The notes beneath the pieces were generated by a model. That model had not been told where the DNA came from. It saw nothing but the letters and a program-made list of their open reading frames with translations, and ran no database searches. 64,000 bases of DNA from Eunapius fragilis (Eukaryota; Porifera; Demospongiae; Spongillida; Spongillidae): the NCBI GenBank assembly GCA_963681505.1, contig OY811981.1, forward strand, positions 5,487,727-5,551,726, in the 5' to 3' direction. Numbering within the stretch: position 1 is the first letter of the stretch; each line of letters starts with the position of its first letter. The translations under genes were made by a program, and so were the position numbers. Below, piece by piece: positions 1 through 64,000 of this stretch.

Positions 1-1913
1 AGAATTAAGTAGCCAAAATTCACAATAGCCTAGGGAAGTACAACTCCACTATAGGATGGTCCATGATTGATTACAATTCCATGCATGGTTGGTTGGAGCA
101 TTAACTTGTAGGAGAAGGTATTTACCAATGAATATCTGCGGATTCAAAGCAAAGAGAAGCTTGTGAAAAAATACAATGCCTTGAGCTTATATCATCACAG
201 GTTAGAAACCACATTCTGAATATGGCGTCATGACGTTCGGAAGTTATTTTAGATTGCTTATACAGTTTTGGAATTTGCTCATGACGCAGCACATGTGCAT
301 GCATCCTAAACAAGTTATGTGTCGTGGATCAGGGTCCACCCTGAGTTAAATGGAAGGTCATGGAATGATAGACACATGAAAGGATGGAAGCTGGTGACGG
401 AAAACCATAATTTTTGTCCCGCACGGGATCAGGTTCATCTTTTGATAAGGATGAACGTGTATTATATAAACAACTGGTGTAAGAGCGAGAGAAATGATGA
501 TGTTGAGTGGAATATATGATATTCTTAAATATCAATATCTGCCGTTGATTTCATACTAAGTTGGTTTGCGCAAGCTATAAACAGTGGCGAAGCGGGTCCA
601 TAATAGTATGGTGCATAAACATCAGAGAACACACTTTGCTATCAAGTGTCATGTCTCAATGCAGTTCATGACGTGCATAATTGGTTCACAACACTCGATT
701 GACTACATGTAATTTTTATAATTGTCCTACTCACTCCAGCTGATATTTATTTGTGCAAACATGACAAAAATGATTTAATGTAGAATAGAATAGATCTATA
801 AGAAATATGGAGCACTCCATAAGACACTTACTAGGAGGTACTTACATGTTATCATGAAACCTTGTATCCACCCACCCCATCGTTTCAAACTTATTTGCTT
901 ATGATGTTCCTATGGCGGACATACAGGGGATGGGGAGGAGGGGGGGGATTGTCTATCAGAATCATCAGCTGATTCAGAATGTTCAGAATGTGAAATAGAA
1001 GCTAATTCATCAGGTGATTGCTTTCATTGCCAAAAAGATTTTAACCTAATTCACTATAAAATAAGATTGCAAGGCAATAATGGAAGAAAACAAGCATCAA
1101 TGAATGAAAAGGACCTGTATTTGTCAATAATATAAACTGAAAGGTCTGGGGATCTCCTGTTGTTTCATGGTATCCAATATTTTTCAACTTGCAGTAACCT
1201 TGCAAGAATGGCTCTGGCATTTGATCTCACTATAATAAACACACAAAACAATAAAGCTGTAACACTCCCCTAAATGCCTGCTCTTAATATTGATATCTCC
1301 AGTCACCAGTAAGAGGATGGTTTTGATTCTTTTGAATGCCGGAAAACTATTTTTACCTGTTCAATCTCTGTCAAACGTTGTTTGTAAAGTCCTGGTGATT
1401 TGTGCATTGTATAACAAAACATACATTGTAATGCCTGCTATTTCACATGCCTGCACTCATGTCACTGTTTTTCTCCTTATATTGTAAAAGAAAAATATTT
1501 TTAGCTTTTGATGCAGATAGGAAATGGATACTATTCATTTTTTGCATACAAATGTTTGTTGTGAAATTTATTGGGAATTTTTTTTCTCAATTTTATTTTT
1601 CAAGTGCCTATATATGAATGCAGGCTGATATGAGGAATATGCAAGCAGGCTACCTAAATAGCTAAATAATAATGCGCAAGCAGGCTAATCATTAAGTGCA
1701 AGCAGGCTGCTGACCTATACTGCTAAATAGAACTAAGAATGTAAATATCTCAAAAACTTAGCATTTCTGTCAACTTTTATATAATATGAATCATAATAGG
1801 TGCCATACACATGTACACAATAAGAACAAGTTTGTCACTTTGCGTAATCCCCAATCACTATCAAGTCAAAGATTCTTTGATTGCAAGGAGAGCAAGGCTA
1901 CAAATGCTTGGCG
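1..1913. other. Gene-free stretch, no element recognised
   Basis: I see no convincing exon on either strand: the open frames are under 90 codons and have no recognisable motif. The only structure noticed is a loose run of the unit GCAAGCAGGCT at about 1,620-1,710 and a short poly-G tract near 940. The right edge is the 3' flank of the LOTUS-domain gene. Confidence 0.6.
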
Positions 1914-4163
1914 TCACAGTGCCAGTAGTGGTCCCTTGGCCATCTCTGGTGACCTCTGCTGTCCACTCATTTTTATATCTGGGATACTATCCTGCCATTC
2001 AGATTGTGTTGCAATTAGGTTCTGTGAAAGTGGCAGCTGTTGAGACATAGCATAAAGCTGATGGTCTATTTCTGCGCAACTTTTCGGAAATTGGATTGCC
2101 AATTTCATCTTCAAACGCTTTTTTGGTTGGTTATCTTTATTGTCATGTTTAGAAGCAATACTCTGCACCTCATTTGGTGTTTCATTATGTTCAAAACATG
2201 TTGTTCCCTCTGCTTCATCAGTAATGGAAGTGGTATGGCTGTCATTGTCAAAACTGTTGCTATCAATTTTGGCAATAGCTCTATCCTTGTCTTCCTTACC
2301 AACTTGAATTGGATGCAAATTAAACTCAACATTTGCTTGACAGTCTGAACTATCTGAACTTGTCAATTGATCATCAACACTTTCAGAACCTCCTTCCAAG
2401 TCATCACTGCCCGTTAATGATGTGTCATGGCCAAATAATGGCACACTTAATGAGCAACACTCTGTATCTGAGTTACACTGGGACATGCTAAAATTAGTAA
2501 CACCACTGGTCACATCTCTGTCCACAGGGTGTACCTTGTAAGGATGAATATCCGTAGTGTTCAGCAGATAGTTACGATCTATCATATTTTCTTCAAACTC
2601 ATTACTGTCGCTATCTGGGATAAATGTGTTGTCACCACATCTCTGAAGCTCATCAAGTACATGTTCATGGTTTGAACACGAAACTGACTCAAAGAGGTTC
2701 TGAGATATGTTTGAGCTACTGACATTGCCGATAGGCCCTTCTTGTTTTGCCATTACACCATTGTGATTGTCTGCTGAAGTGACACAGTGTTCATCAATCT
2801 GTGTACCATTCTCTTCAAGGTCTTGTTGTAGTTCATGCTTTGCATCATTTCTTAATGGTCCAATGTTAACACATTGGCCAGCACGCATCAAATGTCCAGG
2901 CACTTGTGCAGGGTGCTCATTCATATTGGTTGTCATTGTTCCACTAAACTTTACTTTTCTAGTGGGGTATTTACAACTTGGTAAATACCAAATCAACCAC
3001 TTCTTTCCTTTTATCCTTGCAATGTGAGAGGCAAATGATAAAATCTTGGAGTGCAGACTTTTTGTTCGGAATACCATTTCAAGTCTATCACCAAATTCTT
3101 TATAATAGAATTCACCCAACTGGCTTAGGAGCACTTTTCCATTGTTTATTGTAAGGAGGTGACGAATTTTTTCCGCAAATTTTGTTCCATTACTGAGCTC
3201 TACTTGATTGTTTATAAACTAGACATGGAATAAACATAGGCATCCATAATATGTATGTGTCAGTCAATAACTATACTTACACGAAACACCTTAAAAAAGG
3301 TGAGCTCTTTTATAAGATCTAAAAGGCTGGAAGCTCCGCCGTAATTTAGTGGCACACCAAAGTAGTCTTGGTACAGTGCAGGTAAGTCATCCAACATGCA
3401 ATGGCCTCCTTTTGCATAGATCAATTCTACCAATAAGGATGAAAGTACAGCATTTGATCCACCATTTTTCAAGCTGCACAGACCACTCATTTGGTTCATC
3501 TAGGTAAGGTTTGTGTATTGAATGTGAGTGGAAAAGTTAAGGGGTTATATTAATGTATGCTAATGTGTTTATCTAATTACAAATACTGTCTATAGTTCAA
3601 TACCTCTATAATTTCTGCTACTGCATCACTTCTCATAAGTTGGAGAACATCATCACAGCCATAAACAGAAGGGTTAATATTGTGTCCATGGCAATCTGAA
3701 TAGAAGTCTAAGATCAATCTCACTGGTAATGACAAGTCATCAGTAGGATTGCATATAAATAAGTGTAGAAGATCAGTTTGAAGTTTCCTACTGCAGTCCC
3801 ACTGATTCAACTTAACCATTTTCTGTGGAAATGAGCTTGGAGTGGAACTGATCTGTGAATGAGTTGGATGTATAATAATGATATGTGTACAAGAAATTAT
3901 GATTTTGACTAAATCAATCTCAGAATGTTTACCATAAAATTGTCTGGTTCCTTTTTTAGATACTTGTATAATTCTTCAACAGAAAGTGAAGCCTCATTAT
4001 CAGTTTCCATACCATGAACTAGCTCAATGAGAGACATTGTGTGTTCTGGGTGAGATGTAAGGAGATGTTGTGCCTCTGAGCACAGACTCTTGCTTTCTGG
4101 GTCATTAGATATTGGCTGTTGCTGCAGCTTGTGCTGATTTAATGGAATCATTATATCATTATA
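1914..4163 (-). CDS. Multi-LOTUS (OST-HTH) domain protein, four exons
   Basis: I infer exons 4163-3933, 3822-3604, 3499-3281 and 3218-1914 from GT...AG junctions (donors GTAAAC, GTATTG, GTAAGT), all phase 0, giving about 658 residues. Each of the first three exons and the start of the fourth carries one helical module with the LOTUS pattern: 'LLVELIYAKGG' then 'DYFGVPLNYGGASSLLDL' in exon 3, and 'IRHLLTINNGKVLLSQLG' in exon 4. In known families (MARF1, TDRD5, TDRD7, Oskar) LOTUS domains bind RNA or the Vasa helicase and act in germ granules or mRNA decay. The last 330 or so residues are acidic, rich in Ser, Asn and Asp, and probably disordered. No Tudor, NYN or RRM domain is seen, so the gene may continue upstream or be a derived short member. 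The true start is uncertain: an ATG lies at 4151, but the exon also fits as an internal one with an acceptor at 4164. Confidence 0.8.
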
Positions 4164-4909
4164 CTAATATGACATGCATGCATGTATCAATTGCACATAT
4201 CCTGTTCATGATGACCCGAGTTGCGTAGCTTATATAGTTCATAACATCTCTATACAGAGTTTACCGGTAGAGGGATCACCCTTCAGGGTAGTTTTTCAAG
4301 TTCTCAAATTTTTGTGAACCGAATTAAAGAGCCTCATCAAAATTTAGGATGCGTAATGATGGGTACTGAATGATTATATAATAATCATATGTCCTATAGT
4401 AAATTAGACTGTCCATCATAAAGTTATGGTGGCACTGATTCATTTCAATGCGAGTGTTAGCTGGACATTGTCCCGTGCATATATGCTTCAGTTGCCATTC
4501 CAAGCACACAATAGCATATTGTAAAATAGAATGAAGGCCGATATTACCTCTACAGTGCCATAATTATGCACGCGAACACGCAACAAATGGTTTGACGTTT
4601 GACTTACAATTGATTGATGAATTTGATCCGATGAAACCTTACGCAAGGAGACGTCATAGGGATATGCATCATCTATACAAAAGAGCAGGTGCAGCAGCAC
4701 GTATGAATTACTCAGCATCAGCACTGCATACATTCCCCGCAGAGCTGTCACCGGAAGTATTTTTGGGCTACATAATGCCCAGCGGGGGAAGGGGGGGGGG
4801 GGGGGGGGTGGGGGGCTGAAATTATATTCAAAATCAATTAATTTGGTACTGCCCATGTATGGTGAAGACTAGCTAATATGATTTCAGCCCCCACCCGATA
4901 TGCAAATGT
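4164..4909. other. Intergenic, no gene seen
   Basis: No supported exon. A poly-G tract lies at about 4,789-4,818, and short open frames across it are artefacts of the homopolymer. Confidence 0.5.
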
Positions 4910-5480
4910 TACTGCAGTCTCGTACCCAGATCCGCGTACGCCACAGCAGAGGATATCAGGAACTACGTTATACACGAATTCGTGAATATCATTTTAAAAA
5001 CGCGACTGGCGTATAACTCGCGTACCAAGAAACGGATAGTGTAGCCTTTGTTGCTATCGAACCAGAAAGCAATGACGGTCATTTTAATATTTTGTCCAGT
5101 CTTTAAACTGTTTGCTTTTTAAAAAAAACTCGTGCTTCTCTTCGTCCCCAGGCCAATTCTTCTCCGTCATCATAATTCTCGAGTATACATGTAACTCGGG
5201 ATAGAAATGGTTTTAAAGAGCGCAAATCATACCAATCGCTTTGGAAGGATATCTTCAGGTATCAGATAAAGCATATAACTAATGCACGTAATCATTACGT
5301 AATATGGAGTGTTGTATTTAACCGTTCCCATGGCGACATACACGTTTTAGAATTATGCAGCGTTATAAGCAGGTGGGATTTCATTTGATCGCAGTTTGTT
5401 TTTGACTAGCGAAGTTGTTTTTTTTTTTTATACCTTCACGTCAATAAAAGAGGAGAGCTAAAAGACGAGAGAAATACCTC
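4910..5480 (+). pseudogene. Leader copy G1 of the 'MPSRQ / PEKK-repeat' family
   Basis: This stretch matches 7,960-8,480 closely: a shared TAACTCGCGTACCAAGAAAC, then GCTATCGAACCAGAA, a TCTCCGTC trinucleotide zone, ACCAATCGCTT, and finally GCGAAGTTGTT just before a leader read as PSRQ. The family's start codon reads MPSRQ in better copies, but here the ATG is lost and a stop follows PSRQ. It looks like a dispersed promoter plus first exon of an expanded gene family. Other copies in the window end in repeats of the NSYESDPERKKAYE type. Non-functional here. Confidence 0.55.
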
Positions 5481-5567
5481 CAATGTCGAGACGAGTTAGA
5501 GTTCTCCCGCGTTCGGTACAATGCTGATCCCAAACTAAAGCGGGCGCCTGCTCGTGACGGTAATTGA

Positions 5568-5599
<32 letters not shown>

Positions 5600-5656
5600 A
5601 TTGCCAGTATTCGCTAAAATCATCGCCAATAAAATTAAGAATGATAATAAAAGAAT

Positions 5657-5954
5657 AGAGGAAACAAGTAAAGAAAAACATTCTCTAACTAGAAAGTTGG
5701 TGGGATATAGGAATTGGAGGCAAAGGTGGTGTAAAAAGGAGGGTAACAAGGTTTTGAGAAAAGGAAAATGGGACAAAAATCCTACATTTAGCACTTCTTT
5801 TGGTTCTGTTACATTTACATGTGCTAAATATAGGATTTTTGTCTCATTTTCCTTTTCTCAAAACCTTGTTCCCCTCCCTTTTACACCACCTTTGCCTCCA
5901 ATTCCTATATCCCACCAACTTTCTCGTTAGAGAACGTTTTTCGTTTCTTGTATT
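5657..5954. mobile_element. F1 fold-back MITE, copy 1
   Basis: Near-perfect palindrome with arms of about 140 bp around a short loop near 5,800-5,820. The left arm begins GGAAACAAGTAAAGAAAAAC and includes GGTGGTGTAAAAAGGAGG; the right arm is its reverse complement. No coding capacity. It belongs to a five-copy family in this window (see 8,486, 30,833, 38,455 and 54,040). Confidence 0.8.
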
Positions 5955-6409
5955 ATATATGTTCGTTGGATTGAGTTTGGCCCAGTTTATTATACGGTTA
6001 TTAATGATGTACTGAATTGATTTTACCAGCCAGCTGGTTAATGAATGTATAACTTGCAATCTCATAATTGTAATCCTGGACGCTTCTACACGCTTCCGTT
6101 GAAGCGTGCATGCCGATAGTACGACGTCGATCATGGGGCCACGGCAATGATCGATCGCGAACAAAGCGAGAGCGATGGATGCGTATGCTCTGTAACGGAA
6201 CTGCAAGTCTGCAAGGGCCGGGGAAGTGGTTGGGGTTCCCCCTCCCTCAAACTGAAGTATGAAATCATATTCCCCCGCCCCTTCCAATCTTGTTTTCACT
6301 CTGGACAGGGGCGCCTCCCTCCCCCCCGCATAGCGCGGAAGCGTCAATGCCACACGAAAAACTCATACATGCAGATGCACGATTCAAACATTATCTCTAT
6401 GAATATTAA
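5955..6409. other. Intergenic, no gene seen
   Basis: No supported feature. It is somewhat more GC-rich than the surroundings, with poly-C and poly-G patches near 6,310-6,430. Confidence 0.4.
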
Positions 6410-7645
6410 TTAGTTGGGCGAATTTCCCCCCCTTGCCCCATCAAGCGGATGCTGGAAAGAGCTGAATAAGCTTATAAAGGCCGGAGCTGGCAGGGTTTCC
6501 TGAGCATATTCACAATCCATTTTCACCATATATGGTATTATCTGGTGAAAATGAATTGTGAATATGCCCCTCTCCATATGCCACTGCCTGGAAAGCAATT
6601 TTCCTCTAAGTACACACCGTCCATTGTTTAAAATGGCGCCAAGCGCAAACAGGTCATGTGGCTTAAATTTCAAGTCGCATTGGTCGTGCATGTGATCGCA
6701 TAACCTGCACACCTCATTACATGTAAGGAGGAGTGCATTTGGGAAGTATGAGGGGGCTAATCTGTGTTAGCATAACTTAGCAAATAATACTTCCGGTTGA
6801 CAGGTCATTCACGATGCTGCGATTGCACGTTCTATATATAGTATCACGTCATATTTTTAACTAACTTGATAATCTGGCGTAGTCTTGCTGTTTACAATGG
6901 ATCGTGGCAGGATGCTTGTTTGGACAGCGTACGTTTAAACACCTTGTATCTTTCCAATGCGGACAAACAATAGAGCTGTAGCGAGATTGTTCCCAGTGAC
7001 GAAAGGGGCACTGCTAAACAAGAAAAGTGTAATAACATTTCAGGTGCATACCCCCTCCCACCACCACCAACACCATGACCATGCAGTGCGAACGTTAAGG
7101 GGATTGACGTAAAAGGAAATATAACGATATGTGCTGTCCGGTATACACATTATGTATTCATATAGTACCACGGCTGTGCTTTCGAAGACTGTTTCGACAA
7201 CGAAATATACATGTATATATATAAATTATATATATATATATATATATATGCATGTGCACGTTCCGATAATTAATTACGATGGACCACTAACCTTTACGGC
7301 GGGGCAACGTCCTTTGGACATGAAGGAACGACAGTCCGTTAACTCCTTTGGTGGCCTGTGGTCGGGAGACTTATTTCGATCTAAAGCAGTTCCGAGGTCT
7401 TTATATCTCGACGTTCTTATTGGTAATGAACGTATCATATGGTTGTTCATTTCTATTGCGGCACTCTGTGCATCTCTTTCCAAGGAAAAGTTGACGTAGC
7501 CATACCCTTCTGATATTCGTTCCTTATTTCGGATCACTCTGCAGCTGGCTACATTCCCATATTTGCTGAAATGCTCTTTCAAATCTCTCTCGTCAGCATC
7601 TACATCCAAATTACGAACACGCACAGGAAACGTGCCGGTGGCCAT
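6410..7645 (-). CDS. RRM protein with a probable CCCH zinc finger
   Basis: The first exon, 7645-7292 (ATG start, phase 0), encodes one RNA recognition motif. RNP2 reads VRVRNLD near residues 8-14 and RNP1 reads EGYGYVNF near residues 46-53. It ends in 'CRSFMSKGRCPAVK' at a GTTAGT donor. A downstream acceptor at 6713 would join 'VCRLCDHMHDQC', completing a CX8CX5C...H pattern like a CCCH finger, and run to a stop at 6410-6412. The RRM is secure. The second exon is less so, because its 3' half crosses a short palindrome at 6,504-6,567 and is not obviously protein-like. RRM plus CCCH proteins usually act in RNA processing. I cannot name an orthologue. Confidence 0.55.
6504..6567. repeat. Short perfect-arm palindrome
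   Basis: GCATATTCACAATCCATTTT and its near reverse complement form about 25-bp arms with a short loop. It could be a tiny fold-back element or a hairpin within the 3' part of the RRM gene. Confidence 0.6.
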
Positions 7646-7959
7646 ATAGTCTAACGGAGCTCAGTGCCCTCAGCATCGGGCACTTTTATCTTCACCGGAA
7701 ATCCGGCCGGCGGAAGACACTGAAGTGAGGGAAATATATTGGGGGTTCCCCGCGAAATAACATAATTATCTGGAACCCCCTGGTGGGTCGAGGGACATAC
7801 CAATGTAACCATGGCAACTAGCAAATAAATACTCTCTCAGGAAACTAGTATAAACACCGCAGGCAGAATGAGAGGAATGTCAACTGCAATCCAAATTCTG
7901 GTAAATGGAATAGCAGCTGCTGCTCGGAACTACAGTAGTAGTTCCTAATTGACCCGCTA

Positions 7960-8480
7960 CCCGCCTATGTAACTCGCGTACCAAGAAACGGATAGTGTAG
8001 CTCTTTGTTGCTATCGAACCAGAAGACAAAGACGGTCATTTTAATCTTTTGTTCCAGTGTTATAACTGCTTGCTTGGGGGGGAAGGGGGGGAAAAAAAAA
8101 AAAAAAAAAAAAAAACTCTTCTTTCCCCTCGTTCCCAGGCCAATTCTTCTCCGTCGTCGTCGTCGTCGTCGTCTTCTTCTCCCCCGAGTACAACTCGGTA
8201 TAGGAATGTTTTTAAAGAGCGCAAGTTATACCAATCGCTTAGAATCTCCTGGAAGGACATCTTCAGGTATCATGCAGATATATGAATAAAGCATAAAACT
8301 GATTACGTATCATTACGTTATATGGAGTGCTATATTTAACCGTTCCCATGGCGTTCCCGTGGCGACATTTTAGCAGCGTAGGTGGGATTTCATTTGAGCA
8401 CAGTATTGTTCACCACTTTTGGCTAGCGAAGTTGTTTTCTTCAAAAAGCCTTCGCGTCAACAAAAGAGGAGAGATACCTC
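7960..8480 (+). pseudogene. Leader copy G2 of the 'MPSRQ / PEKK-repeat' family
   Basis: Second copy of the dispersed leader module. It shares with G1 the TAACTCGCGTACCAAGAAAC start, a (GTC)n run at about 8,153-8,173 and the GCGAAGTTGTT motif. It ends in a leader read as PSRQQKRRDT; the ATG position is changed to AAG. It directly abuts an F1 fold-back element. G1 and its neighbouring F1 copy have the same layout, so module plus MITE may have been duplicated together. Confidence 0.55.
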
Positions 8481-8485
8481 CAAAA

Positions 8486-8799
8486 AATAGAGGAAACAAG
8501 TAAAGAAAAACATTCTCTAACGAGAAAGTTGGTAGGATATTATAGGAATTGGAGGCAAAGGTGGTGTAAAAAGGAAGGGAACAAGGTTTTGGGAAAAGAA
8601 AAATGAGACAAGAATCCTATATTTAGCACATGTATAAATGTAACGGAACCAAAAGAAGTGCTAAAGGTAGGATTTTTGTCTCATTTTTCTTTTCCCAAAA
8701 CCTTGTTCCCTTCCTTTTTACACCACCTTTGCCTCCAATTCCTATATCCCACCAACTTTCTCGTTAGAGAATGTTTTTCTTTACTTGTTTCCTCTATTG
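8486..8799. mobile_element. F1 fold-back MITE, copy 2
   Basis: Almost perfect palindrome. The left end is AATAGAGGAAACAAGTAAAG and the right end is CTTTACTTGTTTCCTCTATT. Arms are about 145 bp and there is no coding capacity. This is the cleanest copy of the family in the window. Confidence 0.85.
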
Positions 8800-9129
8800 G
8801 AAAAAAGTGCTATAACTTTACCGTGCAAAAACACCTAGATCGGGATAGCGGACATCTTTGAAAGGTGTTTGGACATTCAATGTAGTGTATAACCTTGTAT
8901 TGTACAAAATCTATCGATGCGAAGTTTTTCGCCCGGAATTCGGTAGGCCGTACATGTAGTGTGTATGTATGCGATGCGCATGCTCAGTGATGACTACTTA
9001 ATTTTATTCTTCAGACTCAGAGTTTAAAATGAATCACTATTCATTAATTCAACTGGCTGACAGTCCAAGAAACTGAGGCGCATGCAGAATCTCACAATCA
9101 CAAAGGATGGTTAGAAGGCTGAATGGCTT
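8800..9129. other. No feature seen
   Basis: No exon, palindrome or duplicated segment noticed between the F1 element and the first retrotransposon. Confidence 0.4.
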
Positions 9130-10600
9130 ACATTGTTACATTGTGTGCAGTACCCTGGCCTCTGCAATGGGTCGCGGATCTGAAGCATCAATTTATCCAA
9201 ATGTGAGGTGTTCTGTGGATCTAACACTACAATGTGTCCGGATTCAATATTAATGAAAGCCTTCCACACTCCTAACCTCGATATCCTTGGTGCTCCTATT
9301 AGTGACTAGTATATCCACTGCACCAAATTCATTGCCTCTAAGCGGGTTGAGGCCTTGAAGTTGCTGTCCAGGCTTCAGGATGTTGCCCTCATTGACCCCC
9401 AGGTGGCTTTCCACCCTACTTCGTGTGTGTGGTAGTTTTTGTACGTTGGCTCACATCACTCGGTCCACTCCCCCCAGCTTATCCTCTGACCCTTTGCAGC
9501 TATTTGACATGGCAGTGAAGGAATGTTTTGCCACATGTTCTGCTTTGGACCTCACTCGAGCATGCCTGGCAGCAAGCACAGCGGGGTCTGAGGTATGGAG
9601 GTTTGGGGTTGCATTCTTTGGCTCTGCATGCCTGTGCTGCGTTCATTGCTTCTATTAGCTCCTCGAGTTTTGTAGATGTTTATAACCAAACATCTAAAGC
9701 ACCTAGTGTCTACTCAAGACACTCTTCTCATTGGCTGTACTGTAGACACACCCATACCACAAGAGGTCCTGTCCTTCAAAATTGACACTGAGCAGTTTAG
9801 AGCTCTCTTTGATTCCTCATCTCCTGCTAACAAGGCTCACCTCCACTCAGCATCAGCCCCTCACGCATCCTCTTGGCTTTCAGTGATGCCTAGTGTAGAG
9901 CTTGGTTTACATCTCGACCCCCATGAGTTCTGTGTAGGCATTAGGTGGTGGTTGGGATTGGATATTTCCAGAGGGCTGTCCTGTTCTCTTTGTCCTAACA
10001 CAGCATTAGATCTCCTGGGTCACCATGTTGTTACATGTAAGAGGGTGGAGATGTGGTCACACGACATAATCAACTTCGAGATGTCTTTGTTGATTTCTGT
10101 CACCAGGCCCATCTTGGTGTTCCCGTTGAAGTTGGTAGCAACTTGACACCTGATGGTTCTCGATCCCGCCCAGCTGATGTTTTGGTTCGTGATTGGATTA
10201 CTGGCAGATTTGCTGCCTTTGATTCCTCTCTGTTGCCTCACTTAATCAAGCATGCATCACATCAGGCTTTGCAGCTCTATCAGCAGAAACCTGCAAGCAC
10301 AAGGCTAATGATCCCAAATATATGCAGTGAGCTAGGGTGGGTGTGCATCCCTCTGGCAGTCGAGACCTATGAGAATTGGAGGAAGGAGGCTAGGGACACA
10401 TTTTCCCATCTAGCAACCCTGCTTGCCATTGAGTCTCCAAAATCAAAGAGCAGCTTTGTGTATGAGATATACAGCAGGCTTAACCTCTCCTTGCCCAGGT
10501 TTATTGTGAGAGCAATTATGGCCCGGACTCTGGTATCTTAATTTATTTTATCGGTAGGTGTATATTCCATTATTATGATTATTAATAATTTTTTTGGAAA
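9130..10600 (+). mobile_element. RLE-type non-LTR retrotransposon, 5'-truncated (copy L1)
   Basis: The 3' part of a LINE. It starts in the RT thumb region ('INLSKCE', then 'FHTPNLDILGAPIS') and runs to a stop near 10,541. After the RT comes a Cys/His cluster ('CSLCPNTALDLLGHH..TC'), the RHN motif, then 'RPADVLV' and the region that in sister copies reads AFDISVTSPL, the restriction-like endonuclease core. This order (RT, CCHC, RHN, RPAD..D) fits elements with a restriction-like endonuclease such as the R2/NeSL groups, not APE-type LINEs. Several frameshifts and stops are present (for example around 9,308 and 9,600-9,680), so the copy is dead. It lies tail to tail with copy L2. Confidence 0.75.
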
Positions 10601-10689
10601 CACTATAATCTGAATTGGATAAAGTATTTGCTTCATCAAATACATCAATTTATTTTGCAGTAATACATTTTTATCATTAAGTCTACACA

Positions 10690-13190
10690 TAACACCACTA
10701 AACTACAGCTATAACACTAATGTTACTATCATAATGTCATTAAACGTAGATGATGGCAGGTATGATCGCATCAGAATAGTTCCAGCATTGGCCCGTACCA
10801 AAATCATGCTGAGACGACCATAGAGGGTGGCCAGAGCTCTTGACTTGGTGGAATTAGTCCGGATAGCCAGTCGTGATGCCACAGTTGAAAACACATCAAT
10901 GGCTTCAGCTCCCCATGCAGCACCATAGGTTTCCACCACTAAAGGAATGCACCGCCAACCTAACTGTTGCACTTAGCATCATTTTTCAAGTGCTTCCTTT
11001 TCTCTGCAGCTCTAGCAGCCACACCAGATGACATGCCCGCTTCCACAACTAATGATGAATTTAGCGGGGAAGTCACACTTATGTCAAATGCTGCAGAGGC
11101 ACTGCCATCCCAGTTGGAGACTAAGATATCAGCTGGTCTAGTATTTGACTTGTCCAGCCCCCAGCCACATCCAACCTCAATTTGAGCTGATAAAGATGCA
11201 TGGCCAAATGTGCTGAACAATGCATTTTGAAGCATGCTGTGCCTGTTTGTTACATCACCTCCACACTTGCAGGTTGTACAGTGATAGCCTAAAGTGTCCT
11301 ATGCTTTGTCAGGACAAAGAGGACAAACTAGAGGATTACCCTCAGGAGATGCTGTGTGGCTAATGCCCAACCACCATCTGACAGCAGTCTGAAACAAATG
11401 CGGTTGCACGTGAAATGATTTTGTAGATCATACCCTTTCTCAGAGACAACTGTCAGACAGGCTTGAAGATGTTCAGTTAAACAACCTCTTTGATGCTGCT
11501 TCGTGTGCTGATAAAGCACGGTTACTTTACATCATCGCCACATGCATCTGCCTGGTTAACTGTTGTACCATCAGATAGTTTAACAGAGAGTGCATCAGAA
11601 AGGGGCACAAGCGTGTTGTACTGTGCAATGGCAGAAGCTAAATGGCAGTGAGTAGATGTTGCACTGTTAGAATTGCTCAGTGATGCCATGTAAGCAGCTG
11701 GTGAATGGTGCGCAAGTGAATGAAGCCCTAATCCACCTCTACGCAGACTGAGTTGAGCCTGATGCCAGGCAAGATCTGGAGTGTCAATACCTGTACACTT
11801 GGAGAAAAATAGACGAATGTCAGAGTCAAACTCTTGCAAAGCATTAAAAGCAAGTGAAGGTGGAGTGACTCTGGCAAGATGGGATAGTTTGCAAAACCCA
11901 GCACACTGGCACAGTAACGTAAATGCTACATGCAATGCTTCCTATCTCCTCTAAGCTAGACAGAAGTGCACGAGCTGCAAAATGGTGTTTGATTATGAAC
12001 TTATTGCAGAACTCCGCATCACCGACTGAGGCTCCCACAATCTCAAAATGTGGGATATTGGAGTATGGGATTGTAGGAATAAACATTGATGTGTCTTTAC
12101 CAAATAACTCACATTTCTGTAAGTTCACATGTAAGCCAAGATCTGGCCCCACGTTTTGTATGATATCCAATGCTCTTGACACTGACTGCAGATATTGTTC
12201 CAGCCAGAACTCCATCATCAAGGTACAAATCATTCTGCTGTAGTCCTGCACATCCATCACCCTCAGCAATAGCCTTTACTACTCGCTGCTGCACAAGAGA
12301 AAAAAAGGAAAGGACCAAGTGGGTCACCTTGCTGAACACCCTGCTGTGATGAGAGTATCCCTAATGGGTGCCACAGAATAGGGTGATGGCTGTAGCACCC
12401 AACAGCTCAGGGAAATGTTTGGCACATTCATTAAGTAAAGCTTGTCTTGACACTAGGTTAAAGGCATTCCTCATGTCTATCTTTAGAACAGCGTCATCAA
12501 TGCATAACCTTGTGCGATGGATTATATTTTCAGCTCCACAAGAACATGCCACTCCCTGTTGAAATGGATGGAAAAAATCAGCAGCTTTGTCTCTTATTAT
12601 GTAGCATAAACATTTGCTAGTGAGCCTCCTCAAGACCTCCCCTACTGCAATTGGCCGAACATCTATAAGACAGTTTGGCTTGTTCTTAGTAAGTGCAGTC
12701 AAGTTACCCCCAGCTAGATATACTGACATTTGTTGAGGAGCTTTCCCTGCAGCCGGTAAGTTCACAACGTGGCGCAACATAGCACTAATTGGAGTTGGCA
12801 GGGGAACTGTAGCTGCATCTAACAGGTGCTGTACTCGTAAACCTGAAGGACCAGCTGCAGTGGCTTTGGGAAAGAATCTGAGCAGAGCCATGAAATCAAA
12901 ATTGGCAGGAACTCCAATTGCATCAGAGTGTATTTCAGGTGACACAGATATTGGTCCTTCTGGGTGCTTAGCTTGTAGCAGTTGCCATGTTTCAGGAGTG
13001 TTAGGGGCCACCTCTGATGATGACAATAATTGGCAAGCTTTCAAATACAAACCATCTTGGGCAAGAGAGACAGCAGCTTGAATCGTATGTTCGCGTGATT
13101 TTCCAGTTGGCTTAATATCCAACTTAGAAGAGCGTGCAACTGCTAAATGCCACAGAGCTCCAAATGGCCCACGTGACCACAAATCACAAT
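10690..13190 (-). mobile_element. RLE-type non-LTR retrotransposon, broken (copy L2)
   Basis: Minus-strand copy covering most of the RT and the endonuclease. 'AAGPSGLRVQHLLDA' (near 12,820) and 'CLIDVRPIAVGEVLRRLT' (near 12,640) mark the RT N-terminal part, 'VLKIDMRNAFNLVSRQ' the first catalytic Asp region, and 'LYLDDGVLAGT' (about 12,220) the YxDD box. 'ADILVSNW' and 'AAFDISVTSPLN' at about 11,080-11,140 are the endonuclease core. The open frames are broken by at least five frameshifts or stops. The 5' end is cut at about 13,190, where the 3' tail of L3 begins. Confidence 0.75.
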
Positions 13191-13199
13191 TTTTTGAAA

Positions 13200-15290
13200 A
13201 ATGAAATTATTTATTTATTTATTTAAAGTATATATAACTTATTATAATTTTATGGAGTACACAAATACACTGGTCTATAAACAGATACAACTAGAGTACA
13301 CACAATGTACACAAAATGCTAACTATACCTACATCACTTTGACCGATGCTACGGGCAAGGATGGCAATCGCATTAGCTTGTACCAGGTGAAGGTTCAGCC
13401 GCCCGTAGAGTTCGGTAAGAACCACTGACTTTGCCTTGGACGAGCAAGCGGCTAGTCGAGAAGTTAGCTGGGAGATAGACTCCAAAGCCTCCTTTCCCCA
13501 GGCTCCATACAACTCCACCACCAATGGTATACAGACCCAGTCCAGTTCGTTACATTTGGTGTCATTAGATGAGTGCTTTCTCAGCTCAATGGTCAGTGCA
13601 GCTACTCCTGTTGCCACACTTGCTTCCAAAAGAGTTGTAGGATTAAGCGGAGATGTGACAGACAGGTCAAAAGCTACTGGCTTGCCCAAGACCCAGTTTG
13701 GGACTAAATAGTCAGCTGGATGGGTGTGGCTGTGATTGGTGAGATTGTTACCCATTTCCACCTGGACACCCAGAGGAACACACCGACAGGACTCTGCAAG
13801 GATATCACGCAGTTTGTTGTGGCGGGAAACCACATCACCACCTTTTTGCAGGTAACAGCATGATGGCCAAGTGGATTCACAAGGCAATCTCAGGGCACAG
13901 TGGGCAGCATGAACCGTAGGAAAGGTCCAGGCTAAGCCACCACTTGATAGCAACCTGAAATTGGGAAGGATAAATATGGAGTCCAAGACCCTCTGAAGGA
14001 GTAACAGCCAGCTATGAACCTGCATGAGGGGAGGAAACAGACAGCAAGCGAGCCTTGTCAGCAATGGAGGACATATCCAGGAGAACCTTGAAGAGGTAGT
14101 CATCCAGCTTGGAGGAGAGGCTCTTTTGGGTGACTGGAATCAACAGAAGTACCTCTGCGTTAATAGCGTCTGATGGTGGTAGAAATGAATTAAACATTTG
14201 AGTTGCTGAGACAAAGTCGTGTTGAGACTGGGGGCCAAAACCCGAGGTACAAAGTGAGGCAATGTAAGCTGCAGGGGAGTGTTGTGCGAGAGAACACAGA
14301 CCCAGACCACCTCTACTCAGGCTCAGCCTAGCAATGTTTTTTAAAGAGAAGGCTGAGCAGAAGTCAGCAGTACCAATAGGAACTCTCAAAATATCCAGAT
14401 TAGGCTCACTCGACTGCTTCATCTCAGGGGGAAAGGAGCTTAAACCCTTGCAGCTGATTACCTCACACTTAGATATATTAATGTGGAGGCCTAAGGAAAG
14501 ACCCAGCTCTTGGATCAATTTCAGGACTGAACACAAAGATGACCCTGTACCAGCAAGTGCACCATCATCAAGATACCAGGCATGGAACAGTAGAGGACAA
14601 CCGCTATCTTTGGCAATTGCTGTAATTAGAACATTCAGCACAAGGGGAAAAAAACAGAGGACCGAGAGGATCAACTTGCTGCACCCCGGACTTAGATCTC
14701 AGTCACCCTGGGGGATGCCACAAAAAAGTTTGTTGGCTGTAGCACCAGCCTGCCCGGGGTAGCAGCTCTGGGATATGCGTTGCACACTCAGAAAGGAGTG
14801 ACTGCCGGAATACCACATCAAAGGCATTCCTCATGTCAATCTTCAACACAGCAAAGTCATCATCACCCCAGTGCTCATCAATACATGCCCGCAGGCCATG
14901 TGCTATCTTCTCCGCTCCAAATGGGCAAGCCACACCATACTGGAAAGGATGAAAAAAAATCAGTAGCCTTTACTTTAACCATCGCACAAAGACATTTCCC
15001 AGTAAGGCAACGCAAAGCTTCTCCAACTGCAATTGGGCGAATGTCAAAGGGGCCACCTGATTTTAACTTATTGAGAACTGTTAGATTTCCTCCTACAAGG
15101 AATGTTGACAATACTACTACGGGAGCCTTGCCAGAAGCAAGTATGTTGATGACAGCCCTCAGGGAATGGAGTATGGGTGTTTGCAGTTGAACTTCTGCAG
15201 CATCAATAAGGTATTGTATGCGGAGACCTGAGGGACCAGCTGTAGTGAGCTTAGGGAAGGACCATAATATTGCCATGATATTCATATCTG
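13200..15290 (-). mobile_element. RLE-type non-LTR retrotransposon, broken (copy L3)
   Basis: A third copy, head to tail with L2. 'GPSGLRIQYLIDA' lies near 15,200, 'FDIRPIAVGEALRCLTGKCL' near 15,010, 'VLKIDMRNAFDVVFRQ' near 14,840 and 'WYLDDGALAGT' near 14,570. 'PADYLVPNW' and 'AFDLSVTSPLN' at about 13,640-13,710 mark the endonuclease. At least three frame breaks. Compared with the close relative L4, it lacks about 240 bp at about 14,330 (the segment at 44,213-44,445 in L4). The 3' tail ends in a (TATT)n-like run near 13,205. Confidence 0.75.
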
Positions 15291-17036
15291 CTGTAATTAA
15301 AGTGCATTATATTATTAATAATATTGTGGAATACAAGACACAAATGAATAATTATTATTAATATGCTACCACCTACAGTACGTATAATACACACTTTTTC
15401 TAACACGAACAGTTTACAGAGAACGGGATAGGATGGCTCGGGAATTAGCTCTCACAAGAGCCGATTATTATTGTTAATGCTTTTTTTTACGCTTTAAAAC
15501 ACTATCTTCCATACCCGTATTCTAAATCATAAACATATGATTTTGGTATGGTTTAATGCACTCTTCACATCACCGATTTAAACAATTTGAAAAATTTTGC
15601 AACATACCTATAATAAATTGAGGTGCGAGAGTTGAACCCGCAATAGTTAAGTCGAGGGGTCCGAATCTGGTCGTACGAGATTTCTGGCGTGTCGATTTAA
15701 GTTCAAAACTTAATGCCTTACCACTAATGCCCTGATATCCGAGGACAGGCTAGACCAACGGAGATAGGGATACCACCCTAATCAGGGTGGTAAGCCATAC
15801 CGTATAAATCCCTGTCGGTCCGATGCGAAGCTAGAGCCTTATAGCTATGTCGGTCCGATGCTGCGGGACTAGGATAACCTCGGTCGCCCATATGGGGCTA
15901 TACAGGCCCGTAGGCTTGGGGGGGGGGGGGGGGGGGTCGGTGGGTTCGGTCGAATCCCCCCGCTCGTCCGAACTAGCTATAGCCCGCGAGAGTGTGAGAT
16001 AACTTTATTAACTAAGCTTAGCAACCGCGGGACATCCATTCTAAATGGAGCGCCCACAGCCCGACCACAGGAGGGGGGGGGGGGGGGGGGGGGGGGGGGT
16101 GGGGGGGAGGGGGGGATCCCGCTTCCTGGACCCCGCCAAGGGTTCGTGAATTATAGCGTACAATTATAACTTCCAGCCGACTTGTCCCACGCAACTCAAA
16201 TGAATATGGATAGAAGCTCCGCAAATCATCAGAATTGTGGAACTTTTTATACCCATTAATAGTCATTGGAGTTTCAAGCGACAAATCGCCCGGAAGTTGC
16301 CCCGTGTATGCCGTGCAGCCTTTAGACTCGCAACTCGCAAGCCAGACCTACATGTACTTCATTATTGAATGGGAACACAAATGTCCTTTATCAGTTTATG
16401 ATAATGCCAACACTTTCGCTTTGCCTCCACCAAAATTAGAGCACGAAGTATACAGCTCATTTACTAGGATGTCTCTACTTCGTCACTTTCAGAGACCTGT
16501 AAATAATACAAACTGGGCTATCTCATGTTTCTATGCCGTCTTGTAGGTTAAGAATTGCAAAGCGGCTGGGGCTCCGCCACAGACCCCGATGAGGGAGCTT
16601 ACAGCGCACCCCCATACCCCTAGCTGGGCGAGAGGGGACTGCGCCCCCTCCTGCTCCCACCCCCCCTACTTCATCAGTTCCACCTTATTGCTTTCCCGAA
16701 CCCCCCCCCCCCCCCCCCCCCCCCCACTGCCTCCCGACCAGCTTACGGGCGCATCGGATATAGCCTTGTATGACAGAGTCACAGGGATTATCAACCCCTG
16801 GTATTAGGCCCTACTTGGCTTAATATCAGGGGCTGCCCGACCGAGGGTGGTACATATTGCCTATGACATACCGCCACCTTCAGCAAGCTGGCGCTGAGCA
16901 TCGGACCGATGAGGACTAGGATATCATAGGACCGACGTAGTCGGTCAGTCCTATATATCCCTGTCGGTCCGATGCTCAGTCCCGGATATCAAAACAAGGG
17001 GCCAACGTCATCGGCTCTTTAATCTATTTCCATCCT
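15291..17036. other. Gene-poor stretch with poly-G/C and short palindromes
   Basis: No supported gene. It holds poly-G or poly-C tracts at about 15,918-15,937, 16,073-16,099 and 16,700-16,726. The palindromic word TCGGTCCGATG recurs on both strands at about 15,816, 15,850, 16,900 and 16,967. This may be one or two degraded MITEs with G-rich cores. Confidence 0.4.
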
Positions 17037-17438
17037 TAATTTAGAATGGAATCTAGAATGGAAATCCTGAATTAAGGATCACTTTATGCCGCTCGTATCA
17101 ACTTCAATTAGCATCATATTGGATATTTTGGGGGATATTAAGTTTCTATAAGCTTTCATCAAAACAGTGCTATCCAATCAGTTGTTACTTCCTTCTACAT
17201 TATTCCCGACTTTGATTGTAAGCCACATTACTACGAAGGAACATTGAAACAAAGCCTAAACGGTGATTTTGCTTGGAAAAAAAAAAAGTATAACGACTAA
17301 TTAGGTAGTGCTGTTTAGATGAAAGCCTATACAAACTTAATATCCGCCAAAAGATATCCAATATGATGCGAATTGAAGCGGAGTAAAGTGATTCTTATAA
17401 TTCAGGATTTCCACCCTAAATTAAGGATGGAAATATAA
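17037..17438. mobile_element. Fold-back MITE with about 140-bp arms
   Basis: The left arm, CTATTTCCATCCTTAATTTA onward (17,037-17,185), is matched in reverse complement by 17,300-17,436, which ends ATTAAGGATGGAAATATAAG. Shared internal blocks include TCATATTGGATAT and GATATTAAGTTT. The loop is about 115 bp and there is no coding capacity. Family unknown. Confidence 0.75.
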
Positions 17439-18374
17439 GATAGCCTTGAAATGATATTGTGACTATACAGTATGAAATTATTCATGCTGATGTATCAGAA
17501 CAGTAAAATGTTTTACAGGTCTATAAAAATTAGTCCTCTGTAGAATGATGATATTCATTGAAGTCATTCCCAACGAATCGTGTAAATTAAAGTACTTGTG
17601 TATTTTTAAAAATGCAGGAATGGCCATACAAGTGCATAATAAATGTTTCAGTTGTCGTCTCGGGGCAAACTGTTGCTTAAGCTTTTGGGGTGTAACTACT
17701 TCAATATGCCTAATCAAACATCTCTGCTTTGGGGCAGGCACAAGAAATAGCTGATGCATCTTTTCATTTCTTACCATCTGCAGTAGTGCGAGCACATCAC
17801 GCATTCCACACATTTCTGTGGTGTCCCCTATCACAATGCACTAGCTCAAGGACAGTGCCATTTTATTCCTCGTCATCACATGGTATCACTTTTGAGCAAG
17901 CAGCTTCTCTTACTTCTTCTATCCATTGATTGGTCAACATCTGATGACAAAGTTGAAATTACATGGGCAGGCTTAAATTTGTTCCAGAGGAGACTTCTGA
18001 CATTCCGAACAATATTTGATACTCACGAACCCACCAACTGTGAGTTTTCCAGGTGTCTTCAAATGATGTGGCTCCTTGTCATTTGGAATTGTGTTTATCA
18101 ATGGCATTGAAACTGACACCTTCACTACTTGTGTATCCATTGTTCGTGCCTCCATTGTTCGCACCTTCAGTGTTCATGCCTCCAGTGTTTGCGTCATAAC
18201 TGACTGTTTGAGCCTCCACCGTTCATGCCTCTATTATTTGCACCGTCCCTGTTTATCCCACCACTATTCTCACTGCTGCTATTTGAGCCTTCAGTACTGG
18301 CGCCTCCATTGTTCACACATCCTCTTGCTCTGTGCACATTTTCTTTATTCATACATTTCCTCTTCCCTCCATAA
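17439..18374. other. No recognised gene
   Basis: Open frames up to about 118 codons exist on both strands (for example minus 17,834-17,478) but show no motif or splice logic I trust. A degenerate plus-strand run of TGTTCRTGCCTCCA-like words lies at about 18,140-18,310. Confidence 0.35.
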
Positions 18375-18600
18375 TAATAAGCAAAGTCACATGCGCTGTC
18401 AGAGGTCAAAGTTTCTCAGTTTTTAAAAGTGGTTTATTTGAACAATCAAATAAATTGTACTATTGTTGAATATGGATTAGTTATCTGTTCTGTACACTAT
18501 ATTAGATACTACAAATTATTTGATGTTGAAATAAACCACTTTTAAAAACTGGGAAACTTTGACCTCTGACAGCGCATGTGACATTGCTTATTTTATGGGG
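18375..18600. mobile_element. Fold-back MITE with about 65-bp arms
   Basis: The block GCATGTGACTTTGC / TCAAAGTTTCTCAGTTTTTA at 18,380-18,445 is repeated in inverted form at 18,525-18,595 (CACTTTTAAAAACTGGGAAA onward). The spacer is about 80 bp and AT-rich. Confidence 0.7.
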
Positions 18601-19200
18601 GAAGAGGAAAATGTACAGGTAAAATTCACATCATTGATCAATGATGTAAAAGTGACAAAGTCAAGGTGGGGTAAGTAATTTCTAATTTGTACTCCCCGCC
18701 TGAGAAGAACCATCAGCAAACCCACCCCACTTCTACATTTGATGTGGGACCCTCTAAGACAGAGGCTCACTGTTCGAACCCCAACAAAAGAAAGCCCTGA
18801 TCTGACTGGTAACGGAATAGGCTTTATCCCACTTGAAGGACAGAACAGTGACACATTTTTATCATAACGACTACGTGAAATAGAAGGGATGCACAAATTC
18901 TGTCCAGTTTCCATTATCATTAGGTCCTTTCGTGCCTGATCCATTGTACACCCACCAAGAGTGATGACACCATCCCTCTTTAAGGCTTCAATCCTAGAAC
19001 CAGGAATCCCATTGACCAGAATTTCACGAGCAACTCTTCCTTGAATTGAACGCTTTTTGCTGGCATTCATGATCATAACTGTGATGTCAAGAATTTTATT
19101 GTCATATTTGGTGGAAGTTGAACATGAATTCTGTCCAAATTTAATGCAACAACATCTTTATCTTCCAGTAGTGAGTCAGGGTTTTGTGGGATACAGCATT
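18588..19200 (-). CDS. Open frame of unknown function, possibly part of an old element
   Basis: A 162-codon minus-strand frame (19076-18588) is preceded in another frame by about 40 codons of protein-like sequence ('NPDSLLEDKDVVALNLDRI', 19,200-19,085) that ends in a stop just before it. The pair could be one frameshifted gene. I recognise no domain. Basic stretches such as NASKKRSIQGRVAREILVNG look protein-like. Its 3' end overlaps the right arm of the fold-back at 18,525-18,595. Low confidence that it is expressed. Confidence 0.25.
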
Positions 19201-19239
19201 TCAGCAATGCTAACAGCTGTAGAATAAACACTTTTTACT

Positions 19240-19380
19240 ATTGTATTCAATCCAGCCTATCTACCCCACCCCCATCCTATCTATATCTACCACCACCCCT
19301 ATTCTATCTACCCTATCCTATCTACCACCACCCCTATATATTCTATCTACCCTATCCTATCTACCCCACCCCTTACACTC
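19240..19380. repeat. Minisatellite, CTATCTACC-rich
   Basis: Imperfect tandem units of about 20-30 bp built from CTATCTACC and CACCACCCC. Confidence 0.75.
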
Positions 19381-19448
19381 CAATTACCAAGGAGCAAGAG
19401 GTGCCATCCCTCCCTCCAAAAGAGGAAGAGAGATTAAAAAAATTACCC

Positions 19449-19625
19449 TGCACACAGGGGAAAAAAATCGTGTTCCGGACCTTGGGTTTTAACCTATCGA
19501 CCTTGGGATCTGTTCCATCAAATGTATTCACTGTTGTCTTAGGCACTTTGAATACGTTTGATGGAACAGATCCCAAGGTCGATAGGGTAAAACCCAAGGT
19601 CCGGAACACGATTTTTTTTCCCTGT
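19449..19625. mobile_element. Compact palindromic MITE, about 180 bp
   Basis: Arms of about 80 bp, CAGGGGAAAAAAATCGTGTT against the reverse complement ending AACACGATTTTTTTTCCCTG, with near-perfect pairing through CCGGACCTTGGGTTTTA and GATCTGTTCCATCAAA. Only about 20 bp separates the arms. Confidence 0.85.
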
Positions 19626-20152
19626 GGCACATACTTATATGCTAACCACCTTTATATACCTTGCATTGATTAAAGTAGTTGTGGGTTTGCACTTACACTG
19701 TATTGTAGGGTTTCAGTGTAATTATTAGTCAACTCTACCTACCCATAAACTGAATTCACAGGGGATAGGATAGTGGAATAGATAGGAGCACTTTATACCA
19801 AGCAAGACAATTCTGTGCATGGGTTGTGTGACTTGTTATCCCTTCATTGCTAAAGAGTTAAATGGTAGGGTCATGGGAGTGTGCACACTGTTAGTGTGTA
19901 TTGGTGTGTTGTAGGTGGAGAGTATGAGTTGGATATGTATGCTGATGGGAGGTCATATAGTTGTGTGTGCTGGAAGTGTACACTTATGTTGGTGGTGAAA
20001 AAAGAAATGTTACTTGGGTGTGTTGGGTGAGTTATATATAATATTGTGAGTCATGAGCGCTCCCAGCTTTTCTAGATTGGGGGGGGGGGGGGCCAAGGGT
20101 GAAGGGGTGGGTGCACCAATTATGTAGGGAGGGGTGGGGAGAAAGGCACATG

Positions 20153-20379
20153 CAGTGGTGTATCCAGGATTTCAGCGAGGGGAGGGGGGGGGGGGGGGTT
20201 TCAGGTCAGGCCAGATACGAAAAGCGAGGGAGGGGGGGGGGGGGGGGGGGGGGTTAGTCTGCTTCAGGTCTGATATGGCAAAAAGCGGGGGCCCTTTGTT
20301 TGGCACACAGTTATCATTAATAATTTTGGCCGAGAGGGGTGCTCAAGCACCCGGAGCACCCTCTCTGAATACGCCACCG
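20153..20379. mobile_element. hAT-like MITE with poly-G core
   Basis: The left end CAGTGGTGTATCCAGGAT and right end TCTGAATACGCCACCG are imperfect inverted repeats of the hAT type. They are flanked by GCACATG (20,146-20,152) and GCGCATG (20,380-20,386), a probable 7-8 bp target duplication with one mismatch. The interior holds two poly-G tracts of about 15-20 nt. Confidence 0.6.
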
Positions 20380-20521
20380 GCGCATGTACGTAGACATACT
20401 GGGACATAGTCAAATAATTTAACAGGCATTTATTATTATCATTTATTATTACACGGGGGTCAGGGGGGGGGGCGGGTGCCATTGAATCTCAAAGGCCAAG
20501 GAGGTGCCACGGCGCCCCCCT

Positions 20522-20552
<31 letters not shown>

Positions 20553-20989
20553 CCCCGGGGGCACCCATGTGAGTGTGACTGTTTTGTGAATCTGGAGTGC
20601 ACACTTGAGTGTTGGCTATGTGCTAAACCAGTGTCACCAAGTGAGGGTCTTCAAAATCTTTCGCACCACACCCCTCCCCCTCATTATTATTCATGTTGGA
20701 CACCCCATCCCAGAATTCCTGTATTAACGGTCAGCACAAGCACCATACAATAGTAGATGTAAAGAGCATAGCATATTAGCTATAGTGGCATACAATTTAT
20801 CCCAAGAAACTGACAAGGCAGAAGCAAAACCATTAAATAATTTGAGCTTCACTTTCGTGTATAAGCACGGATCACGCATATAAGGCCTATATGTAAGAAA
20901 GTATGTATATACACATCCGCCACTACAGTAACAATATGCCATTCTGCACTTAGCAACTTGGCTATAATCCGCAATTGTACACAACTCAA
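20380..20989. other. Intergenic, poly-C tract, no gene seen
   Basis: A poly-C run at about 20,516-20,550 and a short G-rich patch near 20,463 are the only notable features. Confidence 0.4.
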
Positions 20990-21440
20990 AAAAGGAAGTT
21001 GCACTGCCCATGGACAGGCCCATGAAAGGTGCTCAAGAGGATTGCTGGCACCACCTATCAGTTGGAAGGCTGTCATAACCCTTGGAGAAAAACTGTGGTC
21101 CATTATGATAGGCTGAAGCTCTGTCCAGAGGGTACACGCATAGAACATCCACAAGCAGATGTACATGAGGGACCACCTAATCCTAGGAGACGACAAGAAC
21201 CAGTGCAGTACAAAATGAACGGATCACACCCCACCCCTACCACCAGACCAAGATGTTCAGACCAATCAACCATGGAGATCCTGAAGCCCTATACTGGAGC
21301 CGCATGCAGATGAAAACATACCAATCAATGGTGATCCCTAGTGCAAATTTGACCTCATGTGATGAAACAGTTGGGATGTGGGTGTGGATGGGCATGGGGG
21401 TAGATTTAACGCTGTTGATTTTGTAACACGTGCTGAACAG
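20990..21440 (+). mobile_element. Ty3/Gypsy pol 3' remnant (unit A)
   Basis: Fossil. The translation contains 'GTTYQLEGCHN' and 'VVHYDRLKLCPEGTRI', the conserved C-terminal part of Ty3/Gypsy Pol after the integrase core. Only the 3' end of the element is present and no LTR is seen. The same fragment sits at the same place in unit B, so it predates the unit duplication. Confidence 0.6.
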
Positions 21441-22541
21441 TGGAAACAAAAATTATCAATAGGGGTATGTGCCCACTCCATGGGCTAGGTACACGTATAC
21501 AAAGTTCATGTATGAAAACCATAGCCACGGGCCTGGATCATGCAAGTATTAATGAAGGGACATCTTAGTACAACATTGTCACCCTGAAAGAGATGGATGG
21601 GGGACACTGAAGACTAAGGGCTCCTAACATGCCACTTGTTGTATAAGCTTCTGTTGTTTTGCATAAAAATAGGTCCCATCCACATCTATTATACTGACAT
21701 ATGACTATTCCTTGCTTCTTCAATCCTTAGGAAATTATAATAATAACAGATGATGCAGTTTCAAAAACTTAGTCAACAGCTTCTTCCATGACAATGGGGC
21801 TTTAATACCACAGCAATGAAGCCACCATCTTAGCTTAGGCGTTGTGTGCTGGCCCATAGGGTCCTCTAAACTAATCCCAGGAATATCTCATTCCATGAGT
21901 GAAACATTTTTAGAATCTGAGCTTGAAGCAAGCCAACTCAAGGCGTTGAGCTTAAACAAGGAAATATGCCTCCGGATGTATTATGCACTAATTATGACCA
22001 TCTCCGAGTGTAACTTGTCCATTGATATTAATAAGGTGGTAAGACTCCAAAAGGAAACTTGACTCCTATAAAATGCCTTACTTTGAACTAAATTCATATC
22101 TGCATGTCTCCAATTATTACGCCCATAATTAAGATAAGTTATCTACGAATTCAAGTGTCTGAATAGTTCAGTTACTTTGATGATGAAAGAGCAGTGGGTG
22201 AAAATATTCAACCATTGGTTGGAACAAAAACAGTCTATTCCAATAATGATCTACAGCTTTACTAACACAGTTTACAAGCAAATTGAAGCCAGGAAATCAC
22301 ATTGCGATGTGTTGTGCATACGGTAGATTAATTATCATTACTGTTTCCACTAACAATCTTAATAACCAATACCTTGCCAGATGGTGGTCAAAAATTTTCT
22401 AAGGTTCATGAAGGGATATTATGAATATTGCACCACACACATACACACCAAAATAGATATTATGCAGCCAATAAAACTCTGCAAGCAAGCGTTTATGATA
22501 TTGCTGTTCCTACTTTTTATTTCTGCCATTATTTCTGCTGT
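21441..22541. other. Unit A flank, no gene seen
   Basis: Duplicated non-coding sequence shared with 35,300-35,980 of unit B. It has no supported exon and lies downstream of the dispanin gene. Confidence 0.5.
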
Positions 22542-23579
22542 TTAGCCGTAGTTCGCCAAAATAAGCATTCCTACAATGAGATAGAAAAACAAGCCGCTAA
22601 CCACAGCAGAGATGTTCATTCCAAGAGAGATGTATCCTTTCTGCTGAGCAGATACCATGTTACCATGTTTTGCTGCTTCTTTAGCCTGGTGGGTTCAAGT
22701 GCAGGACATAGAGAGAGAATTGAAATGATTCTACATATATACCATGTTGCTGATACCTAATTATAAGTTATGCCTTCCCACAGGTACACATACTCATATA
22801 CCAATACCACAGCCTTAAAATGAAGCTGTCCATAGTGAAATTTTGACAGCTATCCATGTATAGCCAGGATTGCAAGGGGTATATATTCCACAGTAATGTA
22901 TGCAATGCATAGATGCTTTCATATACGTCAGCTATTATCACTGTTACTAACAATCATTATCTAAGTCATAGCCAAAAATAAATAAATAATGAAACAGTGG
23001 CTGTTTCATTGGCTGAATTAAGCTGCCAAGCCACTGAGCTCCAGGCTAGCAAGTACACTGCACACCAATTCACCTGAGCTAAACATCCAATGCTCCAAGG
23101 CTTTAAAAAAACAAGTGCAGTTTGAAATATTAATATTTCAGTATATCCTGCAGTCCGTAGGTTGTTGGACTGGGCTTGATGATCTTATTCACTTCGAATC
23201 TCAGCAGTGTATGTAAGCAATGTATTGGTACATGTGTGCTAATGTGCATGTGACATATATTCTTTATGGCTACTTATAGCAGCTGTTTCCCACAGCAGTA
23301 CATTGGGGGGGGGGGGGGGGCAGCTTTCTCTATCTTGATGTCTGTAATGTTCCTCTTTGTCAGCAGAGCAGCTGTGTATCATATTGTGTCATTGTTTTCA
23401 CGTGTTAGCACTAGACGTAAGTATATGAACTACAAGACTATGCATGTCAATGTGGAAACAATTCCCTCACAAATATCTTACGTGCTCGGTAAGTTTCACA
23501 CAGCTTTCATAACTTGAAATATTATTGGAACATGCGGAGGCAGGTTTCATATAGGATTGATGCTGTATAATGAAGTCAA

Positions 23580-24330
23580 TTTAAAAACATTACTCGCGTA
23601 CAGGGACGACTCTACTGTGAATTGTAGCATTTCCTTCTTTGACGCTATCTAGGGATAACAAAAACAAGAACAGTTGCGTTGGTTCCGTGTCATAACTCTG
23701 CACACTTCTGTCAGTGTCTCATACCCGGTCCAACCATTCTCTGCCCCATTTTTCTTCTTCTTCGTTTAGTCAAGAAGAACTCGAGCTAGAAACGATGTTA
23801 AATAGTGCCAACAGCACCAATTGCTTCAGCATATATCCGGATGTTATCATTAGGGGTCAGATAGATTTATGACACACCAGGTGAAATACAAGTGACCAGT
23901 ACGTATTCAGCTTGACAAAAAACGGGCTCATATGCAATTCATTGACATACAGTAAGCCAGGAACACCAAAGAGATCTTGTGCCTGGTTAGCGCATTTATA
24001 TTTATATTTTGGAAGCGTAGTTGTAGGCCCAGTTATCGATGCTTTGGTTAGTGAAGTTGTTTTTCTAAAATGCCTTCAGTAATCAGAACAAGCAATCCAA
24101 GCAACAAGCGGAATTCATAACTCCAAAAGTGAGATGATATTTTAGAAAAGAAATTATCAGACGAGAACAAGGCTAAAGCTCACAAGCACGCTATAAAGAG
24201 AATCCCATAAAGAAGGCCTCTGTACATGATACAAGGGTGATACAGAAATAAAGGCCTATGAGCACAACAGCTATGAATCTGATCCAGAAAGGAAGAAGGC
24301 CTACGAGTGCAACAGTCAGTGAGTCCTGAA
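23580..24330 (+). pseudogene. Leader plus repeat copy G3 of the 'MPSRQ / PEKK-repeat' family
   Basis: It sits in the last intron of dispanin copy A, on the opposite strand. ACTCGCGTACAGGGACGACT begins the leader and GTGAAGTTGTTTTTCTAAAA precedes an ATGCCTTC start. The coding remnant downstream reads 'YKENPIKKA' and 'NSYESDPERKKAYECNS' in shifting frames, the periodic (N/E)xYxxDPExKKA repeat of this family. Broken by several frameshifts and stops. Paralogue at 38,890 in unit B. Confidence 0.65.
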
Positions 24331-24711
24331 AATTATTGGTAGTGATTATTATTTATTTACTTTACAGACCAAAGGTCTAAACGTAATTAACACATGACCA
24401 TTTCACACCAAAGCTATGACATAATCAGGCATTCAACATCACCTCCAAATACACCTACAAAAGCCCAGTGGGTGACTCATTAGGGGAACTTACTGATAGA
24501 GAGAGTATGATGGCAGGGATGGTGCATATCAGGGATGGTAGCCCTATACACACCATACACATGACGGTGATCACAATGGACATGGTCAGGTAGTAGTCTC
24601 CAATTGGAACGTGTGTAACTGTCCTGGACACAGGGGTCGGTTGGACAACCACCACACTAGTGGCGTTCTAAGCAGTACAAAACATTGATGCTAAGTCTCA
24701 CACACTCACAA

Positions 24712-24774
24712 CACACACACACATGCACACACGCACACGTGCACGCACATGTACACGTACACGCACACGCCCAT

Positions 24775-24818
<44 letters not shown>
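24712..24818. repeat. (CA)n microsatellite
   Basis: Imperfect then perfect CA repeat in dispanin intron 2; the equivalent tract in unit B is at 40,042-40,129. Confidence 0.9.
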
Positions 24819-25219
24819 CTACACCCAATACGTGATGTTTACCTGGGCTTGCGAGTACCCCTGAGGTAGGTATAGCTTGGGGGAGGAGGGTATCCCTGGT
24901 ACCGCTGGGGTGGGTACCCCTGGGGTGGGTACCCCTGGGTTGATACGTAGCCTTGAGGAGGGTTGGACACAGATTGGTACTCGGGCTGTGGTGGGGCTGA
25001 CGGGTACCCCTGGAGAAGTGGTGGGTATCCTTGGGGTGGCAAATTCCCCTGGTCTTGGTATGGAGGGGGGAGACCTACAAAAATGGAATTGCAGGATGTT
25101 TGGCAGTAAGAAATAATCAACTGTGTCAAGTGGCCATACAAACATTAGCTACATAACTGAAAGTGATTTGCACACACAATACACCGTTACAGCTCACTGA
25201 CACAAATATGCACACACAT

Positions 25220-25222
<3 letters not shown>

Positions 25223-25266
<44 letters not shown>
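25223..25266. repeat. (CA)n microsatellite
   Basis: Perfect CA run in dispanin intron 1, matched at 40,537-40,578 in unit B. Confidence 0.9.
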
Positions 25267-25270
<4 letters not shown>

Positions 25271-25910
25271 TGCATTTGCAACAACATATCAACTCAGAAA
25301 TTTAGCCAATTTGAAACTTATGATTTGTGTTACCACCATGGATTCAAAGACTAGCACAAGTCAAATTCTAAATAGTAAGCACCTTTTACTTTATACACAC
25401 ACATGAACGCTAAGCAAATTGATAGCGTCCATAATTGGCTACTAATGTGCTTGCATAAAGTTGTTACTGCCCATCAGTTCCAAAAATACACAAACTAGTA
25501 TGCAAACAGCACTTCGCATAATTGTTCTCCCAATTCAATTAGTGAGCACAGCACATGTAGCCTGAAGTGGCTGTTGATTTTCATCCATCAAGACAGTACC
25601 TTGTGCAATGACTATCATAAAACATTTTATAAATGCTTACGTCAGCAGAGCCTGTGTACGAGACTAGTCTGCTGCTGGCTCCTGCCAAAATCGTTTAGTC
25701 TGGCTTGCATGACGTACCACATGCACGCAAACACACACAGGTTTTTTTTAACACACGCACCGACCATATAGAATATCTATGCACTGACTCACTCAAAACA
25801 ACGCAAAGTTAACACAACATGTCAAAAGGCAAGTGCACAAGGTAACTGTAACTGTAATCACAATTATTAATATGAGCACGAGGTACAAGGTACAAACCTT
25901 TCTCGTCCAT

Positions 25911-26454
25911 CGTTCTCTGTAATTAAGTCACGCGCGCCCCTCCCCCATGCCAATTAGTCTCGAGCGTAGCGATGATGTAATCCCTCCGCTGCAGCGCAGC
26001 TGCTGGGTCTACCCTCCGATATAATGCGGCGGAAGTATACTTACAACTGCATGTGTACTTACGGGGAGATCAATAGCGAAATATAATGTTATGTTGCTTC
26101 ACACATCCAGATGAAACAATTTTGGAGCCAAGGGATTTTTTATTGAAGAAACAATAGTTATGTGTTGAATACGATTAATTTTAGGGATAATAATAAGGTA
26201 CGCATGATGATTTTTTGCTTCACGGACTACACCGAAACAATTTAAAAATTATCATGGCCTATAATATATCAAGAAACGAATCACGCCGGTTAGAAAGTCG
26301 TCTAATGGCTTGTTGTATTCACTGTTCTGCCACCGCCGCATACATGACACCTTATTAGCCGACTCTTAAATTTATATCATACTTTATTAACTAGTTATAA
26401 AATTTAGAGGCATTTCTAATTCCATTTCTATGCCCACATATATTAATTTCTTTT
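25911..26454. other. Upstream flank of dispanin copy A
   Basis: Putative promoter region, conserved in unit B at 42,474-43,005. No gene seen. Part of it also recurs in unit D. Confidence 0.45.
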
Positions 26455-26458
26455 CTAG

Positions 26459-26585
26459 TGTAATGAGTTGAATTGTGCGCTTGCGCACAAAAGTACAAGT
26501 GTATGGAATGACTGATCGTATATATATTTTTGTAACGCTATATTGTAATTGCTGTGATTGTCATTACTTTTAGCCAATCATTACA
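26459..26585 (+). repeat. Left LTR
   Basis: Begins TGTAATGAG and ends CATTACA; about 127 bp, very short for this family. Confidence 0.9.
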
Positions 26586-29500
26586 CTGACGTAGTCGGCA
26601 GCTAGAGGAGATGGCTACTGCGAAGCCCTTGCTGTTACCGGAGGTTTTCAGTGGAGAACCACAGAGCTGGACGGAGTAGCTCGAACATTTTGTAAGTGTG
26701 GCGGCTATAAACAAATGGGAAAGCGCCGAGGAGAAAATGAAGTGGCTTATGGTCCGAATTACTGGTCAAGCTCGGATGGCTTTCCGTACGTTTCCAGCTA
26801 GTGTACAAACTAAACATGAGGAGTGTACTAAAGCATTCAAGCAGCGTTTTAAACCGGACAGCAAAAAAGAGCTGTATCGGGCAGAACTGACAACTCGAGC
26901 TAGACGGCGAGACGAGGATTGTGCTACCTATGGCGATGTGTTGAGGACATTGGCTGATAAGGCGTCAAGTGACCTGGAAGAAAAGGCGCGCGAACGCCTC
27001 TCAGTTTCTCTCCAACATTGATAACCCACAGGTTGCGTTTGGCGTACGTCAAAAGTGCCCTGAGACCTTGGACGCGGCAGTTATGATGACTATTGAACTG
27101 GAGTCATACCTAAACTCTAAAGATTGCCACCACTCCTACACCTGTTGTAGCGGCTGCTACAGCAGCGGACAAGTCCGAACCACTATCCAAAGCCTTACAG
27201 CTATTGAATGAGAGGCTAGACAAGCTGGAGGTCATGGTGGTGAGTAAATCTAATCAATCTTCACAGGAAAAGCAAGATACCGACAGAGCAAAGGATGCTG
27301 AGAAAAGGGGGCCGATATGTTGGAACTGCGGAAAGAGAGGACACATTGCGCGTAGGTGTTGGAGTAGCAAGAATTCAAAGCAGCAGGGAAACTCCAAACC
27401 CTCCATGGTAAGGGCCAGCCATGCGGGGGAGGAGCACTGAAGGCCCAGGACAGCTAGTGAAGCACAAATAGCAGTTCCCACTTTGTCGGTATCCAGTGGT
27501 ATGTTGAGGGTTTGTGTACAGGGAACTATTGCCTCTACCCCTATTAAATTTTTAGTAGATACGGGTGCAGCAGTGTCATTGTTGAGTAGCAAAATATGGA
27601 GAGAGATATAGAGAACACAAGGGTTCCTATTGTTATGCAGCCCTGGCCTGGGGAAAAACTAGTGGGGGTTAATGGCACTCCATTGTCTGTTAGAGGATGT
27701 ATACATGCGCCCTTGTGCATTGGTGGTACTCAGTTTGATGGATCCTTTGTCATAGCAAGTGACTTTTGGGTAGAAGCGATTGTTGGATTAGATTTCATTA
27801 GGGCACACATGTGTGTTATTGACTGCTCTAATAACACTATTAGTTTCAAATCAGCAGATGTGTCTGTAGAACTCCTACCTCCGAAAGCAATGGAAGAAAT
27901 GTCGTCCACAGTGGGGTCGGTAGGACTGGTGACAACAGAAAGAATACTTATTCCTCCTGAGTGTGAAATGGAGTTGATGGTCACACCGGTGGACAATACG
28001 GTTAGGGCATTGGGCGGTGTTTGGATGGTAGAAAATGACACTAAGCTGAGTCATGGGGTGATAGTTGCCAGAGCTGTTACGTGTCCGTCGGAGGGATTGG
28101 TTCCTATTAGTATTCTTAATCCTCGAGAGTAGCATTGAGCTGAAGAAAGGAACTGAACTGGCTAAAATGGATCATATTGAACAGGATTCTATACTCAATG
28201 TCTCAGTCACAAAAGCAAGCAGAGAATCTTCAACTATGAACCAGTTGTTGTGGGAGTTGGTGAACAAGGTGGGTGGTTGTCTGGGCACTAAGGAGAAAGA
28301 ACAGTTGTACGTGTTGTTACAAGAATATGCAGATGTGTTCTGTTTCAGAAGTAACGAATTGGGGCGAACGTCAGTATTGCGCCACCATATTAACACAGGA
28401 AATGCTTCCCCAATCCATCAGCTTCCCCGACGCGTTCCCCAGGCACGCCGAGAAGAAGTGCGCCGTTTGCTGAGAGAAATGCTCGACAACGGTATTATTG
28501 AGCCTTCTGATAGCTCATGGTCGTCCCCTGTTGTGCTGGCCAAGAAAAAGGATGGTAGCTTGCGTTTCTGTGTGGATTATAGAAAAGTAAATGCTGTAAC
28601 AAGAAAGGATGCCTATCCTCTCCCCAGAGTCGATAACACATTGGACACGTTAGGCGGGTCAAAGTTCTTCACCACCTTGGACCTCGCCAGTGGGTACTGG
28701 CAGGTAGAAGTGGCCACAGAAGATAGGCCAAAGACGGCATTTGTAAACCGGAGGGACTTTTTCAGTTCAAGGTAATGCCGTTTGGCCTTTGTAATGCCCC
28801 TGCTACTTTTCAACGCCTAATGGACAGGGTATTGGGCGGCCTTAAATGGTCAAGCTGTTTAGCGTACTTTGATGACATCATTGTTATTGGTAGCACTTTT
28901 TCGGAGCACTTAAAGCATTTGGCAGCTGTACTAACCCATCTCAGGCAGTCTGGGTTAAAACTGAATCCAACTAAATGCAAACTTTGCCAGCAGCAAGTGA
29001 CGTTTCTAGGACACATCGTTTCTACCCAGGGCATATCCACAGACCCGGAAAAGGTCAAAGTGATTGCAAAGTGGCCTACACCTCAATCTAAGCGTGATGT
29101 CCAACAGTTTTTGGGACTGGCGAATTATTACCGCAGATTTATCAACGGGAGCAGATGGCTAAACTCCAACTAGTGCTGCCCTACTCCCTGCATTGCGAGG
29201 TATTGAAAGAGCTCCACGAAGGCGCTGTGGGTGGACACCTTGGTGAAAGCAAGATGCTGGGACGACTCAAAGAACGTTTCTATTGGCCTAGTTGCAGTCA
29301 TGCAGTATCTGAGTGGTGTAAGTCATGTATTAAGTGTGCCACTAGGAAGACCACCGTACCAAAAGCAAGGGCAGGCCTTCAGACTATCCGAGCGGGGTAC
29401 CCCATGCAGATAGTGTGTGTGGACATTATGGGGCACTACCAGAGACGGAGAGAGGGAGCAAGTATGTCTTGGTAGTGGCAGACTACTACACTAAGTGGGT

Positions 29501-30564
29501 GGAAGTCTACGGCATCCCTAATCAGGAGGCAACTACTGTAGCGGTAAAGTTAGTTGACGAAATGTTCTGCCGTTTTTTCCCTCCCGAACAGCTCCACTCG
29601 GACCAAGGCCGCCAGTTCGGATCCCAACTTATTAAAGAAATCAGCAATTTGCTTCACATCAGGAAGTCTCACACCACCCCATATAGACCTCAAGGGAATG
29701 GAATGGTGGAGCGATTTAATCGGACCCTTCTGGACATGCTGGCCACAGTGTTGGGAGATCACCCATCTGACTGGGAAATGTGCATTCGAAAACTGTGTTT
29801 TGCTTATAACACAAGTACCCATTCTTCCACAGGCTTCACACCATTCTATCTTATGTTTGGTCGGCAGGCATCCATTCCTGTTGATCTGATGTTCCCTTTT
29901 TAACCTAGGTCCTGAAAAGGAACGTGGAGCAGTTGCGGAAAGGATTGCGGGATGCTTATGCTATCGTCCGGGAGAACTGTGACGCCGATCACCGTCGGCA
30001 AAAGGCCTTGTACGATCGCAAAGTCTCTGGTCAACCGTTCGGAAAAGGGGCTTTAGTGGGGCTGTTCAGAGATAATATATTATCTCTGGGCTGTTCGACC
30101 CAGCAGTACCACGTGGGAAATGCAAAAAACTTCATCACCCGTGGAAAGGCCCTTTCGTAGTCGTGGATAAAGTGGGCGACAGCACCTACAAGATTCAGAG
30201 GAAAGAAGGTGGGAAGTTTCAAATTGTTCATTTCCATAGTCTAAGATTGAAGCGGTGCAATTTGAGCGAATCCAGAGATGACCCTTTACCACCTCCTACA
30301 CCGCCTATTACTGCTCACCCTGACGGAGACAGTAATATTCAGGAGAAGGATGAATTAGTACTACTGGATGACGACGACGATGATGACGACAATGTGGACC
30401 GTGAAATTGCCGAGCAAATCATTCCGGAAGGAAAACTCCTAGGCCAGGGCCAGACAGTTGCAGAAGTCCCTCTAGCGAATCCAGAAGCAGCCGAAACCAT
30501 CCGACACCGTCAGGCTCCGGACCGCTACGGCCCCTACGTCTCATTTTAGAAAGAGAGGGAGCAA

Positions 30565-30669
30565 TGTAATGAGTTGAACTGTGCGCTTGCGCACAAAAGT
30601 ACAAGTGTATGGAATGACTGATCGTATTGTAATTGCTGTGATTGTCATTACTTTTGGCCAATCATTACA
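30565..30669 (+). repeat. Right LTR
   Basis: About 105 bp, same ends as the left LTR, directly followed by the CTAG target duplication. Confidence 0.9.
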
Positions 30670-30832
30670 CTAGGTTACTAGTAGCGAAAATTTTAAAGTT
30701 TTAGTTTTAAAGCTGCATGTATATGCTTGTCTTAGTACTATGAGGAGATACGGGCTGCCACAGTTGCACATGAACAGTTTGGATGTCCTCGTTCCAGGAC
30801 CCAACCATAATACTAAATTTGTTCAACATCTA

Positions 30833-31126
30833 ACAAGTAAATAAAAAACATTCTCTATGAGAAAGTTGGTGGCATATAGGATTTGAAGGCAATGGTGGTG
30901 TAAAAAGGAAGGAAACAAGGGTCTAATAATAAGGGAAAATGGAATAGTCCTATATTTAGCACACGAACAACATACTATATCCTACATATAGAAATGTGCT
31001 AAATATAGGACTATTCCATTTTCCCTTATTATTAGACCCTTGTTTCCTTCCTTTTTACACCACCATTGCCTTCAAATCCTATATGCCACCAACTTTCTCA
31101 TAGAGAATGTTTTTTATTTACTTGTT
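30833..31126. mobile_element. F1 fold-back MITE, copy 3
   Basis: Palindrome with about 135-bp arms: ACAAGTAAATAAAAAACATT at the left and its reverse complement at the right, sharing GGTGGTGTAAAAAGGAAGG with the other copies. It interrupts unit A between the CCCAACCATAA block and the S module. Confidence 0.85.
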
Positions 31127-31199
31127 TCATTGATTTTTATTCATACCCGATTATGGGCCGTATAGCATGTTAAGTAATCCATCTTGATATGAGAGGGAG

Positions 31200-32305
31200 G
31201 TTGTAAAGGTACGACATACCTTTGAGTGACCTTAACTCTTTCGCCGAGCGAGATGCACGTTCAGGACTATGGCAATATCGCTGTCTTTTTTCAGGATCTG
31301 CTCGATACCTTGCACGTCGAGAGGTCCGTTCCTTTTCAGGATCTGAGGGGGCTTTAAGGGGCGGCCGAAATAGAAGAGAGGTTATTAATTGTCGCCCCAG
31401 CGCGATCGAACCCACGAACGCATTTTGTATCGGGCCAGACTGAAGCAGACAGCACCCCCCCCCCCCCCCCTTCCTACAGTCTACTAATCGCATCTAGATA
31501 CCTTGCGCGTCGAGAGGTCCGTTTCTTTTCAGGCTCTGCTCGATATTTTTCACGTTGTGAGGCCCGCTTCTTTTCAGGCTCTGCTTTGTAGTTCCGCTCG
31601 GGCTTAATCTAATACGTCGACTCTAGTTTTGTGGTACTATGCTCGTCGTCTTTTCCTGACGTGAAGGCATTTTGAAAAAAAAAAAAACAACTTCGTCAAA
31701 CTTACAACGATCGAATAACAAGAACGATTATAGTACGCACGTGCACGTTGTTAAAAATACATAATCGCCACAGTTAATTACCACTACGTGTAGTGCCCAG
31801 ACCGTACACATTTGATTACATGATGTACACTGCTAGTACTCGTATAAAGAGCGAAGTAGGACCTATCCGAGTCGTGTCAGTGCAGTAAGCTTAACTATAC
31901 GTGATTTGCTAACACAACCACCGATATATGTCATGTAGCCTCGAGACGTTTTGACCACAGAAGCGAGAATGCCAACGAATTCTGAAGCCATTGGTGTGAT
32001 TTTCATTTCTTAAAAGTGTTCCTATCGCGAGTTATGCGTGGTCAAGAACAAGAACAAGAACAAGAACAAGAACGAGAAATACGTGGGACTGGGTACGAGT
32101 TTCGAAAATTGTTTTGTTCTCTACAACCACGCGGTTCTGTGACATCAAACAAACACGAAACTACTTGTTGTTACCTTATTGTACGACGACGATAACAAGG
32201 TAAGCCATCCGCTCGTCGGGAGTCTTGTTAGAAGCGGGTCGCGTTTTTTTAATGACATTCATAATCGGGGTCAAATCCTATATGAGAGTTACTAACGTAA
32301 CTCTC
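31200..32305 (-). pseudogene. Leader plus repeat copy G4 of the 'MPSRQ / PEKK-repeat' family
   Basis: Read on the minus strand: a leader from about 32,305, a (GTTCTT)n run at about 32,044-32,074, then ATGCCTTCACGTCAGGAAAA near 31,672 (MPSRQEKTT). Downstream in one or more frames come 'AEPEKKR', 'TSRRARY' and 'YRADPEKRQRY' (31,600-31,240), the family's roughly 15-residue repeat. A stop falls shortly after the start codon and the frame shifts later, so it is a relic. It is the best preserved start-codon region in the window. The function of these repeat proteins is unknown to me. Confidence 0.6.
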
Positions 32306-32432
32306 GATAGCAGCCAGACATACGCGCAAATCACCTAGGCTATCTGGTTCCATGATAGTGACAATGTTACTAATTAATGCAGTTAAAATCAAGTAATGCT
32401 CAGGTCAAAACAATAGAATACAATTTAAATAC

Positions 32433-32740
32433 CATAGGCGGCCCCAGGGGGGGGGGGCCCAGGGGGCCATGGCCCCCCCCCCTCCCCTGGTTATGGCGCC
32501 CCCCCAACCCCTATAAGTAATTTTTACTTTAGCGTTGCAATATGATTACTACATGTAACTATGTGTAAAATAACTACAAACACTCATCTGAGCGTACAAA
32601 TAGCGATTAACAAACGACTAAGATTGCAAAATTGATAATGCCCCTCCCCCTCTGGCGCCCTTCGTGACGTTGGCCCCTCCCCTTTTGGCGCCCTTCGTGG
32701 CGTTGGCCCCTCCCTTCGGTAAGCGCTGGGGCCGCCTATG
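32433..32740. mobile_element. MITE with 15-bp TIRs
   Basis: Ends are CATAGGCGGCCCCAG and CTGGGGCCGCCTATG. Flanked by AATAC at 32,428-32,432 and 32,741-32,745. The sister S modules at 43,345 and 62,660 lack it. G- and C-rich interior. Confidence 0.75.
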
Positions 32741-32778
32741 AATACAAACGCTAAATGCTTGCGCATAGTTCAATCTCT

Positions 32779-32781
<3 letters not shown>

Positions 32782-32866
<85 letters not shown>

Positions 32867-32882
32867 TGTGTGTGTGTGTGTC
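32782..32882. repeat. (GT)n microsatellite
   Basis: About 50 dinucleotide units. The sister S modules have only short GT runs at the same place (about 43,388 and 62,700). Confidence 0.9.
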
Positions 32883-33689
32883 TGTCAAGCACTCCCCTCA
32901 GACTCTGAGCACGCGTCCTCAGGAACCTGTGAATTGGACCGATGTGCCTCATTACTCTCTGCTATACAGGCATCTTTCACGTGCCTGATAGGTGCCATTT
33001 TCTTGGGTGTGGTTTCCGCACTGCCAGGTAAAAGTTTAGGGGAGTTCGGTTCTCCACCTTCAATTTTCATCTTGTACTTGTACAGCTGGCTTGTGGTCTC
33101 CATATTGCCTGGAGTGAGGAGACCAACCATTAACACATGTTCCCAGCACAGAGGACAAACTAGCATGCCCCTCCTCCCCTCCCCACTAACCCTCTGCAAG
33201 TCGGAAGGTACTTCCATCAGGAACAGTATGGGTCGGAGGAGAATGACTGAGCCAATGATGGGCACATGGTGCAGTATGCCCTGCAACCAAAGGGTCAGGA
33301 CATCATGATTGTCGATCATCACCCCTCCCATCATCCCTCCAATCACACCTCCCATCACACCTCCCATCACTCCTCTCGTCACCCCTCCCATAACCTCTCC
33401 CTACACATAGTTCCTTGCAGGCATGGCAGAAAAGATCAGGAAGGGTATAGAGGCATCCACAGAGGATCTGACCAAAGAGAAAGAAGAGGAAGGATGGGGT
33501 GTGGTCTGTAAGAAGTGAGGAGTTCTGAAGAGGTAACTAGAGTAAAGGGTGGGCATGTGGAGAGGTGCCTATAGTGAGGGGAATATGTGTTGAAGAAGTG
33601 CCTATTGTGATGAGAGTGTGTGTAGAGAGGTGCCTATTAGGAGTGGAGGGTGTGGTGGAGAGGTGACCAAAAGTGTCATGCAGATCCAT

Positions 33690-34180
33690 ATGCCCCAGGG
33701 TATCTGGTCCAGATGGTTACACACCACTGTGGTCCCACGAGGGAAGTCGAGGAAGTTGCACTGCCCCAGGACAGGCCCATGGAAGGTGCTCAAGAGGATT
33801 GCTGGCACCACCTATCAGTTGGAAGGCTGTCATAACCCCCCGGAGAAAAACTGTGGTCCATTATGATAGGCTGAAGCTCTGTTCAGAGGGTACACACATA
33901 GAACATCCACAAGCAGATGTACATGAGGGACCACCTAATCCTAGGAGACGACAAGAACCAATGCAGTACAAAATGAACGGATCACACCCCACCGCCACCA
34001 CCAGACCAAGATGTTCAGACCAACCAACCATGGAGATCCTGAAGCCCTATACCAGAACCAATCAATGGCGATGCTCCAATAGCCCACAGATACCCCTAGT
34101 ACAAATTTGACCTCGCATGACGAACAGTCGGGATATGGGTGTGACATGGGCATGGGGGCAGATTTAACGCTGTTGATTTT
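33690..34180 (+). mobile_element. Ty3/Gypsy pol 3' remnant (unit B)
   Basis: Fossil, same fragment as at 20,990 but extending further 5'. It contains 'VVPRGKSRKLHCPRTGPW' and 'GTTYQLEGCHN' of the Pol C-terminal region. Broken, with no LTR identified. It marks the junction between the S module and the next unit. Confidence 0.65.
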
Positions 34181-34188
34181 GTAACATA

Positions 34189-35005
34189 CAGGGTGCTTGC
34201 AACGCTTTAAAACCCCTATAACTCAGGATTGAAATTAATTAACTGCTTGATTTCTTTAACATATGTTGCAGTAGTTAGGCAAATACAAATAATCCAAATA
34301 GATTATAGTGGTTAAGTAATTGTATCAAATCTCTCATAAATCAAAATATTCAAAGCCCTCTATTAACAAAGTTTTCAAGATTGTGGTTTGAGATATAATT
34401 GATTTCCGATAATACGTAACACATGATCTGGTTATGCGGTGGAACAGTACCGATTTCAAGTTCCTAGGTTCAATAGTGAGTTATTCACATTTAAGACCAT
34501 AATTTGCTTTAAAGTTATTAAGATTGAGGCTGTTATGTGGTAAATATTTTCAATAACCATCATAAATTATTCCAGTATAAAATGAAGTACAAAACACTAC
34601 TTGATTTGGTAATGGATTATTTAGTGGTGCGTTATTGAAACTCAAAGTTAATAAAAACGTAGTGGTCATATAACTTTTTCAAGTTTGATTTGTTGTTTTG
34701 AATATTAACTAGTAAAACGAAAACGCCAATCAAATTTCATACGTTTTCAAAGCCTCATCAATTCTACTCTGCAGTTTATAAATCGCGTTATTAATTAAAA
34801 GTTGTCGTACATTGTTTTGTCAGTTTAGTTAATTGCAAGTTATTTGATTTTATCTTTTGAACGGCTAAAGATAAACGAATTGTAACAATGCGGTTCGTAT
34901 TTGACTAAATGTGGTTATTGTATGTTCATAAATTCATTTATATTGACAATCCTATTAATGAATTATATTCATTTTAAAGCATTGCGCTCTTTTGCAAAGA
35001 CCCTG
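34189..35005. mobile_element. Tc1/mariner-like non-autonomous element
   Basis: Imperfect terminal inverted repeats, CAGGGTGCTTGCAACGCTTT against the reverse complement of the right end, CAGGGTCTTTGCAAAAGAGC, flanked by TA on both sides (34,187-34,188 and 35,006-35,007). 817 bp, AT-rich, with no open frame of note. Unit A has no insertion at the matching site (about 21,430), which confirms the boundaries. Confidence 0.8.
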
Positions 35006-35983
35006 TATACCTTGCTGAACAGTGGCAACAAATATTATTATATTCTCTACTGTGAACAGTATAGTTTAAAATAACAAAAGGCTTACCAGCTGCACATTCA
35101 CATGCTGCCACTTGTATCGTTGTAAGTGGATGCATTTGTTTCATTGGAAGTAGACATTATGAGTCTCTGGTTCCGTTGAGGGTATTAAGGTAACAAGGAC
35201 ATGAAAATACTGAGGATGCACTTGAAGATGTTCCAAACGCTCAGCTTCCCAGTCATTGTATCCATGTGCTAATGCTCTGAAGGCTCCAGAGCATCCCACC
35301 CCATGGGCAAGGTGAGTATACAAAGTTCCTGTACGAAAACGTTAGCCATGGGCCTGGGTCATGCAAGTATTAATGAAGGAACATCTTAGTGCAACATTCC
35401 CACCCTGAAAGAGGTGGATGGGGGACACTGAAGACTAAGGGCTCCTAACATGCTGCCTGTATAAGCTTCTGTTCTTCTGCATACAAATAGGTCCTGTCCA
35501 CATTGATATGACTATTCCATGATTCTTCAATCCTTAGGAATAATAACAGATGACACATTTTCGAAAAACAGCAAATAACTTAGTCAACAGCGTCTTCTTT
35601 TTCCATGACGTTGGGGCTTTAATAACACAGCAATGAAGCCACCATCTTAGCTTAGGCATCGTGTGCTGGTCCATAGGGTCCTCTAAACTAACCCCAGGAA
35701 TATCTCACTCCGTGAGTGCAACATTTTTAGAATCTGAGCTTGAAGCAAGCCAACTCAAGTCATTGAGCGTAAACAAGGAAATATGCCTCCGGATGTGATA
35801 TGCACTATTTATGACCATCTCTGAGTGTAACTTGTCCATTGATATTAATGAGGTTGTAAGACTCCAAAAGGAAACCTGACTCCTAAAAAATGCCTTACTT
35901 TGAACTAAATTCATATCTGCATGTCTCCAATTATTACGCCCATAATTAAGATAAGTTATCTACTACTTCAAGTGCCTGAATAT

Positions 35984-36280
35984 AAAGAGGAGGAGGAGGA
36001 GGAGGAGGAGGAGGAGGAGGAGGAGGAGGAGGAGGGGGAGGAGGAGGAGGAGGAGGAGGAGGAGGAGGAGGAGGAGGAGGAGGAGGAGGAGGAGGAGGAG
36101 GAGGAGGAGGAGGAGGAGGAGGAGGAGGAGGAGAAGGAGAAGGAGAAGGAGAAGGAGAAGGAGAAGAAGAAGAAGAAGAAGAAGAAGAAGAAGAAGAAGA
36201 AGAAGAAGAAGAAGAAGAAGAAGAAGAAGAAGAAGAAGAAGAAGAAGAAGAAGAAGAAGAAGAAGAAGAAGAAGAAGAAC
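35984..36280. repeat. Long (GAG)n/(GAA)n trinucleotide expansion
   Basis: About 300 bp. GAG units grade through GAGAAG into pure GAA, with one strand all purine. It replaces the place where unit A continues towards the dispanin last exon. The same spot in other leader copies carries a shorter trinucleotide or hexanucleotide run. Confidence 0.95.
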
Positions 36281-36505
36281 GAGGAATACGTGGGACTGGG
36301 TACGAGTTTCGAAAATTGTTTTGTTCTCTACACCACGCGGTTCTGTGACATCAAACAAACACGAAACTACTTGTTGTTGCCTTCTTGTACGACGACGATA
36401 ACAAGGTAAGCCATCCGCTTGTTAGAAGCGGGTCGCGTTTTTTTAATGACATTCATAATCGGGGTCAAATCCTATATGAGAGTTACTAACGTAACTCTCG
36501 ATACC
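36281..36505 (-). pseudogene. Leader fragment of the 'MPSRQ / PEKK-repeat' family
   Basis: Nearly identical to 32,075-32,305 (shared ATACGTGGGACTGGGTACGA and AACTACTTGTTGTT). It is the 5' part of the leader only, with no coding part. Its insertion in unit B removed the region where the last dispanin exon should lie. Confidence 0.7.
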
Positions 36506-37149
36506 ATGTTGCTGCATACCTAATTAACCTAATTATAAGTTACACCTTCCCACAGGTACACATACTCATATACCAATACCACAGCCTTAAAATGAAGCTG
36601 TCCATAGTGGAGTTTTGACAACTATCCATGTATAGTCTGGATTGCAAGGGGTGTATGTTCCATAGTAATGCATGCCATAGATGCTTTCAAACTATCATCA
36701 CTGCTACAAACAATCATTATCAAGTCTTAGCCAAAAATAAATAAATAATGAAACAGTGGCTGTTTCATTGACTGAATTAAGCTGTCAAGCCACTGAGCTA
36801 CCAGGCTAACAATTGCACTGCACACCACTTCACCTGAGCTAGCAATAATCTAAACATCCAATGCTCCAAGGATAAAAAAAAACAAGTGCAGTTTGAAATA
36901 TTTCAGTATATCCTGCGGTCCGTAGGTTGTTGGGCTGGGCATGGTGGTCTTATTCACTTCGAATCTCGGCAGTGTATGTAAGTAATGTATTGGTACATGT
37001 GTGCTAATGTACATGTGACATATATTCCTTATGGCTACTTATAGCAGCTGTTTCCCACAGCAGTGCATGGATGGGGGGGGGGGGGCAGCTTTCTCTATCT
37101 TGATGTCTGTAATGTTCCTCTTTGTCAGCAGAGCATCTGTGTAACCTAC

Positions 37150-37560
37150 GCGAGTAGGTTCCATATAGGAATCCTGCAGTATCATGAATATCATTAAAAA
37201 ACGTCACTCGCGTCTAGCGTGACAGCCAAGAGTCGGGTCACTTCGCTCTTAGTGGCAATCGAACAATATCAAAAAGAACAGTTCTGCGTTATATCTGTGT
37301 CATATGACGGTGTACTTTTAGAGAACAAAAATACTCGTCCCCACCGTCCGTACCGAGTCCCACCTAAAATTTCTCCTCCGTCGTCGTCGTCTTCTTCCTT
37401 CGGGATAGCATAACTCGCGACAGGAACGTTTGTAACGCACGCCATGTGTACCAATCGTTTCAGGATGTGTCCGCATGTTATCTTCAGGTGTTCGTTAGAC
37501 GCCTAACTTATCGGGCAATTAGCTGAAGCTAGTTGTATCTTATTTGGTGTTGATCTACAA
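37150..37560 (+). pseudogene. Leader copy G5 of the 'MPSRQ / PEKK-repeat' family
   Basis: Shares TATCATGAATATCATTAAAA, CACTCGCG, GGCAATCGAACAAT, a (GTC)n run at 37,379-37,391, ATAACTCGCGACAGGAACG and ACCAATCGTTTCAGGATGTG with the other leaders. No coding repeat follows clearly. Confidence 0.55.
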
Positions 37561-37977
37561 ATAGCATATTACATCAGCTATCACAATGTTCATGACGCAC
37601 CAGTATAAAATTACCAGCGTTATGAAATTCGATGGTTTTACCATGCAATGTATCTCAAGGACAATTCTGATTCCACTAGAGCATCTAAAAGTGGAAAGAT
37701 GCTGCCAGATCTGCCAAACGTGCGTATGTCAAGCGCGGTACCGAAAGGAACAACAAAACGACCACCCAAAGGTACGTTACGGCATCGATAAATTTTGGAT
37801 CGATAAATTATGAGCATGCATGGTATATCGCTAAAATAGTTTAGTTACAGCGGTAGATACTGCGTCTCTCTCCGTTTTATAGTAATATGCGCTGTTTGAA
37901 ATGTGTGTATAAGGCCAAAGTCGCTTACGTCAATTTGGTCATGTATTGCATGTCGTGCGGCATGGTTTATCTGATTA

Positions 37978-38210
37978 GGGGGCGTCTCCAAACTATTTTG
38001 GAAAAGTTAACGTCATTTTGACGTTCGGGGGGGGGGGAGGGGGGGGTCCAGGCTCGTGACGTTATCCGATGTACTGACCAAAAAAATGGCGGCCGGACTC
38101 CCACAACCTTCGATATCAATGACGTTAAGGGGGGGGGGGGGGGGGGGGGGGGGTTATAATGAAACGTCAAAATGACGTTAACTTTTCCAAAATAGTTTGG
38201 AGACGCCCCC
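37978..38210. mobile_element. Harbinger-like MITE with poly-G core
   Basis: TIRs of about 50 bp: GGGGGCGTCTCCAAACTATT, continuing through GGAAAAGTTAACGTCATTTT, matched in reverse at the right end. Flanked by TTA at 37,975-37,977 and 38,211-38,213, the 3-bp target site typical of PIF/Harbinger. Two poly-G blocks lie inside (38,028-38,046 and 38,129-38,153). Confidence 0.75.
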
Positions 38211-38454
38211 TTATAGCGTGAGATCAGTTTAATTTATCCAATGTATTATATGGCTTCGCTTTCAACCTTTATCAATCCTTTGGTTCTCAATGGAGATAGT
38301 ATGGGAACTAGTGTAATATTTGGTACACACCTCAACAGAATTGCAGATTCTAAAATAAACCTGTCATCATCGCGCAAGTTGACGTTTATGCTACCTGATT
38401 CTATGTGTTCCAAGAACTTAATACAATACCAAATCCACCAGAAAAATTTAGGAA

Positions 38455-38741
38455 ACAAGTAATTAAAACATTCTCTATACGAGAAGGTTGGTGGTATATA
38501 GGTATCAAAGGTGATGGTGGTGTAAAAAGCAAGGGAACAAGGCTTCTGATTGAAAAGGAATAATGAAATATAGACCTATATTAGCATGCACATTTAAATA
38601 CGACAACATGCTGCTAATATAGGTCTATTTCATTTTTCCTTTTCAATCAGAAGCCTTGTTCCCTTGCTTTTTACACCACCACCACCTTTGATTCCTATAT
38701 ACCACCAACCTTCTCGTGCAGAGAATGTTTTAATTACTTGT
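38455..38741. mobile_element. F1 fold-back MITE, copy 4
   Basis: ACAAGTAATTAAAACATTCT at the left, the inverse at the right, arms about 130 bp, and a diverged core compared with copies 1-2. Its right flank, TATGAACTACAAGGCTATGC, is unit sequence also found at 23,425 in unit A. Confidence 0.85.
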
Positions 38742-38889
38742 ATGAACTACAAGGCTATGCATGTCAATGTGGAAACAATTCCCTCACAAATATCTTACGT
38801 GCTCGGTAAGTTTCACACAGCTTTCATAACTTGAAATATAATCGGAACCTGCTGAGGCAGGTTTCATATAGGATTGATTCTGTATAATG

Positions 38890-39660
38890 AATTCATTTTA
38901 AAAACATGACTCGCGTACAGAGGGACGACTGTACTGTAAACTGTAACATTTCCTTCTTTGTCACTATCTATGGATAACAAAAACAAGAAAAGTTTGCGTT
39001 GGTTCCATGTCACCTGCACGCTTATAAAGAACAAAATTGCTTGTGTCAGTGTCTCGTACACGACCCAACCATTCTTTGCCCCATTTTACTTCTTCTTCAT
39101 TTTATCAAAAAGAACTCGAGCTAGAAACGATGTTGAAGAGCACCAACAGCACCAATTACTTTCAGCATATCCGGATGTTATCTTTAGGGGTCAGATAGAT
39201 TTATGACACACCAGGCGAAATACAAAAGTGACCAGTACGTATTCAGCTTGATAAAAACAAGCTCATATGCAATTCATCGACATACAGTATGCCAAGAACA
39301 CCAAAGGGATCTTGTGCCTGGTTAGCGCATTTATATTTATATTTTGGAAGCGTAGTTGTATCACAGTTGTCGATGCTTTGGTTAGTGAAGTTGTTTTTCT
39401 AAAATGCATTCAGTAATCAGAACAAGCAATCCAAGCATCAAGCAGAATTCATACCTCCAAAAGTGAGACAATATTTTAAGAAAGAAATTATCAGAAGAGA
39501 ACAAGGCTAAAGCTCGCGAGCACGCTATTATGAGAATCCCATAAAGAAGGCCTCTGTACATGACAGCTACAAGGGTGATCCAGAAAAGAAGGCCTATGAG
39601 CACAACAGCTACAAATCTATCCAGAAATGAAGAAGGCCTACAAGTGCAACAGCCACCTCT
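38890..39660 (+). pseudogene. Leader plus repeat copy G6 of the 'MPSRQ / PEKK-repeat' family
   Basis: The unit B partner of G3. ACTCGCGTACAGAGGGACGA starts the leader, GTGAAGTTGTTTTTCTAAAA precedes ATGCATTC, and coding remnants read 'SYKGDPEKKAYEHNSYKS' and 'MKKAYKCNSH' near 39,560-39,650. Frames shift, so it is a relic. G3 and G6 were duplicated together with the unit. Confidence 0.65.
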
Positions 39661-39836
39661 CAGTGAGCCCTGAAAATTACTGCTAATGATTATTTATTTA
39701 CTTACTGTACAGACCAAAGGTCTAAATGTTAACACATGCCCACTTCACATCAAAGCTATGACATAATCAGGCATTCAACATCACCTCCAAATACACCTAC
39801 AAAAGCCCAGTGGGTGACTCATTAGAAGGAACTTAC

Positions 39837-40049
39837 TGATAGAGAGATCATGATGGCAGGGATGGTGCATATCAGGAATGGCAGCCCTATACACACCATA
39901 CATATGACGGTGATCACAATGGACATAGTCAGGTAGTAGTCTCCAATTGGAACGTGTGTAACTGTCCTGGACAGTGGAGTCGGTTGGACAACCACCACAC
40001 TAGTGGCGTTCTAAGCAGTACAAAACATTGATGTTAAGTCTCACACACA

Positions 40050-40131
<82 letters not shown>

Positions 40132-40535
40132 GCTACACCCAATCCATGATGTTTACCTGGGCTTGCGAGTATCCCTGAGGTTGGTAGCTTGGGGGAGGAG
40201 GGTATCCCTGGGGAGGGTAGCCCTGGTACCCCTGGGGTGGGTACCCCTGGGTTGATACGTAGCCTTGAGGAGGGTTGGACACAGATTGGTACTCGGGCTG
40301 TGGTGGGGCTGACGGATACCCCTGGAGAAGTGGTAGGTATCCCTGGGGCGGCACATTCCCCTGGTCTTGGTATGGAGGGGGGAGATCTGCAAAAATGGAA
40401 TTGCAGGATGTTTGGCAGTAAGAAATAATCAACTGTGTCAAGTGGCCATACAAACATTAGCTACATAACTGCAAGTGATTCGTACACACATTAAAGGAAT
40501 TATACACTGTTACATGTCACTGACACACACATACA

Positions 40536-40582
<47 letters not shown>

Positions 40583-42473
40583 TGCGTTTGCAACAACATT
40601 TATATGCAAGTCAGAAATTTAGCCAGTTATCAACATGGATATATGACTAACACAAGTCAAATTCTATATAGTAAGCACCTTTTACTTTATACACATACAT
40701 GAATGCTAAGCAAATTGATAGCGTCCATAATTGGCTACTAATGTGCTTGCATAAAGTTGTTACTGCCCATCAGTTCCAAAAATACACAAACTAGTGTGAA
40801 AACAGCACTTCTCGTAATTGTTCTCCCAATTCAATTAGTGAGCACAGCACATGTAGCCTGAAGTGGCTGTTGATTTTCATCCATCAAGACAGCACTATGT
40901 GCAATGGCAATCATAAGACATTTGGTACTTGATTAAATAATCATTGGAGCAACCATATTGCTAGTCATGTAGCTGTTACAGCAAAACACACACAGAACAA
41001 CATCACCACTGCAGAACAAACTCTCCACTTTACCATATTCCAGGGCCGTTTTGATGATGAGAAAGAGGGGTAATAAGTGTAAACAGAGATTTGTAGAGTA
41101 ATAGTGTTTGTACCGTAGAGTACCGCGAGATATCCCCCCCCCCTCCGCCCCCACAAAAAAAAAATGGCCCGTGTTTAAACGAGTGTATCGACGTAATCAT
41201 GAACGCAGCTGCGTGCTATTCTTTAAAATCCTGTTGGAGTACCAGTTCTTTCCTGGAATTTAGAAACAGGTGCGCGGAAGCGTTAACGAGTACGAAGATA
41301 CGCTCGTTTAAACACGGACCGTTTTTTTTAGGAGGGGGCGGAGGGGGGGGGATATATCGCGGTACTCTACGGTACAAATAAAACCGCAACCACAAAACGG
41401 CAATCAAATATTTCCACAATTCTTAATAGCAAGCCTACGCAAGCCTCTATAAAATCAACAACTAATTCGATGCGTTTTCCCTGTGGCAAGGACATTAGTA
41501 GCCAATGGTATAAATTGATGACAAACTGTCTAAACTCTAACACTAACCTAAACAGAACTAGCTGGTCAGACCCTACTAACAAAAGCATTATCGCATAATA
41601 CATCCACTAGACGCAGGGCTCCACTGGCTAAGTAGCAGATTGGATAATCCTAGCTAGTTAAACTGGCTAATACAATGGGCATCTAAACCATGTACATATT
41701 TAAGGTGCGCGGTAATGAGGCTTGCAGGGCCAGTGCTCTTACAGTATGTAGTTCCACACACGCTGCCCCCCCCCCCCCCCCCCCCCCCCCCAAAAAAAAA
41801 CGGGCTACCCCCCTCATTGAAATCCTGGATACGCCCATGAAAGTCGCAACTGTTTTGTACTTGTGTCTTGTTCTGATTCTTCTGAAGGGTTTTTTGAGCT
41901 CAACTCAGCCATGATGAATCACAAGAAATCACGTGGCAATGAACTCTCCCGTCGCATGCCCTACATGGTTATTGCTATCAGAGATCATATATCTCTGTTG
42001 CTACCCACCCATAGCCAATGTCCAACATTAGTGCCAGCGGCAAGCCATGACTACAACACAACATAGCTAACCAACGACATTCCGTTCATTGTTGGCTAAA
42101 GTGTTACATCATACGAGTTTTGGCTTATACTGGGTTAAGCAGACGTAGCATTTTATAAATGCGTACGTCAGCAGAGCCTGTGTACAAGACTAGCCTGCTG
42201 CTGGCTCCTGCCAAAATCGTTTAGACTCACTGGCTTGCATGGTAGTAGGGCTACGCTCAACGCAGATAGGTTTAGTATTATGAACGTACCACATGCACGC
42301 AAACACACACAGGTTTTTTTTAACACACGCACCGACCATAGAATATCTATGCACTGACTCACTCACAACAACGCAAAGTTAACACAACATGTCAAAAGGC
42401 AAGTGCACAAGGTAACTGTAACTGTAATCACAATTATTAATATGAGCACGAGGTACAAACCTTTTTCGTCCAT
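39837..42473 (-). CDS. CD225/dispanin-family membrane protein, copy B, last exon missing
   Basis: Exons 42473-42461 (MDEKD), 40386-40157 (PY-rich) and 40010-39837 (first hydrophobic segment). The first three exons are intact and in frame: 13+230+174 bp. The N-terminal half reads LPPPY followed by PPQGY/QGYPP repeats, then 'DYYLTMSIVITVICMVCIG'. The fourth exon (second transmembrane helix), present at 22,685 in copy A, should lie near 36,400 but is replaced by the GAG/GAA tract and a leader fragment. The transcript may end in the intron or use an unrecognised exon. A third copy of the exon exists alone at 45,184-45,020 but lies upstream of this gene, so it cannot be its last exon. Confidence 0.7.
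40042..40129. repeat. (CA)n microsatellite
   Basis: CA run in dispanin B intron 2, matching 24,712-24,818. Confidence 0.9.
40537..40578. repeat. (CA)n microsatellite
   Basis: CA run in dispanin B intron 1, matching 25,223-25,266. Confidence 0.9.
41111..41379. mobile_element. Fold-back MITE with about 80-bp arms
   Basis: GTACCGTAGAGTACCGCGAG at the left and CGCGGTACTCTACGGTAC at the right, with inner blocks CCGTGTTTAAACGAG also inverted. It lies inside the 1.2 kb insertion specific to unit B (40,925-42,150), which also holds a poly-C tract at 41,765-41,791 next to hAT-like end sequence (CTGGATACGCCC). Confidence 0.75.
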
Positions 42474-43194
42474 CGTTCTCTGTAATTAAGTCACGCGCAC
42501 CTCTCCCCCATGCCAATTAGTCTCGAGCGTAGCGGTGATGTAATCCATCCGCTGCAGCTGCTGGGTCTACCCTCCGATATAATGCGGCGGAAGTATACTT
42601 ACAAGTTACAACTGCATGTGTACTTACGGGGAGATCAACAGTGACTGCAAGTAAATATAATGTTATGTTGCTTCATAGCGCACACATGCAGGTGAAACAG
42701 TTTTGGAGCCGCCGGATTTTTTATTGAAGAAACAATATTTAAGTGTTGAATACGATTAATTTTAGGGATAATAAATCAGGTTTGATACTACACCGAAACA
42801 ATTTAATCATGGCCTATACTATATCAAGAAACGAATCACGTTAGGAAGTCGTCTAATGGCTTGTTGTATTCACTGTTCTGCCACCGCCGCATACATGACA
42901 CCTTATTAGCCGACTCTTAAATTTATCTCATACGTTATTAACTAGATATAAAATTTAGAGGTATTTCTTAATCCATTTCTATGCCCACATACAATTAATT
43001 TCTTTCCTAGGTTATATTTACTAGTAGTGAAAATTTTAAAGTTTTTGTTTCAAGGCTGCATGTATATGCTTGTCTTAGTACAATGAGGAGATGCGGGCAG
43101 CTACAGTTGCACATGAACAGTTTGCATGTCCACCCAACCATAAGACTAAAATTGTTCAACTACAACACCACCATTCAGGTTTCTTCAGGCACAA

Positions 43195-43858
43195 TACCTA
43201 ATAGCAGCCAGACATACGTGCAAATCACCTAGGCTATCTGGTTCTGTGCTAGTGACAATGATCATATAAACAACTTAACTGTGTTTACTAATTAATGCAG
43301 TTAAAATCAAGTAATGCTCAGGTCAAAATAATAGAATACAATTTTAATGCAAACGCTAAATGCTTGCGCATAGTTCAATCTCTCGCATGTGTGTGTGTCT
43401 ATCAATCACTCCCCCCAGACCCTGAGCACGCATCCTCGGGAACCTGTGAACTAGACCGATGTGCCTCATTACTCTCTGCTGTACGGGCATCTGTCACGTG
43501 ACTGTTAGGCGCCATTTTCTTGGGCGTGGTTTCCGCACTGCCAGGTAAAAGTTTGGGGGGTTCAGTTCTCCACCTTCAATTTGCATCTTGTGCTGGCCTG
43601 TGGTCTCCATTTTGCCTGGAGTGAGGAGACCAACCATTAACACATGTTCCCACCACAGAGGACAAACTAGCATGCCCCTCCCTAACCCTCAGCAAGTAGG
43701 AAGGTACTTCCATCAGGAACAGTAGGGGTCAGAGGAGAATGACTGAGCCAATGATGGGGACATGGTGCAGTATGCCCTGCAACCAAAGTTCCAGGATATC
43801 ATGGTTGTAATAAACATGATCATCATCCCTCCAATCACACCTCCCATCACCCTCCCAT
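43195..43858. other. S module (unit B), truncated
   Basis: Matches 32,305-33,370 without the MITE and the long GT run. It stops inside the PPI-type repeat, directly at the edge of LINE copy L4. Confidence 0.7.
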
Positions 43859-44748
43859 AACCAAGACCCTCTGAAGGAGTAACAGACAGCCATGAACCTG
43901 CATGAGGGGAGGAAACAGACAGCAAGCGAGCCTTGTCAGCGATGAAGGACGTATCCAGGAGAACCTTGAAGAGGTAGTCATCCAGCTTGGAGGAGAGGCT
44001 TATTTGGGTGACTGGAGTCAACAGAAGTGCCTCTGCGTTAATAGCGTCTGATGGTGGTAGAAAAGAATTAAACATTTGAGTTGCTGAGACAAGGTGGTGT
44101 TGAAACTGGAGGCCAAAACCTGAGGTAAAAAAGTGAGGCAATGTAAGCTGCAGGCAAGTGTTGTGCAAGAGAACGCAGACCCAGACCACCTCTACTCAGG
44201 CTCAACCTAGCCTGGCGCTAGGCATGATCAGAAGTGTCCACAGCAGTACATTGTGCAAAGCACTTACGTACATCCTCATCAAATATCTGAAAGACCTTTG
44301 TGGTATGCAAAGGAGATGTAGTGCAAGCCAGATGGACAAGTTTACAGAAACCTCCACAGATACGAAGGAGTGTAAAGGCCACATGAGGATCAACTGCTCC
44401 AACCTCTTCCATGCAGACTGGACAGCAGTTGTTTAACAGCAAAATGTTTTTTAAAGATGAAGGCTGAGCAGAAGTCAGCAGTACCAATAGGAACTCCCAA
44501 AATATCCAGATTAGGCTCACTCGACTGTTTCATCTCAGGGGGAAAGGAACTTAAACCCTTGCAGCTTAATACCTCACACTTAGAGATATTAATGTGGAGG
44601 CCTAAGGAAGGACCCAGCTCTTGGATCAATTTCAGGACTGAACACAAAGATGACCTTGTACCAGCAAGTACATCATCATCAAGATACCAGGCATGGAACA
44701 GTAGAGGACAACCACTATCTTTGGCAATTGCTGTAATTAGAACATTTA
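43859..44748 (-). mobile_element. RLE-type non-LTR retrotransposon fragment (copy L4)
   Basis: RT fragment closely similar to L3 (13,985-14,640). It keeps about 240 bp (44,213-44,445, 'VAFTLLRICGGFCKLVHLA') that L3 has lost. 'WYLDDDVLAGT' near 44,690 is the catalytic box with one changed residue. Both ends are abrupt and join two different parts of the duplicated unit, so it sits at a rearrangement junction and not in a simple target site. Confidence 0.75.
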
Positions 44749-45425
44749 CTGACCACAGTTTGTAAGCAAATTGAAGCCAGGAAATCACATTGCGATGCAG
44801 ACGAGGTGTTGTGCTTATGGTTTCCACTAACAATCTTCCAATAATAACCAATTCCTTGCCAGACGATGGTCAAAAATTTTCTAAGGTTCATGAAGGGATA
44901 TTATGAATATTGCACTACACACATACACACCAAAATAGATACTACGCAGCCAATAAAACTCTGCAAACAAGTGTTTATGATATTGCTGTTCCTACTTCTT
45001 ATTTCTGCAGCTCTGCTCATTATTTCTGCTGGGTTTCTAGACTGATGTTCACCACAATAATTATTCCTACAATGAAAATATAGAACAAGATGCCACAGAC
45101 CACAGCAGTGATGTTCAGTCCAAGAGAGATGTTTCCTTTCTGCTGAGCAGATGCCATGTTACCATGTGTTGCTGCTTCCTTAGCCTGGTGTGTTTAAGTG
45201 CAGGACATAGAGAGACAGAAATTAAAGTTAACGACTGAATTGAAATGCTTCTACATACATACCATGTTGCTGCATACCTAATTATAAGTTACGCCTTTCC
45301 ACAGGTACACATACTCATATACCAATACCACAGCCTTAAAATGAAGCTGTCCATAGTGGAGTTTTGACAGCTATCCATGTATAGCCAGGATTGCAAGGGG
45401 TGTATGTTCCACAGTAATGCATGTA
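44749..45425. repeat. Partial duplication unit C
   Basis: Matches 22,255-22,900 of unit A. It holds the dispanin last exon and the sequence downstream of it, and ends at ACAGTAATGCATGTAATAAT. Confidence 0.8.
45020..45184 (-). pseudogene. Orphan last exon of a dispanin gene
   Basis: It begins after an acceptor (CACACCAG) with AKEAATHGNMASAQQKGN, continues with a long hydrophobic helix ending 'FIVGIIIVVNI' and stops after ETQQK. The frame is open for all 54 codons, so this copy is better preserved and longer than the exon in copy A (47 codons). No upstream exons lie nearby on this strand, so it is an orphan unless exons lie beyond the inserted retrotransposons. Confidence 0.65.
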
Positions 45426-45540
45426 ATAATAATACAGAGGAAGTGCAATTAATGATTATTAAAAAAAAGATGTCCAGATAGGTTAGTAGAACTGTAGGTT
45501 TGTTGGTATATCTTATGCATTATCAAAGTTAATAAATGTA

Positions 45541-45822
45541 ATTCGGTAACTGGGGGAAGGAGGCCCAACACATGTTCTCAAGACTGGCTACCTATTTAGC
45601 AATCCATCTTTCCTGCCCCAAGTCCAGAGTTCTGGCTGACATATATGGCCGCCTAAACATCTGCTTGGTGAGAGCTGTGGCAAGAGCCATCCTGGCAAGA
45701 GGCCTTTGCCCAGTCCATCTTTAGTGTACATGTATTGTTTTCCTTGTAGCTAAAGTGTTAATAGTTAGGTTGTACATGGAGTTTACCTTTTTCAGGTGTA
45801 TCTTGTGATTTATAATAATTTA
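45541..45822 (+). mobile_element. 3' tail of an RLE LINE, inverted partner of 46,820-47,090
   Basis: About 280 bp encoding the last residues of the endonuclease ORF ('YGRLNICLVRAVARAILARG') plus 3' UTR (TTCAGGTGTATCTT). It is the inverted repeat of the L6 tail at 46,820-47,090. The two copies flank L5. Confidence 0.75.
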
Positions 45823-46800
45823 AATGTCAATAATAATTTTAAAATAATAATAATAATATTATAATGAAGTCTCATTTTCAGCATGATTTGTCACAACGAA
45901 TTGAGAATTGCCAATTCCATGCACTGTATAACTCTGGCAATCTGGCCGATCGGGCTCGCTTACTCTCAATTTCATCGGTGCATGCCTCCTCATGGCTACA
46001 GGTGGTCCCCTCCCCTAGGCAGGGCTGCGACATGGCTACAAGCAAGATGCAGTGGGGCATCAAATTGTGGCTATGCGCTTATTGTCCAGACAAAGCTCTG
46101 GATGCACACCATGCTGTTATTTGCAAATTTGGAGGAGATGTAGTGGCCCGCCACAATGCTCTGCGCAATGCTATTTTTGATTTTTGCAAGCGAGGCCTTC
46201 TGAACCCAAAACTCGAAGCAGATGCAGGTTTGGGTCATGAAAGGAGACTAACTAGACAAGCAGATATACTCATCCCTAGCTGGTCCAATAATGATAAGCC
46301 TGCAGCCATTGATGTGTCCATCACCTCTCCGCTTAAATCAAACATTTTGTCTGAAGCAAGTGTGGTGGCAGGTGCAGCAGCAAGGCAAACAGAAGAGAGA
46401 AAGCACACATGCAATGATACAATCTGCTCTGAAATGGGATGGAAGTGTGTACCATTAGTGGTGGAGACATTTGGTGCTTGGGGAAGAACTGCAGGCCAGT
46501 TTTTTGGAGAACTCGCATCACGACTTGCGGCTCTAAGCCATTCCTCAAAGACACCAATGTTGAATAACATCTATGGGAGACTAAGTCTCATACTAGTTCG
46601 AGCCAATGCCCGTGCGTTCAATGCTAGGTTGGTTACAACAATGAACTTGCTTGAAGGCTAGTTTTGTGCAAGTTTGTGTGTAGTAATATAACATGTATAT
46701 ATGTGCATTTATTTACCTGTTAATATTTTATCATTAAAGTTAAAATAATGTAATTGTGTTTGTCCATTTATCCTGCTGTAACTGTATTCTGTTGTTCATA
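45823..46800 (+). mobile_element. RLE LINE 3' fragment with intact 265-codon frame (copy L5)
   Basis: One open frame (45,864-46,661) covers the zinc finger and endonuclease: 'CAYCPDKALDAHHAVIC', then 'GGDVVARHNALRN', 'RQADILIPSW', 'PAAIDVSITSPL' and a conserved tail 'NNIYGRLSLILVRANARA'. Here the usual RPAD is RQAD. The RT part is missing. A 3' UTR follows to about 46,800. It differs clearly in sequence from L1-L4, so it is a second subfamily. Confidence 0.75.
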
Positions 46801-47644
46801 TCTTTAATTATTAGAATACATGAAATACATAAGATACACCTGAAAAGGTAAACTCCATGTACAACCTAACTATTAACACTTTAGCTACAAGGAAAACAAT
46901 ACATGTACACTAAAGATGGACTGGGCAAAGGCCTCTTGCCAGGATGGCTCTTGCCACAGCTCTCACCAAGCAGATGTTTAGGCGGCCATATATGTCAGCC
47001 AGAACTCTGGACTTGGGGCAGGAAAGATGGATTGCTAAATAGGTAGCCAGTCTTGAGAACAAGTGTTGGGCCTCCTTCCCCCAGTTACCGTATGTCTCAA
47101 CTGCCATTGGTATACACATCCATCCCTATTCACGACACTTTGGGTCATTGGCAGCATGCTTCCTAGTTTCAGCAGACAGAGCTGCTACACCTGCAATTCT
47201 ACTTGAGTCTTTCAAGGAGACTGGAGTGAGGGGAGAAGTGACTGTGATGTCTAGGGCAGCAGGTTGGCCTCTCTCCCAACCCTCCACAAGGACATCAGCT
47301 GGACGGGAGTGATTGATGTCACGACACATACCATGACCCGCTTCCACCCTGACAGACAGGTGTGCCTTGCAACATAAATCTGCAATGATGTCACGCAATT
47401 TGTTGTGTCGGATGACTGTGTCACCTCCATGTCTACAGGACACAGCATGGTGACTAAGGGAGTCAAGAGCGACCCCTAGACAAAATGGGCACACTGAGGC
47501 AACTGAAGTGTCCAGACCCAGCCACCATCTGACAGCAGTTTGGAATTCCGGTGAGTGTAGATGCAGATTTAGGTCAACAGAGGAAGCAGCCGAGAGCCAC
47601 GCACTGGCATGGAGGGCCAACCAAAGCTGATAATAGCCGAGCCT

Positions 47645-47648
47645 TATT
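47645..47648. repeat. Target-site duplication, left copy
   Basis: TATT next to the left TIR, matching 57,638-57,641. If the TIR is taken one base shorter on the right, the duplication is 5 bp (TTATT). Confidence 0.75.
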
Positions 47649-47680
47649 AACCACTTCCAATCTCAAGTGAGAATTTCCAA
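47649..47680 (+). repeat. Left terminal inverted repeat
   Basis: AACCACTTCCAATCTCAAGT then GAGAATTTCCAA. In the next 300 bp the word ATGTGCAT or its reverse complement recurs (about 47,709, 47,785, 47,911), a possible subterminal binding site. Confidence 0.85.
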
Positions 47681-47947
47681 ATTCTGATTGAATTAAGAAA
47701 ATTGTTCAAAATGTGCATAAAATCAACCTTTTTTCTGCATATTATGTGAGATTTTTTCACCTGATGCAAGAATTGTGCTATTTTATGCACATTTAGTGTA
47801 CAAATCATGATATATGTCAAATATCTATTTTTTCTGTTAATTTGGTAAAACAGCTGTTTTAGGCAGATTAAAATGTGCACTTGCATTAAATTGTGAATAT
47901 CATAGGGTTTGTGCATAACATGTTGCCTTTAATGTTCAGTTAAGTAA

Positions 47948-50900
47948 TTATACAAGTGTACAATTGGAATATAATGCCTTCAAGTCAGTGATTAATTCTT
48001 TAGTGAGTCGGTTGGATTTGCTAATGGAAATTGGTCGTAGTACTGCATCTTCACTGACTTCTTCAACCTGCTGTATCCCTCTTATCTTCCAGGGTACCCA
48101 GTTGGCTGTGTAGCGTCCTACCCACCAGCCAATTGTTAGCTTTTTCCCATCTATCACAATAACTTCAGCTATTTGAGGTTCTTCATCTGCATATTTTTTT
48201 AACTTCAGTGCAACAAAGCCTCCATGTTGTACAGAAGCAAGCTGTGATACAGGTACTGAATCAGGTTTAACAGTTGTCTCATTAAGATGGGTGGAAGGTA
48301 GAATTTGTAGTGGTACCAGAGGGAGGGCTGATCTGCTGCTAGTTTTGCAGGGCTTCTTTTTGCCGCAGTATACCTATAAGCATAATACATGATTATAATA
48401 TAAAAGGTCTGATGATAAAATTTAGTACTTCTTACTGCAGTGAGATACATATACACTGGGTTTGGTGCATCTGAAATTTCAAATTATAGTGAGTGATGTT
48501 GTGGGATATTTTTAACAGCTGCGATATGCAGTTTGGTACTTCTGAAATTTCAAATACTATGATTTTTGTGACATTCTTGTTTGCACTATAGACCACAAAA
48601 TAATCATGCTATCTAATCATTAATGGTTATTATGTTACATTGTAACGTATCCTTTGTATTCTTCTATGTATCCTTATAATCATTAATAGTGTGTTGACCT
48701 ACATACTTTTTATAATCTTAATAAATATGTATTATTATTGAATAACATCTATATTAAAAACCCGTATTATTAGAATTAAGGCTAAGTGCTCTTTCTGTCA
48801 TTGTATTTTTATTGATACATCATATTTACACTGCAGGATTTACCTCAGGAATTGATTCAGTATTTTCAATGTGACGCTTTAACAACTTGTCTGGCAATGA
48901 TGGCTGCCCTGTTGATTGGATTGTGACTGATGTATTTTCAATGATGTCCTCTATTTTTGAAAGCAACCATTGTTCAGGCTCAAGAGCAGGAGATTCAAAT
49001 GATGCTCTAAGTTCTTCAATAAAGTCTGTCCACCATTTTCTGTCAACTTCATCAAGACACTGATACTTTAAAATGGCTCCAGACAATGCCTCAAGATCAA
49101 TTTTTAATGGATTGGCTGCTACGTTTTTTGGACACCCAACTGGCAAAGTCTGTGCATTAATAGAGGATATATTAAGCAGATAAGAATTGCAAAATTGCCA
49201 GCAGGTACCTTAAGTAGCTTCAAACCTGGTTGACCCTCTGGCTCCCATTTATCTTCATTCCACCGTTTGTAATGCATTTCAGTACTGATGGGCAGTCTGC
49301 TACCTTTATTAAACTTAAAAATATGGGGATGAGAATGATTGTATAGCTGGTCTGTGCATGGAAGTAACCATGATTTAACATCACTGATACTGCTCAGAAC
49401 AGTAGCACACCCCACAGTTTTATTTGCCTCCTTGCAGCCCTGCAACAAAGCTAACGTATTGGAGATAACTGTTACTATCGCATAAATAAATCAAAATACA
49501 TTACCAGGAACAGTATGTGCATTATGCTTCCTAAGCCACTTGCCAAAATTTCCAAACATCGCATCTACATCTTCATGTGTGTGTCCTACCATCAAAATTC
49601 CAAGCTCTACCTTATAAAGAATAAAGATACTGGTGAACAAAATTAATTATATCAAAATGTACTTACATCTTCAAATATGCCCTTGTGCACAAGGAATGAT
49701 AGGAAAGACAAAACACACCGGTTTTTATTCTCTCTTGCAGTATTGTCCAACTGCAAAAACAACTTTCTAGGTAATGGCTGTGATTTCTTTGTCAAGGTAT
49801 TGAAATGATCAAAAATGACCTAATGAAATATAAATGAAATATAAATTTTTAAAATATATTGTTATAATTAAATGACTAGGATATTACTTGGCATAGCACA
49901 TGAATGGTCAGGTTTGGGTCATGTGGCCACTGCATGAAGTCAAGAAACACATATGACTGATGCCCATGCACAATGCATCCAGTAAGATGTGTTCTGAAAT
50001 GCCACAAGTTGCTATCTGACTTTTGCATTCGCTTGCAGTGAGGCAGATTAGTACTATTTTGATCCATTCCATCAATGATGACAGACATAATACTGGTATT
50101 GGTTTCTGCATGTTCACGTATTTGATGGTATCGCCTCCTTTGATCCCTGTTGTTTTTATTGGTTACAATAGAAAAAATAAATAAAAAAACTTAAAACTTA
50201 CATTTGAAGATCGTTATGTTGATGAAGTAATGTGCTAAGTTGCTGTATTTTTGCAGCATCCATAGTTTTTTCTTTTTCTGCTTTTACCATGGTGCAAATA
50301 TCACATTTAGTGAAGCGATTCTCCTGTTAAACAGAATAAATTTATTTAGTAATCTCTACCACACAGGCAATTATTTACAATCATAACTTACTGACGGGAT
50401 AGTAACATGGCTAAATCTTTTCTCCCACAATAGAAAGAACTGTGATTTACTGATAATCTGTTCCTTATGACGATATTGGAAATCAGACACCATTCTCTGG
50501 TATATGGAAAATTTTGATAAAAAGCTGGGTAAATGCATTGTCATCCTGTGAGGCATGTAATCTCCAACTAAATCAAAGTATTGGCGCATCCATTCCAAAG
50601 CCTCAAAAGTACGCTGAAGTGGCTGTTTTGGAACACGATGGACTTGGATTGTTCCATTAAGGTACAATTGTCGAATTCTATAAAAAACTGATGTTGGTAC
50701 ACCTAAGGCTTCTATCCAAATCTTCTGACAGACTGTTTTCCCTCCTATCATGTATGTAGTTTCATTCATGCTGGAATGAGTTCTGAAATAGTCTAACATC
50801 CATTGTCGTTTTGCTGACTTAGTGAGTTGAGTAAAGTAGTGATGATAACTCAAAACGTCAAATTCGAGTAATTGATGGACTTTTACACCACATTTTGCAC

Positions 50901-52246
50901 TGCAGCCATCAAAAGACAGTACATCAGCAAAGCTCCAGCATGCCGGGTCACCAAACCAATCTATAGATACATTATAACACAACTCATAAACACATAAGCT
51001 AACATAGAATTTACTTGCATCAGTGAATCTGTGATTTCAATAGGAACATACAAAATGCAGCAAGGAGAAATATTTATACATATATTATAATGCAATTGCC
51101 TGCATTCACAGAAGATTGAAGTTATAAATGAAATGAATAAACTAATAGAGCTATATTAATGCAATGCATCACTCTTTATGTACCACACAGTTTGATCATA
51201 TTTTTCAAAAGATGTTAACACAAATTATGGAAACGTGGCATAGTAATCATGATGGCTTACCAGATTTAACATCAATGTGCTCCTGGTTTGAACTTTTATG
51301 CTCTTGGTTTGAACTTTTATGCTCCAGCTTTGTGCTTTTCATAGGTGTTCCACTTTCAGAACCTTGGCCACTCGTGATAAAAAATGATTTTGAGCATTTT
51401 AATGTTGCATCTGTAAAATTAAAATGTACACATTACATGTACACATAATATGTACATATACACGCAAGTACTAAGTACAATACAATATGACTCTTTACGT
51501 ACCACAGATTGACCGTATTTTAAAGCATGTTAAAATTCATGAGTAAGGGGTTAACACTAACACTACTAGTGGGTAGGCGGGAGGGCTTTATGGAACTAGT
51601 GTGTAGGTGGGAGGGTGTGATGGTATTAGTCTGTAGGTACTTGTGTGTAGGTGGGTGGGTGGGATGGTGCTTGTGTGTAGATGGGAGGGTGCAATGATAC
51701 TAGTGGGGTGCAATGGTCCAAATAAATAATAGTAGACAGCATACAGACAATGGTAAATATGGACAATTGTTAAATTTAAACACTAGATACAGCGTGCTCA
51801 AGCGCTGTTTTATGGTGCTGCAGGTCTAGAAATAATTTCATGTCTCATACATGTCAATCTCAAAAGAATATAGATAACTGAAATACTGTCATGCGTGTAT
51901 GTATATTTAATTTAGCCCTCCAGGGTGTCATGCCTACGGCTATGTACGACTTACTACTGTCTGAATTAATAAATGCCCCTACTAGAACTCAACAATTGAT
52001 ATCCTTACCCAATAAATTGTCCCTCGAACTTGCAATGGAACGTAGCAATGAGTTAGTTGGTAAAGAGGATTCGCGTTCGCTGGATGTAGAAATCAGCTCG
52101 GAATCAGTATCGGAGCAGTCGCTGAAATTAACTCCCGTCAATGAAGAGACTGAACTAGCGCTAGTGCAATCGCTAAAACTGACACTGCAAGAAGCATCAC
52201 TAGAACTCTCACAATCCGTAAACGTTAAAAACTCTTCTTCTGTCAT
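47948..52246 (-). CDS. DUF7869-like, DDE/RNase-H-like protein, putative transposase (10 exons, 856 aa)
   Basis: Exons 52246-52009, 51410-51261, 50960-50392, 50323-50202, 50146-49888, 49819-49667, 49610-49505, 49450-49209, 49149-48844 and 48373-47948 (2,571 bp, 857 codons with stop). All junctions are GT...AG and every phase fits. Residues 1-80 are Ser/Asp-rich. Exon 3 has a Cys cluster (GCSAKCGVKV) and 'GGKTVCQKIWIEALGV'. Exon 4 has 'RFTKCDICTMVK'. The core reads 'SVIIDGMDQNSTNLPHC' (about residue 382), 'LQLDNTARENKN' (about 467) and 'VGHTHEDVDAMF' (about 504). These D..D..E/D blocks have the order and spacing of an RNase-H-fold nuclease and match my memory of the DUF7869 family. The C-terminus has a 'GWWVGRYTANWVPWKI' module that could be chromo- or SH3-like. 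No repeats or stops break it. The transposase role is inference from context and fold. Confidence 0.85.
51560..51715. repeat. Minisatellite in intron 1 of the putative transposase gene
   Basis: Units like TAGTGTGTAGGTGGGAGGGT, the same family and orientation as the large array at 52,935-54,260 in the other gene. Confidence 0.8.
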
Positions 52247-52369
52247 CTTCAATAGTGCGCTTAGCTGCTGTATTGCATTATTAAGTCCAGCTGTAATACA
52301 AGGCGCGTTTGCGCATGCGCTTAATGATACCAGCTGCTCATTCTTTAAGTGTTTAGCTCTGGGAGAACA
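52247..52369. promoter_or_regulatory. Divergent promoter of the two transposon genes
   Basis: Only 123 bp separate the two start codons. TGCGCATGCGC at 52,310-52,320 is a perfect NRF1-type palindrome (GCGCATGCGC), a common element of metazoan bidirectional, TATA-less promoters. No TATA box is obvious. Co-expression of both genes is the natural inference. Confidence 0.65.
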
Positions 52370-55300
52370 ATGGCTGTTATTACTTCATGGCATTTGAAGG
52401 TTGACAATGATACCAGAATTTATTTGATGAAGGGAGAAGAAAAAATGAAAGCGGAAGGCAACTACAAGGATGGAAAGCGACCGTACATCGGACCCGTTAC
52501 AGATGTCCGACACCACAAAACATCCGATAAAACGTATCTTCTGGTAAGAGCAATACTCTTCCTAATTGAAGTATCATTATTATATTTTCACAGTTCAAAA
52601 CTGTGAAAGACACGGTCCGTCCCAGACCTTTGCTTGCTGACAATTTTAATGCGTCAGCAAACGATTTCTGTGAGTTGTTTCAAAGAGCAGGTTCAGCAAG
52701 TCACTTCACGCAAATATGGAAAACAAAAGTAACGCCACATATGACCTCTGATGGGTACTTCTACGATGCTGGAATAGGTAAGGCATCAAAAGTATGTGTA
52801 CTAATAGATCAAAGAACCTTAATAATATATTATCCAGGACCGAGCAATAAAAGGGTTGGAGCATCACAAAATGAGGGGAAAAGCAAAGTTCCAGGTAAAA
52901 CGCGGTAATTTTGACACGCACATTTACGAATTCTAGGTGGGGAGGGTAAATGGGTTTGATGATACTAGTGTGTAGGTGGGAGGGTGTGATGGTACTGGTG
53001 TAGGAGGGTAGTGTGTAGGTGGAGGGTGTGATGGTTCTAGTGTGTAGGTGGGATGGTGTGATTGTACTAGTGTGTAGGTGGGAGGGTGTGATGGTACTAG
53101 TGTGGGAGGGTAGTGTGTAGGTGGGAGGGTGTGATGGTACTAGTGTGTAGGTGGGATGGTGGGATGATACTAGTGTGGGATGGTGTGATGATACTAGTGT
53201 GGGAGGGTAGTGTGTAGGTGGGAGGGTGGGAAGATGTGATGGTACTAGTGTGTTAGTGGGAGGGGGTATGGTACTAGTGTATAGGTGGGAGGGTATGATG
53301 GTGATAGTGTTTAGGTGGGAGGGTGTGATGGTACTAGTGTGTAGGTGGGATAGTGTAATGGTACTAGTGTAGGGTGTGATGGTACTAGTGATACTAGTGT
53401 GGGAAGGTACAGTGTAGGTGGGAGAGTGGGAAGGTGTGATAGTAATAGTGTGTAAGTGGGAGGGGGTGATGGTACTAGTAGATGGGAGGATGTGATGGTA
53501 CTAGTGTATAGGTGGGGTACTAGTGTGTTGGTGGGAGGGTGTGATGGTACTAGTGTAGGGTGTGATGGTACTAGTGTGTAGGTGGGATGGTGCAATGATA
53601 CTAGTGTGGGAGGGTAGTGTGTAGGTGAGAGGGTGGGAAGGTGTGATGGTACTAGTGTGCAAGTGGGAGGGTGTGATGGTACTAGTGTAGGGTGTGATGG
53701 TACTAGTGTGTAGGTGGGATGGTGCAATGATACTAGTGTGGGAGGGTAGTGTGTAGGTGAGAGGGTGGGAAGGTGTGATGGTACTAGTGTGCAAGTGGGA
53801 GGGGGTGATGGTCTAATGTGTAGATGGGAGGGCATGATGGTACTAGTGTATAGGTGGGAGGGTGTGATGGTGATAGTTTGTAGGTGAGGGTGTGATGGTA
53901 CTAGTGCTTTGAGAGAGTGTGATGGTACTAGTGTGTAGATGGGAGGTGCGATAGTACTAGTGTGTAGGTAGGAGGTGTAAGGTACTAGTGTGTAGATAGG
54001 AGGTGTGATGGTACTAGTGTGTGGGTGGGAGGGTGTAAGAGAAAACAATTCTCTTAAAGAGAAAGTTCGTGGGATTTAGGATTTGAAGGCATAGGTGGTG
54101 TAAGAAGGAATGGAACAACAAAAAATGAGAAAGAATAATTAGCACTTCATTTGATTCAGTTGCATTGTTTTCTTTTCCCAAAACCTTGTTCCCTTTTCTT
54201 GTAGGTGGGAGGGTGTGTATGATAGTGGGGGGTGATGGTACTAGTGTGTATGGTGAGGGATGTTTTGTTGCAATTATCATGCATGAGTGTATGGTGTTAC
54301 AATCAGCTTGTATGAAGAGCATGGTGCAACTATAAGCATTCATCATTGCTCGCACTAGCCTTGTGTGTGCACCAGTCTAGTGTACATAAAGATTAAGCCT
54401 GCTGCATTATCCTATCCTCCACTAGACACATTATTAGAAGGTGCACCAAAACCCAAGAGACAAAAAACTGTTGAGTCTTCAAGTGCAGAATCCTCCTCTT
54501 TATCATGCCCAAGCTCCTCCATGCTGTGTGTTGAAAGTGAGGCAGCATACAAGGATATAGACTCATGCTTCATAGGTCTGTTTAATAAACTTAGCATAAT
54601 AAACAACTATGCCATATTATTCCCACTATTTATAGTATCTTATTTTTCTGTCTATTAGGGAACTTTAACATTCCCGTCTCTTGTCTGTTATCACCTGGCA
54701 AAGAGTACTTGATAAGAGAGGCGGACGAAAAGTTTATTGAGTGCCTGAAGCATGAAATGGTACAGAACAGAACGTGTGATGTTGCCCCAATTGTCGTAAC
54801 AGTGCGATTGTCGGATGATGAGCAATTTGACATCAAGCATACCGAAGCGTACACCTATGATACTATTGGTGGTAATCATTCGAGGATCGCTCTGCAACAG
54901 TTGATCACTGAAAACAAGGAGCTGGCAAAGGATCCAACGTTTTCGTCCCGCCGTGTCTCAGTTTATGGGAGATTGTCTGCTGAGCAAGCTCAGCATCTTG
55001 CACATAGGCATAATCGTGCTACCGAATTTACCAGTAAGATGAACACGCAAGACAAGGTATACTGGAAATTCCGTATAACCTTTCAATGCATGAACATATA
55101 ATGAAATCAATGATTGCGGTATTTCATGTTTTAATTTTATCCTCATGGTTTCATATTTATCGTACATTATTAAAAAAAAATTAACTTAATTTTAAAAAAA
55201 TAAAAAAAGATTGCGGTAGACGATAGTCGAAATTTGTGTCAGCATAGTAACATTTATTTATCATATTGCTTGTTGTTATCATTACCCCCATATATAGGTA

Positions 55301-57362
55301 CATTTGTGCAGGTTAAGGCTATACACGATTGCAGGAAGATCAGTTGGTGATGAGCCACCTGAAAAGACGAATAAATGGAGGGAATCATGCGCAACGACTT
55401 TAATGATGACGGTAAATCTTAATCATTGCCAATAGAGTACTTTGATTATTCTGGTTATGAGATTCATATAACTAAATCTTTATAGTAAGAATGTAACACC
55501 CTGTTTTGTTGAGTTTATGCATATATGGAACAGTGTCGATCATAAAGTTATTAGTATAAAAATTCAACGTTACATTAATGTGTTTATCTTCACAATCTGA
55601 GGCCCATTATAGTTTTCCTTACAAACTAGGTTGACATCACTAGGCACTGTCCCACATTTTTTGAATCATTTACTTTCATTTACAGAAAAAGCAGTTGGAC
55701 GAGAATATGATTTATGCATTAGCATCATTAAGTAATGAGAATTATAAACTTTACCAAACAATTGTATATCGATGTGAAAAGGGTAAAGACAAGAAGACCA
55801 AGAAAAGCTCCTTAGGGCTGTCCTGCAACAAAACGGACTGCAAAGGCAGTAATTTTCGTGGTTTACGTGGCTTAACTGAGGACGAAATGACAGATATGCT
55901 ACAAAAGTGTGCAAATGGTGAAATCAGTCTCCAAAAAATTAATTTGGAATGCTCGATTTTAAAGAAAATCAAAACAATCAAAGAAGCGTTTATGGGTCGA
56001 GTGGGATGCGTAAATTGGCTCCAAACAGTGGAACAGTATGGACATTTTGCTGATGAAAACATTCTCAGGGACTTGTTTATAGAGCTCAAATTTTCTCCTA
56101 ATGTACCTGCTGCATTCAATGAATATTGTGCTAAGGCACTAAAGTAAGTGAATTTGTGTTAAATGAATTGCAATGACGAATATTTTATAAATACAGTTCT
56201 AAGCTGGTGGGAACAAAATCATCTGAAATTGATGCGAGAACTGCAGCTGTATGGTCAGAGGATCGAACATCTCTAACACTGCTAATTCCTCAGACGATTA
56301 CCCTACTCTCCTTTGAAGACATTAAGAAGAATGTCAGACCATTTATTGGATGTGCTCTGACTTTGGTGAAAGATGGGTTGGAAAAAGAAGACGTAAGTTA
56401 TTCTAGCATCATGTGTGCAATATGACTACTTTCTAACCTCAATGTTATTTGTATTTAGACAATTACTGTCATACGTGGTATTAAAGCAATCAATGCTGCC
56501 GCAAATTTGTCGTGCTATACCATTGTCATCACTAAAGTATCACCCGCACGTGCCTGCGAACTATGTGAACTACTTCAAGGATCACAGTTCATAGTGCAAA
56601 TGGCATACTATACACATAATCAAGTTGCAAGTGGTATTTATAACATTATTGCATGGAGTACTCTGGTTACAATTGGTTATTGTTATCCATTCTTCAGGCC
56701 CCCTTTTCACTACAGAAGTAGAGCCTTTTGTAGTCGCTGCTTCAGATCACACCTGTACCAAGATCAAAAGAAGTAATTTTTTTTCAGTCACTGAAGAACA
56801 ATTCTATGAAGAAGTAATTAGTTCCTTTACTTCTGAAGGTGACTACATCCTCACAAACAACACCAGTCCATGTAAGTTACTTTCAATGCAGCATAAAATT
56901 GCATTTGTAATGCAAAATAACTTGTATTATAATGATACTGATGCTTTAATGAAATGTCAGTAAATTGGAATGCAGCTTAAAATCTAGCATACTAAACAAC
57001 ACTAGGCTTTTGAAATTTCAGAAAGAACAAAATTATATATCAATATATACATACCATGGAAACTTGTAAAATATTAAATAAAACAAACCACACTTTGCCA
57101 CATCTGAAATTTCAAGACCACCAAATTGGCATTGCACCTTAATATCATGATTGGGTTATAATATAAAATATAGATTGAGCGCAAGTTCAATTCAAACAAC
57201 TTAAAAAATATTCACTTCTTTGTTTCAGGCATTCCAGTCAGTGCTGGAAAAAAGAAAAGACACGTCATTGTAGCAAATGAAAACGGAGCCGAATCACTCC
57301 TTCAAATAAGCACAAGCAATGATGACGTGGAAGAAACTCCAAATGATAGTATTGAGTATTGA
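52370..57362 (+). CDS. ParB-like domain protein of the transposon (11 exons, 752 aa)
   Basis: Exons 52370-52543, 52594-52777, 52838-52894, 54381-54575, 54659-55056, 55298-55411, 55686-56143, 56197-56392, 56459-56633, 56698-56871 and 57229-57362 (2,259 bp). Phases agree at all ten junctions and the frame is intact. Residues about 155-190 are basic then Ser-rich (PKPKRQK, a likely nuclear signal). Residues about 204-350 resemble the ParB/Srx fold: 'NIPVSCLLSPGKEYLIR', 'APIVVTVRLSD', 'YDTIGGNHSRIALQQL' (in the place of ParB's GxxR loop), then 'LAHRHNRATEF'. Next comes a Cys-bearing segment (YRCEK...LSCNKTDCKG) and a C-terminal part with 'GPLFTTEVEPFVV' and 'SEGDYILTNN', faintly like the last part of a DNA methylase but without a DPPY-type motif. 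Prokaryotic ParB-methylase fusions exist, so an origin from one is possible but unproven. Role: perhaps DNA binding or nicking with the transposase. Confidence 0.8.
52935..54260. repeat. Large minisatellite in intron 3 of the ParB-like gene
   Basis: Roughly 30-bp units TACTAGTGTGTAGGTGGGAG + GGTGTGATGG repeated about 40 times with variants, giving an intron of 1,486 bp where most others are 50-250 bp. It is interrupted near its end by an F1 MITE remnant. Long reverse frames across it (SHPHTSTITPP-like) are artefacts. Confidence 0.9.
54040..54205. mobile_element. F1 fold-back MITE, copy 5 (shortened)
   Basis: AATTCTCTTAAAGAGAAAGT, GGCATAGGTGGTGTAAGAAG and CCCAAAACCTTGTTCCCTTT match the F1 arms, but most of the right arm is missing. 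It lies inside the minisatellite, with GTAGGTGGGAGGGTGTG on the right side and GTGGGTGGGAGGGTGTAA on the left. Confidence 0.65.
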
Positions 57363-57605
57363 CTGAGTATTGACTGGTGATATGCTAGGATATATATAGG
57401 CAAAGAAAATTGTACTCCATTGGTTTCATGAGACAATATTAATCATATATGAAAGACAGTAATTAATAGTGACAAAGTGAAATTGTATAACCTCGCAGAT
57501 CATTATTGAAATATTTCCTCAATTCATTAAAATTACGTAATTCAGATCACCCATTTGCAAGTTAGTATAGCAATTAATCATCTTTGTCAAGAAAAAAATT
57601 TGGAA

Positions 57606-57637
57606 TTGGAAATTCTCACTTCAGATTGGAAGTGGTT
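57606..57637 (-). repeat. Right terminal inverted repeat
   Basis: Reverse complement AACCACTTCCAATCTGAAGT then GAGAATTTCCAA, one mismatch to the left TIR. Confidence 0.85.
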
Positions 57638-57641
57638 TATT
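57638..57641. repeat. Target-site duplication, right copy
   Basis: TATT directly after the right TIR, before TGCTGG of the host LINE. Confidence 0.75.
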
Positions 57642-60477
57642 TGCTGGAGAGGAGGACATCAAAAGTGATTCAAAGAGATGTCTGTCCAACTTCTGGGACA
57701 AGGATCGCTGGCGAGGCTGATCAGTAAGAACTGACTCGATGGTAACTGCATCAGAATGTGAGACCTGACTGTTGAATGTGATTAAAGATTGCTGAAGATG
57801 GAGGTTATTGGTATTGCCTACACCTGAGGCTGAAAATGGTGCCAGGAATGCTGAGCTAGAGTGGAGTGCAAGGGAGCGGAGTCCAAGCCCACCAAAGGAG
57901 AGGCTTAGTTGGGCTTGTTGCCAGGCGGCATCCGTGACATCTGCAGCAAGACAGGCTGAGATGCAGGATCTGGTCTCCCCATCAAAGGCACATAGAGCCT
58001 CAGAGGATAGACTAGGGGGAGTGGTTCTCGAAATGTGGACTAGCTTGCAGAAACCTCCACAAATTCGAAGCAACGAGATCGCTACGTGGAGGTCAGAGTC
58101 AGCCAACTCTAACAGGACAGACAGCAGCTTCTTGGCTTGAGCACACCTCTCTGCAATAAAGTGAGCACAGAAAAGATTGTCCCCGATTGGAGCTCCAAGG
58201 ATATCTACATTTGGAAGGCATGAAGATTTTACCACTGATGGGAAAGAGGACTTGATTGTGGGACTGAAGAGTTCACATTTGGCTAGGTTGATGGAAAGTC
58301 CAAGGTCGGGACCCATTTCTTCTATTAGCTCCAACGCATGCAACACTGCTGTGTGATTACTGGCCAATACTCCATCATCCAAATACCAGGTTTGAAGAAT
58401 TAGGTTGAGGCATCCATCATATGCATCTCTACTAGAAACTAATTTGTGAAGCACTAGGGCAAACAACATGGGTCCAAGAGGGTCACCTTGTTGGACCCCT
58501 GTCTGTGAGCTCACACAGCCTAAGGGGTGCCACAGTAAGGGAGGTGAGCCATAACTCCAAGCAACCCATGGGAGCAATTCTGGGAAAAAGTTGCCACTTC
58601 ATCTAGCACTGCTTGTCTTGATACTGAATTGAAGGCATTGTTCATGTCTACTTTAAAGACAGCAAAATTGGCATCATTCCAATTTTCATCCATGCAACTT
58701 CTGAGGCTGTGTATAATTTTTTCTGCTCCTGCCCTGGTGGCAACTCCTAATTGTAAAGGTTGAAAAAAGTTTGAGACCTTTTCCTTGATTAGAGCACAGA
58801 TACATTTGCCAGTAAGCCTTTGCAGGGTTTCCCCAACCACAATTGGCCTTATATTTGGGGGGCAGCCTTCCTTGAACTTATTCAAAGCAATCAGATTTCC
58901 TCCTGCTAAATATTTAGAGACTGTGGGAGGAGGCTTCCCAGAAGCAAGCAAGTTGATAACCTCTCTGAGGGAGGCACAGATTGGGGTGGGAAGGGCAGTG
59001 GACGATACATCCAACAGGTGTTGGACACGAAGGCCTGAAGGACCTGCTCCAGTATCCTTTGGGAAGGATCTTAGGACTGAGAGAATGTTGAAGTTAGAGC
59101 CAAGTGATACAGGCTCCTGGGTGATCTCTGGAATTGAAGAAAGTTCAGAAGCCGGGTGTTTAGACAGCAATAAGTTTCATTATTTGGAGCCAGACCTTCC
59201 GATGTGCATGAGTATTTTGCAAGCCTTTCCCAACATACCAGCTTGACCATATGAGACTGCCAAGTCAATATGACGCTTGTGACGCTTGTCAGTGTTGGAT
59301 AGGTTACTTCAGTGTTGACCTTGTAACACCTGTGCACGATTCTTTGCCATCTCCCAGAGGGTGACCACGTTGTTATCGACCCACATATTGCAGAGAGAGT
59401 CCACTGGGGTCAATCTGTCATGCCTTCCATTCCGCTTTGTTGATGGAAGGGTACATTTTGGGAGCATAAGGAGTTTTAACCAGGGCTCTTCATTGTTGCC
59501 CCGTAAAATACCCTTCAGAGTGAAAGACAGAGCTCTGGAGAAAGCAGGTCGAGCTTTGGATGGGATGAATCTTAGTGTGGGGTGGTAGAGCTGACAGACT
59601 TCATCGAACGAAGGAAGACTTTGATTGGAATTAGATGATGAGGGAGACAGGTTGGATTGTACTGGTGGGGGATGCTGTGGGTTTGCTTTACATTTACATG
59701 AGTGAGATGATTGTCTTGAGACAGATACTATTTGAAGGCATTGTTGGCAGATGTAGGAGTTTTGTTCTAACAGCCATGCACTAGGAATTTCCCCTCCAAA
59801 AACCCCTTGTGCATGCAAGGTCATGTGTGAGTGCCACATGTTTGGAGCTACTAGGTGATGGCAGCCTACCACAATGCAAGGGTTCCTACCTCTATGGGGG
59901 CCGCTTGTCCTGGTATTGATTGTGGTGTTGGTTAGCTGATCCTCAAGGGACGTGTGACTATGATCCTCCATGATTTTTTGGCTTGGGGTGAAGGTAATTC
60001 GATGGTTTGTCTAGTCGTGGTGCTAGTACATGAGGCGTGTACTGCAGTGCGGTCTCTGGCGGCAGCTGCTGGGAGAGCAGTGCTAATGAAGGATGCAGCT
60101 GTCGAGGATTTGGGAGTGAAGGGAGGGTTGGTAGCTGCAGGGTGGCTGAAGTGCTGGGCGAATCGAAGTGTGGTTGTCGCCTATTGGTTAGTGGCGGGGG
60201 AGAACAGGTCATTGCTTCGCGTGGGGCATGAGCGGCTCTCGCGGTGGGGGGCCGATGTGGACGCGCATTGCCATTGGGGAGCTCCCGCTGCTGGGAATTA
60301 AGAAACTCGGGGGAGGGTGACGAGGGAAGGGGTTCTGAACACGGTGTCAGGGGTAATGACTCAGGTGATGAAGGCTGTGAAGGTCTCGATGCGGGTGGCT
60401 GAGATTGAGCTTGTGATGACTTTGTGAAAGGGTTTGTGCACTTACCTTGCCTTCCGGGTAACAATTATTTTTAATAA

Positions 60478-60997
60478 CTAGCGTGTCCCCTGAAAAATCA
60501 CGGGCTGATTATCCGTCTCGCTGTTATTCGTCTCGCTATTCATTTGCCAGATGAAGAGTTGGTCTACCTCCTAGCTCCTCTTTTTTTTTACCGGCTGTAT
60601 TACCAAATGTTGCATATATAATCTATCACCTGTTCTAACATACGGTTACTACGCAACCTCTATAACATGCCCGCGCAATTTCAGATAGTAACTACATGTT
60701 CTCGGCCTGTACGATGAGACTTGAGAGTGAACCACAATAGCGTTGCATTTATTCTTTCGGCACTTATGCAGTTTCCCCCCCCCCCCCCCCCCCCCCCCCC
60801 CCACTTTGAATTCAAGAAAAATTTAGATTTTAAATGTGAAGTGGAAACCAGCTGTCATTGCAACCGCCTTTTGTGTGGGAGGTGATCGTTCCTATTGGTA
60901 GCTAGGTACGCGTACATACCTAGCAACCAATAGGCGCTAGGCCGAGTATATAAATGAGTTACGCGGACGTACGTACGATGGAAATTATAGTACATAA
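60478..60997 (-). mobile_element. Helitron-like non-autonomous element, array copy 1
   Basis: Read on the minus strand the unit ends with a hairpin, then GACACGCTAG, followed by a T in the flank, as in Helitron 3' ends. In this copy the hairpin stem has one missing base. It contains a poly-C run (60,776-60,802), the palindrome CCTATTGGTAGCTAGGTA..., and the word TATATAAAT. Its left edge touches the 5' end of LINE L6. Confidence 0.5.
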
Positions 60998-61489
60998 CTA
61001 GCGTGTCCCCGTGAAAAATCACGGGCTGATTATTCATCTCGCTGTCATTCGTCTCGCTACTCATTTGCCAGATGAACAGTTGGTCTACCCTAGCTCCGCT
61101 TTTTTTTTACTGTTTTCCCGAATGTTGCATATATAATCTACACCTGTTCTAACTTACGGTTACTACGCAACCTCTATTACATGCCCGCGCAATTATGTCA
61201 GATAGTAACTACATGGTCTCGGCCTGTATACGATGAGACTTGAGAGTGAACCACAATAGCGTTGCATTTATTCTTTCCCCCCCCACTTTGAATTCAAGAA
61301 ATATTGAAAAAAATTTAGACATTAAATGTGAAGTGGAAACCAGCTGTCATTGCGACCGCCTTTTGTGTGGGAGGTGGTCGTTCCTATTGGTAGCTAGGTA
61401 CGCGTACATACCTAGCAACCAATAGGCGCTAGGCCGAGTATATAAATGAGTTACGCGGACGTACGTACGATGGAAATTATAGTATTACA
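60998..61489 (-). mobile_element. Helitron-like non-autonomous element, array copy 2
   Basis: Same unit. The minus-strand 3' end is CCCGTGATTTTTCACGGG + GACACGCTAG with a perfect 7-bp stem, followed by T. Head-to-tail with its neighbours; only a few bases separate units, as in Helitron tandem arrays. Confidence 0.55.
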
Positions 61490-61988
61490 CTAGCGTGTCC
61501 CCGTGAAAAATCACGGGCTGATTATTCGTCTCGCTGTCATTCGTCTCGCTATTCATTTGCCAGATGAACAGTTGGTCTACCTCCTAGCTCCTCTTTTTTT
61601 ACCGGCTGTTTTACCAAATGTTGCACATCAACTGTTCTAACATACGGTTACTACGCAACCTCTATAACATGCCCGCGCAATTTCAGGTAGTAACTACATG
61701 TTCTCGGCCTGTACGATGAGACTTGAGAGTAAACCACAATAGCGTTGCATTTATTGTTTCGGCACTTATGCAGTTCCCCGGCCCCACTTTGAATTCAAGA
61801 AATATTGAAAATTTTTTTTAGATATTAAATGTGAAGTGGAAACCAGCTGTCATTGCGACCGCCTTTTGTGTGGGAGGTGGTCGTTTCTATTGGTAGCTAG
61901 GTACGCGTACATACCCAGCAACCAATAGGCGCTAGGCCGAGTATATAAATGAGTTACGCGGACGTACGTACGTACGATGGAAATTAGA
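61490..61988 (-). mobile_element. Helitron-like non-autonomous element, array copy 3
   Basis: The best bounded copy: minus strand 5' A|TCTAATTTCCATCG ... CCCGTGATTTTTCACGGG GACACGCTAG|T 3', 499 bp. This is the TC...CTAG, A/T-insertion signature with a hairpin 10 bases from the 3' end. No coding capacity. Confidence 0.6.
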
Positions 61989-62034
61989 TACTATAATTTC
62001 CATCGTACGTACGTCCGCGTAACTCATTTATACC
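61989..62034 (+). repeat. Inverted 5' end fragment of the Helitron-like unit
   Basis: TACTATAATTTCCATCGTAC onward is the 5' end of the unit in opposite orientation, making a head-to-head junction with copy 3. A poly-C run (62,039-62,064) follows. Confidence 0.65.
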
Positions 62035-62093
62035 CCGCCCCCCCCCCCCCCCCCCCCCCCCCCCTCCTTCTAGAAAAGCTGGGGGCGCCCGTG

Positions 62094-63555
62094 ATGATGA
62101 TTTTTTGTTTCATGGACTGAGGCGGACTACACCGAAACAATTAATGACTTGTTGTATGTATGATCATTCACTCCCAACATGCATGACACCTTATTAGCCG
62201 ACTCTTAAATTTATCTCATACTTTATAAACTTGCACATGTGCAACTGTGGCGGCCCGCATTGTCGCCATTGTACTAAGACAAGCATATACAAGCAGCCTT
62301 GAACTAAAACTTTAAAATTTTCACTACTAGTAACCTAGAAAAGAAATTAATTTTGTGGGCATAGAAATGGAATTAGAAATGCCTCTAAATTTTATATCGT
62401 GTCGGGTGAGCAGTTTGCATGTCCTCGTTCTGGGACCCAACCTCAAGACTAAATTTGTTCGACACCACCATTCAGGATTGCATTATTCTCTTCAGGGACA
62501 ATATCTAATAGCAGCCAGACATACGCGCAAATCACCTAGGCTATCTGGTTCCGTGCTAATGACAATGATCATTCCAAAATATGAACAACTTAACTGTGTT
62601 TACTAATCAATGCAGTTAAATCAAGTAATGCTCAGGTCAAAACAATAGAATGCAATTTTAAAGCAAACGCTAAATGCTTGCGCATAGTTCAATCTCTCGT
62701 GTGTGTGTGTGTCTATCAATCACTCCCCTCAGATTCTGAGCACACATCCTCGGGAACCTATGAATTGGACCAATGCGCCTCATTACTCTCTGCTGTATGG
62801 GCATCTGTCACGTGACTGTTAGGCGCCATTTTCTTGGGCGTGGTTTCCGCACTGCCAGGTAAAAGTTTAGGGGAGTTCAGTTCTGCACCTTCAATTTGCA
62901 TCTTGTACATGTACAGCTGGCTTGTGGTCTCCATTTTGCCTGGAGTGAGGAGACCAACCATTAACACATGTTTCCAGCACAGAGGACAAACAAGCATGCC
63001 CCTCCTCCCCTCCCCCCTAACCCTCAGCAAGTCAGAAGGTACGTCCATCAGGAACAGTAGGGGTCAGAGGAGAGAGCCAGCTGATGACTGAGCCAATGAT
63101 GGGGACATGGCGCAGTATGCCCTGCAACCAAAGGATCAGGACATCAAGATTGTCATAAACACGATCATCACCCCGCCAATCATCCCTCCCATCATCCCTC
63201 CCATCACCCCTCTTATCACCCCTCCCATAACCTCTCCCCATGAACAGTTCCCTGCAGGCATGGCAGAAAAGATCAGGAAGGGAATAGAGACAGCCACAGA
63301 GGATCTGACCAAATAGAAAGAAGAGGAAGTATGGGGTGTGGTCTGTAAGAAGTGAGGAGGTCTGAAGAGGTAACTGGAATAAAGGGTGGGCATGTGGAGA
63401 GGTGCCTATAGTGAGGGGAATATGTTGAAGAAGTGCCTATTGTGATGAGAGGTGCCTATTAGGAGTGAAGGGTGTGTGGAGAGGTGACCAAAAGTGTCAT
63501 GCAGATCCATAATGAGGTTGTAAGACTCCAAAAGGAAATTTGACTCCTATAAAAA
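62094..63555. repeat. Partial duplication unit D
   Basis: Contains unit flank (62,094-62,230), a segment of about 165 bp in inverted orientation (62,230-62,395), the block GGACCCAACCTCAAGACTAA, the S module (62,505-63,505) and 50 bp of a different part of the unit (63,506-63,555, matching 22,025-22,075). The inverted segment preserves the empty target site of the Ty3/Gypsy element (CTAG once, near 62,333). Confidence 0.8.
63107..63316 (+). CDS. Conserved S-module frame of unknown function
   Basis: Best-preserved plus-strand version: 'MAQYALQPKDQDIKIVINT', then repeats of I-I/T-P-P, then 'GMAEKIRKGIETATEDLTK' and stop. In unit A the last part continues for 13 more residues. The triplet array (ATCACCCCTCCC-like) varies in length between copies. 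It could be an exon of a host protein or part of an old element. No family recognised. Confidence 0.3.
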   Translation: MAQYALQPKDQDIKIVINTIITPPIIPPIIPPITPLITPPITSPHEQFPAGMAEKIRKGIETATEDLTK

Positions 63556-63563
63556 GCTTTACT

Positions 63564-64000
63564 CAAGGCCGTAGACAAGGGGGGGCTTGGGGGGGCTTGA
63601 GCCCCCCCAAAATTTCCCTTGAGAGAAAATATTAAAATGTTAACCGTATCTCGTATAATTAGAATTAACTACTTAACAGCTGTAGCGGTCGATCGTGAGT
63701 AGAGTATAGTCCACAGCATGGACTCTATCTCTGCAGAAAGCATCATCCGAACAATAGAAGACATTTTGCTGAGGTTATCCCTTTCACTTCAGTGGACAGT
63801 GCTACGATGGGGCTAGTTCAATGGCAGGCTGTAAAACAGGTGTATCAACTACTATACTTCGAAAAGAGCATAGAGCTTTGTATACCCATTGTTATGGCCA
63901 TACTCTGAACTTAGCTGCAAATGTAATCCCGGCCTTCGTGATACATTAGACACTATCGAAGAAATGACAAAGCTGATCAAAAAATCTCCGCGGCGGCAAG
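63564..64000 (+). mobile_element. hAT transposon, 5' part, broken, runs off the window
   Basis: The left end CAAGGCCGTAGACAAGGGGG follows GCTTTACT. From about 63,790 the translation gives 'SGQCYDGASSMAGCKTGVST', 'RALYTHCYGHTLNLAANVI' and, after a frameshift near 63,932, 'TLDTIEEMTKLIKKSP'. This is the DUF4371/ZMYM-like hAT transposase core (CRGQxYDGAxxM, HCxxHxLNL). The 5' part of the ORF is missing or degenerate, so it is dead. Confidence 0.7.

Follow-up and report, generated by a model that had tools for sequence, protein, structure and literature searches.

What is the 9,989-bp segment at positions 47649 to 57637 of the window (the whole stretch of 64,000 nucleotides of Eunapius fragilis DNA that was analysed), and why would a bacterial-type gene travel in it beside a putative transposase gene? 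The preliminary description of this DNA was right in seeing an intact two-gene transposon that pairs a DDE/D-type transposase with a ParB-like protein. We favor a reading, to which we assign a probability of about two in three, in which the segment is an autonomous cut-and-paste element, most likely of the Sola superfamily and Sola1-like, whose ParB-like product would have a role in self-recognition.

The boundaries are sharply marked. The left end (47649 to 47680, plus strand, starting AACCACTTCCAATCTCAAG) and the right end (57606 to 57637, minus strand) are inverted-identical at 31 of the outer 32 bases, in keeping with the terminal repeats of about 32 bp with one mismatch described earlier. 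Among 2000 random anchors within the window, each compared with sequence about 10 kb distant at 168 offsets, the best reached 23/32; this control and the copy number of the element together rule out a chance repeat as the source of the ends. Rfam, at gathering thresholds, gave no match within the window.

TATT stands on both sides of the element (47645 to 47648 and 57638 to 57641), which interrupts a minus-strand LINE. The upstream half of this LINE (57642 to 59971) is recognized by its ORFs and by uninterrupted copies, and the downstream half (47126 to 47648) by its ORFs. When the flanks are joined minus one TATT, continuous LINE DNA results. A query of 200 bases of the joined flanks gave 30 matches in the sponge's own genome (219 Mb, 24 contigs). 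Two are the transposon locus itself, 19 are other LINE copies that span the junction with at least 173 of the 200 query bases, and the remaining nine are shorter (seven cross the junction, two do not). Two of the 19 spanning copies were aligned base by base; they read GCCTTATTCGCTGG, with TATT once, and thus establish the exact target site and the 4-bp duplication. The preliminary description had allowed a duplication of 4 bp (TATT) or 5 bp (TTATT); the former stands, and the latter is ruled out, as both the two uninterrupted LINE copies and the other copies of the element fit 4 bp. Its claim that the LINE reading frame is restored exactly holds at the junction DNA and for a few residues onward, but not beyond, because an independent 4-nt insertion in the window's LINE copy, about 26–28 nt from the junction and absent from both aligned copies, shifts the frame. 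This insertion, near 47617–47622 in the LINE half adjoining the left transposon end, may mark an earlier excision or simply reflect decay.

The ends recur throughout the genome. The left 120 bp has 16 matches, the transposon locus included: 12 left ends and four right ends, the latter over their terminal 41 bp. A search with the right 120 bp likewise gave 16, counting the transposon locus; one of these falls in the terminal part of a left end, and another spans 43 bp only. Left and right ends lie in matching orientation at nine places, comprising four full-length copies (9,989 to 10,062 bp), four shorter ones, and one that, at about 19.6 kb, has presumably gained an insertion. Unpaired left ends and unpaired right ends are also present. 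Over the stretches compared (element bases 1–1620 and approximately 5453–9989), the three other full-length copies are 99.3–99.9% identical to the window, except for one stretch of the copy on contig C19, which includes a minisatellite and is 96.1% identical with many gaps. The minisatellite lies in intron 3 of gene B (52966 to 54036, plus strand; a unit of about 30 bp in about 36 copies), and its region is 99.3% and 99.7% identical to the window in the copies on C4 and C1, respectively; the array may vary between copies, since the C19 copy differs most there. The segment is a real, recently mobile DNA transposon. Two other arrangements of the ends were seen. An 807-bp inverted pair of left ends (C6:4135948-4136754), with TATA on both sides plus one extra base pair, is likely a foldback non-autonomous derivative, and the right ends at C13:3868273 and C1:7056631 have an identical 20-base outer flank, which suggests a duplicated segment or a chimeric end.

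Of the nine paired copies of this main family, seven are complete to the outermost bases of either end. Exact 4-bp duplications flank four of these (TATT, TATA, TTGC, and TGTA) and are absent from three (on C19, on C13, and at 8.38 Mb on C1); this count omits the two copies with eroded ends and the 807-bp foldback. Three copies on C9, C23, and C2, flanked by TTTA, TTAA, and AGAA, make up a second family, 61% identical to the main family where gene A matches best. A third type is represented on C5 by an element of 3,028 bp, flanked by TTAT. Across the main family and the two related types, then, exact 4-bp duplications are found at eight of 11 complete copies; no two of the eight have the same sequence, and 28 of their 32 bases are A or T. 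The further copies with different flanks, short duplications, and both genes that the preliminary description had named as support are therefore present. The families have ends of the form AACC[A/T]CTTCC in common. The end pattern AACCWCTTCCAATYTSA, with at most one mismatch, occurs 55 times in the genome, versus 16 times for the reversed pattern; among 21 sites that were read, 13 look like element ends and eight do not (four lie in simple repeats, and four are without the rest of the terminal repeat).

The two genes diverge from a 123-bp stretch between their start codons (52247 to 52369), in which both promoters presumably sit. Gene A (47948 to 52246, minus strand), hand-spliced from the sequence, encodes 854 residues in 10 exons (52246-52009, 51410-51261, 50960-50392, 50323-50202, 50146-49888, 49819-49667, 49610-49500, 49439-49209, 49149-48844, and 48373-47948). 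Gene B (52370 to 57362, plus strand), modeled in the same way, encodes 737 residues in 11 exons (52370-52543, 52594-52777, 52838-52894, 54426-54575, 54659-55056, 55298-55411, 55686-56143, 56197-56392, 56459-56633, 56698-56871, and 57229-57362). In these models, all 19 introns are GT-AG and keep the frame, with no internal stop, which agrees with the earlier account of two divergent, intron-rich genes with 19 in-frame splice junctions.

Gene A was earlier called a DUF7869-like protein with acidic, DDE-like blocks. It matches Pfam DUF7869 (PF25273) at E 2.1e-57, with no other significant Pfam match, and three aspartates, D385, D471, and D513, are its candidate catalytic residues: Asp occupies the aligned positions in 59, 57, and 60 of 60 relatives, respectively. 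An RNase H-like fold is predicted for one relative. Judged by this fold and the conserved triad, gene A very probably encodes a transposase of the DDD type. Its relatives, among the 120 matches listed, include bivalves, a liverwort, and a fern and name no flowering plant; all 18 named mollusc relatives are bivalves. No DUF7869 relative was confirmed among 170 pattern stretches from viral contigs. In one DUF7869 protein, from Acropora palmata (P0004), the second catalytic Asp is replaced by His, so that this protein is possibly an inactive or domesticated copy.

The ParB-like nature of gene B is borne out by a structure predicted for one relative; sequence profiles do not show it. In that structure, the core has a ParB-type alpha/beta fold like the ParB CTPase domain. 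In the sponge protein the core corresponds to exon 5 (54659 to 55056, plus strand; ...TIGGNHSRIALQQL...LAHRHNRATEF...), as placed by alignment, the fern match described below, and structure. In Pfam, neither gene B (E up to 1) nor any of three members of its family (E up to 10) gave a match, comparison with PDB sequences and phage records found nothing, and a single-protein search returned no relatives at E 1e-3. A profile built from the gene B families of the sponge's own genome found 19 relatives, reached by no single-protein search; one is named Ephydatia muelleri, and another, tagged Em0007g452a, we take to be from the same species. A methyltransferase hidden in the C-terminal tail of the sponge protein appeared plausible by eye, but the hhalign score against the fern tail was 14.8, and at least 10 of 30 shuffled controls scored higher (best 21.2), so we claim no methyltransferase for sponge gene B.

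The pairing of the two genes extends beyond the main family. Scoring of best candidates gave at least 98 exon-level matches to gene B and at least 103 to gene A in the sponge's own genome. Ten gene A loci outside the main family are among the matches listed, and at six (C2:4.44, C9:9.40, C23:1.04, C4:0.70, C9:3.17, and C12:2.01 Mb) gene B lies head to head with gene A on the other strand, no more than about 7 kb away. The other four have no gene B among the matches listed, and several gene B loci likewise have no gene A there; such absences are weak evidence, because the search scores best candidates only.

The same arrangement is found outside animals. DUF7869 relatives occur at 13 loci in prokaryotic genome contigs, eight of them (L097–L103 and L105) on contigs of CAKZGI01, filed as a Trichormus sp. 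MAG, where they appear as fern-like transposons in a cyanobacterial genome. Because the L100 transposase and Ceratopteris richardii P0064 share 54% identity across 865 aligned residues, these eight loci are likely host-fern contamination in the reference genome set; the host fern of this sample we take to be Azolla. Five of the eight have at least 3.8 kb of upstream DNA, and each of these five carries a divergently oriented ORF that the sponge gene B profile picks up (E 4e-16 to 1e-14 among 311 ORFs; by BLASTP, about 30% identity over 124–164 residues in four and 24% over 299 in the fifth). The other three have less than 1.3 kb upstream. Among the five loci from other MAGs, L107, with 5 kb upstream, gave no gene B match. 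The fern gene B ORF runs on, across apparent introns, into DIPYGF and DLFSGTG...GTTLACAL motifs recognized by eye, which we take from their look to be of the N6A/N4C methyltransferase type; for this DNA-methyltransferase-like tail, Pfam returns UPF0020 at a weak E of 0.13–0.19. The fern transposase is one open frame in L100 and L102. In L105, 34-bp inverted repeats (94%) surround both genes, and the transposase frame is broken into three ORFs. The fern ends start with AAC; no target duplication is visible at L105 or at a second copy, made up of L100 with L115, whose right end was placed by eye. The head-to-head pair recurs, then, in divergent sponge families and in fern elements, and because it is found back to back in ferns, the pairing looks ancient rather than accidental.

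A simple cut-and-paste scheme would accommodate these observations. The gene A product would bind the AACCACTTCC ends, synapse them, cut the element out, and join it to target cuts staggered by 4 bp, which would produce the 4-bp duplications in AT-rich DNA; the end cutting and the stagger are suggested by the fold, the aspartate triad, and the duplications themselves. The gene B product, a putative ParB-like clamp or NTP-binding DNA-binding protein, may act on the element itself, loading on its DNA and either assembling or protecting the transposing complex or keeping the element unsilenced. In ferns, it may also methylate the element.

Two other accounts of the gene pair have to be weighed against this scheme. 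That the segment is merely two neighboring host genes between chance repeats might be entertained because the annotations of many animals list DUF7869 proteins as ordinary uncharacterized genes, but it is ruled out by several near-identical copies that differ in their flanks, by the precision of the uninterrupted sites, and by the duplications, which leave it a negligible probability. A captured gene B that rides along as a passenger, contributing neither to transposition nor to the element's survival, is a more serious proposal: nothing indicates that gene B is needed, and it is the four unpaired gene A loci mentioned above that such an account would explain. We nevertheless consider it doubtful. 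Gene B is constrained in both sponge and fern, with synonymous differences of 0.68–1.01 (saturated) versus nonsynonymous differences of 0.07–0.31; the fern genes by themselves look constrained (0.68–0.90 and 0.07–0.23). Moreover, the pair is head to head at five fern loci as well, and the search that yielded the absences scores best candidates only.

We prefer a self-recognition role for gene B. The data also have a wider meaning. The widespread Pfam family DUF7869 gains a function, very probably that of a DDD transposase, and many "uncharacterized" genes of animals, a liverwort, and ferns are then probably transposons or derived from them. In an animal and in ferns alike, the transposase is accompanied by a bacterial-type ParB-like protein, which offers a testable case of a ParB clamp in eukaryotic transposition or anti-silencing, and the near-identical copies make the sponge element a realistic candidate for a working system. 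New here are the animal version with a ParB partner, the conservation of the pair between sponge and fern, and the recognition that DUF7869 is probably a DDD transposase; a literature search, with subscription journals mostly outside its scope, showed no description of this pair in an animal among the papers listed. The existence of several families, the recent activity, and the gene pair common to sponge and ferns go beyond the preliminary description. More tentatively, and with odds somewhat against it, the DUF7869 transposase and the divergent ParB-like clamp may form the core of an ancient two-component lineage predating the plant-animal split, in which the ParB partner works in transposition or self-marking and is not a passenger. 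The methyltransferase half would have been kept in ferns (and in brown algae, if the Ectocarpus Sola1 gene discussed below is the same protein) and lost or become unrecognizable in sponges, and a separate superfamily may be warranted for the lineage.

The preliminary description placed the element in no recognized superfamily. This is not supported as stated, because 4-bp duplications and a DDD transposase are published hallmarks of Sola, to which the element probably belongs, as a Sola1-like member, by its match to published descriptions rather than by transposase sequence. A plant review (PMC10741241) gives Sola a DDD transposase, 4-bp duplications, terminal inverted repeats of 11–1124 bp, and a host range in which flowering plants are not common; sizes are mostly 2–9 kb, with some above 15 kb (PMC10741241 and PMC12477816). 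The sponge element has a predicted DDD triad, a 31/32-bp repeat within that range, and duplications in eight of 11 copies, three being without. AT-rich 4-bp duplications are described for Sola2 in the Fanzor paper (PMC3627910), and Sola is confined to bivalves among the molluscs studied in PMC10294476. Closest in organization is Sola1-1_Ec32 of the brown alga Ectocarpus, in which a gene combining ParB-like and DNA-methyltransferase parts, with a product of 1104 residues, runs opposite to the transposase gene (PMC12477816). In sponge and fern, too, the ParB-like gene lies opposite the transposase; the sponge partner differs in having no recognizable methyltransferase, and the sponge element is about 10 kb versus 21.5 kb in Ectocarpus.

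That DUF7869 elements form a distinct, unnamed superfamily, resembling Sola through convergence or exchange of accessory genes, seems unlikely to us, if far from negligible. Pfam labels DUF7869 a domain of unknown function; a full-text literature search, with subscription journals mostly outside its scope, found no paper that names it; the termini are AACC..., with Sola termini outside our comparison; and similar ParB-type proteins are reported in other algal transposons (PMC12477816). Against this, duplication length, triad, repeat length, and element size all fit the published account of Sola, as do the host range (bivalves, liverwort, and fern, with no flowering plant among the 120 matches listed) and the gene order of Sola1-1_Ec32.

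Among comparable systems, the fern DUF7869 elements resemble the sponge element in the transposase, the divergent ParB-like gene, and the AAC-starting ends and differ in a single-frame transposase (L100 and L102), a methyltransferase-like tail, and no duplication seen. With the ParB/Noc segregation CTPases and sulfiredoxin, gene B has in common the predicted fold of its core; it differs in having no sequence-level match to them and in residing in a eukaryotic transposon. In its two-gene, cut-and-paste organization, the element recalls Harbinger, which encodes a transposase and another DNA-binding protein and, in the cases known, requires both. Harbinger duplications are 3 bp (PMC12477816), however, whereas those of the sponge element are 4 bp, and its two proteins belong to other families.
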